NCBI GenBank assembly: GCA_001769385.1
Contig: MEPB01000070.1
Span: forward strand, 62,001-126,000
Reading direction: 5' to 3'
DNA length: 64,000 bases
Origin: Bacteroidetes bacterium RIFCSPLOWO2_12_FULL_35_15
GTDB lineage: Bacteria > Bacteroidota > Bacteroidia > 2-12-FULL-35-15
Part shown: positions 1-64,000 of the stretch, one piece after another
Position numbering within the stretch: position 1 is the first letter of the stretch
Layout: the number at the start of each line of letters is the position of its first letter
Made by a program: the position numbers and the translations under genes
The notes under the pieces: generated by a model
What the model saw: only the letters and a program-made list of their open reading frames with translations
The model's database searches: none
Told to the model about the DNA's origin: nothing

Positions 1-84
1 AAAAAAGGAGCCGACATTAATTTAAAAAATACAGATGAAAGTTTTCATAGTGACACTATTGACAAAGGTTATGAGAAGTTTTAG
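1..84 (+). CDS. C-terminal end of an upstream gene (partial)
   Basis: The first 27 codons read openly in frame 1 and stop at TAG 82-84. The tail is hydrophilic and ends in GYEKF. The 5' part lies outside the window, so no function can be assigned. Acidic tails ending in an aromatic-rich pentapeptide-like sequence are common on chemoreceptors, and the position just before a cheY-cheA-cheW set would suit a methyl-accepting protein, but this is only inference. Confidence 0.5.
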   Translation, partial: KKGADINLKNTDESFHSDTIDKGYEKF

Positions 85-119
85 AAATAATTAATTGCTG
101 ATTAAAACTAACTTACTAT

Positions 120-422
120 ATGCAAATTTCTTTACAACCATCAAACAGAACAAAAGTTAGAAAAACAAAAATGTTTATTGAAGGGTTTTTAACAATTCAA
201 TACGCAGGCCAGTTTTTAGAAAAAACAAAAGACACATTGTGTAATTATGACATTATTGATATTGTTGTGAAGAACGTTCAAGATATAGATTTAACTTTTA
301 TTCAACTAATTGTTTCAATGAAAAAGGTTAAGGAAGAAAAGAAAATTAAAATAATATATGAGCTAAGTAGCGAGCATAACAATTTGTTAAAGAACTGCGG
401 ATTCGAAAATCTATTTATTTAA
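120..422 (+). CDS. STAS-domain protein
   Basis: This is a 100-residue single-domain protein with the STAS (anti-sigma-factor antagonist) pattern: alternating strands, then a DxT-x-x-Q turn (DLTFIQL) where family members carry the phosphorylatable Ser/Thr, followed by a helix and an IIYELSS strand. STAS proteins act as phospho-switches that bind kinase-like partners. It lies 36 bases after the preceding stop and upstream of the first cheY-cheA set, so it probably feeds partner-switch information into that system. A SpoIIE phosphatase and a SiaB kinase are encoded further downstream, but a link to them is speculative. The start is the only ATG that gives the full domain. Confidence 0.7.
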   Translation: MQISLQPSNRTKVRKTKMFIEGFLTIQYAGQFLEKTKDTLCNYDIIDIVVKNVQDIDLTFIQLIVSMKKVKEEKKIKIIYELSSEHNNLLKNCGFENLFI

Positions 423-479
423 AATAGATTTTTTCCATCCCATTGAATTTATAAAAATCATTTATAAAATAAATTAATT

Positions 480-908
480 ATGAAAAAAAAAATTCTATAC
501 TTCCTATTCTTTTTTTCCTCACAGGTATTTTTTGCACAAGATGCTCCTAAGCTGGACTCTATTACGAAAAAGGAAAAGCCTAAACTCTCATTTAAGATGA
601 TTGGTTCAGTAACAATGAGTATGCATAAGCATAATGATACCTCTTTGGTTTCAACATTCCTGAATTTTGGTGGACCAGGTCTTCGATTAGAATATGGTAA
701 GTTAGCTGTTTCTTATTGTATGTTCCCATCACTGCGATTCTTTCAAAGTGGTAAAGATAAAACATTGACTGCTGTACCAATTTTAGGAACTGGTCTTCAA
801 TTGAGTTATAAAAAAATTGCACTTGCTTTTCCAATGTATTATTTAGCAAGTCCGCGAACAAAAAATAATATATGGATTATGAGTATAGGACTCGGTTATA
901 AATTATAA
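480..908 (+). CDS. Small secreted, outer-membrane-like protein of unknown function
   Basis: The 142-residue product begins with a clear signal peptide (KKK, a Phe-rich core, cleavage near FFAQ-DA). The mature part has alternating hydrophobic/polar strands and ends in an aromatic-rich segment terminating GLGYKL, which resembles a small beta-barrel or beta-rich outer-membrane protein. I do not recognise the family. It stands between the STAS gene and cheY with short spacers and could be co-transcribed with them. Confidence 0.6.
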   Translation: MKKKILYFLFFFSSQVFFAQDAPKLDSITKKEKPKLSFKMIGSVTMSMHKHNDTSLVSTFLNFGGPGLRLEYGKLAVSYCMFPSLRFFQSGKDKTLTAVPILGTGLQLSYKKIALAFPMYYLASPRTKNNIWIMSIGLGYKL

Positions 909-985
909 AAAAGGTTTTATAACATAAAAATTGACACTATCATATACTCTATTTATTACAAACACTTGTTAGTAAAAAATAATAA

Positions 986-1351
986 ATGAAAAAAAGAATC
1001 TTAATTATAGATGATTCTGAAAGCATACGTGAACTGCTTGGCAATGCGCTTGAAAATGCGGGGTATGATGTTATTAAAGCAATTGATGGAAAAGATGGTG
1101 TTTCGAAATTAGAAGAACCTAATATTTTCCTGATAATTTCTGACTTAAATATGCCGCAAATGGATGGAATTGAAGTAATAAAACATTTGCGCAAACATCC
1201 GGTATATCAATTCACACCTATTATTGTTTTAACAACCGAATCGCAGGAAGCTAAACGAATGGAGGCAAAAGAAGCTGGCGCTACAGGTTGGATGACAAAA
1301 CCTTTTAATACAGATAAATTAATAACCGTTATTAAAAAGATTATTCGCTAA
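986..1351 (+). CDS. cheY: CheY-like single-domain response regulator
   Basis: The 121-residue receiver domain has the acidic pair D9-D10, phospho-acceptor Asp53 in SDLNMPQMDG, the switch Thr (VLTTES) and the Lys in the TKPF motif. There is no output domain, so it works by binding a target, as CheY does. The stop overlaps the cheA start by one base (TAATG at 1349-1353), so it is translationally coupled to the kinase that most likely phosphorylates it. This is the first of three stand-alone CheY genes in the window and the most canonical in sequence. Confidence 0.9.
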   Translation: MKKRILIIDDSESIRELLGNALENAGYDVIKAIDGKDGVSKLEEPNIFLIISDLNMPQMDGIEVIKHLRKHPVYQFTPIIVLTTESQEAKRMEAKEAGATGWMTKPFNTDKLITVIKKIIR

Positions 1352-3417
1352 TGGATAATATGAAACACATATATATCGAGGAGGCCAAGGAGTTATTTGA
1401 AAGTCTCGAAAAATCATTATTAGTTCTCGAAAAATTCCCGAATGACAAAACGGCTATAAGTGAAGTTTTTCGGATAATGCACACAATAAAAGGAAGTAGC
1501 GGCATGTTTGGCTATACAAACATTACACAGTTTCTTCACAATCTCGAAACAATATACGATTTGATCAGAAATGAAAAACGTCAACTTTCCAAAGAAATAC
1601 TTGATGTTACGCTTCAATCACTCGATCATTTGAAAGTAATAATACATGATGATGAATTAATTTTCGGTAATAATAAAAAAAAGCATAACGAACTTTTAAT
1701 AACAATTGAATTTCTTATTAATGAAAATGGGGCGGAAAAAACTGAATCCATTATTGAAAACGAGGAAGCGGTGTCGTCATTAGAATGGAGCACATACTAC
1801 ATTAAGTTTATCCCTAGTGTTGAAATTTTAAAAAAGGGAACGAACCCTCTTTATTTAATCGATGAACTTCATTCTTTGGGAGAATGTATTGCTTTGCCAA
1901 GAATGAAAGAACTGTGTAGTCTTGAACTTACAGATCCTTCATGTTGTTACACTGCCTGGGAAGTTTTTATTGCCAGCAATTCAAGTATTGAAACGTTAAA
2001 AGAAGTGTTTGTATTCGTTGAAAATGAATGCACTTTAACCGTTTCAGAAATAGCACCTTTTAATTTAATTGCCGATAAAACTTTTTGCAATACCTTTTGT
2101 TCAAATACCCTTGAGGCTGATTTTATAAATACAGAAGACATAAATGAATGGGTGGATAATCAAATTCAGAATGAGAATAAACAATCAAATTCTAAAGCGA
2201 TTACTGTACCAAAACATTACACCGAAATAATAAATCAAAAGGAAAAAAGTATAACGAGCATACGTGTTTCATCCGATAAATTAGATGAACTGATGGGCAT
2301 AGTGAGTGAACTTGTAACTACTCAAGCCGGCTTAAAATTACTTGCAGAAAATACAAATAACATGCATTTAGATGCTTTTTCCGAAACCATTGAAAAGCTG
2401 ACAAGAAGATTAAGAGATGTTTCATTTGGCATGACCTTAATTCCTGTAAATACAATGTTCGGACGTTTTCAAAGACTCGTTCGCGATATCTCATATGATT
2501 TAAACAAAGAAATTGACTTCGTTACCGAAGGTGGCGAAACAGAATTAGACAAAACAATTATCGAAAGCCTTACAGATCCTTTGATGCATATATTACGAAA
2601 CTGCTTAGATCATGGTATTGAAAATGCAGAAGAACGAAAGAAAAAAGGGAAATCACCAAAAGGTAAAATTACATTAAAAGCATACTATTCAGGAGCATCG
2701 GTTTACATACAGGTTTCAGATGATGGCAAAGGTATAGATCTCGATAAAATAAGATCCAAAGCAATTGAAAAAGGTTTAATTCAGCACGATTCTATAATGA
2801 GCGATAAGGAAATTCTTGAGCTTATTTATGCTCCGGGTTTTTCCACAGCCGAAAAAATTACGGGTGTTTCCGGTCGCGGTGTTGGGATGGATGTTGTTAA
2901 ACGCAATATTTCCAATTTGCATGGGGAAATAAGTACAGAAACAGAAATTGACCAAGGATCCAAATTTAGTATTAAACTTCCTCTAACGCTATCAATCATT
3001 GATGGTTTACTCGTGAAAATTGGAAACGTTTTTTATATAATTCCTTTGTCGGTTGTTGATAAATGTTATGAAGTAAAAAGAAACGAGCTTGATAATTTTA
3101 ATAAACTAATTGTTTTTGATGGGAACCAAATTCCATTTTTAGATTTAAGAGTAGAGTTTGAAGTTCATGAAAAGGAACCCCTGATTCAGCACGTAATAGT
3201 AGTAAATAATGAAGATAGAAAAGTCGGACTAGGTATCGATTCAATTGTTGGTGAGTATCAAGCGGTAGTAAAACCATTAGGAAAACATTATAATGGTCAG
3301 GATTATATTTCTGGAGCAACAATACTTGGAGATGGCACTATTGCATTAGTCTTGGATTCAAACAGAATAATAAAAAGATATAAAATTAACCATTTAAGAA
3401 CGGAGGAATTAGTATGA
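1351..3417 (+). CDS. cheA: Chemotaxis histidine kinase CheA
   Basis: This 688-residue CheA has, in order: an Hpt domain with phospho-acceptor His44 (MHTIKGSSG); a second globular region at about 150-225, in the place of the P2 response-regulator docking domain; a P3 dimerisation segment (about 270-345); the P4 ATPase with N-box HILRNCLDHGIE, D-box DDGKGID and G-box SGRGVGMDVV; and a C-terminal CheW-like P5 domain. It passes phosphate to CheY and CheB in a receptor-CheW array. It overlaps cheY by one base and cheW by four. All expected catalytic motifs are intact. It is a paralogue of the CheA at 14,479. Confidence 0.96.
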   Translation: MDNMKHIYIEEAKELFESLEKSLLVLEKFPNDKTAISEVFRIMHTIKGSSGMFGYTNITQFLHNLETIYDLIRNEKRQLSKEILDVTLQSLDHLKVIIHDDELIFGNNKKKHNELLITIEFLINENGAEKTESIIENEEAVSSLEWSTYYIKFIPSVEILKKGTNPLYLIDELHSLGECIALPRMKELCSLELTDPSCCYTAWEVFIASNSSIETLKEVFVFVENECTLTVSEIAPFNLIADKTFCNTFCSNTLEADFINTEDINEWVDNQIQNENKQSNSKAITVPKHYTEIINQKEKSITSIRVSSDKLDELMGIVSELVTTQAGLKLLAENTNNMHLDAFSETIEKLTRRLRDVSFGMTLIPVNTMFGRFQRLVRDISYDLNKEIDFVTEGGETELDKTIIESLTDPLMHILRNCLDHGIENAEERKKKGKSPKGKITLKAYYSGASVYIQVSDDGKGIDLDKIRSKAIEKGLIQHDSIMSDKEILELIYAPGFSTAEKITGVSGRGVGMDVVKRNISNLHGEISTETEIDQGSKFSIKLPLTLSIIDGLLVKIGNVFYIIPLSVVDKCYEVKRNELDNFNKLIVFDGNQIPFLDLRVEFEVHEKEPLIQHVIVVNNEDRKVGLGIDSIVGEYQAVVKPLGKHYNGQDYISGATILGDGTIALVLDSNRIIKRYKINHLRTEELV

Positions 3418-3953
3418 CCCAATTAGTTGCTACAGAAAAAGGGATTTTAAAATCGTATTTAACTTTTCAACTAAATGAAGAAAAGTTTGCAGTTAATGTT
3501 GGCCAGGTAATCGAAATTGTGGAAGTCCCTAATATTACTAAAATCCCTAATTCACCAACTTACTTGCTTGGAGTAATAAATCTCAGAGGGAGCATTCTTC
3601 CTGTTGTTGATGCTCGTATAAAATTCGGATTAAAAGCAAATGAATATACTGTAAATACATGTATCCTAGTGTTACAACTCTTGTTGGACGATGAGCAAAT
3701 TATGCTTGGCGCTTTGGTTGATGCTGTAAATGAAGTATTCGATGTTGAGCAAGAACAGATACAACCTTTTCCTGCCATAGGCACAAGTTATAAAGCTGAA
3801 TTTATAAAAGGAGTTATTAAAGACAAAGATCAATTTGTCTTTATTTTGAATATTGATAAAGTGTTTTCAGTAATGGAAATGGAGTCCATAAAAATTGTTC
3901 AGGAAAATATAATAGGGACAGATAAGAAAGAGAATCAAAAGACAGTAGAATAA
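3414..3953 (+). CDS. cheW: CheW coupling protein
   Basis: The 179-residue product is a single CheW domain, showing the family signature of a strand, then VGQVIEIVEVPNITKIPNS and YLLGVINLRGSILPVVDAR. CheW links chemoreceptor tips to the P5 domain of CheA. The start ATG overlaps the CheA stop (ATGA, 3414-3417), so the two are translationally coupled and should be partners. The last 20 or so residues are a charged tail outside the domain. Confidence 0.95.
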   Translation: MTQLVATEKGILKSYLTFQLNEEKFAVNVGQVIEIVEVPNITKIPNSPTYLLGVINLRGSILPVVDARIKFGLKANEYTVNTCILVLQLLLDDEQIMLGALVDAVNEVFDVEQEQIQPFPAIGTSYKAEFIKGVIKDKDQFVFILNIDKVFSVMEMESIKIVQENIIGTDKKENQKTVE

Positions 3954-4003
3954 CTAAAATAAGTAATTTTTAATATTAATTTATTTAAAAGTAATTTGAA
4001 AAA

Positions 4004-4411
4004 ATGGAACTACTAAAATGGACTGATGATTACAGCGTGGGAATAGTAATAATTGATTACCAGCATAAACGCTTAGTTATGTTAATTAATAAACTGTATG
4101 ATTCAATGCTTGAAGGAAAAACGATGGAGTCCATAACAGAGATATTTGAAGGACTGGAGGATTATATAAAAAATCATTTCGAAACCGAAGAAAGTTTTTT
4201 TAAGGAATTTAATTACGAAGATATGAAAACACATATTAAAGAACATAAAGTTTTTGTGGATCAAATTTCTCAATTAAAAAAAGATTATTTATCAGGTAAA
4301 AATACTGTTTCGGTAGAGTTACTGGATTTTTTGAAGAATTGGTTAAGTGAACATATCCTTGGGTCGGATAAAAAATATATTTCTTGCTTTAAGGAAAATG
4401 GTGTTATTTAA
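4004..4411 (+). CDS. Bacteriohemerythrin (O2-binding di-iron protein)
   Basis: This 135-residue four-helix protein keeps the complete di-iron ligand set of hemerythrins: His21, His58, Glu62, His77, His81, His117 and Asp122. It begins with the typical LLKWTDDYSVGI segment. Stand-alone bacteriohemerythrins bind O2 reversibly at a di-iron centre and may store, carry or sense it. Its position inside a che operon (50 bases after cheW and before cheR) suggests it supplies oxygen or redox information to the array. Fusions of hemerythrin to chemoreceptors are known, so this could be the unfused form. The coupling itself is inferred. Confidence 0.93.
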   Translation: MELLKWTDDYSVGIVIIDYQHKRLVMLINKLYDSMLEGKTMESITEIFEGLEDYIKNHFETEESFFKEFNYEDMKTHIKEHKVFVDQISQLKKDYLSGKNTVSVELLDFLKNWLSEHILGSDKKYISCFKENGVI

Positions 4412-4509
4412 GTATCATCAAACAAATTCAACGAGTAATCAAAAATGGTTTACAAGTAAAGCCAATTCAAATTTTTATTCTTGCATAACTTACAACCTTA
4501 AAACTTCAA

Positions 4510-5370
4510 ATGGATAAGTTAAAAAGTACTATAAGTAATGATTTTCATTCATCTAAAATGTCTGAATCAGATTTTAAGGTGCTAAGTGAATTTATTTACA
4601 AAGAATATGGTATTAAAATGCCTCCTTCTAAAAAAATATTACTTGAAAGCCGACTGCAAAAACGACTCAAAGCAAACCATATTGATACTTTTAAAGAATA
4701 TTGCGAATATGTGTTTTCCGAAAAGGGAAATGAAACAGAAATAGTTCACATGATAGATGTGGTTTCAACTAATAAAACTGATTTTTTCAGAGAACTTGCT
4801 CATTTCGAATATATGAACGAAGTATTACTTCCTTCATTTACTTCACAAAATAGTAATGAAATCAAGATCTGGAGCTCAGCATGCTCAAGCGGTGAAGAAC
4901 CCTATACTATTGCAATGGTAATGAGTGAATATAATCTGCAACATTCACCAATAAATTTTCACATACTTGGAACAGATATTTCAAGCGCAGTGCTTCATAA
5001 AGCTGAAAATGCGATTTATGCTGAAGACAGAATAAAAGAAATTCCACATTCTATTCTGAGAAAATATTTTTTAAAAAGTAAGGATCTAACAAAACCAACA
5101 GTACGGGTGGTTTCTGAAATAAGAAAAAAGGTCGCTTTCTGCAGATTAAACCTGATGGCCGATAATTACCCTATCTCTGAAAGTTTTGATATTATTTTTT
5201 GTAGAAATGTACTTATCTATTTCGACCGGATAACGCAAGAGAAAGTAATTGGCAAACTGTGTGAAAAACTTAAACCGAACGGGACATTTTTTCTTGGACA
5301 TTCAGAATCATTACTTGGTATGGATTTACCTTTGAAAAACATAAAACCTACTATTTTTAAAAAAATATAA
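4510..5370 (+). CDS. cheR: Chemoreceptor methyltransferase CheR
   Basis: The 286-residue product has the all-alpha N-terminal CheR domain followed by the SAM-binding Rossmann fold with ACSSGEEPYTIAM, an acidic residue in GTDIS, and the late motif FDIIFCRNVLIYF. It methylates glutamates on chemoreceptors for adaptation. It is one of three CheR proteins in this window (others at 16,891 and 28,221). The 3' neighbour begins three bases after the stop, so they are one transcript. Confidence 0.95.
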   Translation: MDKLKSTISNDFHSSKMSESDFKVLSEFIYKEYGIKMPPSKKILLESRLQKRLKANHIDTFKEYCEYVFSEKGNETEIVHMIDVVSTNKTDFFRELAHFEYMNEVLLPSFTSQNSNEIKIWSSACSSGEEPYTIAMVMSEYNLQHSPINFHILGTDISSAVLHKAENAIYAEDRIKEIPHSILRKYFLKSKDLTKPTVRVVSEIRKKVAFCRLNLMADNYPISESFDIIFCRNVLIYFDRITQEKVIGKLCEKLKPNGTFFLGHSESLLGMDLPLKNIKPTIFKKI

Positions 5371-5373
5371 AAC

Positions 5374-6226
5374 ATGAATAGGTTAGAGGACATAGAGTTA
5401 TTAAAGGAACTCGAAGTAAGATTGTTAGAAAATAAACAAACTTTCGAAAAGCAGCAGTTGTTGATGTTGCAGCTTATTGAAACAAACAAAAAACTGGAGG
5501 AATCAGAAAAATTAAAATCACAATTTCTGTCTAATATCAGAAACGAAATTAATAATCCCTTAACTTCTATTCTGGTACTTTCTGATAATATAAAAAATAT
5601 GCAGCAAATAGATGAACATAAAATTCGATTATTTGCAGCGATGATTAGCGAAGAAGCAATTAAATTGGATTTTCAGTTTAAAAATATTTTTGTTGCCGCT
5701 GAAATTGAAGCTGGAGAGATTTCAATGCGACTAATAAAAACAGATGTGAAAGAAATAATTTCGACTATTGAGAAATTATTTACGCCTTTTTATTCTAGAA
5801 AAAATATTGAAATTAAAATAGAAAATAATTTACCTGAAGGGTACTTATTGAAAACCGACAATCAAAAACTGAATTTAATTTTGAGTAATCTCGTTGCAAA
5901 TGCAATAGAATACAGTTCAGCCGAAAGTGAAATTATCATTGCTGTTTTTCAAAAGGATAATAAAATACTATTTTCGATTCAGGATTTTGGAATAGGAATA
6001 TCGCCCGAAAATCATTCAATTATTTTTGATCGTTTTGTACAACTTGACAATGGAAGCAAGAAATCGCATAGCGGACATGGTATAGGTTTATCAATAGTAA
6101 AATCTCTACTAGATTTACTTGGTGGAACTATTGAGATAAATAGTAGCGAAGGTAATGGGAGTAAGTTTACTATCCTGCTGCCTGATAATATTGAACAAAA
6201 GGAGCAAAAAGAAATTTTGGAAGAAG

Positions 6227-6246
<20 letters not shown>
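5374..6246 (+). CDS. Histidine-kinase-like ATPase lacking the phospho-accepting His
   Basis: The 290-residue cytosolic protein has an N-terminal coiled coil (about 1-48), a HisKA-like helical hairpin, and a HATPase_c domain with N-box NLILSNLVANAIEYS, D-box QDFGIGIS and G-box HGHGIGLSI. In the H-box, normally a HE(I/L)xxPL motif, the His is replaced by Asn57 (FLSNIRNEINNPL), so classical autophosphorylation at that site is not possible. It has no sensor domain. It may act as a non-canonical kinase on another residue, an ATP-dependent scaffold, or a partner for CheA. It lies between cheR and cheD and its 3' end overlaps cheD. Confidence 0.85.
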
Positions 6247-7776
<1,530 letters not shown>

Positions 7777-7782
7777 TTAAAT

Positions 7783-8154
7783 ATGGGAAAAACAGTACTC
7801 ATTGTGGACGACTCGTTATACATGCGAACACAAATAAATGAAGCGCTAATAAAAGCAGGCTTCGAAATTATTGGGCAGGCTGCAAATGGCGAGCAAGCTA
7901 TAGAAATGGCACTAGAACTCAAGCCGGATCTTATTACGTTGGATAATATTCTGCCGGATATGATCGGAATTGATATTCTTAAAATCTTAAAACAGGAAGA
8001 GAAAATTGATTCAAAAGTAATTATGATTAGTGCCGTTGGTCAAGAGGCTGTGATAAAAGAAGGGATGGAACTTGGGGCATCTGATTACATTGTAAAACCA
8101 TTTACTCCTGAAGGCTTGGTAGTTGTGGTTAATAAGATAATGTTGGCGCCATAA
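7783..8154 (+). CDS. cheY: CheY-like response regulator
   Basis: This is a 123-residue receiver domain with D9-D10, phospho-acceptor Asp54 in TLDNILPDMIG and Lys in VKPF. It is not like the first CheY (986) but closely matches the CheY at 13,066: both share SLYMRT/SMYMRT, the LDNILPDMIG loop and ISAVGQE. The two therefore come from one duplication and probably have equivalent output roles in the two modules. It starts six bases after cheB and is the last gene before a long terminator hairpin. Confidence 0.93.
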   Translation: MGKTVLIVDDSLYMRTQINEALIKAGFEIIGQAANGEQAIEMALELKPDLITLDNILPDMIGIDILKILKQEEKIDSKVIMISAVGQEAVIKEGMELGASDYIVKPFTPEGLVVVVNKIMLAP

Positions 8155-8165
8155 AAAATATGGCT

Positions 8166-8220
8166 ATATAAAAACTGGTGTTACCCGAAATTAGTTTTCA
8201 GCTAACACAAGTTTTTATAT
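8166..8220 (+). terminator. Hairpin terminator after the first che operon
   Basis: An 18-base arm at 8166-8183 pairs with 8203-8220 with one mismatch, enclosing a 19-base loop. The 3' arm includes a run of five T. It sits just behind the second cheY and separates the main che operon from the CheC gene. Confidence 0.7.
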
Positions 8221-8290
8221 TTCATATTTGAAAGTGATACAAAAGAGAATGGAATTAAGAATCATCTATTAATAATTAAAAAATAGTTTT

Positions 8291-8920
8291 ATGAGCAGCT
8301 TAACAGAAATGGAAATGAGTACGATTAAAGATGTTTTAAATATTGGCTTTTCGAAAGCTGCTGAAACTTTATCTTTTTTTATGGCTGAAAAAATAAGTAT
8401 TGAAGCATTTGATTTTAAAATAGAAGAGATCGATTTTTATAAAAATAATTTTCGGTTTAAAGCGGACTCAAAGTATATATTAACAACTAAAATAATAGGA
8501 GAAATAAATGGTTCATGTTACCTGGTTTTCTCAAAAGCGGATACAGCAAAACTGTTTGAATTAGGTCTTCCCAAAAATTTAATTGAAGAAAGCGAAGATT
8601 ATAAAGAGATGTCAAAAGGCTTGTTACTGGAACTGGATAATATCGTTAGTGCTTCTGTTATTACTCAATTTGCAAACCTCTTAAAATGCAAAATGCATGG
8701 CGGAGTACCATCCATATGGGAAATGAAAGATAATTCAAACGCAGAGAAAGAGTTATTTGCCAATAATCTGGACGATTCCTATATTTTGAATTTTAAATCA
8801 AAATTTATTTCATCTTCAACAGCGGAAAATTTTTCACCGGAATTTATTTGGGTTTTAACACCAACATTTGTTGAAAAGGTGAAAGAAACGATCATTAGAA
8901 ATAGCAAAACAACAAACTAA
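8291..8920 (+). CDS. cheC: CheC-type CheY-phosphate phosphatase
   Basis: The 209-residue product resembles CheC/CheX proteins. The N-terminal helix reads TIKDVLNIGFSKAAETLS, equivalent to the CheC EIGNIGxGxAA motif but with Asp for the usual Glu. A second helix has ELDNIVSASVITQFANLL, keeping the E-x-x-N catalytic pattern. These phosphatases dephosphorylate CheY-P and often bind CheD. It follows the terminator after the che operon, so it may be transcribed separately. A paralogue lies at 16,244 with the same SASVITQF / TASVITQF segment. Confidence 0.82.
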   Translation: MSSLTEMEMSTIKDVLNIGFSKAAETLSFFMAEKISIEAFDFKIEEIDFYKNNFRFKADSKYILTTKIIGEINGSCYLVFSKADTAKLFELGLPKNLIEESEDYKEMSKGLLLELDNIVSASVITQFANLLKCKMHGGVPSIWEMKDNSNAEKELFANNLDDSYILNFKSKFISSSTAENFSPEFIWVLTPTFVEKVKETIIRNSKTTN

Positions 8921-8935
8921 AGAGTATTATATTTA

Positions 8936-9199
8936 ATGATTGCAGAAGTTAAAATATTGTTTTTTATTTTTCTAGCTTATATAATTGTGCTTATTCTAAT
9001 TAGATTGGTTCTTATAAAAAACGGTTTTTCATTTTCTGTATGCCCTTCATGCAAAAAAAAAATTACAAGAACAAAAAGAAATAAACTGTTGAGATTAACA
9101 GGAAGACTTACCTTAGGTGTTCTCTCCTTTAGGATAGTTAAATGTACCGAATGCAACTATAATGGTTTTTTTTTACGGAAATTTCGCCTGAAACATTAA
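8936..9199 (+). CDS. Small membrane protein with a zinc-ribbon
   Basis: The 87-residue protein starts with one hydrophobic helix (about 5-28) and continues into a basic domain with two Cys pairs, CPSC at about 38-41 and CTEC at about 72-75, which would form a zinc ribbon facing the cytoplasm. I do not recognise a named family. It starts 15 bases after the CheC gene, so the two are probably co-transcribed. Confidence 0.6.
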   Translation: MIAEVKILFFIFLAYIIVLILIRLVLIKNGFSFSVCPSCKKKITRTKRNKLLRLTGRLTLGVLSFRIVKCTECNYNGFFLRKFRLKH

Positions 9200-9507
9200 T
9201 AAATTAGCCTCCAGCACTGCTTTGTAGTTCTTGATTATTTTAAAAAGATGTAAAAAAAGCAGTCGAAAAAAGCAAGCTATTCTACTTTAAAAATGAGTTA
9301 TTAGATGCATGTTGAATATTAGTATGCTAACCTTAACGTCAAGTTTTTCATTTATTAGTTGAATTATCCTACGTATTTTATCGTACCCTAATTTATCAAA
9401 ACATGATATTCGTCATGTTTTTTACTTATTCGAAATGAGGTGTTAAAACGTATTGCCTTCCTCCCAATACATTCATTGCTTTGTATCATAAATTAAATCT
9501 ATAAAAA
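9200..9507. other. Intergenic stretch between the two che modules
   Basis: These 308 bases carry no convincing ORF. The clearest element is a 9-bp perfect inverted repeat at 9398-9406 and 9413-9421 (AAAACATGA / TCATGTTTT, 6-base loop) followed by T residues. It could be a weak terminator for the preceding gene or an operator for parA. No clean promoter match was found. Confidence 0.5.
9398..9421 (+). terminator. AT-rich hairpin upstream of parA
   Basis: A perfect 9-bp stem with a 6-base loop is followed by T bases. The stem contains only two G/C pairs, so it may equally be an operator dyad about 85 bases before the parA start. Confidence 0.35.
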
Positions 9508-10251
9508 ATGATTATTGCAATTTGCAATCATAAAGGAGGAACCGGTAAAACAACTACCACCATCAATTTGGGAAGGGCCTTGGCTTTGCGCAAAAAATCA
9601 GTGCTGTTGATTGATTTAGATTCTCAGGCAAACCTTAGCTATTCATTAGGAATAATTCCTAGTGAAAAAAATATAGGAGAAGTGTTATTTAAAAAACTTC
9701 CTTTGGATCAAGCTATCGTCAACAGAGAAGGAATGGATATTATTCCTGCAAACACAGATCTCCATGAATACGAAGAGTCGATCATAAAAAATAATTATGG
9801 TTACCTGCTTTTAAAAGATGCTATAGGAAATTTAAATTATGATTTTATTTTAATTGATTGTCCTCCTTCGCAATCAACCTTAAACATAAGCGCTTTTTGC
9901 GCTGCCGATAAAGTTTTGGTGCCAATGCTAATGGATGTATTAAGTCTTCAAGGCCTTAATCAGATATTAAAAACTATAAAAGAAGTAAAGGAAAACCTGA
10001 ATTCGAAATTAGAAATTTTAGGTGTGCTGGGTGTTTTGGTTGACGAGCGCAGGCAACTTACCCGAGAAATATTAGAACATATACAAAAAAATTATCCGGT
10101 TACAGTTTTTAATAATTATATCCATGCAAATGTAAAAGCCGCAGAGGCTCCATCGCACGGTGTATCCTTGTTAGAATATGCTCCTGCTTCACGGGGAGCA
10201 ACAGACTATATCGCTTTAGCAAACGAATTGCTTAAAATTTATAAAAACTGA
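9508..10251 (+). CDS. parA: ParA/MinD-family positioning ATPase
   Basis: The 247-residue product begins with the deviant Walker A motif KGGTGKTTT, then [16 protein letters not shown] and the Walker B region FILIDCPPS, which define the ParA/Soj family. No ParB gene or replication origin follows. Instead a soluble chemoreceptor gene starts 47 bases downstream, as for the ParA-like PpfA of Rhodobacter sphaeroides and ParC of Vibrio, which position chemosensory arrays. It most likely partitions the cytoplasmic array built by the next genes between daughter cells. Chromosome or plasmid partitioning is the less likely alternative. Confidence 0.9.
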
Positions 10252-10297
10252 AAACATAATATCAGGAATTAATACTAACCAATTTAAAAATAAAAAC

Positions 10298-12295
10298 ATG
10301 GCTTTAGGGAAAAATATGGGTGGCCCGGAAATGGGGCAAACACAAAATAATAATCAGTCAACTAATACTAATCAATCAGAAGAAATGATGGAACAAAAAA
10401 CAAATGGAGCCGATGTTCATAAACTAAATTCAGATGAAATAGCCACATTAAAACAAAGAATAGAAGAGCTGGAAACAGAAAAAGATCAGATTCAACGGGA
10501 AGTTGAAGCAAGGATGCTTTCAGTTGACCAGGCATGTATTGTTTCCGAAACCGATACCAGAGGATACATCACCTATGTGAACGATAAACATTGCGAAGTA
10601 TCTCAATACACACGTGAAGAATTGGTTGGCGCCAATCAAAATATTGTTCGTCATCCTGATATGAAGAAAGAAGTTTTCAAGGAAATGTGGGCAACTATCG
10701 GGCGTGGAAAGATTTTCCGTGGACTGGTAAAAAACAGAAGAAAAGATGGTACTCCTTATTATGTGGATGGCATATTTACTCCTGTAATCGGATCGAACGG
10801 TAAGCCAATTAAATATATCGGGATTCGTTTTGATATTACTGATACTGTACTTGAGCAACAGCGTATGAAAGGAATCGTGGATGCAATTGACACCTCCTAT
10901 GCATTCATTGAATTTGACACGAAAGGAAACGTGGTTGTAGCAAACGAAAATCTCCTAAAATTAATGGAATATTCTATGGATGATATTAAAGGAAGACATC
11001 ATAGAATGTTTGTAGATAAATCATATGCAAGCTCTAACGACTACACAAGGTTTTGGGAAGAATTGGCGTCAGGTAAAGAGCAAATTGATCAATACAAACG
11101 TATTACACGATCTGGAAAAGAAGTATGGTTACAAGCTGTTTACTCTCCTGTAAAAGATGAAATGGGAAGGATCATAAAAGTAGTGAAAGTTGCAACAGAT
11201 ATTTCCAGCCAAAAAAACGTGTTGTTTGATGTGCAGAAAATTGTTGAAATAGCTGGGAAAGAAGGCAATTTGAATGAACGAATTCCTACAAAAAATGTAG
11301 ATAGCAAATTGATAGAATTAGTGGAAGGGGTTAATAATTTAATGGATATTTTATCGAAACCAATTGGCGTTGTGCAAGAATTAGCGCATATGGTTGCTTC
11401 CTCCGCTGAAGAAATGATGGCGAAAGGAGACCAAATGCAGCGCAACACGCAAGAGATGGCATCCGCTATTCAGCAAATGGCAGAAGGTGCGCAACAGCAA
11501 GCTCAACAAACAGATGAAGTTTCTAAATTAGTGGATGGCGTATTAAAAGCTGCAGGAGAAATGTCTGCGAAATCAGAAATAATAAATAAAGCAGCGGAAC
11601 GCGGACAAGAAAGTAGCAACAGTGGATTGATCACTATTAAAAAAGTGGTAGAAAATATGAATGAGATTCAAGAATCTGCTAAATCCACTTCCGATTCAAT
11701 TGTGGTACTTACCCAACGTGCAGAAGATATCGCAAATACTTTAAATGTAATTACTGACATCGCTTCTCAAACAAATCTATTGGCTTTAAATGCTGCTATA
11801 GAGGCAGCTAGGGCAGGTGATGCAGGAAGGGGGTTCGCAGTAGTTGCTGAAGAAATAAGAAAGTTGGCAGAAGACTCCCGCAAATCGGCAATAGATATTG
11901 CAAAAGTAATTCGCGAAGTGCAAAAAGATGTGACTTCGGCCAGCAAGGCAATAGACAGTATGGATCATAGTGTAAAGAGCGGGAACAGTGCCTCAAAAGA
12001 AGCTGAATCAGTATTTGAGAGTATATCAATTTCCAGCAATGAGACATTAATTTTATCAAAAGAAATACTTGCGGCAACAGGTTTACAAAAAGAAGCGATG
12101 ACCAACACTGTGAAGAGTATCGAAAAAATTGTAGTAGTCTCCGAAGAAACGGCTGCAGGGACAGAGCAAATAGCAACCTCTTCAAAAGAACTAAGTGGAG
12201 GCATGACAGAAGTAGGTGCAACAAGTAAAGACCTTGCAGATGTTGCTAATCAATTGTTAGAAAGCGTTGCTAAATTCAAAATTGATAAAAAATAA
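10298..12295 (+). CDS. Soluble PAS-PAS chemoreceptor (MCP)
   Basis: The 665-residue protein has no membrane segment. An N-terminal Asn/Gln-rich region (about 1-35) and short coiled coil precede two Aer-type PAS domains (about 75-190 and 195-310), a short linker, and the methyl-accepting signalling hairpin, whose tip reads [20 protein letters not shown] followed by [18 protein letters not shown]. The PAS pair could bind FAD or haem and sense redox state or oxygen. Being soluble and next to parA, it should form a cytoplasmic array. The disordered N-terminus is a possible docking site for ParA, as in TlpT of R. sphaeroides (inference). No CheR-tethering pentapeptide is seen at the C-terminus. 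Confidence 0.95.
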
Positions 12296-12320
12296 TTAAC
12301 CTCCCTTAACCTATTATAAT

Positions 12321-12869
12321 ATGGAAAATAAAGATACTGCCACGCTGGAAGAAGTTAAAAAAGAGGCCGCTGCTTACACAAAAAAAAATGATGTAGGCGA
12401 ACGTATGCAACTAATTATTTTTAAACTTGGCAAAGAGGAATATGCAATGAATATTGACCAGATAAAAGAAGTGGTCATTACTCCACGAATTGCAAAAGTG
12501 CCTCAAACAGCCATGTATATAAAAGGAGTAGCAAACATACGTGGAAATATTATTGCCATAATGGATCTCGAGGAACGTTTTAATTTGATTGAAAAAACAG
12601 ATCAACCTAACTCCGAAACAATTGCTAATTACACCCTGGTTGTAGAAAGCGAAGAGTTTAAAGTTGGCATTTTAGTAAAAGAGGTTCCTAATACATTAAG
12701 TGTTAACACAACTGATATAGATAGCTCTTCAGAAATAATACGTTACACGGCTTTAGATGAGAGGTGTATTAAAGGAATTGTAAAATCAGGTGAACGGATG
12801 ATAATTATGATCGATATGTTTGAATTGTTGGCGATTGACGAACATGTTAAAAAAGTGAATACTATATAA
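12321..12869 (+). CDS. cheW: CheW coupling protein of the cytoplasmic array
   Basis: The 182-residue CheW domain (YAMNIDQIKEVVITPRIAKV, then YIKGVANIRGNIIAIMDL) is preceded by about 25 charged residues. It starts 25 bases after the soluble receptor, so it is its natural partner, connecting it to the CheA at 14,479. It is clearly divergent from the CheW at 3,414, consistent with two separate arrays. Confidence 0.94.
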   Translation: MENKDTATLEEVKKEAAAYTKKNDVGERMQLIIFKLGKEEYAMNIDQIKEVVITPRIAKVPQTAMYIKGVANIRGNIIAIMDLEERFNLIEKTDQPNSETIANYTLVVESEEFKVGILVKEVPNTLSVNTTDIDSSSEIIRYTALDERCIKGIVKSGERMIIMIDMFELLAIDEHVKKVNTI

Positions 12870-12954
12870 AATAAGACCCAATTCAATTTGGAAATGTCAA
12901 CTCGAAAATAAAAATAAAAAAGTGCTTTTTTCTTGTTGAAATAAATGGATCAAC

Positions 12955-13035
12955 GCGTTAGGGATAGTAGCGAAAATCCTTTTGAGAGGAACGAACAAAA
13001 GATTGAAGCGTATAGCCCGGCCCGCAAGGAAACGC
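12955..13035 (+). ncRNA. Candidate structured RNA/dispersed element before cheY
   Basis: A GC-richer segment stands out from the AT-rich surroundings and folds into three nested stems: outer GCGTT 12955-12959 with AACGC 13031-13035; middle GGGATA 12961-12966 with TATAGCCC 13011-13018 (AG bulge); inner AATCCTTTTG 12975-12984 with CAAAAGATT 12996-13004 (one bulged C). The internal loops are purine-rich. It ends about 30 bases before the cheY start. It resembles recurrent structured intergenic elements of Bacteroidota; a match to a known Rfam family such as Flavo-1 is possible but unverified. Confidence 0.45.
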
Positions 13036-13065
13036 CCCAATATTAATCAACAAAACAAAATAAAC

Positions 13066-13428
13066 ATGAAAAAAGTACTAATAGTTGATGATTCAATGTA
13101 TATGCGCACACTGATAAGTGATGCGTTAACTAAAGCAGGGTATGAAATTGTAGCACAGGCAGCCAATGGAGAGGCGGCTATTGATATGGCTCTGGAGCAC
13201 AAGCCTGATTTAATTACACTGGATAATATTTTGCCTGATATGATTGGCACAGATATTTTAAGAGTTTTAAAACAAGATGAAAAACTTGTTTCAAAAATCG
13301 TAATGATCAGTGCTGTTGGGCAAGAATCTGTTATTCAGGAAGGAATGGAATTGGGTGCAGCAAATTATATCGTAAAACCGTTTACCGCTGAAAGTTTGGT
13401 TGCAACTATCAATAAAGTTTTTGAATAA
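13066..13428 (+). CDS. cheY: CheY-like response regulator of module B
   Basis: The receiver domain of 120 residues has phospho-acceptor Asp53 in TLDNILPDMIG and Lys in VKPF. I start it at ATG 13066; an upstream in-frame start at 12982 would add a basic peptide encoded by the structured element and not found in its paralogue at 7,783. The stop overlaps the cheB start by one base (TAATG). It is likely the output regulator of the ParA-associated array. Confidence 0.94.
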   Translation: MKKVLIVDDSMYMRTLISDALTKAGYEIVAQAANGEAAIDMALEHKPDLITLDNILPDMIGTDILRVLKQDEKLVSKIVMISAVGQESVIQEGMELGAANYIVKPFTAESLVATINKVFE

Positions 13429-14468
13429 TGAAAATGCCAATAAAAATTTTATTGGCTGATGATTCAGGTTTAATGCGATTGTTGGTAAGTGACATTTTAA
13501 AATCTGATAAGGATATTGAAGTTATTGCAACAGCATCAAACGGAAAAGATGCAGTCGAAAAAACTATGCTTCATAATCCCGATGTGGTTGTAATGGACAT
13601 GAACATGGGCGAATATGATGGTTTGTATGGTATTGAAAAAATCATGAAAAATCACCCCACACCAATTGTTATTTTGAGTGCAGTAGGTAATACAGATTTT
13701 CCAATAATTGAAAAGGGATTAAAATTAGGAGCTGTTGATTATGTGAATAAACCCGCACAAAACAATACAAAAGTAAAAGAAGTAGAACAAGAATTAATTC
13801 AAAAAATAAAAGCGGCTGCTACGGCAAATATAGAAGCCGGAAAAGTAATAAACGAAATAAAAATAAATAGCTACACCCATACTTTTATAAATTTAAATTA
13901 TGATGTGGTAGTAATTGGTTCATCGACTGGTGGACCTGGTGCTGTGGAAAGTTTAATAAAAAATTTACCTGATAATATGGCTGTCCCGGTTTTAATTGCA
14001 CAACATATGCCGTCTAATTTTGTTCCCTCATTTGCAGCGAGATTAAACGAATTAAGTTCATTAAATATTAGTATGGCTCGCAGAGGAGACCTGCTAAAAC
14101 CCGGCAGTATATTTATTGCTCCCGGGAGCAGAAATATGGTAGTTAAAAGAAATGAAACGGGTGAAGTAGAAATTGATTTCATTTCAAAAACATTTAAAGA
14201 ATTTAACTATCCATCAGTTGATTGTTTAATGATTTCAGTCGCAGAAGCATATGGTAATAGAGCTATTGGCGTTATTTTAACAGGAATGGGCAAAGATGGT
14301 GCACAAGGTATGAAAGCAATAAAAGAAAAAGGTGGATATACCATCGCTCAAAATAAAGAAACCTGTATTGTTTATGGAATGCCAAAAGAAGTCGTTGATA
14401 ATGGAAATGCGCTTGCCATTGTTCCTATTAATGAAATAGGCGGATTCATTGTTAGTTGTTTGTCATAA
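13428..14468 (+). CDS. cheB: CheB methylesterase response regulator of module B
   Basis: The 346-residue protein has a receiver domain (D11-D12, Asp57 in MDMNMGEYDG, where Gly replaces the usual Pro) and a methylesterase domain with Ser in GSSTGGPGA, His in AQHMPSN and Asp in LTGMGKDGA. It should demethylate the soluble receptor. It overlaps cheY by one base. The sequence differs strongly from the CheB at 6,703, so the two modules have their own adaptation enzymes. Confidence 0.95.
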   Translation: MKMPIKILLADDSGLMRLLVSDILKSDKDIEVIATASNGKDAVEKTMLHNPDVVVMDMNMGEYDGLYGIEKIMKNHPTPIVILSAVGNTDFPIIEKGLKLGAVDYVNKPAQNNTKVKEVEQELIQKIKAAATANIEAGKVINEIKINSYTHTFINLNYDVVVIGSSTGGPGAVESLIKNLPDNMAVPVLIAQHMPSNFVPSFAARLNELSSLNISMARRGDLLKPGSIFIAPGSRNMVVKRNETGEVEIDFISKTFKEFNYPSVDCLMISVAEAYGNRAIGVILTGMGKDGAQGMKAIKEKGGYTIAQNKETCIVYGMPKEVVDNGNALAIVPINEIGGFIVSCLS

Positions 14469-14478
14469 AAATTTAATT

Positions 14479-16239
14479 ATGGATAAAGAAAACGAATACA
14501 AAGAAATGTTTTTGGCAGAGGCGCTGGAAAATTATGAAGAACTGAATAAGTTATTCACCGCGCTTGAAAAAAACGGAAACGATAAAAAAGCGATAGATGC
14601 AATATTTCGCATCACACATACACTTAAAGGTAATGCGATGGGAATGGGCTTTGACGCAATTGCCGGATTAAGTCATGTTTTAGAAGATGTGTTTTCGGAA
14701 GCAAAAAATGGTTCGCTGATTTTAGATCCCGGTTTATTTGATATACTGTTTAAAGCAAATGACAAATTAGGCGAATTAATTAATGCAATCACTACTAACG
14801 AAGATGTAAAATACAAAGGCATTAAAACAAAACTGGAAGTTTTTTTACGTAATGTTAAAAAACCTATTGGGACGGAAGGTAATAAAATTGAAACAAAAGA
14901 AAATGTTGCGAATATTGAAAAAAGCTTAACATCCTCAGACATGGGGTCAACTTTCGTTGTTTCAAATGAAAGAGAAAAAGTGGAAAGTGAAGAAGATGAC
15001 AATCAACCCAAAGTTATTTTTTCTGATCTGGTACAAATACCTGTTCGTAAGTTAGATGGCCTGATGAATTTAGTGGGAGAATTAATAATTGAGCGGGATA
15101 GTTTGATCGCTCGAGGATTAGAAAGTGGCGGAAGCACCTCTGAATATGCTCGTTTGCAACGAATAACTTCTGATCTGCAATATGGTGTAATGGATGTTAG
15201 ACTGGTGCAGGTAGGGTTTTTATTTAATAAATTTCACCGTGTATTAAGAGATGCAGCTTCCCTTGAGGAAAAAAAAGCAAACCTTATTTTAGAAGGCACA
15301 GAAATTGAAATCGACAGAAACATTTTAAAAATCATGAGCGATTCGCTCATTCATTTAATTAGGAATTCTATCGGTCATGGAATTGAAAAACCGGAAGCTC
15401 GCAGGCTTGCCGGAAAAAATGAAGTTGGTAGTGTTTATTTAAAAGCGCGAAATGAAAAAGATTCTGTTATAATTGAAATTACTGATGATGGATACGGTAT
15501 TGACCCAAACGCTATTAAGAAAAAAGCGATTGAAAAAAAAATAATAACTAAAGAATTTGCAGATTCATTAACAAGAGATGAAATTCTTCAGATAATTTTT
15601 GAACCTGGCTTTTCGAATGCCGAAAAAATCACGGAAGTTTCCGGGAGAGGAGTTGGAATGGATGTTGTAAAAAGAGCAACTGAATCAATTGGGGGTAAAA
15701 TTAGTTTAAAAACGGAATTAGGAAAAGGTTCAACTATTACACTTTCTCTCCCATCCTCCATGGCAGTGAAGGGGGCTTTATTATTTGAATTAAACCAGCA
15801 AGAATATGCAATACCATTAACCTATACAGAGGCTGTTGTGTCTCTTAAAAAAAATGACCTGCATAAAGTCAGCAGCGGTATTATTGCCAATTATTTAGGG
15901 AAAACAATCTCTGTCATTTTTCTGAAAGATTTATTTGCTATGAATTCATTTGATGAATTATACCAGGAAAATGCATTACATAAATCGTATGCAAACTGTA
16001 AAGCTGAAAATAAATTAGAAGTAATGGTTGTTTCTTATAACAATAAATATTTTGGTTTAGTGGTTGATAAACTTTTACAACAAAAAGAAATAGTGGAAAA
16101 AACGCTTTCAAGGCCAATAGACACGTTGGATCTGTTTAGTGGTGCAACAATATTAGGAAATGGCAGTGTTTGTCTGGTCCTTGATATTGCAGCAATTGCA
16201 AATGTATGTTTTAAAGAAAAATTCATTAAAAAGGTATAA
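14479..16239 (+). CDS. cheA: Chemotaxis histidine kinase CheA of module B
   Basis: The 586-residue CheA has Hpt (His47 in THTLKGNA), a linker without an obvious P2 domain, P3 (from about 185), P4 ATPase (N-box HLIRNSIGHGIE, D-box DDGYGID, G-box SGRGVGMDVV) and a CheW-like P5. I use ATG 14479; an earlier in-frame start at 14449 would overlap cheB and add ten unsupported residues. The N-box Asp present in the other CheA (DHG) is Gly here. It is about 100 residues shorter than the first CheA because P2 is missing, so it may phosphorylate its regulators less selectively. Confidence 0.95.
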   Translation: MDKENEYKEMFLAEALENYEELNKLFTALEKNGNDKKAIDAIFRITHTLKGNAMGMGFDAIAGLSHVLEDVFSEAKNGSLILDPGLFDILFKANDKLGELINAITTNEDVKYKGIKTKLEVFLRNVKKPIGTEGNKIETKENVANIEKSLTSSDMGSTFVVSNEREKVESEEDDNQPKVIFSDLVQIPVRKLDGLMNLVGELIIERDSLIARGLESGGSTSEYARLQRITSDLQYGVMDVRLVQVGFLFNKFHRVLRDAASLEEKKANLILEGTEIEIDRNILKIMSDSLIHLIRNSIGHGIEKPEARRLAGKNEVGSVYLKARNEKDSVIIEITDDGYGIDPNAIKKKAIEKKIITKEFADSLTRDEILQIIFEPGFSNAEKITEVSGRGVGMDVVKRATESIGGKISLKTELGKGSTITLSLPSSMAVKGALLFELNQQEYAIPLTYTEAVVSLKKNDLHKVSSGIIANYLGKTISVIFLKDLFAMNSFDELYQENALHKSYANCKAENKLEVMVVSYNNKYFGLVVDKLLQQKEIVEKTLSRPIDTLDLFSGATILGNGSVCLVLDIAAIANVCFKEKFIKKV

Positions 16240-16243
16240 TATT

Positions 16244-16891
16244 ATGACAATCGAACTTAATCAGGTAGAATTAGATATTACGAAGGAAATCATAAGTATT
16301 GGAATAGCAAAAGCTGCTGACTCTTTTTCTTTTTTTATTAAAGGAAAAGTAATGATCAACTTAATGGATCTGAAAGTAAATTTTAAAAATTATTTTCCAC
16401 TTTCAAGAAAATATCCTACAGATAGAAATTACCTGTTAACAACCGTAATTAAAGGTGAACTGAAAGGAGAATCGTATTTGTTATTTAATGAGCAGGAAGC
16501 CGAAAGTATTGTTGATGCTAATTTACCTGATAACATAAAAAATAATCCCGTTGAAAAGGCAAAAATGACAGAAGCATTTTTATTGGAAATTGATAATATT
16601 ATTACAGCATCAGTGATAACCCAATTTTCAAATATATTTCAACGTAAAATATATGGTGATGTACCCTCTTTAAATATTTTGTTAGGTAATGAGATTAATC
16701 AGTTTCTGAGTGCAAATCACAACAAAGATTTAAATGTTATATATTTTAATGCAAGATTTATAACAGAAAATACTGAAATAAATCCTGAATTTATCTGGCT
16801 GATGGATGATACATTTTTTGAAGAAGTAAAAAAACTTCTTAGTAATGAAAAAAAGTTGGAATTATTTCAAAAAATAAACAGCACAAATTAA
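16244..16891 (+). CDS. CheC-like phosphatase of module B
   Basis: The 215-residue product is a paralogue of the CheC at 8,291 (shared pattern LLEIDNIITASVITQFSN, FARF near the end, PEFIW). In the first helix the motif reads KEIISIGIAKAAD, so the Asn of the usual E-x-x-N is Ser, and only the second motif (EIDN) looks catalytically complete. I start it at ATG 16244, five bases after cheA; the longer frame from 16160 lies within cheA. It probably dephosphorylates the module's CheY or binds it as a target. Confidence 0.75.
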   Translation: MTIELNQVELDITKEIISIGIAKAADSFSFFIKGKVMINLMDLKVNFKNYFPLSRKYPTDRNYLLTTVIKGELKGESYLLFNEQEAESIVDANLPDNIKNNPVEKAKMTEAFLLEIDNIITASVITQFSNIFQRKIYGDVPSLNILLGNEINQFLSANHNKDLNVIYFNARFITENTEINPEFIWLMDDTFFEEVKKLLSNEKKLELFQKINSTN

Positions 16892-17763
16892 TGCTTGAAC
16901 ACAATACAAAAATATTTCCATTTTCAAAAATAATCGCAACAGGAAATCCTAAACGAGAGATTAGCGATGCCGAACTTGATTCGATTACCAATGCCGTAAA
17001 AACACGATACGGCATTGATTTTACCAATTATGAAAAGGCATCTTTAAAACGTGGCTTTGCGCGTTTGATACAAAAACAAGGCTTGGGTGATATCATGGGG
17101 CTGTGGTCAAAAATAATGAAAGACAAAGATTTTTTGCTTCAATACATTGATGACCTGACAGTGAATTTGACGGAATTATTTAGGAATCCTGAAATATGGA
17201 TCAAACTAAAAGAAGATATACTGCCAAAATTAAAAACAAATCCAAAATTAGATTTCTGGCATGCCGGCTGCTCTAGTGGTGAAGAAGTTTACACCATGGC
17301 GATGGTTTTACAAGATCGGAATTTATTACATAAATCAACTGCTCTTGCAACCGATTTAAGTGCTACCATATTGGAACAGGCAAAAAAAGGAGAATACTCC
17401 AATGTTTTAGTTAACAGATATTTAAAGGCATGTAAACAATATTGCCCAAATAGCAAGTTAGAGGATTGGTTTGAAATTGGCGAACACGATTCTAAAATTA
17501 AAGAAAAATATAAAAAACACATTCAGTTTTTGCGCCATAATTTAGTGCAGGAACCAATGAATAAAAAATTTGATATTATTTTTTGCCGCAATGTGATGAT
17601 TTATTTTGATGACGTGTTAAAAATGAAAGTGCTCAAGTTGTTTCATTCGTGTTTAAAAGAAGGTGGTTTTTTTATTATAGGATATTACGATATGCTGCCA
17701 ATAGAACACCGCAGCCTATTTGAGTTATATGACTCTACAACCAGGATATATAGAAAAAAATAA
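16891..17763 (+). CDS. cheR: CheR methyltransferase of module B
   Basis: The 290-residue protein has a CheR N-terminal domain with an extra 30-residue leader, then the SAM-binding region AGCSSGEEVYTMAMV, ATDLSAT and FDIIFCRNVMIYFDD. Its start overlaps the previous stop by one base (TAATG). It should methylate the soluble PAS-PAS receptor. The GCSSGEEVYTMA motif is closer to the third CheR (28,221) than to the first. Confidence 0.95.
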   Translation: MLEHNTKIFPFSKIIATGNPKREISDAELDSITNAVKTRYGIDFTNYEKASLKRGFARLIQKQGLGDIMGLWSKIMKDKDFLLQYIDDLTVNLTELFRNPEIWIKLKEDILPKLKTNPKLDFWHAGCSSGEEVYTMAMVLQDRNLLHKSTALATDLSATILEQAKKGEYSNVLVNRYLKACKQYCPNSKLEDWFEIGEHDSKIKEKYKKHIQFLRHNLVQEPMNKKFDIIFCRNVMIYFDDVLKMKVLKLFHSCLKEGGFFIIGYYDMLPIEHRSLFELYDSTTRIYRKK

Positions 17764-17819
17764 TTTACCTCTCCTGAAAGGATAGAAATCCTGTTGGAGT
17801 TTATTGGAAGACCATTGCA

Positions 17820-18974
17820 ATGATAATCAAAAATCAAATGAATGAATCTCTTAAAGGAAGCGATTCGTTGAAGGAAAAGGAAACACTTATTTTTCAAAGA
17901 GTAAACAATAAACCCGGTGTTTCACTTACTGGTAATATAAATAGTTCTGTTGCAAAAATAAATTCAAGTATAAAAGCGCAAGAATCATTTAAAGAACTGA
18001 ATGACTTAAAATATGCTCTCGATAAAGCTGCAATCGTTTTTATTACAAATGTGAAGGGAATAGTAACCTATGTAAATGAGAGATTTTGTGAATTAAGCCT
18101 TTACTCCAAAGATGAGTTAATTGGAAAAACACCCAGAATATTAAATTCAGGCTTTCATTCAAAGGATTTTTTTGACGATACCTGGAATACAATAAAAAAT
18201 GGAAATATATGGCGGGGAGAAATAAAAAATAAAAAAAAGAATGGAGAATTTTATTGGTTAGATACAGTCATTGTTCCGATTTTAGATGAAACAGGTAAAC
18301 CATATCAATATTTTTCTATTCGGTATGATATCACTGAAAAAAAGAACAAAGCGCTTTTGATCGAAAACGCCTTAAAAGAAAAAGAATTGCTAATTAATGA
18401 GATCCATCATCGTGTAAAAAACAATCTACAAATAATTTATAGCTTGATAAATTTCAAAAAAAGTTCATTCTTAGGTTTTTTAAAACAAAACCAAATGCTT
18501 GCTGAACTTCAAGGGAAAGTAATTGCGATGTCGCTGGCACATGATGAGATATACAAATCAGATAATTATACCAAAATTAATTTCGAAAATTATGTTACTC
18601 GTTTAGAAAACGATCTTTCCCGAAATTATTTACCCCAAAAAGTACATTTTAATATAAAAGGTGAAACAGTATTTATTAATTTAGAATTAGCGATTAATTG
18701 TGGAATAATACTAAGTGAAACTATTTCGAATTGCATAAAACATGCATTTTCGCATAAAATTATTCCATCTGTTAATATTTCTTTTAGTAAAAAAAAATCA
18801 GTATTTTTAATAAAAATATCTGATAACGGCATCGGATTTCCAGATGATATTATTTCAAAGAAAAGAAGCGGAATGGGTTTGGAATTAATAGAAGGTTTAG
18901 CAGCTCAAATGAAAGGGAAAATGGAAATATATAATGAGAATGGTGCCGTATATGAAATAATTATTAATATATGA
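17820..18974 (+). CDS. PAS-domain HisKA_2 histidine kinase
   Basis: The 384-residue soluble kinase has an Aer-type PAS domain (about 65-175) very similar to that of the soluble receptor (YVNERFCELSLYSKDELIGK; WRGEIKNKKKNGEFYWLDT), then a HisKA_2 dimerisation domain with the His in EIHHRVKNNLQII and a HATPase domain with DNGIGFPDD. It follows cheR by 56 bases and may be co-transcribed. Sharing a PAS type suggests it reads the same signal, probably redox or oxygen. It has no obvious cognate regulator beside it. Confidence 0.9.
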   Translation: MIIKNQMNESLKGSDSLKEKETLIFQRVNNKPGVSLTGNINSSVAKINSSIKAQESFKELNDLKYALDKAAIVFITNVKGIVTYVNERFCELSLYSKDELIGKTPRILNSGFHSKDFFDDTWNTIKNGNIWRGEIKNKKKNGEFYWLDTVIVPILDETGKPYQYFSIRYDITEKKNKALLIENALKEKELLINEIHHRVKNNLQIIYSLINFKKSSFLGFLKQNQMLAELQGKVIAMSLAHDEIYKSDNYTKINFENYVTRLENDLSRNYLPQKVHFNIKGETVFINLELAINCGIILSETISNCIKHAFSHKIIPSVNISFSKKKSVFLIKISDNGIGFPDDIISKKRSGMGLELIEGLAAQMKGKMEIYNENGAVYEIIINI

Positions 18975-19002
18975 TTTTAAAATAAAATAAGTTTTGGGTG
19001 GG

Positions 19003-22000
19003 ATGATAACAATTAAAAAATCTGATGAAAAAATTTTAAATATTCTACCTGAAGGAATTTTAATATTTGAAATTGAATCAAACCAGATTCTTTTTGCAAA
19101 TGAATATATGTGCAATGTTATTGGCTATTCTCCTGATGATTTCATTCAGTTTTCTCTTTTCGATCTCCATCCTATTGAAACAACTAAAAATACTGTTCAT
19201 CAATATTCCGAACTTCTGAATAAGGAAATAGATACTGTGAATTTGATTCCGGTTATTTCTAAGGGAAAAAAAATAATTTATTTTGATGTTGCAGGAAAAA
19301 AAATAAATTACAAAGAGAAAAAATGTTTCCTTGGAACTTTCAGAAACAGCACTCCAATTTTTGAAAAAAAAGGAAAAATACGTTCGCTTCTTACCAATCT
19401 TTCTGACATTAAGAAAGCCTTAGACCAATCGGCAATCATTGCTATTACTGATTCTAATGGGATTATTTTAGAAGCCAATGATAAATTTTGCTCCCTCTCA
19501 AAATATTCATTACCCGAATTGGTTGGTCAAAGCCACCGAATTGTAAATTCAGGATTTCATCCTAAAAGTTTTTTTGCTGATTTATGGAAATGTATTTCTT
19601 CGGGTAAGGTCTGGAATGGTGAAATTTGTAATAAAGCAAAAGATGGTTCAATATATTGGGTTGACACCACAATAACCCCATTTTTAGATTCTACGGGAAA
19701 GCCGGAACAATATATTTCTATCCGATATGATATTACTTCCAGAAAAAGAAGCGAAGAGCAATTAATTATTGCAGAAGGAATTGCTCATATAGGCAGTTTT
19801 GATGTTCTGGTGAAAGAAAATAAGCATTTTTGGTCGCAAGAAATGTACAAAATTTTGGAATTTGACCCCAAGACTACTAATGCCTCTGTAGAGAATTTTA
19901 TCAACTTAATTCATCCTGATGATTTGGAATTAGTTAATCCGGCTAGTAAGGCTGACGGAACCAATACTTTTGATGATACGCTTATTTTTCGTTTAGTAAT
20001 GAAAAACGGTAGCACCAAATTTATAAAGAGAAACGGCATAACTCAATTCGATACGAATGGCGCTCCTACCAGATTCTTGGGGACATTTCAGGATATTACC
20101 GAATCACTGAAAATTGAAAATGAAAAAAAACGAATAAGTGAGCAGCTTAAAGCAGCAGAAAAAATTTCAAATACTGGAAGTTGGGAATTCACCTTAAAAG
20201 ATAATACTGTTTTTTGGTCTGACGGAATTTATAAAATTCTTGAATTTGATCCTGAAACAGTAAAGCCATCGTTTGAAAAATTCCTCAGCAAAGTTCATCC
20301 TGATGATTTGGAGGTTTTGGAGACTTCACACAATAATAAAGCAACTACAAAATTGAAAGATATTTCGGTTATTCGTTTTTTGATGGATGATGGCCGAACT
20401 AAAAATATCAAAAGAAACGGTATGGCTTTTTATGATGATCACAACAATTTTGTTAGATCTATTGGAACACTTCAGGACATTACAGTACAGCACGAAATTG
20501 AAAACAAACTTATTAAAAGTGAAGAATTATTCCGACTAATAACTGAGAATACCAACGATTGGATCTGCTTAAATAAGTTAGATGGTACTATCATTTATTC
20601 ATCGCCTTCGTCCATAACAATTACTGGTTATGAGCCGGAAGAATTGATTGGAAAGAACCGTGCGGAATTCTTTCATGCTGAAGATTTTAATCAAGTAAAA
20701 AAATATTTATTCAAAAAAGAAACACCTAAAGAATTTTGGAACAAACTGGAGTATCGATTTGTTAAAAAAGATGGAACTATTGTTTGGCTTGAAACTTCAG
20801 GAAAAGCTATTCATGATGAACAAGGTAAAGTAATTCAATTTTGTACCGCCACAAGGGATATTAGTGATCGAAAAAGAATTAGAGAACAACTGATAACAGC
20901 TGAAAAAATTGCAAAAGTAGGCAGTTTTGAATGTTTGGTTAAAGAGGGAAAGTTTTTTTGGTCCCAGGAAATGTATGAAATATTAGAATTGAATCCTGAG
21001 AACACAGAGCCTTCTTTTGAAAAAATCTTAAGTCTTGTTAATTCTGATGATTTAGAGATTGTGAAAATTTCGCACAATAATAAGGAAACGAATAACTTCA
21101 ATGAGACTATTGTTTTTCGTTTACAAATGAAGAATGGAAGTACTAAATTTATAAGAAGAAACGGGATTGCTCAATTCGATACAAATGGTGCTCCTACACG
21201 ATTGTTGGGGACATTTCAAGATATTACCGAATTGCACCTTACGCAATTAAAGCTTAGCCAATTAAATAACGATTTAGAAGAGCTGTTAAAAAAACGTACT
21301 GAGAATTACCTGGAAGAAAAATGGGAAAGAGTAAATATTGAGAAGAAAAAAAAACAGGTTGACTCAAATTACAAAATGCTGTTTGAACAAATACCATTAG
21401 GTGTTCTTGTTCTTAAGTATGATGGATCAAGAAAGGATTTTGTTTTCAAGGATATAAATACCACAGCATGTAAGATGGAACGAACCACCAAAAATGAAAT
21501 TATAAATAAAACCATTCCGGAATTCTATCCATATTCAAAAAATACTGGAATTTTAAATTTACTCAAAGATGTATATGAAACAGGTAAAACCGTTATAACA
21601 CCTCCAAGACATTTCAAACATGAGCAAACGGAAGCATGGCGGGAACTTTTTATGTTTAAATTAATTACCAATGAAATTGTTGTTGTTTTTAAAGATGTAA
21701 CTGAAAAACATTTTGCCGAACAAGCTTTAAAAAATTCATTAGTTGAAAAAGAAATACTTTTAAATGAAGTACACCACAGAGTTAAAAATAATCTTCAGAT
21801 AATAATTGGATTAATGCAAATGCAAAGTGCGGTATTCAAAGATGTCCCACTTATGAATGATTTTTTATTGCAATCCGGGAACAGGATAAAAGCAATGGGA
21901 TTGATACATGAAACTATTTATCAAACAGGTCAGTATTCCGGAATCAATATTGTTTCCTACATAAAGTCGTTATACACTTATTTGTGTAATGCAATTGGTA

Positions 22001-22356
22001 AACCTCAAATTGATTTTAAAATTGAATCGGAGATCAATGAAATTTCAATTAATAATGCCAGCGCTTTTGGAATAGTTTTAAATGAAATAATATCCAATTC
22101 ATTAAAATATGCCTTTCCTAAGAATGCAAAAGGAGAAATTTCTGTTTCAATAAAACGGAATAAAAAGGAAACAATTTTGATAACAATAAAAGATAACGGT
22201 GTTGGCGTAAAATCTATCCAAGAAAATTCAAAAGGACTTGGACTAGAACTAATATTCGGACTCATTAAACAAATAAAGGGAGAAGTAAAAATTGAAACAT
22301 TTCCATCTTTCAAGTATTCTATTAAAATACCTATCGAAAAAATCATTCAAAATTAA
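19003..22356 (+). CDS. Seven-PAS HisKA_2 histidine kinase
   Basis: The large soluble kinase (about 1117 residues) carries some seven PAS domains before a HisKA_2 domain (NEVHHRVKNNLQIIIGLM) and an ATPase domain (KDNGVGVKS). PAS 2 is Aer-like. Three others (about 255-375, 385-500, 630-745) are near repeats of each other, sharing FWSQEMY, the KNGSTKFI...RNGI segment and LGTFQDITE. I use ATG 19003; a TTG at 18994 would add three residues. It probably integrates several cues. No output regulator is fused; the nearby receiver proteins are candidates. Confidence 0.92.
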   Translation: MITIKKSDEKILNILPEGILIFEIESNQILFANEYMCNVIGYSPDDFIQFSLFDLHPIETTKNTVHQYSELLNKEIDTVNLIPVISKGKKIIYFDVAGKKINYKEKKCFLGTFRNSTPIFEKKGKIRSLLTNLSDIKKALDQSAIIAITDSNGIILEANDKFCSLSKYSLPELVGQSHRIVNSGFHPKSFFADLWKCISSGKVWNGEICNKAKDGSIYWVDTTITPFLDSTGKPEQYISIRYDITSRKRSEEQLIIAEGIAHIGSFDVLVKENKHFWSQEMYKILEFDPKTTNASVENFINLIHPDDLELVNPASKADGTNTFDDTLIFRLVMKNGSTKFIKRNGITQFDTNGAPTRFLGTFQDITESLKIENEKKRISEQLKAAEKISNTGSWEFTLKDNTVFWSDGIYKILEFDPETVKPSFEKFLSKVHPDDLEVLETSHNNKATTKLKDISVIRFLMDDGRTKNIKRNGMAFYDDHNNFVRSIGTLQDITVQHEIENKLIKSEELFRLITENTNDWICLNKLDGTIIYSSPSSITITGYEPEELIGKNRAEFFHAEDFNQVKKYLFKKETPKEFWNKLEYRFVKKDGTIVWLETSGKAIHDEQGKVIQFCTATRDISDRKRIREQLITAEKIAKVGSFECLVKEGKFFWSQEMYEILELNPENTEPSFEKILSLVNSDDLEIVKISHNNKETNNFNETIVFRLQMKNGSTKFIRRNGIAQFDTNGAPTRLLGTFQDITELHLTQLKLSQLNNDLEELLKKRTENYLEEKWERVNIEKKKKQVDSNYKMLFEQIPLGVLVLKYDGSRKDFVFKDINTTACKMERTTKNEIINKTIPEFYPYSKNTGILNLLKDVYETGKTVITPPRHFKHEQTEAWRELFMFKLITNEIVVVFKDVTEKHFAEQALKNSLVEKEILLNEVHHRVKNNLQIIIGLMQMQSAVFKDVPLMNDFLLQSGNRIKAMGLIHETIYQTGQYSGINIVSYIKSLYTYLCNAIGKPQIDFKIESEINEISINNASAFGIVLNEIISNSLKYAFPKNAKGEISVSIKRNKKETILITIKDNGVGVKSIQENSKGLGLELIFGLIKQIKGEVKIETFPSFKYSIKIPIEKIIQN

Positions 22357-22361
22357 TACTA

Positions 22362-24728
22362 ATGGAAACACAATTGAATGTATTAATTGCTGAAGACGAG
22401 TTTATTGTTGCAAAAAATATAAAACAGCAAGTGCTGGATCTGGGTCATAATGTTGTTGGTATTGTATCTAATGCAGAAGATGTATTTAAAGTTATTAAAA
22501 ACTCTAAAGTTGATCTGATATTAATGGATGTGATGTTACAAGGGCCAATTGATGGAATTGAAATTGCCCGAAAGGTAAAAGAAATACAACCTATTTCTTT
22601 TCTTTTTATCACCGCTTATTCATCAGAAGATCATGTTAAAAGAGCTCGACTTTTGGAGCCACATGGCTATTTATTAAAACCGTTTACCAATAGGGATCTT
22701 TCCATAAACATTGAATTAGCAGCTTATAAACATACCATTGAACAAAAACTTCGGGAAGCAAGATTAGAGTTGGAATCTTTAAATCAACAACTTGAAGAAA
22801 AAGTTTCTTTACGTACAGAAAAGTTAAATGAGACAAACCAGTTATTATTGAAAGAAATAAAAAAGAGAAAACAGAATGAAGATAAACTAATTGCAAGTGA
22901 AAATAAATATAAAGAATTAACCGAATTTTTACCAATACCGGTTATGGAAACTAATAAAACTTTTAAGATAACTTATGCTAATATTGCAACGTATGAACTT
23001 TTTGAAATAAATAAAAGCCAAGATCTTCAACTATTGACAGATCTCTTTCCACAAAGCGAAAATGAACATTTAAAGGAGACAATTGAACAATGTAAAGTCT
23101 CTTCAAAAGTTATTGTAACTGAATTTACTGGAAAAAAAACGAATAGTTCTTATCCTCTCTCACTTATTGTCTATTTTACACCTATTCATAGTGATGCCTC
23201 TTTTTCAGGTTTAAGAATTGCCTTCCTTGATATTTCGCAACGAGTTTCTATGGAAAGTCAATTGTCTGTTCTGTCGCTTGCTGTAGAGCAAGCTAAAGAA
23301 TGCATTGTTATTACAGATAAAGAAAGCAAAATTGAATATGTCAATCAAGCTGCCTTAAATGAATATGGTTTTTCGTTTTGTGAAATGATCGGAAAAACGC
23401 CACAAGCACTAAAATCAGGGTTTCATGAGGATGCGTTCTTCAAAAAATTATGGGAAACAATTGTTACCGGAAAAACTTTTGATTCGGTTTTTGTAAACAA
23501 AAGGAAAAATCAGGAACTTTTTTATGAAGAAAAAACGATTGCTCCCTTAAAAAATAAAAAAGGGGAAATAATTAAATACATTGCTACCGGTAGAAATATT
23601 ACAGAAAAAATAAAAGCGGAAAAAAAAGCCAATGAGAATCAAAAATTTATTAATTCAATAAATAATTCCGCCCCAATTATTATTTTTATTTTTAACATCG
23701 TAGAAGATAAATTGGTTTTTGTAAACAATCAGATATTTTCAATTTTAGGATATTTATCAGAAGAAATTTGTAATTCTACGCTAGCAGAGCTAGTGAATTA
23801 TTGTGTTGACAATACAAAACATTTTGATATTGAATTTTTGGCGAAAATCAATTTGAAAAAAGGATATGCGGAGGAAATAATTCGTGTAAAACATAAACAA
23901 TCCGGGCTTAAATGGATGAATATCAGGATTGTTGAGTTCAAATCTGATGAAGCCGGGAATATTATTGAAATAATAGGCTCGGCAACTGATGTTACCGAAC
24001 AAAAGCAAAATGAACGAAAAATTAATGCGATGATGAGATTAAATCGTATGCAAGACAAAAGAACTCAAAAAATACGTACCCTTTCATTAATTCAGGGACA
24101 AGAAGAAGAGAGAAGAAGAATTTCAAGAGATATTCATGACGGTATCGGCCAAATGCTAACTGCTCTGAAATTAAATATTGAAAATTTTGATGAATCAAGT
24201 TTTAGTACAAAAAAGGAAAGTGCAAAATATAATCGTGTAAAAGAATTAATACGGGAAACAATTGTCGAGGTCAGGCGAATATCAAATGCATTGGCTCCTC
24301 CCGGACTTTATGATTTTGGGCTATACTCCGTTACCAAACAACTGTTGGAGCAATTATCAAAAACGTCCGAAATAAAAATACATTTTGATTCAAACATTCA
24401 AAATTTAAGATATTTGCCATTGGTTGAAGTGACGCTTTATCGCATAATACAGGAATCAATAAATAATACATTGAAACATTCCAAAGCCGGTAGCATTGAA
24501 TTGACTCTTAACCAGGACGATGAGTCATTAAATTTAATAATTTTTGACGATGGTGTTGGTCTGAATTATTCAGATGAAGAAATAAATCAAAATAAATATA
24601 CCGGAAATGGATTGAAAAATATAAAAGAAAGAGCAATCTTTATTGGCGCCAAACTCAATATAATTTCTAAACCCAATGAAGGTTGTATCATTAATTTAAG
24701 TATTCCTGTTAAAAATTGTACCAGATGA
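22362..24728 (+). CDS. Receiver-PAS hybrid kinase of the HisKA_3 (NarX/DegS) type
   Basis: The 788-residue protein begins with a receiver domain (D11-E12, Asp56 in LMDVML, Lys in LKPF), then a coiled coil, three PAS domains (about 180-300, 305-420, 425-545), and a HisKA_3 kinase core with His592 in RDIHDGIGQMLTALK and an ATPase domain with DDGVGLN and GNGLKNI. It starts five bases after the previous kinase. The N-terminal receiver may accept phosphate from that HisKA_2 kinase. It overlaps the NarL-type regulator gene by four bases, which marks the two as a cognate pair. Confidence 0.93.
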   Translation: METQLNVLIAEDEFIVAKNIKQQVLDLGHNVVGIVSNAEDVFKVIKNSKVDLILMDVMLQGPIDGIEIARKVKEIQPISFLFITAYSSEDHVKRARLLEPHGYLLKPFTNRDLSINIELAAYKHTIEQKLREARLELESLNQQLEEKVSLRTEKLNETNQLLLKEIKKRKQNEDKLIASENKYKELTEFLPIPVMETNKTFKITYANIATYELFEINKSQDLQLLTDLFPQSENEHLKETIEQCKVSSKVIVTEFTGKKTNSSYPLSLIVYFTPIHSDASFSGLRIAFLDISQRVSMESQLSVLSLAVEQAKECIVITDKESKIEYVNQAALNEYGFSFCEMIGKTPQALKSGFHEDAFFKKLWETIVTGKTFDSVFVNKRKNQELFYEEKTIAPLKNKKGEIIKYIATGRNITEKIKAEKKANENQKFINSINNSAPIIIFIFNIVEDKLVFVNNQIFSILGYLSEEICNSTLAELVNYCVDNTKHFDIEFLAKINLKKGYAEEIIRVKHKQSGLKWMNIRIVEFKSDEAGNIIEIIGSATDVTEQKQNERKINAMMRLNRMQDKRTQKIRTLSLIQGQEEERRRISRDIHDGIGQMLTALKLNIENFDESSFSTKKESAKYNRVKELIRETIVEVRRISNALAPPGLYDFGLYSVTKQLLEQLSKTSEIKIHFDSNIQNLRYLPLVEVTLYRIIQESINNTLKHSKAGSIELTLNQDDESLNLIIFDDGVGLNYSDEEINQNKYTGNGLKNIKERAIFIGAKLNIISKPNEGCIINLSIPVKNCTR

Positions 24729-25378
24729 TAAAAATTGTAATTGCTGATGATCACCGAATAGTTCGTGATGGACTTAAATCATTATTGTCAGATGAAAAAG
24801 ACATCCTCATTATTGGCGAAGCTGCTAATGGTGAAGAGGCATTAAACAAAACACATGAATTAAAGCCGGATATTCTTATGGCAGATATTTCTATGCCCGG
24901 AATGAATGGAATTGAAATGACAAGGATCCTTTGCAAAGAAGATTCTAAAACAAAGGTTCTCATCGTTTCCATGCATGATAATGAAGACTATATTAATCAA
25001 GCTCTGGAAGCAGGAGCATCAGGTTATCTGCTGAAGGACTCGAGCAAGGAAGAATTGTTAAAGGCTATAAAAGCCGTTCAAAATGGAGAAACCTATTGCA
25101 GCGGTGATGTTTCAAAAATCTTATTAAATAAATTTTTGGTTTCCTCCCGTTCCAAAAAATTAAAAACTGAGTCGGAAGATAGGCTGGAATTAACAAAAAG
25201 AGAAAAGGAAATACTCAAACTGATTTCGGATGGACTAAGCAATAAAGAAATTGCAAACCTGCTTTTTGTGAGCACCCGGACTATTGATACACATCGTTAT
25301 AACGTGATGCAAAAATTAAATGTAAAAAATGGCGCTGAGTTGGTCCGGATAGCATTTAAATTAAATTTAATCAACTAA
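24725..25378 (+). CDS. NarL/LuxR-family response regulator
   Basis: The 217-residue DNA-binding regulator has a receiver domain (D8-D9, Asp54 in MADISMPGMNG, Lys in LLKDSS) and a C-terminal LuxR helix-turn-helix (LTKREKEILKLISDGLSNKE, then TVSTRTID-like VSTRTIDTHR). Start ATG 24725 overlaps the kinase stop as ATGA; a TTG at 24716 is less likely. It is the only classical transcription-factor output of the signalling island, so it may turn the PAS-kinase cascade into gene expression. Confidence 0.95.
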   Translation: MIKIVIADDHRIVRDGLKSLLSDEKDILIIGEAANGEEALNKTHELKPDILMADISMPGMNGIEMTRILCKEDSKTKVLIVSMHDNEDYINQALEAGASGYLLKDSSKEELLKAIKAVQNGETYCSGDVSKILLNKFLVSSRSKKLKTESEDRLELTKREKEILKLISDGLSNKEIANLLFVSTRTIDTHRYNVMQKLNVKNGAELVRIAFKLNLIN

Positions 25379-25882
25379 AAGACTGTTTAAGTTTTATCCA
25401 AAATGTATTATATGTCATTTCTCCCTTTGGTGAAAATGACAGAATGGTTAAAAATATCCATAATCAGATTATTTTATCAAAATTTAAACAGACTCTGAAA
25501 TAAATTCGATTAATCTTTTTTTTGCTGTTATACCGGATTTCTCAAATTTGGATAACTAATTGTTTTCCATCCTGCACAGCTTATTTGAATATTAACACAT
25601 AAATTCCCATCAGGAGTAAGTGTTTTACACAGAAAAATACGCGAAAAAACAAAAATAATTATGACCCAAGTCAGTTTTTAAGTGTTTCCCCTTTTTTAGT
25701 TTTACCCTTGGATAAATTAAGCTTTCAAAAATAAAATTCGTATCAAAAGAGTACGTTTTATGCGTTTTCAAAATTATCTTTTTGTAATTATTTTTTAGTT
25801 TTAAAAGAAATGTCGCTATCTAATTAGATTAAGAGCCAAGCGAACATATTAGCAACTATTTATAAACTTAAACTAGCAAAAA
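25379..25882. other. 504-base gap with an inverted-repeat element
   Basis: No ORF of note is present. The left part (25380-25495) is a nested inverted-repeat element described separately. The rest is AT-rich leader before the CZB gene, with short dyads such as TCTAATTAGA near 25,820. A promoter for the third module should lie here but I cannot place it. Confidence 0.5.
25380..25495. repeat. MITE-like nested inverted repeat (about 115 bp)
   Basis: The outer arms AGACTGTTTAAGTTTT (from 25380) and AAAATTTAAACAGACT (ending 25494) pair at 14 of 16 positions. Inside, TGTCATTT at 25413-25420 pairs with AAATGACA at 25434-25441. It immediately follows the regulator gene, so it may end its transcript as well as being a mobile or dispersed element. 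No coding capacity is seen. Confidence 0.5.
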
Positions 25883-26245
25883 ATGAATGCAGCATCTTTC
25901 GATTTTACCGCAGCCAGATTTAAACATTTAAACTGGAAATTCAGACTCAGGGCTTTCCTTGATGGTAAGGAAACAATTACTATGGAGCAGGCCGTTTCAC
26001 ATCGTGATTGCGACCTTGGTAAATGGCTCTATGAAACAGGTATTGAAAAATATAAAAAGTATAATGAAATGCATGAATTGGAAAAAATTCATGAATCACT
26101 TCATTCTTTGATTAAAAAAATTGTTGATCTGAAACGAAAGGACGAAAATGACCAGGCAGAAGAAGAATTCAAAAAAGTTGAAGGGATTTCGAAAAACATC
26201 ATTGGGTTATTAGATATAATAGAAAAAAAATCAATTAGCAATTAG
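25883..26245 (+). CDS. Stand-alone CZB (chemoreceptor zinc-binding) domain protein
   Basis: The 120-residue protein matches the CZB domain: a first helix with FKHLNWKFRLRAFLDG, then the signature SHRDCDLGKWLY (H-x-x-C-x-x-G-x-W) and a further His in MHELEKIHESLH. The His and Cys residues bind zinc; in other proteins the domain senses zinc or hypochlorous acid and controls chemoreceptors or cyclases. Here it is free rather than fused, placed ahead of a membrane sensor. Its partner is probably encoded in the same module. Confidence 0.9.
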   Translation: MNAASFDFTAARFKHLNWKFRLRAFLDGKETITMEQAVSHRDCDLGKWLYETGIEKYKKYNEMHELEKIHESLHSLIKKIVDLKRKDENDQAEEEFKKVEGISKNIIGLLDIIEKKSISN

Positions 26246-26352
26246 TTTGTCTGCTGAAAAAAATGCTTTAGTAAATTTTCAGTATAACATAATTTCAAAA
26301 TATATTTTTACCATTAACTACTTCAAATCGCTTTCATTAAAATTTCAATACC

Positions 26353-28131
26353 ATGAACTTAACAAGCAAAATATGGAATTTTCTCTATAGAGGAATTTCC
26401 GTTCGTAAGAAAATTCTCGTTTCCTTTTTTTGGCTCTCTATTATGCTTCCAATTACATTTACCTGGAATGTTTATTATCAAAGCCATCGAAAAACAGATG
26501 CCTTGTCCATAGATATTGCAGGACGTACCCGAATGTACACTGAAAAAGTATTGTTAAATGCTTATGTTTCACTGAACGATGATGAAATTACAAGCAAAAA
26601 GGCTAAAGAAGATCTGCAAAGATCAATAGATGAACTGGGAACATATTATGAAATATTAAAAAATGGAGGCAATGATCCCCTGCCTGAGAATATTAATGTT
26701 TATATTGAAAAAATTGATGATGCAAAAATTGTTTTTCTTCTGAAAGAAATTGAGCCTGTATTTTTAAGGTATAAAAGTTTTATTGATATTTTAATTAAAG
26801 AACCAAAATATATTGAACAAACCGGAATTGATACAAATTTGGATGCTACACAACCGGAAATACCTGCTAATATTAAATCAGAAAAAGTCCTTAATCCGAA
26901 AATCAAACAAGCTATTTTAGAATTGGATCACTATTCTGCAGAAAATGAATTACTTGCCGATAACCAAAAACTGGTAAGTCTTTATGTAAAAGATCTGGAA
27001 AATAAAGACCGTTTATTCCTCATTTATTTTAGCATCTTTTTCATTTTTAACATAGTAATTATCTTATTTAATATGGGGCTGATATTCATATACATTGTTA
27101 AGCCGATCGATGAAATTTCAAAAGCAGCTGATCAGATAGCCTCTGGTGATATCAATACAAAAATATGGTATGATATCAACGATGAATTAGGTAAGGTCGT
27201 AGGTTCAATTAATACCCTTACAGGTAATCTCCGTAAAACAACTGAATTTATTACAAGGATCGGTAAAGGAGAGTTTGATGCCGAATACAATGTAAAAACT
27301 GTTGAAGGATTGGAAGATAAAGATAATCTTGGTTTCGCACTGGTTAATATGCGTAATCAATTAAAGGTTATTTCAGAGGAAGATAGAAAACGTAATTGGG
27401 TAACGGAAGGATTGGCAAAGTTTGGGGAACTTCTCCGTAAAGGGTCGGATGACGTTGAAACGCTGTCTTATGACATCATTTATAATCTTGTAAAATATCT
27501 GGATGCCAACCAGGGTAGTATTTTTATTGTTACAGAAATAGAAAAAAATAAGGAAGCACTTGAATTAAAAGCTTGTTATGCATGGGACAGAAAAAAATTC
27601 AAAAATATGAGAATTAATTTGGGAGAAGGATTGGTAGGACAAGCATGGCAAGAAAATGAAACAATTTATCTTTCGGATTTCCCGGATAATTATATTGAAA
27701 TAACATCCGGACTTGGAAAAGCGAATCCTAAAAATCTGCTGATAGTTCCATTGAAACTAAATGATAAAACATATGGAATAATTGAGATTGCTTCTTTCAA
27801 AGAGTTTCAGCAATATCAACGGGAGTTTATTGAAAAAATCGGAGAAAGTATTGCTTCAACAATTTCCAGCGTAAAAATAAATTCACAAACTAAAAAACTA
27901 TTAGAGGAAACTCAGCAACAGTCGGAGGAAATGCGTGCCCAAGAAGAAGAAATGCGCCAAAATATGGAAGAAATGCAGGCTACTCAAGAAGAAATGACCC
28001 GCAAGGAATTGGAAACAAAAAAAATAATAATGGAATTGAAAAAGAAAGAAGAGGAGGCAAGATCACAAATGGAAGAATTTCGTCAGAGCTTTGAAGAAGC
28101 AAAAATGCAATTAGAAAAAAATCAAAAATAA
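26353..28131 (+). CDS. PilJ-like/HAMP/GAF membrane sensor with a Glu-rich coiled coil
   Basis: The 592-residue protein has a membrane helix (about 20-42), a periplasmic PilJ/NarX-type sensor with the SIDIAGRTRMYTEKVL motif, a second helix (about 220-250), HAMP segments (about 250-330), a GAF domain (about 345-500) and a C-terminal coiled coil rich in Glu/Gln (QQSEEMRAQEEEMRQNMEEM). It lacks both an MCP signalling tip and a kinase domain. The next two genes encode CheR and a CheB catalytic domain, so its Glu/Gln-rich coil is a plausible but unproven methylation target. Confidence 0.85.
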   Translation: MNLTSKIWNFLYRGISVRKKILVSFFWLSIMLPITFTWNVYYQSHRKTDALSIDIAGRTRMYTEKVLLNAYVSLNDDEITSKKAKEDLQRSIDELGTYYEILKNGGNDPLPENINVYIEKIDDAKIVFLLKEIEPVFLRYKSFIDILIKEPKYIEQTGIDTNLDATQPEIPANIKSEKVLNPKIKQAILELDHYSAENELLADNQKLVSLYVKDLENKDRLFLIYFSIFFIFNIVIILFNMGLIFIYIVKPIDEISKAADQIASGDINTKIWYDINDELGKVVGSINTLTGNLRKTTEFITRIGKGEFDAEYNVKTVEGLEDKDNLGFALVNMRNQLKVISEEDRKRNWVTEGLAKFGELLRKGSDDVETLSYDIIYNLVKYLDANQGSIFIVTEIEKNKEALELKACYAWDRKKFKNMRINLGEGLVGQAWQENETIYLSDFPDNYIEITSGLGKANPKNLLIVPLKLNDKTYGIIEIASFKEFQQYQREFIEKIGESIASTISSVKINSQTKKLLEETQQQSEEMRAQEEEMRQNMEEMQATQEEMTRKELETKKIIMELKKKEEEARSQMEEFRQSFEEAKMQLEKNQK

Positions 28132-28220
28132 AAAATTGAGGTATTGTTTACAAATGAGCTCATTAAATATTCATACTCCTGTTTTAGAAGGAGAGCTTTA
28201 TAAATAGAATAATTTTAAAA

Positions 28221-29045
28221 ATGTCAGAAGAAATAGATATTAAATCAATCAGAAATATAGTTGCTGCTGTAAAGGACACCTATAATTTTGATTTTGGAAA
28301 TTATGCTATAACATCCTTTAAAAGAAGAATTGAAAGGGTTTTAAGCGTTTTTAATTGTAAAAATGTGGATGAGTTAATTGAAAAGATCAAAGAAGATAAA
28401 ATATTTTTTGAATCTTTTTTAAAAGAAATTACGGTGAATACTACAGAAATGTTCCGTGATCCATCCTTTTGGCGTAAGCTTAGAGAAGACGTTTTACCAC
28501 TTATTGCTACGCATCAAAATATCAGGATATGGCATGCAGCCTGTTCATCAGGAGAGGAAGTGTATTCTATGGCAATTTTATTAAAAGAAATGGATCTGCT
28601 GGACAGAACTCAAATTATCGCAACAGACATTAACCAGGACGTTATAAGTATTGCGAAAAAAGGAATTTACGCCATCAGAAACATGGAGTTAAATCAAAGT
28701 AATTACGAACGATTTGCCGGAAAAGGAATGTTAAGTGATTATTTTTCTGAAAATGATGGTTTTGCATGTATGGATAGATCATTAATTGCAAACGTTAATT
28801 TTAGAACCCATGATCTTGTTTTAGGAAGTTCATTTTCAAAATTTGATTTGATCTTATGTAGAAACGTGTTGATTTATTTTAATATGACACTTCAGGATCG
28901 TGTTGTGGAGCTATTTAGCAACAGTCTTTTTAAAAATAGTTTTTTGGCTGTTGGATCAAAAGAAACAATTGCCTGGTGTAAAAGCATTGATAAATTCTCA
29001 ACCTTTTCAATTGAAGAAAAAATATATCAGAAAATAAAAGAGTAA
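28221..29045 (+). CDS. cheR: CheR-type methyltransferase of module C
   Basis: The 274-residue CheR has the N-terminal helical domain and the SAM domain with AACSSGEEVYSMAILL, ATDINQD and FDLILCRNVLIYFN. No chemoreceptor with an MCP domain is encoded in this module, so its substrate may be the GAF/coiled-coil sensor upstream. It is paired with the CheB-like gene 51 bases downstream. Confidence 0.93.
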   Translation: MSEEIDIKSIRNIVAAVKDTYNFDFGNYAITSFKRRIERVLSVFNCKNVDELIEKIKEDKIFFESFLKEITVNTTEMFRDPSFWRKLREDVLPLIATHQNIRIWHAACSSGEEVYSMAILLKEMDLLDRTQIIATDINQDVISIAKKGIYAIRNMELNQSNYERFAGKGMLSDYFSENDGFACMDRSLIANVNFRTHDLVLGSSFSKFDLILCRNVLIYFNMTLQDRVVELFSNSLFKNSFLAVGSKETIAWCKSIDKFSTFSIEEKIYQKIKE

Positions 29046-29096
29046 TTCAATTGAGAATTTATTATTCACAAATTAGAATTTAAGAGTTTAGATTTA

Positions 29097-29669
29097 ATGG
29101 GGAGGCTTGAAATAAATAATTATAAAGCGATTGTCATTGGTGGTTCTGCAGGTAGTTTTCCTGTTGTTACCGATATTTTAGCGAATCTGCCAAAAGGATT
29201 AAACATCCCAATAATATTATGTTTACACAGGTTAAAGCATATACGGCATGGATTTATTGAAGCACTGAATTTAAAATCAAAATATCCCGTGCAGGAACCG
29301 GAAGATAAGGAACGTATTCACCCGGGTAAAATTTATCTGGCACCATCAAATTATCATTTGTATGTTGAACTCGGTTATACTTTCGCCTTATCAACTGATG
29401 ATATGGTAAATTATTCGCGCCCTTCCATCGATCTGACCTTTGAAACAGCTTCGTACGTTTACAAAGACAAGTTAATTGGTATCATTTTATCCGGAGCCAA
29501 TAGTGATGGAGCTGAAGGGATAAAAAGAATTAAAGAAAGAGGTGGATTAACAATTGTACAGGACCCTAAAGAAGCAAGCATAACAGCAATGCCGGATGCT
29601 GCACTAAAAAAAACAGAAATTGATCTGGTGCTGAGTACGAAAGAAATTATTAATTTTTTAAACAGATAA
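29097..29669 (+). CDS. Stand-alone CheB methylesterase domain (no receiver)
   Basis: The 190-residue protein is only the catalytic domain of CheB, with Ser in GGSAGSFPV, His in CLHRLKH and Asp in LSGANSDGAEG. Without a receiver it cannot be activated by phosphorylation and is probably constitutive or regulated by partners. Together with the CheR just upstream it forms a methylation/demethylation pair separate from the two che modules. The next ATG follows its stop directly. Confidence 0.92.
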   Translation: MGRLEINNYKAIVIGGSAGSFPVVTDILANLPKGLNIPIILCLHRLKHIRHGFIEALNLKSKYPVQEPEDKERIHPGKIYLAPSNYHLYVELGYTFALSTDDMVNYSRPSIDLTFETASYVYKDKLIGIILSGANSDGAEGIKRIKERGGLTIVQDPKEASITAMPDAALKKTEIDLVLSTKEIINFLNR

Positions 29670-30461
29670 ATGGCTGATCTGAAAAAATATAAGAAAAATT
29701 ATGTTGTGCTTTTTGTCATCATTCTATTGGCATTTTTATTCATTTTTATAAATCTTGCTACTATCAATACTACTTACAAAGATGTTTCGAGAGAAATTAA
29801 TCTGTTGTATTTTTTTAATAGTGTCCTGATAATTTCATTTTCCTTGTTCTATTTTATTTTTATTGGATTGAAAAGGAAAGAAATTCAAGTAGTTCAGAGC
29901 AATATGAATGATACTAGTTCCCCAATTTCTGATAAGGAAGAGGTAATTAAAGAACGGAATGAAATTTATGAAAATGAACTAAAAAATAAATTGAGTCATT
30001 TAGAAAACACCCTTTCATCTGAGAAAACAAAAGAAAAGATGTTGGAAGCTTTCTTGAATATTCTTGTACAAAAAACTGATTCTGTTCAGGCAGCACTGTT
30101 CCTGACAGCTGAAAAAGAAGATAAAAAAATATTACGATTTAGCCACGGATATGCTTTTTATGTTCCGGAAGATGATCTTCTTGAATTTCAATTTGGAGAA
30201 GGCTTGAGCGGACAAGTTGCCATCGATAAAAAATTAATAAACCTTTATGAGATAAAAGTTGATCGCATGCCGGTGTATTCAGGTATGGGTAGCTCTGTTC
30301 CTCAAAACCTGCTGATTTGTCCATTGCTAAATAATAATGTAACGCTTGGAGTTGTTGAATTAGCATCGTTCAGAAAATATGAATTACAAGATGAACAATT
30401 TATTGAAAAAGCATCATCGTTAGTAGGCAGCCTTTTAGGAAAAACGACAAATACAATTTAA
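29670..30461 (+). CDS. Two-helix membrane protein with a GAF domain
   Basis: The 263-residue product has two hydrophobic segments (about 10-29 and 44-65), a coiled-coil linker and a GAF domain (about 115-260) that shares FGEGLSGQVA and PQNLLICPLL with the GAF domains of the flanking sensors (GEGLVGQAW; PKNLLIVPL). It has no output domain. It abuts the CheB gene with no spacer and precedes the phosphatase by 15 bases. It could be a ligand-binding subunit for the phosphatase or for the CheR/CheB pair. Confidence 0.8.
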   Translation: MADLKKYKKNYVVLFVIILLAFLFIFINLATINTTYKDVSREINLLYFFNSVLIISFSLFYFIFIGLKRKEIQVVQSNMNDTSSPISDKEEVIKERNEIYENELKNKLSHLENTLSSEKTKEKMLEAFLNILVQKTDSVQAALFLTAEKEDKKILRFSHGYAFYVPEDDLLEFQFGEGLSGQVAIDKKLINLYEIKVDRMPVYSGMGSSVPQNLLICPLLNNNVTLGVVELASFRKYELQDEQFIEKASSLVGSLLGKTTNTI

Positions 30462-30476
30462 GTTGGGAGAAAAAAA

Positions 30477-33473
30477 ATGAATAAAGATAAAAATTCAGTT
30501 GATTTATTTTTACTACTCGGATTTATTGGAGCTTGCCTCGGTATTCTATTTCCGGTCACATCCCTTTTACTGAGTTTCTTTTTTACTTTCAAATTCTTTT
30601 CTGCATTAGAGGGTTCTGTATTTAAAATCTTAATTGATCTTCATGCTTCAGGTTTCTATCAAATTATTGTTGATTGTACACCCTTCCTTTTCTTGTTTCT
30701 GGTGTTTTATGGTTGGAAATTTGTAAGAAAAAGTATTGACGAATCTCATACAGATTTCAGGACAATAAACAAATTCGATTTTATTTTAACCGGGCCTGTC
30801 AAAAAATTTATGGGGATTTCATTGGCAGTAGGATTGATTCCCTTCTTAACATTTATTATTATTTCCTTTTTCAAAGAGGATAATCTTGTAAATAAATCAA
30901 AAGGTATTTACATGATTATTTTAATATTGATTGCACTTACTGCAATAATCTACGCTATTATTTTTTCTTTAGTATATCTTCAAAATATTCAACTGAAAAC
31001 ATATTTAAACCGGACTATGAATTACAAAAGACTCTTGCTTGCCGGTATCGCTTCTTTTCTGATTGGTTGGATCATTCCGGTGGTTTTATGGGCAATTGAT
31101 ATTTCCCAATCTTATTTACCTTTTAATTTCGAAAGTATTGGGCATATTCATTCGCTTAATAATTTGCATTGGCTATTCGATATAACTCCTTTCGCGATAG
31201 GTAATATTGTTTTAGTTGGGGGGCTACTGTTGAATAATTCATATAGTATTTTGAAAAGTCAACTTATCGCCCGGGAAGAAAGTATTGATAATGTGAGAAT
31301 ATTTGCAGAACAGATCGGGGAGGGTAATCTTGATTCTGAAATAAAATTAGCAGAAGGTGATGAAAATCTGACGAATGCGATCATCAGAATGCGGGACAAT
31401 CTCAGGAAATCCGATGAAGAAGAAAAAGACAGGCAATGGAGTGTTGAAGGACTTGCAAACCTTGGAGAAGTTCTGAGGGCTTATTCAAATAAAGAAGAAC
31501 TTTCTTATCATGTCCTGATCTTTTTAATTCGCAAGATCAGGGCTATTCAGGGTGCATTTTATATTACAGAACTGGATCAGGATGAGAAAGCCACAATAAA
31601 GATGGTTGCTTGTTATTCTTACGACAGAAAAAAATTTGTAAGCAAAACGTTTAAGTTTGGTGAAGGGCTTGTCGGGCAAGCGGCTCTGGAAAAAGAATAC
31701 ATTTACCGTACTGAAATACCTGCTGATTACGCCACATTTACTTCCGGCTTACTTGGCGATAAAAAACCGAAGAGCTTGTTTATTCTTCCACTCATCTCCA
31801 ATGAAAAATTATTCGGGTTGATCGAATTTGCTTCATTAAATTCCTTTGAACCTCTTGAAATTAGTTTTCTGAAAGAAGTAAGTCTTGTTATTGCTCAGAC
31901 AATTTTTAATTTGAATGTTAATGAACAAACAAGTAAGTTGCTTGATGATGTTAATAAAAGTCATAAACTGATGCAAGGACTTCTGGAAAATGCTTCTGAA
32001 GTAATTACAATTTATGAAAAAGATGGTACTGCGCGTTATGTCAGTCCTTCTATTGAAAATATTTTTGGATATTCCACCGATGAAATTATAGGTCGGAGCG
32101 GAAGAAAATTAATTCATCCGAAAGGAAGGGATACCTTCGATAAGTTACTAGCTGATCTTTTAGAGTTTCCTTCACAAACATTTGAAGCCCAATTTAGCTA
32201 TACTAAGAAAAACGGAGCACGGATTTGGACAGAAACTACCGGAAAGAATATGTTGAATGATCCCGCTATCCAAGGATTAGTGCTTAACACAAGGGATATT
32301 ACGATGCGCAGGAAAGCAGAGAAAGAAGAAAAAAAACGTGGACAGATGCAAGCGCTTTCTGAAAACAGTATTGATTTAATTATGCGTCTGGATACCAATG
32401 GGCAATTATATTATGCTAATCCTGTAATTGAAAGATTTTTCGGAAAAAATCCGGAATATTTTCTTCATAAAGATATCAGAACAACCGGATTGGCTGATTC
32501 TTTTGTTGATCTGATTTCAGAAATAATTCTGGAAGTTTCTGAGACAAGAAAAAATTCCCATTTCGAAACAACTTATATTACCGGTGATGGAAAAAAAGTT
32601 TTGAATATTAATGCCATCCCTGAGTTTAATGAAGATAATAATGTGGAAACAATTTTATTTGTTGCTCATGATATTACGGAAGCAAAACTCATTGAACAAC
32701 AGATTCAGGTAGCTCATAAAAAGATTACCGAAAGTATAAACTATGCACATAGAATTCAACGTTCAATTTTACCAACAATAACTACAATTAAGTCAATATT
32801 TCCTGAATCCTTTATGATGTATTTACCAAAGGATATTGTCAGTGGGGATTTTCCATGGATAAAAGAAAAAGGAGACTATACTTATCTTGCCGCTGTGGAT
32901 TGCACTGGTCATGGAGTTCCTGGAGCTTTGATGTCATTTATTGGTTATTTTATTCTGAATGAGATCACCGTACATGAGGAGATTTTAGACACAGGAATAA
33001 TATTAGACAGACTTCACAAAGGAGTGCAACAAACATTAAAACAGGATTCAAACGATAGCGATTCTAAAGATGGAATGGACATTGCATTTTGCAGGTTTAA
33101 TACAAAAAAGAAGGAGTTGCAATTCTCCGGTGCACATCGGCCGCTTTATTATGTGCATGATAATTTACTAACTGAAATTAAAGCCGATAAATATCCTATT
33201 GGTGGTATGCAATACAAGACACGTAAAGAATTCGTTACACATACCATAAATTATTCAGAAAATGATTCTGTCTTTTTCTTTACGGATGGTTTACCTGACC
33301 AGTTTAATGTGGAAGGTCATAAATTTATGAGCAGACAGGTAAAAGAGATCATTGAAAATAATCAGGATAAAAGTTTTGAGCATTTAAGCTGGTTAATGGA
33401 AACTACGTTTGAAAAATGGAAAGGTGATCATAAGCAAATGGATGATGTGCTTTTAATAGGAATAAAATTTTAA
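30477..33473 (+). CDS. Membrane GAF-PAS-PAS SpoIIE/PP2C phosphatase (SiaA-like role)
   Basis: The 998-residue protein has about six membrane helices (within 1-260), a HAMP-like segment, a GAF domain (about 335-480), two PAS domains (about 500-745) and a C-terminal SpoIIE phosphatase domain with SGDFPW, DCTGHGVPGALMS, FFTDGLPDQ and a final DDVLLIG, which keep the metal-binding Asp residues. Such phosphatases remove phosphate from STAS or SiaC proteins. The next gene is a SiaB-type kinase, so the pair likely works as opposing enzymes on one phosphoprotein. That phosphoprotein's gene next door is broken. Pro replaces the usual Tyr in GDFYW. Confidence 0.92.
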   Translation: MNKDKNSVDLFLLLGFIGACLGILFPVTSLLLSFFFTFKFFSALEGSVFKILIDLHASGFYQIIVDCTPFLFLFLVFYGWKFVRKSIDESHTDFRTINKFDFILTGPVKKFMGISLAVGLIPFLTFIIISFFKEDNLVNKSKGIYMIILILIALTAIIYAIIFSLVYLQNIQLKTYLNRTMNYKRLLLAGIASFLIGWIIPVVLWAIDISQSYLPFNFESIGHIHSLNNLHWLFDITPFAIGNIVLVGGLLLNNSYSILKSQLIAREESIDNVRIFAEQIGEGNLDSEIKLAEGDENLTNAIIRMRDNLRKSDEEEKDRQWSVEGLANLGEVLRAYSNKEELSYHVLIFLIRKIRAIQGAFYITELDQDEKATIKMVACYSYDRKKFVSKTFKFGEGLVGQAALEKEYIYRTEIPADYATFTSGLLGDKKPKSLFILPLISNEKLFGLIEFASLNSFEPLEISFLKEVSLVIAQTIFNLNVNEQTSKLLDDVNKSHKLMQGLLENASEVITIYEKDGTARYVSPSIENIFGYSTDEIIGRSGRKLIHPKGRDTFDKLLADLLEFPSQTFEAQFSYTKKNGARIWTETTGKNMLNDPAIQGLVLNTRDITMRRKAEKEEKKRGQMQALSENSIDLIMRLDTNGQLYYANPVIERFFGKNPEYFLHKDIRTTGLADSFVDLISEIILEVSETRKNSHFETTYITGDGKKVLNINAIPEFNEDNNVETILFVAHDITEAKLIEQQIQVAHKKITESINYAHRIQRSILPTITTIKSIFPESFMMYLPKDIVSGDFPWIKEKGDYTYLAAVDCTGHGVPGALMSFIGYFILNEITVHEEILDTGIILDRLHKGVQQTLKQDSNDSDSKDGMDIAFCRFNTKKKELQFSGAHRPLYYVHDNLLTEIKADKYPIGGMQYKTRKEFVTHTINYSENDSVFFFTDGLPDQFNVEGHKFMSRQVKEIIENNQDKSFEHLSWLMETTFEKWKGDHKQMDDVLLIGIKF

Positions 33474-33556
33474 TGATCTATTCTCATTATAAAGTCCTAA
33501 AAAATTTTTAAGTTTATACACAGCATAGAGAACTAAGTAAATTAAAATATTAATAA

Positions 33557-34150
33557 ATGAGTTCCGAATCCCTTAAGTCAGAAAGCCATTCTATGAAGTT
33601 TGTTTATAATTTTCATAAACAAATGAGAGAAAAAAATCTTAATCTCATCTATGAAGGGGCTTTTACACAAGAAATTACAAAAGCTGTTCTGACAATGGCA
33701 GAGCGGAAAATGGATGAGATACATGAAGAACCGAATGTAAAAAAGAAAGTATTCAATATTATGGTCGAATGTTTACAAAACATTTGTAAGCATGGATCCG
33801 AATCAGGAACAAATGAAGGGAAAAGCGAGGGAATTAGTTGGGGAATAATTATGGTTGGGCAGCAAGACAATTCTTATTTTGTGACCACAGGAAATTATAT
33901 TAATAACAATTCTGTGGAAGGGTTAAAATCGAAATTATTAGAAATTAATACCTTAGATAAAGAGGGCTTAAAAGAGCTATATAAATTAATTATAAAAACA
34001 GTAGATCTTTCCCCAAAAGGTGGAGCCGGCTTAGGGTTAGTTGATATTGCAAGGAAATCCGGAACCAAATTAGAATATGATTTTGAAAAAATAAATGATT
34101 TTTACTCTTTTTATTCTTTGCTGATACGTATTCCAAGAATAATTGAATAA
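33557..34150 (+). CDS. siaB: SiaB-family protein kinase
   Basis: The 197-residue product matches the SiaB family (DUF6272): a modified GHKL ATPase fold with N-box FNIMVECLQNICKHG, a strand-turn SYFVTTGNYI and a G-box GGAGLGLVDIARKSG. In Pseudomonas, SiaB phosphorylates SiaC while the SiaA phosphatase reverses it, controlling a diguanylate cyclase and aggregation. Here it follows the SpoIIE phosphatase gene by 83 bases and precedes a siaC pseudogene. It looks intact, so either another SiaC exists elsewhere or the switch is newly decaying. Confidence 0.88.
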   Translation: MSSESLKSESHSMKFVYNFHKQMREKNLNLIYEGAFTQEITKAVLTMAERKMDEIHEEPNVKKKVFNIMVECLQNICKHGSESGTNEGKSEGISWGIIMVGQQDNSYFVTTGNYINNNSVEGLKSKLLEINTLDKEGLKELYKLIIKTVDLSPKGGAGLGLVDIARKSGTKLEYDFEKINDFYSFYSLLIRIPRIIE

Positions 34151-34175
34151 TTTGTAATGATCTTAATCAACAAAA

Positions 34176-34505
34176 AAGGAAGTCATAAATTTAGCCGGTA
34201 CAGAAGACACTCCAAAAATCATCCTTGATCAGGTACAAAAAATTTAAGAAATTTCAGGATGATCATTGCCTGAAGATGCTCTTGAATTCTATGCTCCTGT
34301 TATTAGATGGGTTGGATGATTTTGCCGGAGAAAAACCGCGAGAATTGGAAATCTACATTAAACTCGAATATTTTAATACAGCATCATCAAAATTGATCTT
34401 GGATATTTTTAGTAAATGGAAAGTCTGAATGAAAATGCCATACATGTTTCCATAAAATGGTTTTATGCAAAAGACGATACTGGTAAATTTAAGCAGTTAA
34501 AATAA
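34176..34505 (+). pseudogene. siaC: Degraded siaC (DUF1987) phosphoprotein gene
   Basis: Reading across frames gives the typical SiaC order: NLAGTEDTPKIILD, EISG-SLPEDALEFYAPVIRW, LEYFNTASSK, then IHVSIKWFYAKDD. It is broken by a lost start codon (AAG at 34176, where ATG is expected), in-frame stops TAA and TGA (the latter where the family has Arg in SGRS), a one-base insertion after the RW codon pair near 34,308, and a one-base deletion near 34,418. The C-terminus is also short. The small ORF at 34225-34428 is just a fragment of this gene. The multiple lesions argue against a single sequencing error. Confidence 0.85.
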
Positions 34506-34507
34506 TT

Positions 34508-35479
34508 TCAAAACATAACCAATATCTCACCCCTCCAGATTAAAATAACCACACCGGCAATCGCTATTAATGCCCCTAAAACAGATTTAAGCAATATTTT
34601 TTCTTTATAAATGATATAGGAAAGTGGCAAAGCAAAGATAGGTACCAACGAAAAAATAGTTTGTGCTACCGATGGTTTATTATGCAATAAAGAAATGGCG
34701 TACATCGAAAAACTAACCCCAATCACCGGTCCGAAAATAGTTCCCAACAGGGTATAAATATTCCCATTGTTTTTATTGGTAAATACAGGTTGTAACAGTT
34801 GATTTAATTGCCCTCTGGAAATGGTGATCGCATATATTAGTACTGTTGCTGAAACCATTCGTATCCATGTTGCCTGAAAAAATGGCAAATCAAAATTATT
34901 CTGCTTATAGGTAAATCCTTTATTGGCAAGCACTACACCAACACCCTGGCAAATGGCTGCCAATACCCCAAATAAAATACCTCTTTCGATTTTACCATGT
35001 CCATGGTCTTTCATTTTTGATTTTTCTTTTTTGCTTAATGTCATCCAGATAACTCCTCCAATAGTAACCAGAATGCCGAAGATCCCAATAAAATTAATGC
35101 GTTCGCCTACTAAAAAATAGGCCGACAGTAATGCTGAAGTGGGAGCGAGGGTTGAAAAAATACTTCCTATGCGCGGACCTAAAATGGCATAAGATGTAAA
35201 ACTAAAATAATCACCCAAAGCAAGACCAACAATCCCCGATAAACCAAACCATAACCAATGTTGAGGCAATGGGGATGTAAATAATTGCAGAAAAGAAACA
35301 GGAAGAAAAAAAATGGTGATTAAGGTCAGGAAAAAAACTGCAAGTACTAATCGAAAGTGGTTAACAGTATTCGGACCCGATCTACGTGCTGCCTCTGTAA
35401 ATGGAAATATACAAATGCTCCACGATAAAGTAGTGCCAAATGCAATGAGTTCACCAAAATAAGCAAATCCGGAAGACAT
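34508..35479 (-). CDS. EamA/DMT-family transporter
   Basis: The 323-residue protein has about ten hydrophobic helices in two EamA repeats (for example LAFGTTLSW near the start, WMTLSKKEK between halves, and GVLAAICQGVGVVLANKG opening the second half). Such proteins export small metabolites across the inner membrane; the substrate cannot be told. It is convergent with the siaC pseudogene, with the two ends only two bases apart. Confidence 0.9.
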   Translation of the reverse strand: MSSGFAYFGELIAFGTTLSWSICIFPFTEAARRSGPNTVNHFRLVLAVFFLTLITIFFLPVSFLQLFTSPLPQHWLWFGLSGIVGLALGDYFSFTSYAILGPRIGSIFSTLAPTSALLSAYFLVGERINFIGIFGILVTIGGVIWMTLSKKEKSKMKDHGHGKIERGILFGVLAAICQGVGVVLANKGFTYKQNNFDLPFFQATWIRMVSATVLIYAITISRGQLNQLLQPVFTNKNNGNIYTLLGTIFGPVIGVSFSMYAISLLHNKPSVAQTIFSLVPIFALPLSYIIYKEKILLKSVLGALIAIAGVVILIWRGEILVMF

Positions 35480-35524
35480 AGGTTACAAATATATTTATTA
35501 AAAGAGCTTCAAAAAGGAAAGATG

Positions 35525-36214
35525 TTAAACAATAGACCTTCCATTCACATCAGTAGTCAAAATCTCTGTCATGTGATCCAGGAATGGCCGCATAGCGCGA
35601 AAGGTATCGTTCACCTGTTTTATGAACGTACTACTCAATACTTCTTTATCAGTAAACTTTTTGATAAGAATATATTGTTTGTACCGCAGCAGATCTATTG
35701 CCGGCGAATCGGCATCAAACCCTTTGGGTGTTGTTTTTACTCGTTCACCTTTTAACGTACCAAAGGTTTTTATAAAATTTTTATTTTTTAAGATTTTACG
35801 AAATGATTCAGCATCATAAGCAAATTCATCACGTATGCGTTTTAGATCTTGTGGCTCCGGACCCCAGAAACCACCTGCAACAAAGCTATTGCCGGGCTCA
35901 ACATGAAAATAATAACCTCCTCTGCGTTTTTTTGTTGCACGTTTAAAGCTGCCGCTCCAATTTGTTTTATAAGGAGTTTTTTCTTTCGAAAAACGGGTAT
36001 CACGGTAAATACGATGTAAACTTTTTTTTCCGGATATTGTTTCGATGACATCATGTTTGTTCATTTCTGATAGCAATGCATCAGCAAAGCCAATAATATC
36101 AGTATGTTCTTTGATGTATCTTTCTTTATGTGAATTGAACCACTCCCTGTTATTATTTTTTTTTACCAGTTTTAGAAATTCAAGATTCGAAGGTTGGATT
36201 TTTGCTTTACTCAT
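35525..36214 (-). CDS. DUF2461 family protein
   Basis: The 229-residue product matches DUF2461 (TIGR02453): LEFLKLVKKNNNREWFNSHK at the N-terminus, HRIYRDTRFSKEKTPYKTN in the middle, then YYFHVEPGNSFVAGGFWGP. The function is unknown; the protein is cytoplasmic and widespread in Bacteroidota. It lies alone between the transporter and the secreted protein gene. Confidence 0.92.
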   Translation of the reverse strand: MSKAKIQPSNLEFLKLVKKNNNREWFNSHKERYIKEHTDIIGFADALLSEMNKHDVIETISGKKSLHRIYRDTRFSKEKTPYKTNWSGSFKRATKKRRGGYYFHVEPGNSFVAGGFWGPEPQDLKRIRDEFAYDAESFRKILKNKNFIKTFGTLKGERVKTTPKGFDADSPAIDLLRYKQYILIKKFTDKEVLSSTFIKQVNDTFRAMRPFLDHMTEILTTDVNGRSIV

Positions 36215-36249
36215 TTTATTTTTTCATTTACTTATTTCATTACATTTTT

Positions 36250-36274
36250 AAGGTGTCGGAATAGGCGACACCTT
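36250..36274. terminator. Hairpin terminator
   Basis: A perfect 9-bp stem, AAGGTGTCG with CGACACCTT, encloses a 7-base loop. It lies downstream of the minus-strand T9SS gene (ends 36337) and upstream of the DUF2461 gene, so it ends the former transcript. A hairpin with the same AAGGTG/CACCTT base occurs at 38716-38748. Confidence 0.6.
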
Positions 36275-36336
36275 AATTTATTTACAAAACATTTATTAAA
36301 ATCTGACAAAGGAAGAAGTACCATTTGCACTGCCTA

Positions 36337-37812
36337 TCAATCTTTCATAATTACAATTTTTTTTGAAACTGTTCTGTTTTCAGATAAAATAAATTTTGCG
36401 AAATAAATACCATTATTCAACTGGCTGATGTCAATTGATTCTTCTGATTTAATGATTGTTTTAATAAAAACAATTTTTCCATTGATGTCAAAAAGAGTCA
36501 TGCTTTTTACAGAAGAGGAAGTAACGATTTTAACCATGCTGTTTGCAGGATTTGGCTGAATACTGATTGTAGTACTGAAATCATTTATTTTAGGTATTCC
36601 TAATACAATGGAAGAATTACATTCAATTCCATTTTTTTTGAAATAAACTATTTTGCTACCTTTAGAATAAGGAGGGAATATGCTTGGCATTCCAACAGAA
36701 AAATATTCGGTATGATTATAAATACCAAGTCCAGGAACATACGTTGTATTTATATCAGGTAATGGTCCGTTGGTATCAATAGGCCCCCAACAGTTTTCAT
36801 TCGCACAATAACCTACATAGTTTTTGGGACTTGTTTTGAATGTCCATAAATTGAATCCGCAATAATCTACCTTAGATAAACTGTTTGTATTGCCATCAAA
36901 GAATTCAAACGGAATATGAGCGATGGTATCGAATCGGTAAAATTTAAGTGTTACCGTATCATTCATGGCTGTTGTGGAATCGGTATTGAAAAAATACCGT
37001 TGCGCTTTATAAATAAGAGTATCCGCTGTGGTTATCCTGTTAAAGAATGTATATTTTGTATATTTATCATAGTTTTGAGAGGGAGGTCCCCAGCCCATAT
37101 TAGAATAATAATCGTAATACTGAATTTCATCACCTGGTTGATAATCATAAAGCATTTCAGTGCTAAGTATATTGATACCACCGGTAGGTGAAACATTTCC
37201 AACCAGGTAAAGCGATTTTTCCAGTTGTGGAAACGAATCAACTTGCAAAAACTGAACGAGGCCCCAGTTTTTTGACGCAATAATTTCTTTCCCATTCAAG
37301 ACAGAATTAATAATATTGCCTGTAAGGTTGGTATGAAGTATTTTATAAAACTTCGCAGAATCAATATTGTTCAAAACTGTAAGGGTATCCATCTTTTCAT
37401 AAATAAGGCTGAACTTTTGTGTGTTATCCTTGTAAAACAACGAGGTATCACCAACATTACTGTTAAAATTGAATTTTAAAGTATCGTTGGATCTATTAAA
37501 AAAATGGTAAATACCATTATTGCTAAATTTTATGTTTGCACCGATCCATACGGGAGCATCTTGTTTAGTACATTGAGGACCACCCCACCATGGGCAGTTA
37601 CTATTTACCATTGTATCTCTTAAGGTAAAAAAATTGTAATAAACAGAATCTGTTCCTGAGATTTTTACAGAGTCAAATTCAAGACTATAAGTTGTATTAG
37701 GGGTAGGGTAGGTGGTAAATATTTTTTTGGAGGTACAGTTAAATAATTTGTAATTCTGTCCGAAAGACAAGCTGACTAAAAGAGTTAATAAAAATGTAAA
37801 TGTGTTTTTCAT
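36337..37812 (-). CDS. Secreted protein with type IX secretion sorting domain
   Basis: The 491-residue protein begins with a signal peptide (KNTFTFLLTLLVSLSFGQ) and ends with a type A T9SS C-terminal sorting domain of about 80 residues (ISIQPNPANSMVKI, LFDINGKIV, DISQLNNGIYFAKF, KKIVIMKD). It is therefore exported across the outer membrane by the Por system and likely surface-attached or released. The middle is beta-rich with Trp-Gly-Pro and Cys motifs and no recognised enzyme signature. It indicates a functional T9SS elsewhere in the genome. Confidence 0.92.
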   Translation of the reverse strand: MKNTFTFLLTLLVSLSFGQNYKLFNCTSKKIFTTYPTPNTTYSLEFDSVKISGTDSVYYNFFTLRDTMVNSNCPWWGGPQCTKQDAPVWIGANIKFSNNGIYHFFNRSNDTLKFNFNSNVGDTSLFYKDNTQKFSLIYEKMDTLTVLNNIDSAKFYKILHTNLTGNIINSVLNGKEIIASKNWGLVQFLQVDSFPQLEKSLYLVGNVSPTGGINILSTEMLYDYQPGDEIQYYDYYSNMGWGPPSQNYDKYTKYTFFNRITTADTLIYKAQRYFFNTDSTTAMNDTVTLKFYRFDTIAHIPFEFFDGNTNSLSKVDYCGFNLWTFKTSPKNYVGYCANENCWGPIDTNGPLPDINTTYVPGLGIYNHTEYFSVGMPSIFPPYSKGSKIVYFKKNGIECNSSIVLGIPKINDFSTTISIQPNPANSMVKIVTSSSVKSMTLFDINGKIVFIKTIIKSEESIDISQLNNGIYFAKFILSENRTVSKKIVIMKD

Positions 37813-37988
37813 TGTTTAATTTTTTATTAATTTTTAGGAACGGCCAACATCAAATGTAAGAAATAAACGAGCTTATTTCTGTGTGAATTTTTTATTTTAC
37901 TTTGAAACATTCATAAAAATCCCCCTTACTAACAATGTTTTAAGTAACATTTTTAATTAAATTTCCGTTCAACAATCAAAAAATCGTC

Positions 37989-38702
37989 ATGCAAAAGCTT
38001 AGCTATAATTGGTTTACCGAAAAACAGGTTGACTTTGAATATAAAAAATACATACTTCTTGCTTATTTTCAGGAAGTGAAACACGATTTTGATTTTGTTA
38101 AATTATATCCTGTTCTATCCGATCTTATCACTCAATACCGAAACACCCTGGCTTTTGTAGAAAACAAAAATCGTATTCAGAATTTATTCCCTCAAAAAGT
38201 AATCGGTATTGATTCGGAACAACTGCACTTGCAATACGAGCAATTAATACAAGATGATAAGTTGATGCTGGAAATTGAAACGATCATCAATTATTCGCTG
38301 CCGAAATTTGAATATTATCTGGAAGAAGGAAAAAAGATCTATGATTTTATAAATGAACATTTAAAAATATTTCCTGTAGGAGTAATTCCTTTACACATTC
38401 AGGAAGGATATTTATTACTAAAAGATACGTCTGAAAATAATGTAAAAGCATACCAATATGCCATTAAACTATCTAATACTCCTGATGAGAATTATGGATC
38501 CGTTGCTACTGATTTTGTGGAAGAATACCGTTGCACTTTTAGTAATACTTTTGAAAATATAAAATTGCATCTCATAAAACAGTATAAAAACTTGCCAAAT
38601 CCGGCAACCTATGCAATTGATACAGATATTAACATTCCTTTACAGGAAACTTACTTACCTATTGCTAAGCGTATTCTTGTGAAATATATTTCTCAGTGTT
38701 AA
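37989..38702 (+). CDS. Conserved hypothetical protein
   Basis: The 237-residue cytoplasmic protein has no signal peptide or membrane segment. It is largely alpha-helical with many aromatic residues (YNWFTEKQVDFEYKKYILLA at the start) and a conserved-looking YRCTFSNTFENIKLHLIKQY region. I do not recognise the family. It has its own promoter region (divergent from the T9SS gene) and a terminator directly after it. Confidence 0.75.
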   Translation: MQKLSYNWFTEKQVDFEYKKYILLAYFQEVKHDFDFVKLYPVLSDLITQYRNTLAFVENKNRIQNLFPQKVIGIDSEQLHLQYEQLIQDDKLMLEIETIINYSLPKFEYYLEEGKKIYDFINEHLKIFPVGVIPLHIQEGYLLLKDTSENNVKAYQYAIKLSNTPDENYGSVATDFVEEYRCTFSNTFENIKLHLIKQYKNLPNPATYAIDTDINIPLQETYLPIAKRILVKYISQC

Positions 38703-38715
38703 GATGATATTAATT

Positions 38716-38748
38716 AATTAAGGTGCCGCAAATTGCAACACCTTAATT
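38716..38748. terminator. Bidirectional hairpin terminator
   Basis: AATTAAGGTG at 38716-38725 pairs with CACCTTAATT at 38739-38748 (10 bp), followed on the + strand by TTATTTTTAT. It lies between two convergent genes and would serve both. An inner GCAA/TTGC may extend the stem. Confidence 0.65.
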
Positions 38749-38773
38749 TATTTTTATACTTTATTTATGACCA

Positions 38774-39220
38774 CTACCATTTTTCAGCTTTTTCCATTTC
38801 AGGAATTGCACCCATTTGTTTCATCATATCATATGTATCCAGTTCATCCCATTCTTCTACTATCTTGCCTTTTACAATATGCTGTAAGGATAGCCCTGAG
38901 GTTTTAATTTTTTTTCCGCTGGCAGGCATTCCCTGAAACTCACCTTTATTGGTGCCTTGATAGATAACTCTTGTTACCACGTAATCGCCTTCTGCAATTT
39001 GGTTTTCGATAGTAACTTTAGCATCCGGGAATGCTGTATTATATTCGTCATTCATTTTCAAAGAATCCGCGTAACTCATTGGATTTTTATTCCCCGGGAA
39101 ATGCATTTTGAATTTTTTTTTATCTACAATTTTTTCAAATAAATTGTAATCTCCTTTTGTTAATGCTTCGAACGATTGACGAGCAATTTTTTTGTTGACA
39201 TCAAGTGTTTTGGTTTCCAT
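38774..39220 (-). CDS. SnoaL-like / ester-cyclase family protein
   Basis: The 148-residue protein has the cone-shaped alpha+beta barrel pattern of SnoaL-like proteins: ARQSFEALTKGDYNLFEKIV, a mid segment AFPDAKVTIENQIAEGDYVV, then KGEFQGMPASGKKI and GKIVEEWDELDTYDMMKQMG. This family contains polyketide cyclases and many proteins of unknown substrate. No pathway neighbours help. It ends 26 bases from the shared terminator. Confidence 0.85.
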   Translation of the reverse strand: METKTLDVNKKIARQSFEALTKGDYNLFEKIVDKKKFKMHFPGNKNPMSYADSLKMNDEYNTAFPDAKVTIENQIAEGDYVVTRVIYQGTNKGEFQGMPASGKKIKTSGLSLQHIVKGKIVEEWDELDTYDMMKQMGAIPEMEKAEKW

Positions 39221-39360
39221 TTTTTTATTTTTTTTTATTTTCCCTCTTGATTTAATTATGCATGGAGCGGGGAATTAACTCCAATGATAATATGTATGCT
39301 GAATTAAAATTTTTCTCTTATTAAGCTATAAGTGCTTTTGTCCCATTTTATAGTTAACAG

Positions 39361-39558
39361 TTAACTTAAGTTTTCTTTGAGTTTATTTTCTACAATTTCA
39401 TATTTTTTTAATACTTGTTTCAAATGAACTACAGCTTCAGTAGAAAGCTCTCCTTTTACGTTATATACCACCAAACGTACTGATGAAATCAAAGCTTGCA
39501 ATTCCCATTCGGTTAATGGAAGATAGAAAGTACGGGTATGTTCTTTTTCAATTTGCAT
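39361..39558 (-). CDS. Small hypothetical protein
   Basis: This 65-residue ORF starts at an ATG and encodes an amphipathic helical protein (LPLTEWELQALISSVRLVVY; HLKQVLKKYEIVENKLKENL). It fits a short gap between two genes on the same strand and looks more protein-like than the opposite frame. I do not recognise a family, and it could still be a chance ORF. Confidence 0.5.
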   Translation of the reverse strand: MQIEKEHTRTFYLPLTEWELQALISSVRLVVYNVKGELSTEAVVHLKQVLKKYEIVENKLKENLS

Positions 39559-39756
39559 GCCCTGTTTATTTTGAAATATTTCGATCGATCATCAATAAAA
39601 ATTTTAAAGTTTTTTCTTATTTAATGAAAACGATGACAAAATTAAAGCAGTTAATGATGTTTTTTAAGGATCATGGTCACAGGATAACGTAATATATATC
39701 ACTGATCTTTTTGAATCAAACCAAGGTCATGTTTGTGAAGTATATTTCCTTGATTT

Positions 39757-40044
39757 TTAAATTCTAAAAAAAACATTTCCATTCTCCGTATTATTTTCAG
39801 TTTTTTCTTCTGGTTCTTCTTTCCTTTCATCATTCATGTAATAGCTAAGCGCACCACTCGGACATTTATTTACCTGATCTATGATTTTTTGTGTTGTAGC
39901 ACCATAGGGGTTTATCCAAGGTCTTTTCTGGGGAGCAAAAACTTCCGGCAATCCAGTAAAGCAATAGGTTGCAATAGTACATAAACCCGGTTCCCAAACG
40001 ATGGTAACTTCACCATTACTATATTTCTTTCTGATACGTTTCAT
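39757..40044 (-). CDS. Divergent mono-cluster ferredoxin-like protein (Fer4_19 type)
   Basis: The 95-residue product shows the Fer4_19 pattern: VTIVWEPGLCTIATYCFTGLP, then LPEVFAPQKRPWINP and VNKCPSGALSYY. The conserved Cys residues (LCTIATYC, and the CPSGA Cys) would hold a small iron-sulfur cluster, although one ligand position is degenerate. The C-terminus is a Glu/Lys-rich tail. It starts 35 bases after the oxidoreductase gene ends on the same strand and may donate electrons to it (inference). Confidence 0.82.
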   Translation of the reverse strand: MKRIRKKYSNGEVTIVWEPGLCTIATYCFTGLPEVFAPQKRPWINPYGATTQKIIDQVNKCPSGALSYYMNDERKEEPEEKTENNTENGNVFFRI

Positions 40045-40078
40045 TTTTTTTGATAAAAAACTATTATTTATTCATTTT

Positions 40079-41740
40079 TTAATTAACAGGCAATTTCGTT
40101 TCCTCAAATCTTCTTTTCCTAGTTTTAATTTTTTGAGAAACCCAATCCGGCCAGCTGGATTCTTTTTCAGCATCATATATTCTTATTTGTTGATTTTCTT
40201 TATTTTTTAAAAGTTCTTCTGTGCTGGAATTTAAAATGCTTGCTGCTGCTGCAACTCCTGAATATGCTGTTCCGCTTACACCGTGAGATAAAGTGCTGGC
40301 TCCGCATAAGTAAAGATTTTTTATTTCAGATTTATTTTTAAAAGTGAAGATTCCAATTTGATCAAATGTTTTTTCCGTTCCATATACATTTCCATCAGTT
40401 GAGTTAATAAAAAACTGATTGGTTTTTGGTGTTCCTAATTCCGCCTGGACAACATGTTGTTTGGCACCGGGAATTATTTTTTCTACATTGTTCAAAAATT
40501 TATTGATGATTTTTTTCTTTCCGATTTCATATGCTTCTGTATGATACTTACTTTTGTTGTCAAATTCTTTAAAGCTCTCATTTTCAATAAAGGCAATAAC
40601 TTCCAGATTATGATACCTGCCATTAAAACAAGTGGGATCTTTAAGTGTTGTACAACTAATAAAAATGCCGGGGAATTCTTCTCCTTCAAACAAATCACTT
40701 TCTTTTAACTCATAATAGATAGCATCAATATTTTCATTTTTTAGGAACCACATATTTCCCGAATCAATACCCGCTTTTTTTACATCCATATCTAAGGTTA
40801 AAAAAAGAATTAAGGAGGTAACTGAATATTTTGTTTTCGAAAGCTTCTTTAACAATTTTGAACTGAGGTTTTCTTTACCAACCAAATTCAAATACGTAAC
40901 CGAAGGATCAGCATTCGAAATGACTCTCTTTGAAAATAGCCGTGTTCCATCTTCCAGTTCAACACCGAATGCTTGTTTATTTTCTATTAAAATTTTTTTA
41001 ACTTTATTTTTTACTCTCAATTCACCCCCATGTTTTTTAAAGGTATTTGCCATTCCTTTTACAATACCTGCACCTCCCCCCATTGGGTAAAACCCTCTCT
41101 GTACATAATAATTCATTAATACACAATGAAAAGGAAAACTGGCCTTAAATGGGGGTAATCCATAATCACCTGATTGAATACATAGAACGCCCTTTAATAC
41201 AGGATCCTTTATGTAACGATCAATTACTTTTTTTACGCTGAACAAACTATATTGAAGAAGATGAGGTATCCGAAATGGAATTGTTAGATAATCCAAAAAA
41301 GTTTTCATTTGTTGTAGTAACTGAATTTGATGATTTACTTTTTCTGTTAACTCCAGATATTTTTTTAATTTGTTTTGTTCTTCCGGAAATAGTTTTGCAA
41401 GATGTTCATATAGATTATTTGACCCTGCAGGAATTTCTATTCTTTTATTTCCAAACAGACAATGTTCAAAGCCATTTTTATTCATGCGGAAAAAGACAAG
41501 ATCATTTGCAATGCCTAGTCCCTTAAATAAATTATTTGTTGATTGTCCTTCCTCCAAAAGACCTAAATAATGCACCCCCGGACTGAAACGTTGCCCGTTT
41601 AACTGAAAGCTATGACACCAACCTCCGGGAACATAATGCTGCTCTAACACCAGTACTTTTTGTCCGGCTCGCGATAAACAAATTGCGGAAGCAAGACCTC
41701 CGGATCCGGAACCTATTACTATCGTATCAAATTCTTCCAT
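40079..41740 (-). CDS. FAD-dependent RetSat/carotenoid-isomerase-like oxidoreductase
   Basis: The 553-residue flavoprotein has an N-terminal dinucleotide-binding motif (VIGSGSGGLASAICLSRAG), the EQHYVPGGWCHSF motif of the phytoene-desaturase/RetSat group, a mid region FYPMGGGAGIVKGMANTFKK and a C-terminal FAD motif LYLCGASTLSHGVSGTAYSG. Relatives saturate or isomerise polyene or retinoid double bonds. No carotenoid synthesis genes lie nearby, so the substrate is unknown. The ferredoxin-like gene follows in the same direction. Confidence 0.9.
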   Translation of the reverse strand: MEEFDTIVIGSGSGGLASAICLSRAGQKVLVLEQHYVPGGWCHSFQLNGQRFSPGVHYLGLLEEGQSTNNLFKGLGIANDLVFFRMNKNGFEHCLFGNKRIEIPAGSNNLYEHLAKLFPEEQNKLKKYLELTEKVNHQIQLLQQMKTFLDYLTIPFRIPHLLQYSLFSVKKVIDRYIKDPVLKGVLCIQSGDYGLPPFKASFPFHCVLMNYYVQRGFYPMGGGAGIVKGMANTFKKHGGELRVKNKVKKILIENKQAFGVELEDGTRLFSKRVISNADPSVTYLNLVGKENLSSKLLKKLSKTKYSVTSLILFLTLDMDVKKAGIDSGNMWFLKNENIDAIYYELKESDLFEGEEFPGIFISCTTLKDPTCFNGRYHNLEVIAFIENESFKEFDNKSKYHTEAYEIGKKKIINKFLNNVEKIIPGAKQHVVQAELGTPKTNQFFINSTDGNVYGTEKTFDQIGIFTFKNKSEIKNLYLCGASTLSHGVSGTAYSGVAAAASILNSSTEELLKNKENQQIRIYDAEKESSWPDWVSQKIKTRKRRFEETKLPVN

Positions 41741-42150
41741 AATTTACAATAAAAACCCGAATTTATTTTAGGAGTTAAAAGTTTTATTCCCAAAATGATA
41801 ATTTTTGAGAACAAGCCTTAATGGGCATACTCATTTGTTTGTGCATTTACTTTAATCTCAAAAAAATTGGTCACTCCAATTTTCAAATATCCCAACTGAG
41901 TGCGTTTTCAAAAATGATATGAATCAATCTTTTGTTTGATGCATATCAACCATCAAATTCAGATCCTTTAAAAAATGACTGAATCTTAACTGGTAACCCC
42001 AACGATAAATTTTTAGCATCCTTTTCAACCTTAAAAAAAGGGATGCGATATATCACTGCTCTTCTTGATTAAAGTCTCTCCTATTTGTTATTATAGAAAC
42101 TAATTTTGTGATCGTAAAAATCAAATTAATTTCAATAAATCTTTAAAATC
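41741..42150. other. 410-base divergent intergenic region
   Basis: No ORF is supported. Divergent genes start on each side, so two promoters should lie here. On the + strand a TAATTTTG at 42101-42108 fits the Bacteroidota -7 consensus TAnnTTTG, about 43 bases before the next ATG, although no well-spaced -33 element was seen. Confidence 0.4.
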
Positions 42151-42516
42151 ATGAAAAAATTAATTGCAGTAGCAGTACCAATCCTTAGTGGAAAAACAGA
42201 ACAATGGAAAAAATTTACTTCTGAGTTAAATGGACGTTATAAAAAAGAATATAACGAATCAAGAAAAACCTTAGGAGTACATGAAAGAACATTTTTGCAA
42301 TCAAGTCCGCAGGGAGATATGGTTATAGTAACATTGGAAGGAGAAAATCCGGAAGCTGCATTTCAAAAATTCGGGCAAGGCACTGATGAGTTTTCAAAAT
42401 GGTTTTTGAGCCAGGCAAAAGAAATTCATGGATTAGATCTAAGTAAAAGTGCAGAATTTTCAATGCCTCAATTAATTGCGGAAACAGAACTTGTTGAAGA
42501 GCATGCTCATGCATAA
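42151..42516 (+). CDS. Conserved small protein of the monooxygenase-like alpha/beta fold
   Basis: The 121-residue protein begins with a strand-helix unit (LIAVAVPILSGKTEQWKKF) and has VHERTFLQSSPQGDMVIVTL, the layout of small ferredoxin-like alpha+beta dimers (antibiotic-biosynthesis-monooxygenase or DUF6176-like). No catalytic residues are evident. It is monocistronic with a strong terminator 28 bases after the stop. Confidence 0.75.
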   Translation: MKKLIAVAVPILSGKTEQWKKFTSELNGRYKKEYNESRKTLGVHERTFLQSSPQGDMVIVTLEGENPEAAFQKFGQGTDEFSKWFLSQAKEIHGLDLSKSAEFSMPQLIAETELVEEHAHA

Positions 42517-42543
42517 ATAGTAGCATATTTTAGTTTAAGTACA

Positions 42544-42575
42544 ATATAGCCCACAGGTGAAACCGTGGGCTATAT
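42544..42575 (+). terminator. Strong hairpin terminator
   Basis: An 11-bp perfect stem, ATATAGCCCAC with GTGGGCTATAT, surrounds a 10-base loop (AGGTGAAACC). It lies just downstream of the small protein gene. Confidence 0.75.
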
Positions 42576-42694
42576 TCTATTAATTAATTTTTATTTGCGA
42601 TTCAATCGTAAATTGTTTTGATGCATTTGAACAGTAATATATTCTGAGAAAAAAAATAGTTTTTAATTATTTATCAAAAAAAATTAAAAGAAAG

Positions 42695-43312
42695 ATGAAA
42701 ATTAAATTGATAACGATAGCAATGACTCTCATATCTGCAACCGGAATTTCACAAGCTACTTTTACCTCCAAAAATGACATTAAAAGTGTTGCGAAATTTG
42801 AATCGGAAGCACCGCTGGAAACAATTGTCGGAATAGGAAATAATGTAAACGCAAAAGTTACCTTGAATCTAAATGATATAAGCCAAAATCCAAAAGGATT
42901 TGTTTCTGTTGACCTTAATTCCCTTAAAACAGGAATTGAAAAGAGAGATAAGGACATGCGTGAAAATTTTTTGAACACAGAAAAATTTCCAACAGCTGAA
43001 TTTAATCTCACAGGATTTTCAAATGTTAGTTCCAAAGAATTGACCGATGGAATTAAAGTTACGGCTATTGCAAATGGTAAGTTGACTATTCACGGAATTA
43101 CTAAAGAAATTTCTGCACCGGTTATTTTGTTTTATTTTAAAGATAGTGAGAAAACGAAAAATAGGATGAAAGGTAATTTATTATCTGTTACAACCTCATT
43201 TACCATTAAATTAACTGATTATGATATAAAGATTCCGGCAATGTTATTTTATAAATTGGAAAATTTAATCAAAATTTCAGTCGCTTTTATTGCCAGCGAT
43301 TCGGAAGATTAA
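42695..43312 (+). CDS. YceI-like family protein
   Basis: The 205-residue product has a signal peptide (residues 1-20, cleavage near SQA) and the YceI lipocalin-like barrel: SVAKFESEAPLETIVGIGN, FVSVDLNSLKTGIEKRDKDM, FLNTEKFPTAEFNL and GKLTIHGITKEI. YceI proteins are periplasmic carriers of isoprenoid or amphiphilic molecules. The order of motifs is complete. It is monocistronic. Confidence 0.92.
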   Translation: MKIKLITIAMTLISATGISQATFTSKNDIKSVAKFESEAPLETIVGIGNNVNAKVTLNLNDISQNPKGFVSVDLNSLKTGIEKRDKDMRENFLNTEKFPTAEFNLTGFSNVSSKELTDGIKVTAIANGKLTIHGITKEISAPVILFYFKDSEKTKNRMKGNLLSVTTSFTIKLTDYDIKIPAMLFYKLENLIKISVAFIASDSED

Positions 43313-43931
43313 TTTTAAAAGTATAAAGATTATTCTTAAATTAAGAAAATAAAAAAAACGTATGTTTTACTCCAATGTCCGTTTCGACAAAAAAAAGAAT
43401 TCGTTTTTTTAATTTTTTTTATCTTATTGAGATTTCTTCAGTAATTTATCCTTCACCAGCACAGGAAATCGAAGTTGTTTGTAAAATATTTTAACCAAAG
43501 AATTCCTCGAAGCTCTGCTGCGGTTTTTTTTGGCGCAGATTTACCGCCTCTTATTTTTTAGTATTAAAAATACATGAATCATTGCCTTGGCAATTAATCT
43601 TTTTTAAAATCAGTGAATCTGCGGCTGTTTCCTTACGGCTCTTCAAAGAGTGCATCCAGTTATTTTGGTTATTATATGACTAATGGGATAGCTTGCAGCT
43701 CTACCGTGAGCGGTATTCATTTTATTTATATAGGTTGTTCTCTAAATCCAAAAGAATTCATTGCCCTATTTTTATACCAAAACGAAATAGATTTTTTTTA
43801 TTTACTCAACAAGGAGAACATTTCTCTTCCTAAATAGTTTTTTGTGTTTTTAAAAATTCCACGGTAATACTTAAATAAAAAATCATGCAACACCATTATT
43901 GATGTTGCATGAAAAAAATTGCATTATTTTT
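43313..43931. other. 619-base gap without supported genes
   Basis: A 74-codon frame at 43613-43837 has a GTG start and no protein-like pattern, so I do not call it. The stretch has a small dyad ATTGCC-TT-GGCAAT at 43581-43594 and phrases such as ATCAGTGAATCTGCGGC that look like remnants of dispersed repeats. A clear terminator occupies its right end. Confidence 0.45.
43884..43911 (-). terminator. Hairpin terminator of the lipoprotein gene
   Basis: CATGCAACA pairs perfectly with TGTTGCATG (9 bp, 10-base loop). On the minus strand it is followed by a run of T, so it ends the transcript of the lipoprotein gene whose stop is at 43932. Confidence 0.8.
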
Positions 43932-44804
43932 TTATCGCTTTTCTGATGTGATGACAAGATATTTCGAAATACTCCAGAATTTTAACGGGTCAAGGATCAT
44001 AATTTTATCTATAGATGCGCTTCCTTCAACCAGCTTGTAGGAACCCTCAGGATGAGTAGAAATAAGTTTTACTCTTTCACCATGGATAGGAATCTCAGTG
44101 GTACTGGTAATATCAATTTTAGTGAAAGAATTTGGATCTAATGTCGTACTTAAATCACTTTCTCTGCCTAATCCGATAAAGCCACCTTCTTTTGTAATTA
44201 ATCCCTTTTTTGTAAGATCTTTTTTAGATCCAATGGCATAATATGCAGTATTCAATTGTTCTGTTTTCATAGCAACTACTTGCTGCTCCTCTATATATCT
44301 TTGTTTAAGACTGGCAAAATCAACATTCAATTTTTCAAGTTGGTTTTTCAAACCTGAAATTTCAACTTCTTTTTCATTCGATTGATTCGTAAGGTTTGTT
44401 ATTGCCAGATCAAGTTCTTCGATCTTTAAATTAGAGTTTTTAATTCTTTTATTAAGACTAGCCACCTTTTTTTTGTTTTGATCTAACAAGTCATAGATCG
44501 CCTGAATATCTGCAATGATTTGATCTTTGTTCGTTTTTTTAATTTCTTTGCCATTTGAACTTGTGGAAATAATTTTTTCTTTGTATTTGATTTCGTTCAG
44601 ATTATTTTGTATTTCATTAAAGGAAGAAATAAATTCTGCCATTGCCGATTCTTTGCTTTGCAAAAGATCTTCCTTATCCTTCAGTTCATTTTGAATGCTC
44701 ATATTGACATTTTTTAAACTGTCAGCCAAAGCCGCTTGTTTTTTTTCACCACTGTTACATGCGAATAATGCAGGTATTACAAGTAATATTAAATACTTTT
44801 TCAT
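43932..44804 (-). CDS. Coiled-coil lipoprotein
   Basis: The 290-residue protein has a lipoprotein signal peptide with lipobox LFAC (Cys16), then a long coiled coil (about 25-190) with many Lys/Glu/Asn, and a beta-rich C-terminal domain of about 90 residues (AYYAIGSKKDLTKKGLITKE; STLDPNSFTKIDITSTTEIP). It is anchored to a membrane and probably spans the periplasm. Similar proteins are common in Bacteroidota but have no defined function that I know of. Confidence 0.85.
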   Translation of the reverse strand: MKKYLILLVIPALFACNSGEKKQAALADSLKNVNMSIQNELKDKEDLLQSKESAMAEFISSFNEIQNNLNEIKYKEKIISTSSNGKEIKKTNKDQIIADIQAIYDLLDQNKKKVASLNKRIKNSNLKIEELDLAITNLTNQSNEKEVEISGLKNQLEKLNVDFASLKQRYIEEQQVVAMKTEQLNTAYYAIGSKKDLTKKGLITKEGGFIGLGRESDLSTTLDPNSFTKIDITSTTEIPIHGERVKLISTHPEGSYKLVEGSASIDKIMILDPLKFWSISKYLVITSEKR

Positions 44805-45125
44805 GATTGTTGTTTTGTTAGTTTATAATTTTTTGTACAAAAGTATTTGACAATAGAATGGCTTTCAATGAGTTTCATCACGCTATCTGGGTGAGTAATA
44901 TCACTCCTTTTTATTTTATTCAGAAAAACAATTGTATAAACATTAAATATATTCGGATAGGACCTTTCCATTAGCAGAAATGTTTTCAAAAATTTGATTT
45001 TTAGGGATTTAAATAAATTTGATTACCACAATGACGAAATTCTCAATGAGAATGTTTTAAATCAATTTTTTTTAGTTAAGGTTAGTGTAACCTTGTACAT
45101 ATTTTTAAATTAAAATCATCCTATC
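44805..45125. other. Divergent promoter region with a palindromic operator-like site
   Basis: These 321 bases separate two divergent genes and hold no convincing ORF. The notable element is a dyad AAGGTTA-GTG-TAACCTT at 45078-45094, 32 bases before the DUF4199 start. Confidence 0.4.
45078..45094. promoter_or_regulatory. 7-bp dyad upstream of the DUF4199 gene
   Basis: A perfect inverted repeat with a 3-base centre lies in the likely promoter region. Such dyads are typical operators for dimeric regulators, but no regulator is encoded nearby. Confidence 0.35.
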
Positions 45126-45653
45126 ATGAAAAATTCAAAGACTTCATCTTCAATTGAAAAAATCGGAATCAGAACCGGCCTTTTAATCACTGTTTTTCTC
45201 ATTGCTTATTTTATGGTAATAAAAGTATTGGGGGGTGCACATATACTGGAGTTGCGTTTATTTAATGCTGTTTTTGTGATAGCAGGAGTATTTTATGGTA
45301 TTAATAAGCATCAAAAATCCTTAGAACAGAAGGATGAGTTTTATTTTGATGCATGGGCGCAAGGAATGTTTATTGTTGCAGTTTCCACAATTTTGTTTGC
45401 ACTTTTTATGAGTATATATATTTCCTATTTTGATACAGCTCTTTTGAAAGAAATACAAGCAAGCAGAAGCATGGGCCAATATATAAACGGACTTAATATC
45501 TTTCTTGCCCTTCTAATGGAAGGATTTGTATCAGGAGTAATAATCACATTTACGGCTGCGCAATATTTTGCAGGTAGAGCTGATTTGAAAAGCAACGAAG
45601 ATTCATCAGGATTTGTACAAAAGGATAAATCAAGAATTGGATCGAAAGTTTAA
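45126..45653 (+). CDS. DUF4199 membrane protein
   Basis: The 175-residue protein has four hydrophobic segments (about 17-37, 43-60, 76-100 and 125-150) and the DUF4199 layout with KSLEQKDEFYFDAWAQGMF in the second loop and QYFAGRADL near the end. Family function is unknown and it is largely confined to Bacteroidota, which supports the taxonomic call. Confidence 0.85.
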   Translation: MKNSKTSSSIEKIGIRTGLLITVFLIAYFMVIKVLGGAHILELRLFNAVFVIAGVFYGINKHQKSLEQKDEFYFDAWAQGMFIVAVSTILFALFMSIYISYFDTALLKEIQASRSMGQYINGLNIFLALLMEGFVSGVIITFTAAQYFAGRADLKSNEDSSGFVQKDKSRIGSKV

Positions 45654-45902
45654 GTTATACCAATTTATAAAAGTCCAATGTGTGCTTTGAGTCAGTTTGT
45701 CGAAGACTGTGTGTGGAAATTTGTTGGATGATTCCGGATTTGTTCTTAAAGGGCTAGTGTAAAAATCTCCCGATCAAGTGTGTTGGCATATATATTTGCT
45801 TGCTTCTTTTCTTTTATGAGAAAGGAAGAGTAAAAAAATTATAGAATATTTTTCAAATTCTGACAGGGCGGTATGCTCAATAGTTATATTCGATATCTTA
45901 AA

Positions 45903-46301
45903 TTAAAAGAAATCAAAGAAAAACATCACAGCTGCCTGCCTCGGATTTACTCCTTTAGCAGACCCAATTACACTTCCATCTTTACGGACATCGCCATTGG
46001 ATTCGATCTTTCCTTTTACACTTCCGCTTATTCTTACATCTCCATTAGATTCAACCTTCCCAATTACACTTCCATTTTTTCGAATATCTCCATTTGACTC
46101 GATTTTTCCTTTTACGCTTCCATCCACACGGATATCTCCATTCGATTCAAACTTACCTTTTACACTACCGTTCAAACGAATGTCTCCATTCGATTCAATT
46201 TTTCCAAAGCTGGATCCACCTTTTCTTAGTTCCTGAGCTTTAGCAGTATTGGTAAACATTCCTATCCCAATAACTAACAGTAAATAAATTATTTTTTTCA
46301 T
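45903..46301 (-). CDS. Secreted protein of five 16-residue repeats (beta-flower-like)
   Basis: The 132-residue product has a signal peptide (cleavage near AKA-QE) and then five tandem 16-residue repeats of the form GK(I/F/V)ESNGD(I/V)RxxGSVx, followed by a short hydrophobic end rich in Phe. The repeat is visible in the DNA as a 48-base periodicity from about 45,960 to 46,220. It resembles the Bacteroidota family named 5-fold beta-flower protein, in which each repeat contributes one petal; that name is from memory. The role is unknown, possibly structural in the envelope. Confidence 0.8.
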   Translation of the reverse strand: MKKIIYLLLVIGIGMFTNTAKAQELRKGGSSFGKIESNGDIRLNGSVKGKFESNGDIRVDGSVKGKIESNGDIRKNGSVIGKVESNGDVRISGSVKGKIESNGDVRKDGSVIGSAKGVNPRQAAVMFFFDFF

Positions 46302-46426
46302 GGTTTTATTTTTTTACTAATGTACTACTATTTTTAAGATTATTTCTTTAACAGAAGACTCATCTATGAATCAAAAAATCGTATTATTTTTGTATTTCAT
46401 TTTTGTATCAAAGCAAATAAATTAAA

Positions 46427-47437
46427 ATGAAAAAAAAATTAAAATTAATTTTCCTGTTTTTCGTCTTCGCAAATTTAACCTATGCTCAAGGTGAAAGTGG
46501 CGCAGTTAACTGGATGAGTTTTAAGGAAGCGCAGGAGAAAAATATAAAACAAGCAAAGCCATTCTTGATTGATATATACACCGATTGGTGCGGCTGGTGC
46601 AAACACATGATGAAAACCACCTATTCAAATCCAGGCTTGGCAAAATACATAAATACAAACTTTTATCCGATAAAATTTGATGCCGAAACAAAAGATACTA
46701 TCGAATATGATGGTAAAACATACAAACCTACATCCCCCCAGCCTAAAACTCCACACGAGTTGGCTCTGAAATTTTTAGGAAATAAATTATCATATCCTTC
46801 TACCATATTTGTAGGTAATAATCTGGAATTTAATTTACTAACACAAGGATATCTGGATGAGAAAAAAATTGAACCACTTTTGATCTTTATGGTGGAAAAT
46901 GTTTATAAAGCATGCCCGTATCAGGATTTTGAAACCCAATTTAATAAAGCATTTATTGATACTCTTTATATAAAAAAAGAAGTAAAAACATATTCGCTGA
47001 ATGAAGCTTTAACTCTTCAAAAAACACAACCTAAAAAATTATTGATAAATATTTATTCAGGTTTTTGTAATTCATGCAGAGTAATGAGCAGAACAACATT
47101 TACTGATACCCTGGTAGCTGATTATATTAACAACTATTTTTATCTGGTGAATTTTGATGCTGAAAGTAATGATACTGTTTTATTTAATACTGAAAAATTT
47201 TATAAACAACCCGTCAATGGTTATCCCTTGAATACCTTTGCTATGAAAATAACAAAGGGTAATTTAAGTTTTCCTTCAGTGGTTGTTTTAGATGAAAAAT
47301 TAATTACAATTGATGTTTTAAATAGTTACCAGCATCCCAAATATCTGAAACCAATATTGATGTTTTTTGCTGATGATTCGTATAAAACAAAGAAATGGGT
47401 AGATTTTTATCAGGATTACCAGAATAAGAATAAGTGA
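46427..47437 (+). CDS. Secreted protein with two thioredoxin-like (DUF255-type) domains
   Basis: The 336-residue protein has a signal peptide (cleavage near TYA-QG) followed by two similar thioredoxin-fold halves. The first has the active-site-like YTDWCGWCKHMM and the second YSGFCNSCRVMS, each followed by TT(Y/F) and KFDAE/NFDAE segments. A CxxC in both halves suggests periplasmic disulfide or thiol redox activity. The internal duplication is clear. It stands alone, with a TAnnTTTG-like element at 46385-46392 ahead of it. Confidence 0.87.
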   Translation: MKKKLKLIFLFFVFANLTYAQGESGAVNWMSFKEAQEKNIKQAKPFLIDIYTDWCGWCKHMMKTTYSNPGLAKYINTNFYPIKFDAETKDTIEYDGKTYKPTSPQPKTPHELALKFLGNKLSYPSTIFVGNNLEFNLLTQGYLDEKKIEPLLIFMVENVYKACPYQDFETQFNKAFIDTLYIKKEVKTYSLNEALTLQKTQPKKLLINIYSGFCNSCRVMSRTTFTDTLVADYINNYFYLVNFDAESNDTVLFNTEKFYKQPVNGYPLNTFAMKITKGNLSFPSVVVLDEKLITIDVLNSYQHPKYLKPILMFFADDSYKTKKWVDFYQDYQNKNK

Positions 47438-48035
47438 TCTGAATTTAATTGGGTGGATACGATCGTCTGTTTTGAAAGACTAAAGCACAGTAATGGAAGC
47501 AGCAGTTTAAATGGAATCATAAATCTTAGATCCCCAAATCCATTTGAAACTTGTTGAGAATTCTTTTGTTCATCAAAAAACAGTAGCTCGCTCGCAAGGA
47601 TTGAACAAACGCCCTTTGACAAAAGCCCAGGACAGGCTGAGTCGTGTTGTGGTGAACTTCATTTTTTTTGAAGCTCTTGGGGCGCCCTTTAGCTGCCCAC
47701 ATAGACATTCATAAAAATGGAGAGAGGAGTGGAGGAATCGTTTGTTCTTGAACTTTTGCTTTCTCTTTTAAGACAAAAGAAGGGAAGAAAAATAAAGAAG
47801 GTTTCGAACAGTCGTGGCGTTTCGCTACGACCTTTTATAATGGCATCTTGCCTGAGAAAAACAATAAGGAGAAAATTTTTTCAAACTTTACATAGCCCGA
47901 ACGACACAAAATTTGACCCCTATTTATTTAAATTCTATTAAATCATTAGGTTGATTTATTTTTCATAACAATAAGAAGCTATCGAATATCAGTTTTTTTG
48001 CTTTTTTAATTTTTAAATTTGTTAAAATAGAAATC
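47438..48035. other. 598-base gap with degenerate dispersed repeats
   Basis: Small frames here (for example 47526-47708 and 47717-47941) look like chance ORFs over repeats. At 47811-47852 is a degraded copy of the palindromic repeat found at 53476-53574. Near 47,605-47,650 is a copy of a second repeat (reverse complement reading ctcagcctgtcctgggct). No promoter could be fixed. Confidence 0.45.
47811..47852. repeat. Degraded copy of the palindromic intergenic repeat
   Basis: Two hairpins: GTCGTGGCG-TTT-CGCTACGAC (47811-47831) and GGCA-TCT-TGCC (47842-47852). They have the same order and 3-base loops as the first two hairpins of the element at 53476-53517. Confidence 0.55.
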
Positions 48036-50186
48036 ATGAATTTTAACACTGCATTCCTGTCAGGAAAAATGAAACTTCTTTTAGTGTTTTTCATACTAAT
48101 AACTCAGTATTTTTTAAATGCTCAGAATGAAACAACTAAAAGATATGCTCATCAGGCCTTTATGACTTACAAAGTGTTAGAAAAATACCACTACAAACCA
48201 CAGCACTTAAATGATGACTTATCACAAAAATTAAATAAAGAATTTTTGAAAGCGATTGACCCTAGCGGATTATATTTTACAAAAAATGAAATAAATGAAT
48301 TTAAAAGCTGGGACAATCAACTGGATGAGGAGATAAAATCTGAATCTACAAACTATTTAACAATTATTTCTGATGTTTTTCATAAAAAATTAAATTGGGC
48401 AGATAGTATTATTCTGGCAATAACAGACCAACCATTTAACTTTAATGAAAAAGATACACTTCATTTTTTAGCTAAAAAATCCGAAATCAATTATGCAGCA
48501 GATGAAAAAAAATTAATAAAACGCTGGACCAAACTACTTAAATACCAAACATTGGAATTATTATATACGCCAACGGAAAAAAATAAAGATCCATTTTCGG
48601 TAGATATAAATGAAATGCTTAAAAATGAACCGGAAGCAAGATCAAAAATTGCAGCCCGAAATAAAAAGGTTATTAGAAGAATACTTGAACATGCTGATGG
48701 TTATTACAATTATATGGCATCCCTTTATATAAACGAATTAGTATCATTATACGACCCTCACTCTTCTTTTTTTTCTGCATCAGAAAAACAAGATTTTGAA
48801 TCTTCAATTTCTTCAAATGAATTATCATTTGGTTTTTATTTTAATGAAAATGAAAATGGCGAAATTGAAATTGTTTACATTACTCCCGGAGGCTCTGCCT
48901 GGAAATCTAACCTGCTTCATAAAGGAGATGTTATCCTGAAAATCAAACCTGAACTTAGAAATATAATTGATTTAATGTCTATCGGTTCTGATGAAGCAAT
49001 GGAATTAATGAGTTCAATAAACGACAATCAAGCAGAATTTACTATCAGAAAAACCAATGGCCAAATTAATAAAATCACATTAATAAAATCAAAAATAAGG
49101 TCGGAGGAAAACATAGTAAAAAGCTTTATTTTAAAGGGGGATAAAAAAATCGGCTATATCTCCCTACCAAGTTTTTATACAGAATTGGAAAACAAAAATC
49201 CATTAGGATGTGCCAATGATGTAGCAAAAGAAATAGTTAAATTACAAGATGAAAATATTGAAGGACTGATACTGGACTTAAGATACAATGGTGGCGGTTC
49301 TGTTGGAGAAGCAATGGGGTTAATGGGGCTGTTTATTGACGAAGGCCCTTTATGCATTAATAAAAAGTGTAATGAAAAACCTCACCTTCTGAAAGATTAT
49401 AACAGAGGAACTGCATATAGTGGAGCTTTGGTTATTATGATAAACGGCCTGAGCGCTTCTGCATCCGAAATATTTTCTGCAACACTTCAGGATTATAATC
49501 GAGCCATACTCGTTGGAAGCTCAACCTATGGCAAAGCTACCGGGCAAATTATTATTCCCCTCGATACCACATTTAGCTTATCCGATATTGAAGCAGGAGC
49601 ATTAGCTACAAAAGAAAGCAATTTGGGATATATTAAAATTACTACTGAAGGATTTTATAGAGTGACAAATGCCACGCATCAAAAAAAAGGTGTTTCCCCC
49701 GATATCAATTTATTGGAGCCTTATTATTATGCTGATTACAAAGAATCATCAGAGCCCTATGCATTATCAAATGATAGCATTACTAAAAAAGTTATTTATA
49801 CGCCACTCTTATCATTGCCTATTAAAGAATTAAGAGGAAAAAGTAATAACAGACTTGCAAACAGCATAAATTTTAAAAGACTGAATAAGATCAACGACTC
49901 TTTACATTTACTGTCAAATAAAGAAATAGCCGTTATTTTAACTCCGCAGTTTTTTAAGAAAAACGAAAAAATAACACAAACTTTGCTGGAGGACATGGAG
50001 AAAAATTTATACGATTCTGCTTCTTCATATATAGCTATCAATAATGTTTATGATAAAAAAGTAATCGATTTTGATGAATTTACCAAAGAGATAAACCAAC
50101 GCTCATTAAGTACTCTACAAAAAGATATATACATTCAAGAAGTTTACTTCATTCTTAAAGATTTAATTACTTTAGACAAAAATTAA
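48036..50186 (+). CDS. Carboxy-terminal processing protease (Prc/Tsp, peptidase S41)
   Basis: The 716-residue protein has a signal peptide or anchor (about 10-30), an N-terminal region typical of Prc (LHKGDV, DPHSSFFSASEKQDFESSIS), a PDZ domain (about 260-345), and the S41 protease core with GLILDLRYNGGGSVGEA, the catalytic Ser in LSASASEIFSA and Lys in STYGKATGQ. It degrades or trims periplasmic proteins from the C-terminus. The length and order match tail-specific proteases. The next gene starts five bases later. Confidence 0.94.
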   Translation: MNFNTAFLSGKMKLLLVFFILITQYFLNAQNETTKRYAHQAFMTYKVLEKYHYKPQHLNDDLSQKLNKEFLKAIDPSGLYFTKNEINEFKSWDNQLDEEIKSESTNYLTIISDVFHKKLNWADSIILAITDQPFNFNEKDTLHFLAKKSEINYAADEKKLIKRWTKLLKYQTLELLYTPTEKNKDPFSVDINEMLKNEPEARSKIAARNKKVIRRILEHADGYYNYMASLYINELVSLYDPHSSFFSASEKQDFESSISSNELSFGFYFNENENGEIEIVYITPGGSAWKSNLLHKGDVILKIKPELRNIIDLMSIGSDEAMELMSSINDNQAEFTIRKTNGQINKITLIKSKIRSEENIVKSFILKGDKKIGYISLPSFYTELENKNPLGCANDVAKEIVKLQDENIEGLILDLRYNGGGSVGEAMGLMGLFIDEGPLCINKKCNEKPHLLKDYNRGTAYSGALVIMINGLSASASEIFSATLQDYNRAILVGSSTYGKATGQIIIPLDTTFSLSDIEAGALATKESNLGYIKITTEGFYRVTNATHQKKGVSPDINLLEPYYYADYKESSEPYALSNDSITKKVIYTPLLSLPIKELRGKSNNRLANSINFKRLNKINDSLHLLSNKEIAVILTPQFFKKNEKITQTLLEDMEKNLYDSASSYIAINNVYDKKVIDFDEFTKEINQRSLSTLQKDIYIQEVYFILKDLITLDKN

Positions 50187-50190
50187 TAAA

Positions 50191-51222
50191 ATGAAAAAAT
50201 CTATTCTACTAACAGTTATAGTATTTATAACTTTTAATACATCCGACTTTGCACAAGGTGCTGGTAACTATATGGATAAAATGTCAAAAGAATTTAATGA
50301 CATTTCTATAGATATGTGGGATTATACAAGTGCCGTGGCCCATGGAAAAAGTGCCCGAAAAGTTGAAAGCAGAAGGAAAGATGTTTTAAAATCAAACAAA
50401 GATGCACAGGTAAAAATTAAAAACATGGGAGCATTTGATGGCGATATGATCTTAAAAGATTCTGCCTTGTCATTTTTAAAATTAAGCTACAATGTAATTA
50501 ATTTTGATTATGCTAAAATTGTTGATATGGAAGAAATTGCAGAACAATCTTATGATGCAATGGAAGCATATTTACTTGCTCAGGAAAAAGCAAATGAAAA
50601 ATTAAATGCATCAAGCGATATGTTATCAGCGCAAAGTAAGGGGTTCGCTGCCAGGCACAACATTACCTTGATCGACACAGAAGGTAAAATTGAAAAGAAC
50701 CTAAATATAGCCGGAAAAGCTTTTAAATTCTACAATGTAGCATATTTAATATTTTTTAAATCATTCAAACAAGAAGCTTATATGATTGATGCTTTAAATA
50801 AAAATGATGTGAATGCATTGAAACAAAATGCTGATGCCCTTGCAAAATCTGCTGTAGAAGGATTACAAAAATTGGACACTTTAAAAGCATTTAAAGGAGA
50901 TAATACATTAAAAATTGCCTGTAAGGATATGCTCACATTTTATAAAAATGAAGCAACAACAAAAATCCCTATCATGGTTAATTTTGCGGTTAAAAAAGAA
51001 AATTTCGATAAGATCAAAACTGTTATTGATGCAAAAGAGCCAAAATCAAGGACAAAACAAGACATTGATGGTTTCAATGTTGCTGTTAATGACTTTAATA
51101 AAGCTTCAACGGAATACAACAATGTTAACAATGAATTAAATACAAATAGAACCAAATTTTTAAGCAAATGGAACGATTCTGTTTCTAAATTTTTAGACAA
51201 ACAAGTTCCGAAGAAAAAATAA
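50191..51222 (+). CDS. Secreted helical protein (LIC11966-like surface protein)
   Basis: The 343-residue product has a signal peptide (cleavage near FAQ-GA) and is otherwise almost entirely alpha-helical and Lys-rich, with VARKVESRRKDVLK-like and FDGDMILKDSALSFLKLSYN segments. It resembles the family called LIC11966 surface proteins, though I identify it only from the overall pattern. It is in the same operon as the processing protease and may be a substrate or partner. Confidence 0.75.
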   Translation: MKKSILLTVIVFITFNTSDFAQGAGNYMDKMSKEFNDISIDMWDYTSAVAHGKSARKVESRRKDVLKSNKDAQVKIKNMGAFDGDMILKDSALSFLKLSYNVINFDYAKIVDMEEIAEQSYDAMEAYLLAQEKANEKLNASSDMLSAQSKGFAARHNITLIDTEGKIEKNLNIAGKAFKFYNVAYLIFFKSFKQEAYMIDALNKNDVNALKQNADALAKSAVEGLQKLDTLKAFKGDNTLKIACKDMLTFYKNEATTKIPIMVNFAVKKENFDKIKTVIDAKEPKSRTKQDIDGFNVAVNDFNKASTEYNNVNNELNTNRTKFLSKWNDSVSKFLDKQVPKKK

Positions 51223-51362
51223 AATTCTACTTGTTGTAAATGTAAAAAACTGAAATTTCCCTGTATAAAGTGGGTTAGTAGATCAACGTGCATTTTTAGC
51301 GTATCCTTAATGGTTTTTTATTAATTTAGGTACCAATACATTAAAAAAATAATTCCAAAATC

Positions 51363-52028
51363 TTGCACGATAGCCCTATATTAATAGTAATAATTATTGC
51401 GGTATTCATTATCATTATAGCTTATTCAATGTATTTCAGCAAGGAGGCTGTTGTTAGAAGAAAACTTCGCAGTATGGAAGGGAAAAGGATTTCTGACTTT
51501 CAAAGTGGTGAAGTAGCGAAGGTAAAAGGAAGTATAAAATACGTTGGCGATACCTTAACAGCACCATTGTCGGGAAGAAAATGCGCCTTTTATCATGTGT
51601 TGGTGGAGGAGAGAAGATCAAATGGGAAAAACTCACATTGGGTAACAATTATTGAAGAAGAAATAGCAAGTACTCTTATCATTAAAGATGGCAATTCCTA
51701 TGCACTGATAGAAACCAAAATGATAAAAAATTACCTGTTGGAGGATGCTCAATATTCATCGGGCTTTTTAAATGATGCTAGCGAAACACTTCAATCGTAT
51801 CTCAAAAAACATGATCGCGATAGTGTTAGTTGGATCGGGTTGAACAATGCCATCCGATATAAAGAAGGGATTTTGGAAGAAGGTGAATTAATTGCCGTTA
51901 CAGGAAAAGGAAATTGGAAAAGAAAGAGTGAGATCAAATTGGATATTCCGGCAGAAAAAATTTTAGTAATTGGCGCTCATGATAACGAACCTGTTTATTT
52001 TAGTGATGATCCGGTGGTGCTGGAGTAA
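51363..52028 (+). CDS. Membrane-anchored GIDE-domain protein
   Basis: The product of about 221 residues has an N-terminal membrane helix (ILIVIIIAVFIIIIAYSMYF) and a GIDE (MULAN-like) domain with VAKVKGSIKYVGDTLTAPLS, GRKCAFYHVLVEE and the later ALIETK and EEGELIAVTGKG segments. The only in-frame start that includes the helix is TTG 51363; the first ATG falls inside the helix. In eukaryotes the domain sits in a membrane E3 ligase; here there is no RING domain and the role is unknown. Confidence 0.82.
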   Translation: MHDSPILIVIIIAVFIIIIAYSMYFSKEAVVRRKLRSMEGKRISDFQSGEVAKVKGSIKYVGDTLTAPLSGRKCAFYHVLVEERRSNGKNSHWVTIIEEEIASTLIIKDGNSYALIETKMIKNYLLEDAQYSSGFLNDASETLQSYLKKHDRDSVSWIGLNNAIRYKEGILEEGELIAVTGKGNWKRKSEIKLDIPAEKILVIGAHDNEPVYFSDDPVVLE

Positions 52029-52039
52029 GATTACATTCT

Positions 52040-53425
52040 TTAATTAATTTTTGATTGAAGCTTTATAGTTTCGGTAAGTTTGGCCTTAGCATCATCTTCA
52101 CTCCCGATAAAAAGATAAAAACCGTTTCCTTTATTTGCAAGTTGTGAAATAAGCTGCTTCCCGCCCTTGTTCTGACCAAATGCGAGCACCGAAAACTGAA
52201 TTTGTTCCCCTGCTTTCTTCCCGATATAATTCATCAACTCCTCTTCTGTATCTGCCAATCCGTTAAAGCCCCCATCGGTTGAAAGTGCGATCTGATTTAC
52301 TCCCTGCTTTTTGAAATTCTTTTCGGCATTTTCATAAGCAACACTTATTGCTTTTCCTCCTGATGTTTTTCCCCCGCATTTCAGCTGTTGAATTACGCTG
52401 ATTATTTTTTCCTGATCAGAACCTGCTACTCCTGCAAGTATTACAGTAGCCTCATCGGCATACGTGATGATGCTGAGTTTATCTTCCGTACGAAGCAGTC
52501 TGGTTAGTTCTATCATTGATTTTTTTAGCAGCGGCATTCGGTCCGGACCATTCATACTTCCCGAAATATCAATTAAAAAAATAATATTATTCTCTTTATA
52601 ATTTGCAAGAGAAAAATCAGGATGTTCCTCTGCTTTAACCGTCATTATTTCTTTCTGCACTATTACTATTGAATCTTTGAACAACTGAATCGGTTTTTCT
52701 TTCTGCACAATTACTACCGAATCTTTAAACAACAAGATCGGTTTTTCTTTTGCTGCAAGTGCAACTAATTCTACGATCACTTTTTTATTTTTCGGATTGA
52801 AATTTTTTAAAAGTGTTTTGCTTTTGTATCCCGGATGTTCTATATACAGTAAACGATACCCAATCTCCGATCTTTGCTTGTAATCACCCTCGCTGTTGCT
52901 ATAGTGCTGAGCAAAGCGTTCGCTTTGTTCTATTTCAATTAATGAATTGGATAGTGGTTGTTTGGTCACAGAATCCTGCACATGTATTTCCATTTCAAAT
53001 TCAAAAGGTTTGCGTGCATTGCTGAAAGAAGGGCAGGCATCGTTTGCATATTCATCAAAGCTCAGCACTTCACCTTTAAAGATTATTTCAACAGGAGTTT
53101 GTGATGAACTATGATAAACAGGAATTGAAATATTGAATTTTCCTTTTAATTTCGGTTTGTAAATAATGGCGATGATTCCACTTTCTCCCGGGTTAATCGC
53201 ATCTGAAGGAACACTTACTTCAAACTCTTGTGAATAAAATCGCTTGAATACAAATATTTTTTTGTCTGAAGTATTCTTTACTTCAACCGTATCAATAGTG
53301 CTTATCCAGTTCTTAACTTTCTGAAAATTAAATTCTGTTTTGCTGAATGTAAGTCCATCATGTTCTGTTTGCGCAGACAAATAAATGGGAAGGAAATAAA
53401 GAAAAACACAAAAGAGTTTATTCAT
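52040..53425 (-). CDS. Secreted von Willebrand A-domain protein
   Basis: The 461-residue protein starts at an ATG at 53425 giving a proper signal peptide (NKLFCVFLYFLPIYLSAQ); a longer frame from 53467 adds 14 unsupported residues. It has an Ig-like DUF1573-type domain (about 25-120), a carboxypeptidase-regulatory-like repeat region, a duplicated segment (KEKPILLFKDSVVIVQKEKP), and a C-terminal vWA domain (about 280-455) with the MIDAS motif DISGSMNGPD and DGGFNG. It probably binds protein partners through metal at the cell surface. Confidence 0.88.
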   Translation of the reverse strand: MNKLFCVFLYFLPIYLSAQTEHDGLTFSKTEFNFQKVKNWISTIDTVEVKNTSDKKIFVFKRFYSQEFEVSVPSDAINPGESGIIAIIYKPKLKGKFNISIPVYHSSSQTPVEIIFKGEVLSFDEYANDACPSFSNARKPFEFEMEIHVQDSVTKQPLSNSLIEIEQSERFAQHYSNSEGDYKQRSEIGYRLLYIEHPGYKSKTLLKNFNPKNKKVIVELVALAAKEKPILLFKDSVVIVQKEKPIQLFKDSIVIVQKEIMTVKAEEHPDFSLANYKENNIIFLIDISGSMNGPDRMPLLKKSMIELTRLLRTEDKLSIITYADEATVILAGVAGSDQEKIISVIQQLKCGGKTSGGKAISVAYENAEKNFKKQGVNQIALSTDGGFNGLADTEEELMNYIGKKAGEQIQFSVLAFGQNKGGKQLISQLANKGNGFYLFIGSEDDAKAKLTETIKLQSKIN

Positions 53426-53475
53426 TGAAATTAGCGTTATGCGATAAGAAAAAATTACAATTATCACTTGTTGGG

Positions 53476-53574
53476 CGTAGCGTCCCGCTACGTCCTTTTT
53501 TTATCGGCATCTTGCCGAAAAAAATACAATAAGGCGAGACGCCTTGTTAAAATTAACATAGCGGGACGCTACGC
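53476..53574. repeat. Composite palindromic repeat of four triloop hairpins
   Basis: Four perfect inverted repeats with 3-base loops follow one another: CGTAGCG-TCC-CGCTACG (53476-53492), CGGCA-TCT-TGCCG (53505-53517), AAGGCG-AGA-CGCCTT (53531-53545) and TAGCG-GGA-CGCTA (53559-53571). The first and last are also reverse complements of each other (16 bases, 53475-53490 with 53559-53574), so the whole element can form a large cruciform. Partial copies lie at 47811 and 56094. Confidence 0.75.
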
Positions 53575-53607
53575 TCAATGTCATTAAGTCAAGAAGCCTT
53601 TCGCACA

Positions 53608-53690
53608 TATTTCGATGCTTCGATAAAAGCTCAGCACAGGCCAAGCTCAATATGATCTGCGTGCTGTCAGTCTGAGTTTTTCGAAGACTT
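53608..53690. repeat. Second dispersed repeat with imperfect inverted ends
   Basis: The segment contains CTTCGATAAAAGCTCAGCAC and, further on, CTGAGTTTTTCGAAG, whose reverse complement (CTTCGAAAAACTCAG) resembles the first. The central part includes CACAGGCC and GTGCTGTCAGTC. Related sequence occurs at about 47,605-47,650 and, in part, near 45,695-45,711 (CAGTTTGTCGAAGACTG). Confidence 0.5.
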
Positions 53691-53793
53691 TTGCATGGCA
53701 TTTTATAGTAAAATCCTTAACTTAATGACATTGGACGCTACGTTCAACGTAGATTCTGATGGTAAAGCTTTGTACCCCGTATATCTGATTCAA

Positions 53794-55866
53794 CTATTTT
53801 ATCATAACCTTGAATTCTATTCTTCGGTTCTGAGCATGTTCCTCATCAGAGCAAGTAATTCCATTTGCGCAGCGGTTTAACAATTTTGTTTCACCGTATC
53901 CTTTACCAACAATTCTGGTAGCAGGTATTCCATTTGAAATAATATAATCAACAGCTGCCTTTGCTCTTTTCTCTGACAGCATCATATTGGCAGCATCCGA
54001 TCCATTTGAATCAGTATGGGAACTTAACTCAACAATAATACCGGGCATTGTTTCCATTACTCCGATCACTTTATCAAGGATCTTTTTTGCTTCGGATTGA
54101 AGTGTGGCATCATTGGTTTTAAAAGTAACTCTTTCTTTTAAATTGTATTCCGATTCTTTTGCTGCAGAAGCGTTTAATGTTTCACCTGCCTTTTCTTTGC
54201 TTTTCGAATTAAGTACTTTTAGCCAAGGATCGTCAACATAGGTGTATGTAAGTTTTGTTTCTTCGTAACTCAGGAATTCATATTTAAAAACATTTCCTTC
54301 TTTTTCAAATTCCTTTATAGGATTATTATTTGCATCTCTTAAAACAATTCCACCTACTGATTTAACTGACGATGAAGTAGCATCAACATTGATCTGGTAA
54401 TAGTAATCGGATACAAGATCAGCAAAAACAAATTTTCCTGTTTCGTCTGTCTTGGTAGTTTGCAGTATTTGCTCTTTATCATTCAGTAACTGTACTCCAA
54501 TATTTACCAAAGCCTTACCATCAGTCCCCTTTGCAAAAAGCATCCCTATTAGCTCTGTTTTAAGATCCGTATCTTCCACTTTCATGTAGGAAAGTGTTTT
54601 AATATCCGCTATCAGAAATTTAAACTGGAACTTACCAGCATTATCCATCTGCAACGTTTTCACATCATTGCCATTTTTATCTTTCAACAAAATACTCTTT
54701 ATCGAAGCACTCTCCGGAATACCGGAAACATCCAGCGATATCAAATAATTCTGATCCGTAGCAAGGGAATTAAATTCAAACTCCCCCATATTATTTGTTG
54801 CAACCGATTTTAAGAGCAGACCTTTGTTATTTAAAAGGTTCACTTTCGCATCCTGTAGCGGTTTATTACTTCCATCTCCTGTAAATATCTTTCCGTTAAC
54901 AACAGCTGTATTATTTTCGGCATCCAATTTCATCAATGCTATTGTTGTCCTATCTGCAGGTAGCAAATCAAATTTCATTTTGCCTTTTTCATCCAGGCTG
55001 GTAGTGCTGATTTCTTTCCCGTTTTTGTTACTGATCATAATTTTTGCAAAAGCAGGCAATGATGCATCAGGCTCTGCAAGACGCACTAAATATGCTTCAT
55101 CGGGTTTGAGCAATTTAAATGCAAAGCCTCCTAACTGATTGGTTTTGGTGGTTTCAACAACTTCCCCTTTACTATTTACCAGTTCAATTTTTTTGTTACT
55201 TAAAGGTTTCCATCTTTTATCAAACACAGCAAGAGTAGCTGAAACTTTAATGTATTTTTTAAATTCTTCTTTTGCATTTTTTAATCGCTCCTTTTTTGCC
55301 GCTACCTTTTTTTCTCTTTCAACTTTTTCCAACGCTTCTTTTTCGGCACTCGCTTTCCTTTCAGACTCCTGCATTTCTTTTACTATACCATTTGCAAAAT
55401 CTGTCATGTACTGAACATCATCTTTTATCTGTTTTTCTGAGGGATCATAAGACACCTTGGTAAAAGGGTAGTTGTATTTTTTCTTATCAAAACTTTCCAC
55501 ATCTGTTTTAAAACAAGGAACTTCTGTCTGGTAGGTATAAAAAATGTTGTCTTTCCCTTTGGGAACATGCGCATCAAAAAGCAGGTGCATATTCAAATAG
55601 CCGGTTTTTTCGAATGTTATTTTATAATCTGTATGGAAAGGCAGATCAAAATGAAATTTTCCATTTTTATCTGATTTGCATTGTTGAAACAATTCTCCAT
55701 TTTTGAAAACAGTTACTTGCATACCTGGTAATGGCATTTTCTCAAAAATAGTTTTACCCCGGCATTCAATTATATAGCCGGAGCCTTGTGCTTTCGCGGA
55801 GGGAAATGAAATTGTTAGATATAAAATCCCTAAAAAAAAGAAACGGATTAGTAAGTTCTTCTTCAT
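53794..55866 (-). CDS. OmpA-family protein with carboxypeptidase-regulatory-like repeats
   Basis: The 690-residue protein has a signal peptide (cleavage near AKA-QG), a carboxypeptidase-regulatory-like domain, a charged coiled coil (about 140-215), at least three related beta-sandwich repeats each ending with TTKTN(Q/E)xGxFxF-type motifs (about 215-535), and a C-terminal OmpA domain (about 580-690) with ELSSHTDSNGSDAANMMLSE and NRRIEFKV that binds peptidoglycan. It links the outer envelope to the cell wall. The architecture is common in Bacteroidota, sometimes near T9SS genes. Confidence 0.92.
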   Translation of the reverse strand: MKKNLLIRFFFLGILYLTISFPSAKAQGSGYIIECRGKTIFEKMPLPGMQVTVFKNGELFQQCKSDKNGKFHFDLPFHTDYKITFEKTGYLNMHLLFDAHVPKGKDNIFYTYQTEVPCFKTDVESFDKKKYNYPFTKVSYDPSEKQIKDDVQYMTDFANGIVKEMQESERKASAEKEALEKVEREKKVAAKKERLKNAKEEFKKYIKVSATLAVFDKRWKPLSNKKIELVNSKGEVVETTKTNQLGGFAFKLLKPDEAYLVRLAEPDASLPAFAKIMISNKNGKEISTTSLDEKGKMKFDLLPADRTTIALMKLDAENNTAVVNGKIFTGDGSNKPLQDAKVNLLNNKGLLLKSVATNNMGEFEFNSLATDQNYLISLDVSGIPESASIKSILLKDKNGNDVKTLQMDNAGKFQFKFLIADIKTLSYMKVEDTDLKTELIGMLFAKGTDGKALVNIGVQLLNDKEQILQTTKTDETGKFVFADLVSDYYYQINVDATSSSVKSVGGIVLRDANNNPIKEFEKEGNVFKYEFLSYEETKLTYTYVDDPWLKVLNSKSKEKAGETLNASAAKESEYNLKERVTFKTNDATLQSEAKKILDKVIGVMETMPGIIVELSSHTDSNGSDAANMMLSEKRAKAAVDYIISNGIPATRIVGKGYGETKLLNRCANGITCSDEEHAQNRRIEFKVMIK

Positions 55867-56249
55867 ATTTTTTCTATTTGTTCATGGATAAATAATTTGT
55901 TTGTCCGATGCCTCATCAAATTCAAAATCATTCCTGTCCAATTATGGCAGGTTCATTCTAGGTTTGTATCAAAAAATATGTTGACTCATTTTATATAAAA
56001 CAAAGTAATGAAAATTTATGGCAATGCACAATATTTCAGAAGATTTTTTATTTCTTTGAAAATAGTTTGTTTTCATATTTTAAGAAAAATAATAAGGCGA
56101 GACGCCTTGTGATAATGAGCATAGCGGGACGCTGGACTCAACGGGGAGATGATTTGTTAAAATGAAAGTAGAGAGACGCTCAACGGGTAATAATTTGTAT
56201 CTTGCTTATCTTAATATGGAAATATGATTATTAATTAATAAACACTACA
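55867..56249. other. 383-base gap with a repeat copy
   Basis: The region between the OmpA gene and the LRR gene holds a partial copy of the palindromic element (56094-56133) and a fragment at about 56,172-56,187 (GAGACGCTCAACGGG). No ORF is supported. A promoter for the LRR gene should lie in the last 60 bases. Confidence 0.5.
56094..56133. repeat. Partial copy of the palindromic repeat
   Basis: AAGGCG-AGA-CGCCTT (56094-56108) is identical, with its flanks, to 53531-53545, and TAGCGGGACGCT (56122-56133) matches 53559-53570. It thus carries the right half of the element at 53476-53574. Confidence 0.65.
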
Positions 56250-57374
56250 ATGGTTATTGCTAAGGAATTAAAAATAATAAAACAGCTTGAAAAGGATCTA
56301 GAGATAGAATTTGAGTTTGCAAAAGATGAATTTGATAACAATCCTAAAAATGCTTGTTTAGTGAAAAATAATCATGTAAAAGGCTTAAGTCTCACGGAGT
56401 TACAAATTAAAAAAATACCCGATGCCATTTTGTTATTAAATAATTTGGAAGTTTTACATATTCAATCAACTGGGTTAAGTGATATTTCAGGGTTAAAAAA
56501 GTTGAATAAATTAACAAATTTGGTTTTAAGTGGTAATGAAATTATTGATATTTCTTCTATTGCAGATTTAACTAAATTGAAAAGTCTTAAAGTAGATAAT
56601 AATCAGATTTCAGAAATTAATGCTTTAAAAAAATTAAGCAGTTTAAAGGTGTTGAATTTGTGGGATAACAACATTATTGATATTTCACCTCTTAAAAAAT
56701 TGATTAATCTAGAAAATCTTGTTCTCTGGGACAATCCTATAAAAAACATTGAACCTTTAGGCGAATTAATTAATTTAACTCATCTTGATTTATATGGCGG
56801 GGATTTTCAAAATATTTCTCCTTTAAAAGGATTATTAAATCTAAATAGTCTTGATTTAATGTCAAATAAATTAACCGACATCTCTATTTTAAGGGGATTA
56901 AAAAATTTGGAAAGTCTTTTTTTAAGTTTCAATCAATTAGCAGACATTTCTTCTTTAAATGGATTAATTAATTTAAAAAGATTGGCTTTAGGGTCTAATC
57001 AAATTAGTAATATTTCTGTTTTAAGTGAACTGAAATTCCTTAAAGATCTTGATTTAAGCCACAATCAATTGGTTGAGATTAAAGATTTAAACAGCCTGAA
57101 GGCTTTAAAGTCGCTTGATTTAAGCCAAAATAGGCTTGCCGACATTTCTCCCTTAAGTGAATTAAATTTATCTAATCTTAAACTGACAAATAATGAAATT
57201 TGTGAATTTCCGAAATGGCTTCTAAACACAAGTATGGAAATATTTTCTATAGAAGAAAACTACTCTCGGGAAGGCATTAATATTTATAACAATCCAATAA
57301 AAGATGTTCCAATTGAATTAATAAAGCTCGGGAAGGAAGCTATTGGAGATTATTTTAATTCATTAATTAATTAA
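56250..57374 (+). CDS. Leucine-rich-repeat N-terminal half of a split Roco protein
   Basis: The 374-residue ORF has a short N-terminal helix-rich region, then about eleven 22-residue leucine-rich repeats of the SDS22/internalin type (L..L..L.L..N.I.DIS.L), and ends with the linker typical of Roco proteins, ELIKLGKEAIGDYFNSLIN. In intact family members this runs straight into a Roc GTPase. Here the frame stops at TAA 57372-57374 inside a tetranucleotide repeat. Deleting one 4-base unit would continue it as ...SLINGSQPINEIKVILLGEG, which is the expected junction. The LRR part should sense a ligand or partner. Confidence 0.9.
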   Translation: MVIAKELKIIKQLEKDLEIEFEFAKDEFDNNPKNACLVKNNHVKGLSLTELQIKKIPDAILLLNNLEVLHIQSTGLSDISGLKKLNKLTNLVLSGNEIIDISSIADLTKLKSLKVDNNQISEINALKKLSSLKVLNLWDNNIIDISPLKKLINLENLVLWDNPIKNIEPLGELINLTHLDLYGGDFQNISPLKGLLNLNSLDLMSNKLTDISILRGLKNLESLFLSFNQLADISSLNGLINLKRLALGSNQISNISVLSELKFLKDLDLSHNQLVEIKDLNSLKALKSLDLSQNRLADISPLSELNLSNLKLTNNEICEFPKWLLNTSMEIFSIEENYSREGINIYNNPIKDVPIELIKLGKEAIGDYFNSLIN

Positions 57375-57375
57375 T
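57362..57375 (+). repeat. ATTA tetranucleotide repeat at the Roco frameshift
   Basis: The repeat is 14 bases long (3.5 units of ATTA) and contains the stop of the LRR ORF. Loss of one unit restores a single reading frame with the Roc-COR ORF, the arrangement expected for slippage or phase variation. Confidence 0.8.
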
Positions 57376-57444
57376 GGTTCACAACCAATTAATGAGATAA
57401 AAGTAATTCTTTTAGGCGAAGGGGCAGCAGGAAAAACTTCCTTA

Positions 57445-59241
57445 ATGAACTATTTACAAGGGAAGCTTTTTGATGAAAATGAACCACAAACACACGGGAT
57501 TAATCTGGGTGAATATACAGAACAAACAGGTGTAACATTAAAAGTTTGGGATTTTGGAGGACAAGATATAATGCATCACACCCATCAGTTTTTTCTTACT
57601 CAAAAAAGTATATATGTATTGGTTTTAAATGCTCGAGAAAACAGTGATACAGAAAAATGGCTAAAGTTGATTCAAGTATTTGGTGGTGATTCCCCAATCA
57701 TAATTGTTACAAACAAAATAGATGAAAATCCTTCAGATCATGAGAATATAAAATACTTAAATACAAAGTATTCAAATCTTAATAATAGATATGTGAAAAT
57801 TTCTTGTAAAAAAAATATCGGATTAGATGAATTAAAAATAATGCTTACTGAGACAATAATAAATTTACTTCATGTTCGAACATTATGGGGAAATAGTTGG
57901 CTCAAAGTCAAACAAGAACTTGAGCAAATGAGAAATGGCGAAAGTTTAAAAGATTATATACATTTTGATAAATACAATGAAATTTGTGAAAAACATGGTG
58001 TTGCAAAATCTCACCGTGATACTTTAATTAATTGGTTACATCAATTGGGTGTTATTACTTATTTTTCAGATACAAACTTAAACGAAACTAATGTTATAAA
58101 CCCCTCATGGATTACGGAGGCATTTTATGCTATAATTAATGCTGAAATAGTTGCTAAGAGTTTTGGTCGTTTCAATTTAAATCAACTTCCTTTTATATTG
58201 AATGAAGAAAAATATCCTAAACAAAAATATGGTTTTTTATTAGGCCTAATGACAAAATTTGAACTGTGTTATAAAATTGATGATGGAAATTTTCTAATAC
58301 CGGATCTATTAAATAAAGAAGAGCCTGATTTTACTTTCGATATAAAATCATCCTTAAAATTTAAGTATAAATATCCAAATCTATTGCCTAAAGCAATTTT
58401 ACCCAAATTCATGGTACGTAGACATAAAGAAATTAAAGATGATAAAAAATGGCGTACAGGATTATTGATTTCAGATAATTATTACGAATCAGAAGCTCTA
58501 ATTCGTGTTGATGAGGAGGATAAAGAAATATCAATTTATGTTTTAGGCCAAGAGAAGCGTGGTTATTTAGCAAGTATAATATCGAATTTTGAAGACATTA
58601 ATTCTTTCTATAACGGTTTAGAACCAGAAAAGGCAGTTCCTTGCCGCTGTAATTCATGTTCAATTAATGAAAAACCTCATTATTTTCAATACGAAGTTTT
58701 AAGAAATTCAAAAAGTAACGGACGAAGAGAATATCCATGTCCTATTTCTGATGAAGATGTCCCAATAAATGAACTTTTAGGCGTTTTAATTACTCGGGAA
58801 GAGCTTGAATCGACAATAAAAGAATTAGTTGGTAAAGGGACTTTTCAAACAAAAAGGCATTTGGAAGAAGGTGATACAGATGGCTTTATTTTAACCATAA
58901 AATCTTTATTTAGTAGTGTTTCTTATCTTCTTTTTGAAAAAAGTGAAAAATCATTTCATGCACCTTTATTTCTTCTATTACGCGCAATCTTTTCAAGTAA
59001 AACACGTGGTGATGAAATTCAGTCTAAAGGCCGCGCGGATATTATTATTGATATAGAAAAATATATTTATATTTTGGAACTTAAATTGGACGGTTCTACG
59101 AAAGATGCAATGGCACAAATCCATGAAAAAAAATATTACGAACCATATCTATTGGAAGACAAAAATATTATTTTAGTTGGCATAAATTTTAGCAGTAAAA
59201 ATCGTAATATTGATGACTACATAGTTGAGATACATAAATAA
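57445..59241 (+). CDS. Roc-COR GTPase with C-terminal PD-(D/E)XK nuclease (split Roco, C half)
   Basis: From its first ATG the ORF encodes 598 residues, but the essential P-loop GEGAAGKTS lies upstream in the same open frame (57415-57441), so this start is not the native one. Then come Roc motifs G3 DFGGQD (36-41) and G4 TNKID (89-93), a COR domain (about 155-390), a zinc-knuckle-like CRCNSC (Cys400, 402, 405) with Cys432, and a C-terminal nuclease domain of the PDDEXK_9 type: Asp532 in GRADI, then Glu545 and Lys547 in LELKLD, with AMAQIHEKKYYE and ILVGINFS. The joined protein (about 990 residues) would pair an LRR sensor, GTPase switch and nuclease. An anti-phage or conflict role is inferred. 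Confidence 0.88.
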   Translation: MNYLQGKLFDENEPQTHGINLGEYTEQTGVTLKVWDFGGQDIMHHTHQFFLTQKSIYVLVLNARENSDTEKWLKLIQVFGGDSPIIIVTNKIDENPSDHENIKYLNTKYSNLNNRYVKISCKKNIGLDELKIMLTETIINLLHVRTLWGNSWLKVKQELEQMRNGESLKDYIHFDKYNEICEKHGVAKSHRDTLINWLHQLGVITYFSDTNLNETNVINPSWITEAFYAIINAEIVAKSFGRFNLNQLPFILNEEKYPKQKYGFLLGLMTKFELCYKIDDGNFLIPDLLNKEEPDFTFDIKSSLKFKYKYPNLLPKAILPKFMVRRHKEIKDDKKWRTGLLISDNYYESEALIRVDEEDKEISIYVLGQEKRGYLASIISNFEDINSFYNGLEPEKAVPCRCNSCSINEKPHYFQYEVLRNSKSNGRREYPCPISDEDVPINELLGVLITREELESTIKELVGKGTFQTKRHLEEGDTDGFILTIKSLFSSVSYLLFEKSEKSFHAPLFLLLRAIFSSKTRGDEIQSKGRADIIIDIEKYIYILELKLDGSTKDAMAQIHEKKYYEPYLLEDKNIILVGINFSSKNRNIDDYIVEIHK

Positions 59242-59254
59242 ATATATTTTTTCT

Positions 59255-59287
59255 CCTTTGTTGGTGTTATTTCACCACAAAATTATT
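59255..59287. terminator. Hairpin between the convergent Roco and KilA-N genes
   Basis: TTTGTTGGTG-TTATTT-CACCACAAA forms a stem with one bulged T. It lies between two convergent genes and overlaps the last codon of the KilA-N gene. A near-identical copy stands at 60187-60221 on the other side of that gene. Confidence 0.6.
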
Positions 59288-60104
59288 TCAATTTTTTCAA
59301 ATCCTTATTTCCCAATAAAGATTTCATTTGTGTAATTGCAATCGTATTTAATTGTTGTAGCCGTTCACTTTGTCTTAAGCCTTGGTGTATTAGTACAGAA
59401 TTAATGCTTTCTAAATTTGATAATACAACCAATTGCTCAATGCTTGCATCATCCCGTATATTCCCTTTTGCTGTTGGGTTTTCATCACGCCATTCTTTTG
59501 CTGTTTTCCCAAATAATGCTACGTTTAGTAAGTCAGCTTCATTGGCATAAGTAAAACTGATTTTACTTTTCGAAAGCGTTGGAGGAATTAATTTTTCTTT
59601 AATTGCATCAGTATGTATGCGGTAATTTATTTTTGCTAAAGTGCGTTGTAAGTTCCATTCTAAATTTAAACGATCAGTTTCATCTTCTTTTAATCGTTGG
59701 AATTCTTTTATAAGATAAAGCTTAAATTCCGGGCTTAACCAAGAGCCAAATTCAAATGCAATATCTTTATGTGCAAAAGTACCACCACCATATCTGCCTG
59801 CTTTCGAGATTAATCCTGTTGCACCTGTTGCCTCAATCCATTTTTTTGGAGAAAGCGAAAAGCTATTTAATCCTGCTTGTGTTTTAAACCTCTCGAATTC
59901 GAGAGGTTTAAAACTTGGATTGTAAATTTGTTCCCAAATGCCTAAAAATTCAATGGTATTTCTATTTCTTATCCAATTGTAAATAATTGTTTCATCGCCA
60001 AATGATTTAATCATATCAGTCAATGAAATATAATCTGTATTATTTGCAGAGACAATTCTTATTTCAGTTCCTTTTACAGTAATCTTTTTATTTTTTGTTG
60101 TCAT
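59283..60104 (-). CDS. KilA-N domain protein
   Basis: The 273-residue protein has an N-terminal strand pair, then the KilA-N DNA-binding domain (YISLTDMIKSFGDETIIYNW, FGSWLSPEFKLYLIKEFQRL, with FAHKDIAFEFGSW) of about 150 residues, and a C-terminal domain (FTYANEADLLNVALFGKTAK...). KilA-N proteins come from phages and mobile elements and are frequent in Bacteroidota accessory DNA. It is convergent with the Roco locus and bracketed by hairpin repeats, suggesting it moved in as a unit. Codons for SFKPLEFERFKT form a 34-bp palindrome. Confidence 0.92.
   Translation of the reverse strand: MTTKNKKITVKGTEIRIVSANNTDYISLTDMIKSFGDETIIYNWIRNRNTIEFLGIWEQIYNPSFKPLEFERFKTQAGLNSFSLSPKKWIEATGATGLISKAGRYGGGTFAHKDIAFEFGSWLSPEFKLYLIKEFQRLKEDETDRLNLEWNLQRTLAKINYRIHTDAIKEKLIPPTLSKSKISFTYANEADLLNVALFGKTAKEWRDENPTAKGNIRDDASIEQLVVLSNLESINSVLIHQGLRQSERLQQLNTIAITQMKSLLGNKDLKKLK
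59881..59914. repeat. 34-bp perfect palindrome inside the KilA-N gene
   Basis: Seventeen bases on each side of the centre at 59897/59898 match exactly, with GAATTC in the middle and GTTTTAAACC/GGTTTAAAAC at the ends. The encoded segment is FKPLEFERFK in the KilA-N domain. Confidence 0.9.
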
Positions 60105-60146
60105 AAATTAAGTCTTTTCATTTTGATCGTTTTTTTTACATCTCGC

Positions 60147-60165
60147 CCCTCTCCTGCGGAGAGGG
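60147..60165. repeat. GC-rich hairpin of a common dispersed type
   Basis: A perfect 8-bp stem CCCTCTCC/GGAGAGGG with a TGC loop is followed by GATAAAGGGAGAGGTC. It has the look of a dispersed intergenic repeat. Confidence 0.45.
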
Positions 60166-60186
60166 ATAAAGGGAGAGGTCTTTCTG

Positions 60187-60221
60187 CCTTTGTTGGTTGT
60201 TATTTCACCAACAAAATAGTT
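60187..60221. repeat. Second copy of the KilA-N flanking hairpin
   Basis: The sequence from CCTTTGTTGG to CACCAACAAAAT matches 59255-59283 apart from two single-base gaps, in the same orientation, and itself forms a TTGTTGGTTG/CACCAACAA hairpin. The two copies lie on either side of the KilA-N gene. Confidence 0.65.
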
Positions 60222-60377
60222 GCGAATTATTTTCATCCCCCAGCAACACACAAGCCAACACGCCCCCCCTTCGCTCTCACACCATCCTTCACGCAAGGGG
60301 GACATATTTCGCCAAATGCAATACCCTCAACCTTTAACCCAATTTACCCAATCCCAATTTGCCCGTTCACTAATTAA

Positions 60378-60452
60378 CCAATCAACTGAATCAACCAATC
60401 AACTGAATCAACCAATCAACTGAATCAACCAATCAACCAATCAACCAATTAC
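60378..60452. repeat. 17-bp and 8-bp short tandem repeats
   Basis: Three exact 17-base units CCAATCAACTGAATCAA (60378-60428) are followed by three near-exact 8-base units CCAATCAA (60429-60452). The longer unit contains the shorter. There is no spacer variety, so this is not a CRISPR array. Confidence 0.8.
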
Positions 60453-60460
60453 TCAATTAA

Positions 60461-63400
60461 CTAACTCCCCGGCTTCACCACTTCCACCCACTTACCCGGC
60501 TTACGTGAGTTAATGGTATTATCATACATCGCTTCGCAATAAATAGTCGGTAAATAATATTTCCCTATATACGCTGCATTCAGCACAATGCGGAATGTTT
60601 TTGTTTTGTATGGTGAAATATTAAAGTAGGTATAAACCCTGTCATCACGGATATCCTGGTAAGTAGGATAATCGCTCTTGATCACACTTTCGGCTTCATC
60701 CATGCGTGTGTTGTGAATTTCCCAACCACTCGGGAATATTTGTGAGAGTGCCATTTGCAGGTATTCTCCACGTACGCCCGGGTTTGCAATTTGTACTTCG
60801 GCAATAAAGTCGGTTCCTTGTTCCAGTTTGGTCACATCAATCACTCCGCCTGTCATGTTGGTATAATTTACATCTACTTTCAGGTCGTTGTCAACAGCTG
60901 TCTGGTCACCCGTTTCTGGAATACCTTCTAAGATCACACGTGCAAATAAAATACCACTTCCGTTATTGGTTACACTCAAATTGCCTGCTGCTGCACCTTT
61001 CAATTGCATGTCAATTTGTTTCACCGGTAATTTGGTATTCAAGGCAATTGCTGCTCCGTTATTGATTTTTACGCTGTACCGCATTTCTGTACTTGCACCA
61101 CCACCGCTGCTTGCAAATTTCGAAACAGAAATTAAACAATACGCTGTTGTTTGTGTACTCATCCAGTAGCCTGAGCTTAATGCTTTCGAAACTTCCTTTA
61201 CCAATGGTGCTGCTTTCGTTTTCATATCAAGCAGTGTAAGTGTTTCTAAGATCATTGCTTCATCGCGGTCGTCAGAACCATAACTGTATCCCATTTCAGA
61301 ATATTTAGGAATAGCGGTTGTTAAATTGGTAATTAATTTTTTCGCTACTTCTACTTGTCCTGCTTTTGCATAGGCTGCAGCCAATCTCCACTTTGCCGAC
61401 ACAGAAAGTTGCGCATCTTCTTTCAATCTGTTCATGGCACCTAATTCGGGAGCTTTCGCCAAAGCCAATGTATATAAGCGATACGCCTGATCCAGATCAT
61501 TGTTGTAATAATAATAGTATTCGCGCGAATGTCTGGTCCATGCATTTGCGGTATTACGTTGGTAACGTTTCCAGTTATCCAAAAAGTTTGGTGGCAATGC
61601 ATAACCTTTCGCTTCTGCTTCCAACATAAAATGTCCGGCATAACTTGTTCCCCAATCATCCGCATCGTATTGTCCTGCCCAGTAACTCATTCCGCCACTT
61701 GCGGTCTGGAATGATTTCAAACGTTCAATTCCTGCTTTGATATTTTTATCGATTGCAATTTTGAAATCGCTGTTCAGTTCCATGATATCACTCAAAAATA
61801 ATTGCGGGAAAACAGAGGATGTTGTTTGTTCCACACATCCATGCGGATACTCAATTAAGTATTTCAAACGTTCACCTAAATTGATAGGAGGGATGCTTGA
61901 TAATTCGATGGTACCTTTGTTGGTGCCAATCATTCCTGCAGGAGTGTAGGGTGTGTTCCAGGTTTTACCTGCTTCAATAACGCTCTCCACAACATTCACT
62001 ACTTTCGGATTCGGGTTACGAACATCAATTTCAATATCGAATGTAGCTTTCTCTGAACCGCTGGTAGCAATGATTTTCACCTTTCCAACACCTAACATCG
62101 AATTAACTTTTAATTTAAAGTTGGCCACATCATCACCAATATCTTTAAATGTTAATCCTTTAGAAGTTCCGTCCAGAGCGGTAAAAAAGTTGTTGACCTG
62201 AATTTCTACTTTCACATTTTTCACTTGTTTTTCCATGGCGAAAACAGTTACAGGAAGATCCACTTCTTCACCCGGACCAACCACACGTGGCAATGTTCCT
62301 AATATCATCAATGGTTTTCGGACCGGTGTTGTTTTATCAGTAGAACCATATGCACCGTTATAACCTGCTACAACCATTGTTCTTACGGAGCCCACATATT
62401 GAGGCATCATAAATTCAAGATGTGCTATTTCTCCTTTTTTAAGGAAATAAGGTCCCATAAATCTTACCATCGGCTTAAAGCGATTTGCTTTGTTGCCTGC
62501 TTTTCCATCCAATGCGCCATCACCACCTATCGCTAAGATGCGCGACAGTTCAGCTCCATAAGCACCCATCACCATGTCGAACAGGTCCCATGTTTTTACG
62601 CCCAATGCTTCACGTGCATAAAATGCGCTCCATGGATCCGGTGTTTTGAAATGTGTTAAGTCTAATAATCCTTCATCAACAATGGCAACTGTATAGGTCA
62701 TCTCTTTACCATTTTTTTCAGAAACAGTTAAACTGGATTTTGTTTCCGGACTCCATTTTTCAGGAGTAGTAACTACAGGATTCAAATGTGTGTTCGGATC
62801 TTCTACTGAAATTGGAACAACGCCATACAAGCGTATTGGTAAGTCGTTCACGGTTTGTGCATGGGGTTGGATCAAGGTAATATTTACATACACATTCGGT
62901 GTCATTTCTGCTGTAACAGGGAATTCGAAATTGGTTTCTCCTTTTTTCGTTTCTGCCCAATATGCTTTGATAACTTTTGAACCGCTCTCAACGCTAATCA
63001 ATGCACGACCTTCAGCACTCGATGGGATTGTTAGTTTTACTTTATCACCCACATTGTATTGTTTTTTATCACTTGAAAAAGAAAGCAATGTTGCTCCATC
63101 ATTTCCTTTCGGAGAAGAACCTGCCCATGATGGCCAATCGATGTAAACGGTTTGTCCGGTGCGATGTCCGCTTTCTTCATCTGTTACACACACATAAAAA
63201 CGACCCCAGTCCGGACGATTCACACGCAACACAAATTGTCCTTTACCATTTACTGTTGAAATTACCTGGTCTTGTACCGGTTGACGATATTCGCTTCCAA
63301 CGTAGTTGGCCAAATCACCTTGGTAGCTATCCCACCACCAGCGCCAGCTAACTTTATATACTTGTACTTTTAATCGGCTTTTCGAAATTGGTTTTCCATC

Positions 63401-64000
63401 ACTATCAACAGTAACCACTTTCACAATGTGATTGGTATCGGTTTGCAACATGCCTGTAAATTGATTGCCTTCCGGAACATTTATTCCTACATAAGATGTG
63501 TAAGGTGAATAAGGCAATGAGAACTGATCAACGCTAAAAGCACCACCTTGTTCAAACACACGCACTTTAAAACTGGCGCGTAACATTCCTGATGCCGCAT
63601 CTTTCACCGTGATATTTGGTTTTACAATTGCTTTTCCGAATTCATCTAGATTTGCATCAAAAATAGTTTGTGCTTCGGAAGTGAAGTTGCGTGCCGGATC
63701 ATCAAAATTATACTCATCGTATTTTTTAAATGTAGTTCGCATTTGAGCCAATGTTACTTCCACTTTAGCATTCAGATTTTTAGCGATAGCGCCCATCAGC
63801 CACTTTACCTCCAGCGTTCCTTTTTCCTCTTTGTGTGCGATGGAAAGTTGTTCGGTGCCAAAATCCAATTTTATTTTTAAACGGTTTGGCATGATGGTTT
63901 CCACTTTTATGTTTTTTGTGAACCATGCTCCGCCTACTTTTACACGTGCTGTCCAGTTTCCTGTCGGAGAACTTTTTTCTGTGGTAGTCGTGAAATTGTA
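60461..64000 (-). CDS. Alpha-2-macroglobulin family protein (5' end outside window)
   Basis: At least 1179 residues are encoded; the frame stays open to the edge at 64000 (GNWTARVKVGGAWFTKNIKV), so an internal GTG at 63904 is not the start. The visible part carries several MG beta-sandwich domains, a bait/GGDGALDGK region, a thioester motif GCVEQTTSS in YPHGCVEQ, and the following helical thioester-containing domain (ASGGMSYWAGQYD). It is a large envelope protease inhibitor that traps attacking proteases. The GC content is slightly higher than in the neighbouring signalling genes. Confidence 0.93.
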   Translation of the reverse strand, partial: YNFTTTTEKSSPTGNWTARVKVGGAWFTKNIKVETIMPNRLKIKLDFGTEQLSIAHKEEKGTLEVKWLMGAIAKNLNAKVEVTLAQMRTTFKKYDEYNFDDPARNFTSEAQTIFDANLDEFGKAIVKPNITVKDAASGMLRASFKVRVFEQGGAFSVDQFSLPYSPYTSYVGINVPEGNQFTGMLQTDTNHIVKVVTVDSDGKPISKSRLKVQVYKVSWRWWWDSYQGDLANYVGSEYRQPVQDQVISTVNGKGQFVLRVNRPDWGRFYVCVTDEESGHRTGQTVYIDWPSWAGSSPKGNDGATLLSFSSDKKQYNVGDKVKLTIPSSAEGRALISVESGSKVIKAYWAETKKGETNFEFPVTAEMTPNVYVNITLIQPHAQTVNDLPIRLYGVVPISVEDPNTHLNPVVTTPEKWSPETKSSLTVSEKNGKEMTYTVAIVDEGLLDLTHFKTPDPWSAFYAREALGVKTWDLFDMVMGAYGAELSRILAIGGDGALDGKAGNKANRFKPMVRFMGPYFLKKGEIAHLEFMMPQYVGSVRTMVVAGYNGAYGSTDKTTPVRKPLMILGTLPRVVGPGEEVDLPVTVFAMEKQVKNVKVEIQVNNFFTALDGTSKGLTFKDIGDDVANFKLKVNSMLGVGKVKIIATSGSEKATFDIEIDVRNPNPKVVNVVESVIEAGKTWNTPYTPAGMIGTNKGTIELSSIPPINLGERLKYLIEYPHGCVEQTTSSVFPQLFLSDIMELNSDFKIAIDKNIKAGIERLKSFQTASGGMSYWAGQYDADDWGTSYAGHFMLEAEAKGYALPPNFLDNWKRYQRNTANAWTRHSREYYYYYNNDLDQAYRLYTLALAKAPELGAMNRLKEDAQLSVSAKWRLAAAYAKAGQVEVAKKLITNLTTAIPKYSEMGYSYGSDDRDEAMILETLTLLDMKTKAAPLVKEVSKALSSGYWMSTQTTAYCLISVSKFASSGGGASTEMRYSVKINNGAAIALNTKLPVKQIDMQLKGAAAGNLSVTNNGSGILFARVILEGIPETGDQTAVDNDLKVDVNYTNMTGGVIDVTKLEQGTDFIAEVQIANPGVRGEYLQMALSQIFPSGWEIHNTRMDEAESVIKSDYPTYQDIRDDRVYTYFNISPYKTKTFRIVLNAAYIGKYYLPTIYCEAMYDNTINSRKPGKWVEVVKPGS

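Follow-up and report, generated by a model that had tools for sequence, protein, structure and literature searches.

A Sia-type partner switch with intact enzyme genes and a siaC pseudogene in a Bacteroidota genome, and a candidate SiaC partner in a paralogous operon

The closest described counterpart of the locus studied here is the threonine-phosphorylation switch SiaABC(D) of P. aeruginosa, in which, according to the portions of two reports consulted (PMC7647112, PMC8457831), SiaA and SiaB together determine whether SiaC is phosphorylated at Thr68, and unphosphorylated SiaC activates the cyclase SiaD. As described in those portions, that system resembles ours in its SpoIIE-type SiaA, kinase SiaB and target SiaC, encoded in the same order. 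Further likeness comes from PDB 6kko, whose chain A (deposited as a putative serine phosphatase) is matched by our SiaB at E 1.6e-12 and whose chain C is matched by the SiaC of a relative, and from a phosphosite motif, LEYFNTASSK, that remains legible in our siaC. In contrast to P. aeruginosa, the locus here has a dead siaC and a siaA that includes GAF and PAS domains and stands behind CheR, CheB and GAF genes, no SiaD-like gene comes next in the run as read, and the gene after the siaC remnant is transporter-like and lies on the other strand; an ABC transporter gene instead follows siaC in 9 of 13 related loci. Also comparable are Bacteroidota operons of the form siaB-siaC-ABC transporter (L055-L058, L060, L063, L064 and nine of L103-L123), which have the same siaB, siaC order, a siaC frame of 120 to 126 codons between siaB and the transporter and, in most of those read far enough, siaA upstream as in our locus; four of them (L056, L057, L058, L063) also share its upstream CheR-CheB-GAF genes. 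Unlike these operons, the species studied here and its relative G022 spread the functions over two operons, with one siaC missing in each species.

The window, meaning the whole 64,000-nucleotide stretch analyzed, spans positions 62001-126000 of contig C70 in a 5.39-Mb draft genome of 110 contigs (G000). A plus-strand gene run, headed by a gene for a PilJ-like membrane protein, ends in siaB and is followed by the siaC remnant (Table 1). Our main comparison is G022, a genome of the same genus that has the same operon with a window-type siaB at 80% identity, an intact siaC of 125 codons and, at its contig start, a partial ortholog of the gene heading the run; that contig matches the metagenome-assembled genome (MAG) record Kiruna_bin-08168, CAISYK010000830.1. 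Window-type siaB occurs in 2 of 36 genus genomes, the next best match in any other genus genome after G022 being 48% identical. Genes for CheR and CheB precede siaA in 5 of the 13 related loci, and a GAF-domain gene does so in G022 and five other loci.

Table 1. Positions of the Sia locus and other features within the window
Feature	Position	Strand	Basis
PilJ-like/HAMP/GAF membrane protein with Glu/Gln-rich coiled coil	26353..28131	+	Pfam matches
CheR-like methyltransferase	28221..29045	+	NCBIfam CheR, 85 bits, below model cut-off of 435
CheB-like methylesterase domain without receiver	29097..29669	+	C-terminal part of NCBIfam CheB, 125 bits, below cut-off of 293
GAF-domain protein	29670..30461	+	Pfam GAF_2
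siaA, GAF-PAS-PAS-SpoIIE (PP2C-type) phosphatase, intact	30477..33473	+	Pfam domains
siaB, SiaB-family kinase (by family match), intact	33557..34150	+	Pfam, NCBIfam, motifs
siaC pseudogene	34182..34502	+	Pfam match, alignment with G022 siaC, tree
Transporter-like gene, intact	34508..35479	-	Open frame; C-terminus compared with relatives
100-aa protein, called STAS in the sequence-only reading	120..422	+	No STAS model match

Two features of the surroundings merit record. Between 26353 and 29669, stand-alone CheR and CheB genes lie next to the gene for the HAMP/GAF membrane protein, whose coiled coil is rich in Glu and Gln (EEMRQNMEEMQATQEEM). Within 26353-34150 no CheA or CheW gene was seen; the coiled coil could be methylated and feed a Sia switch rather than a chemotaxis kinase. 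As read from translations, two CheA-like genes (1351-3417 and 14449-16239), other chemotaxis-like genes and histidine kinases lie on the contig between this Sia operon and a second one described below. A scan of 33300-34800 gave 5 promoter-like sites, against 7.7 in shuffled sequence, and no terminator.

A siaC pseudogene beside intact siaA and siaB

The sequence-only reading had described the SpoIIE phosphatase and SiaB kinase genes as intact and siaC as dead, having lost its start codon, with two in-frame stops, two frameshifts and a shortened end, and closer analysis bore out both descriptions. The frame of siaA is open over 998 aa; its SpoIIE domain scores 66 bits against PF07228 (cut-off 25), and the acidic residues of five motifs, which we take to be metal-binding, align in 10/10 sequences. 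Also open, at 197 aa, siaB scores 148 bits against DUF6272 (PF19788; cut-off 26.6) and 179 bits against the NCBIfam model SiaB_fam_kinase (NF038262; cut-off 85); against the P. aeruginosa-type equivalog NF038264 it reaches 81.6 bits, below the cut-off of 225, and we therefore regard it as a family member and not an equivalog. It keeps both motifs common to all 11 SiaB sequences aligned, ECLQN and GGAGLG[LF] (here GGAGLGL). In the consulted part of PMC7647112, the Glu at position 61 of P. aeruginosa SiaB is predicted to be catalytic, and on our reading this would be the Glu aligned between 6kko and the window SiaB.

The siaC remnant matches Pfam SiaC (PF09345) at 62 bits over profile positions 2-117 when read through 8 stops, and at 28-31 bits when one open piece is taken alone; its final in-frame stop ends at 34505. 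Measured against the intact siaC of G022, it has lost its start codon, acquired two in-frame stops and been shifted twice in frame, by a one-base insertion and a one-base deletion, and approximately its last 20-25 codons find no good alignment. The stop of the neighboring gene, putatively called a DMT-type transporter, adjoins the lost end, and since the C-terminus of that transporter is ordinary compared with 9 relatives, the end of siaC was evidently lost close up to the transporter gene. A chance resemblance to SiaC is excluded because the remnant and G022 siaC form one group in the SiaC tree (support 100/99) and because most differences between them fall at third codon positions (25/114, 13/115 and 53/115 at positions 1, 2 and 3). 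We also considered a 67-aa frame at 34225-34428 with a TTG start as a working mini-SiaC and rejected it, as it covers only SiaC profile positions 37-75 and its first 25 residues are unmatched by the profile.

The comparison with relatives that the sequence-only reading had proposed found an open siaC after siaB in all 13 related loci of the named genome collection, including that of G022, the nearest relative found, and the loss is therefore recent; a further set of loci from relatives (L015-L042), mostly of another Sia type, has an open siaC in 28/28. That the lesions are errors of sequencing or assembly we find scarcely credible: the genome is indeed a draft of 110 contigs, but six separate lesions fall within about 320 bases, the window elsewhere holds long unbroken frames of up to 1147 aa, and a three- to four-fold longer amino-acid branch is seen in siaC only.

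Decay of the pathway, or other substrates

The loss of siaC might be the first step in a decay of the pathway, with siaA and siaB to follow, as the sequence-only reading had allowed. Amino-acid branch lengths estimated with four to nine outgroups (window/G022) were 0.113/0.153 for siaA, 0.097/0.165 for siaB, 0.257/0.086 for siaC, 0.026/0.133 for CheR, 0.092/0.133 for CheB and 0.260/0.433 for GAF, which makes siaC the sole gene of the six with the longer branch on the window side; rates of siaA and siaB are thus not raised. Changes at outgroup-conserved columns (window/G022) number 0/4 in siaB, 6/6 in siaA and 6/1 in siaC. From the branch excess we estimated by hand that some 0.09 neutral changes per base (range about 0.06-0.13) have accumulated since siaC died. 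Neutral drift simulated at 0.09 would give siaB about 37 amino-acid changes, compared with about 19 on its whole observed branch, and siaA about 12 stops, compared with none observed; at 0.04, 17 changes are expected in siaB, which does not discriminate from the observed value, and the case against decay is therefore carried mainly by siaA and by lesion density. Counted for this purpose as 5 lesions in 119 codons (two stops, two frameshifts and one end loss), the remnant sets a density at which about 42 would be expected in siaA and about 8 in siaB, and both have none. Stop-free siaA arose in 0 of 300 simulated runs at 0.06 or more changes per site. For siaB alone the simulations are more accommodating to decay, as it stayed free of stops in 14-7% of runs at 0.06-0.09 changes per site and in 26% at 0.04, and third codon positions still dominate the differences in siaC, as a recent loss would have it. 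Given that siaA and siaB are free of both the acceleration and the lesions seen in siaC, we disfavor decay and rate it as unlikely.

Nor do we see much room for the proposal that SiaA and SiaB have turned to another target, such as the product of 120..422 or another STAS-type protein. SiaC is structurally close to STAS-type proteins, according to the portions of PMC7647112 and PMC8457831 consulted, which lends the idea some appeal. The protein in question, which the sequence-only reading took for a STAS protein and a possible substrate, matches no STAS model in Pfam or NCBIfam, has no homolog at E 0.001 in 58 other genomes, is encoded 33 kb away and is without a tblastn match (E 1e-4) in the 13 related loci, which include short ones. 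Against PDB it returns only chance matches (E 0.29 and worse), and its single-sequence structure model has a pLDDT of 44 and no usable fold. On its lack of a STAS match and of homologs we set this protein aside as a substrate, and we hold a switch to any such alternative substrate to be very unlikely.

Other SiaC proteins in the genome and genus

A search of the whole genome, also proposed by the sequence-only reading, found 13 SiaC domains besides the remnant, together with 12 SiaB domains. Each SiaB except that of the window has an intact SiaC within 1.5 kb; conversely, 2 of the 13 SiaC domains have no SiaB within that distance. Across 18 genus genomes, chosen from 35 genus relatives by assembly quality, a same-strand SiaB within 1.5 kb is missing for 34 of 90 SiaC domains, which makes it plausible that SiaC acts away from the kinase gene in this genus, and a kinase without SiaC is rare (3 of 66 SiaB domains). 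Two of these three (G019:C35) lie at a contig end; around the third (G026:C36; L068 4277-4825), the 10-kb stretch read contains no SiaC or SpoIIE gene. The genome studied here (G000) encodes 52 SpoIIE-type phosphatase domains, set against its 12 SiaB and 13 intact SiaC domains. Fused forms were also seen (SiaC-SiaC, SiaB-SiaC, SiaB-SiaB, and SiaC fused to about 245 residues that match nothing in Pfam; listed loci L045 12427-13248, L051 8605-9567, L046 8115-9212 and L043 7859-8962).

A relocated or duplicated window-type siaC can be dismissed, as the SiaC trees place no other SiaC of the genome in the clade of the remnant. The first of these trees included nine of eleven named L015-L042 loci, the other two having no plus-strand siaC frame; the second left out five genus rows and four from this genome, namely three fused-protein domains and the C40 domain at 9012-9374. 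The window enzymes might instead act on other SiaC proteins of the genome, for example the genus-wide one on C38 or the SiaB-less ones on C16 and C92, with nothing special about the second operon. The frequency of SiaC without a neighboring SiaB, here and in the genus, speaks for this, as do the apparently widespread occurrence of C38-type siaB with siaC in the genus and the presence of 2 SiaB and 8 SiaC in G011. However, the C38, C16 and C92 proteins are 30-41% identical to G022 siaC, compared with 51% for the SiaC of the second operon, in the C92 protein the phosphosite Thr is replaced by Ile, and none of the three has the reciprocal loss pattern described next. We regard this alternative as possible and rather doubtful.

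A second Sia operon with a reciprocal gap in G022

The second Sia operon lies on the opposite strand of contig C70 at 50.5-57.5 kb, 7 kb left of the window, and reads siaA (a short SpoIIE form of 331 aa), siaB1, siaB2, siaC, a gene for a 367-aa protein that ends in a SiaC domain, and an ABC transporter gene. Among the 13 SiaC domains, that of the second operon's siaC, at 54980-55330 of C70, is closest to G022 window-type siaC (51% identity, compared with 17-41% for the other 12), and it carries the same phosphosite motif, LEYFNTASSK. G022 has this operon too, on contig C1191, with siaB1, siaB2 and the transporter at 79%, 82% and 80% identity; there, only 100 bp and no siaC lie between siaB2 and the transporter, and the contig is unbroken at that point. 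When G022 was searched with the missing SiaC, the best match was its own window-type siaC (52%); the match at C1191 was confined to the initial 22 residues of the query, which overlap siaB2. In all 15 other distinct loci among the matches listed (7 among the related loci and 9 among L103-L123, minus L116, which equals L064; distinct as judged at 90% identity or more within the stretches read), a siaC stands between siaB and such a transporter. The pattern is thus reciprocal, in that the first siaC is lost and the second retained in this species, and in G022 the first is retained and the second missing; siaB2 of the second operon was found in the same 2 of 36 genus genomes as window-type siaB. 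The SiaC and SiaB trees both assign the two operons to distinct clades, which rules out a recent split of one operon into two and makes them older paralogs. Branches of the second operon measure 0.24 here and 0.049 in G022 for SiaB1, and 0.14 and 0.11 for SiaB2, so this operon is not clearly the better conserved of the two. G022 SiaB1 (L053 1-579, on C1191) lacks the glycine-rich motif GGAGLGL, which suggests that it may be a noncatalytic partner of SiaB2.

The ABCG-like transporter at L043 4523-7588 is longer at its N-terminus by about 240 residues, and it has relatives at E 1e-120 in at least 197 of 395 genomes of the class, some beside siaC. In seven related loci siaC is followed by a transporter of this family (L055, L056, L057, L058, L060, L063, L064), and its start is visible before the contig end in L059 and L061, completing the 9 of 13 given above; it was not seen after siaC in L062, L065, L066 or G022, whose contig ends after 0.2 kb. 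Among the matches listed, siaC lies directly 5' of the transporter in 12 of 30 loci examined, our own included, and 15 of 19 genus transporters have a SiaC within 25 kb, 9 of them on the same strand and 7 of these within 1.5 kb (19 of 21 genus rows listed were used; two G034 rows were left out). We regard the transporter as a possible SiaC-controlled output.

These results support the earlier suggestion that the switch still works through a second SiaC located elsewhere, and they make it specific, pointing to the SiaC of the second operon and to the reciprocal gap in G022. We propose, as a probable reading held with modest confidence, that window SiaA and SiaB now use the second-operon SiaC in trans and that G022 is the mirror image. 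The window operon would form the sensing part of a Sia partner switch that spans two operons and in which SiaA dephosphorylates and SiaB phosphorylates a SiaC protein; after the recent death of the local siaC in this species, both enzymes would act in trans on SiaC from the paralogous operon some 40 kb away, and the ABC transporter of that operon would be the likely output. G022 would present the opposite case, its transporter operon being without siaC and its window-type operon supplying SiaC. We infer that either SiaC could serve both operons and, from gene order, that SiaC may control the transporter; if both operons draw on one SiaC pool, either copy would thereby have become dispensable. 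A wider formulation, that the sensor/CheR-CheB operon and the ABC-transporter operon form a single switch through one interchangeable SiaC, with opposite copies lost in the two genomes and a transporter in place of a diguanylate cyclase as output, we advance tentatively, at somewhat less than even chances.

Several observations weigh against sharing. The two SiaC proteins are only about 51% identical, and the second operon brings a siaA and two siaB genes of its own and so does not need the window enzymes. The age of the two paralogous lineages and the longer SiaB1 and SiaB2 branches of this species in the second operon also count against it. Eleven more SiaC domains outside both operons could serve as well. 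The reciprocal pattern rests on two genomes, one of them, G022, a fragmented MAG (78% complete, 1290 contigs) in which a relocated siaC could therefore be unassembled.

A narrow search of titles and abstracts in the open-access literature returned none on a shared or reciprocally lost SiaC or on an ABC transporter as its output. Partner switches are generally portrayed as insulated. Related species that have each lost a different copy of the middle protein would offer a natural experiment on whether components are shared between paralogous switches, and the ABC transporter encoded after siaC in several operons is a candidate SiaC output in Bacteroidota.
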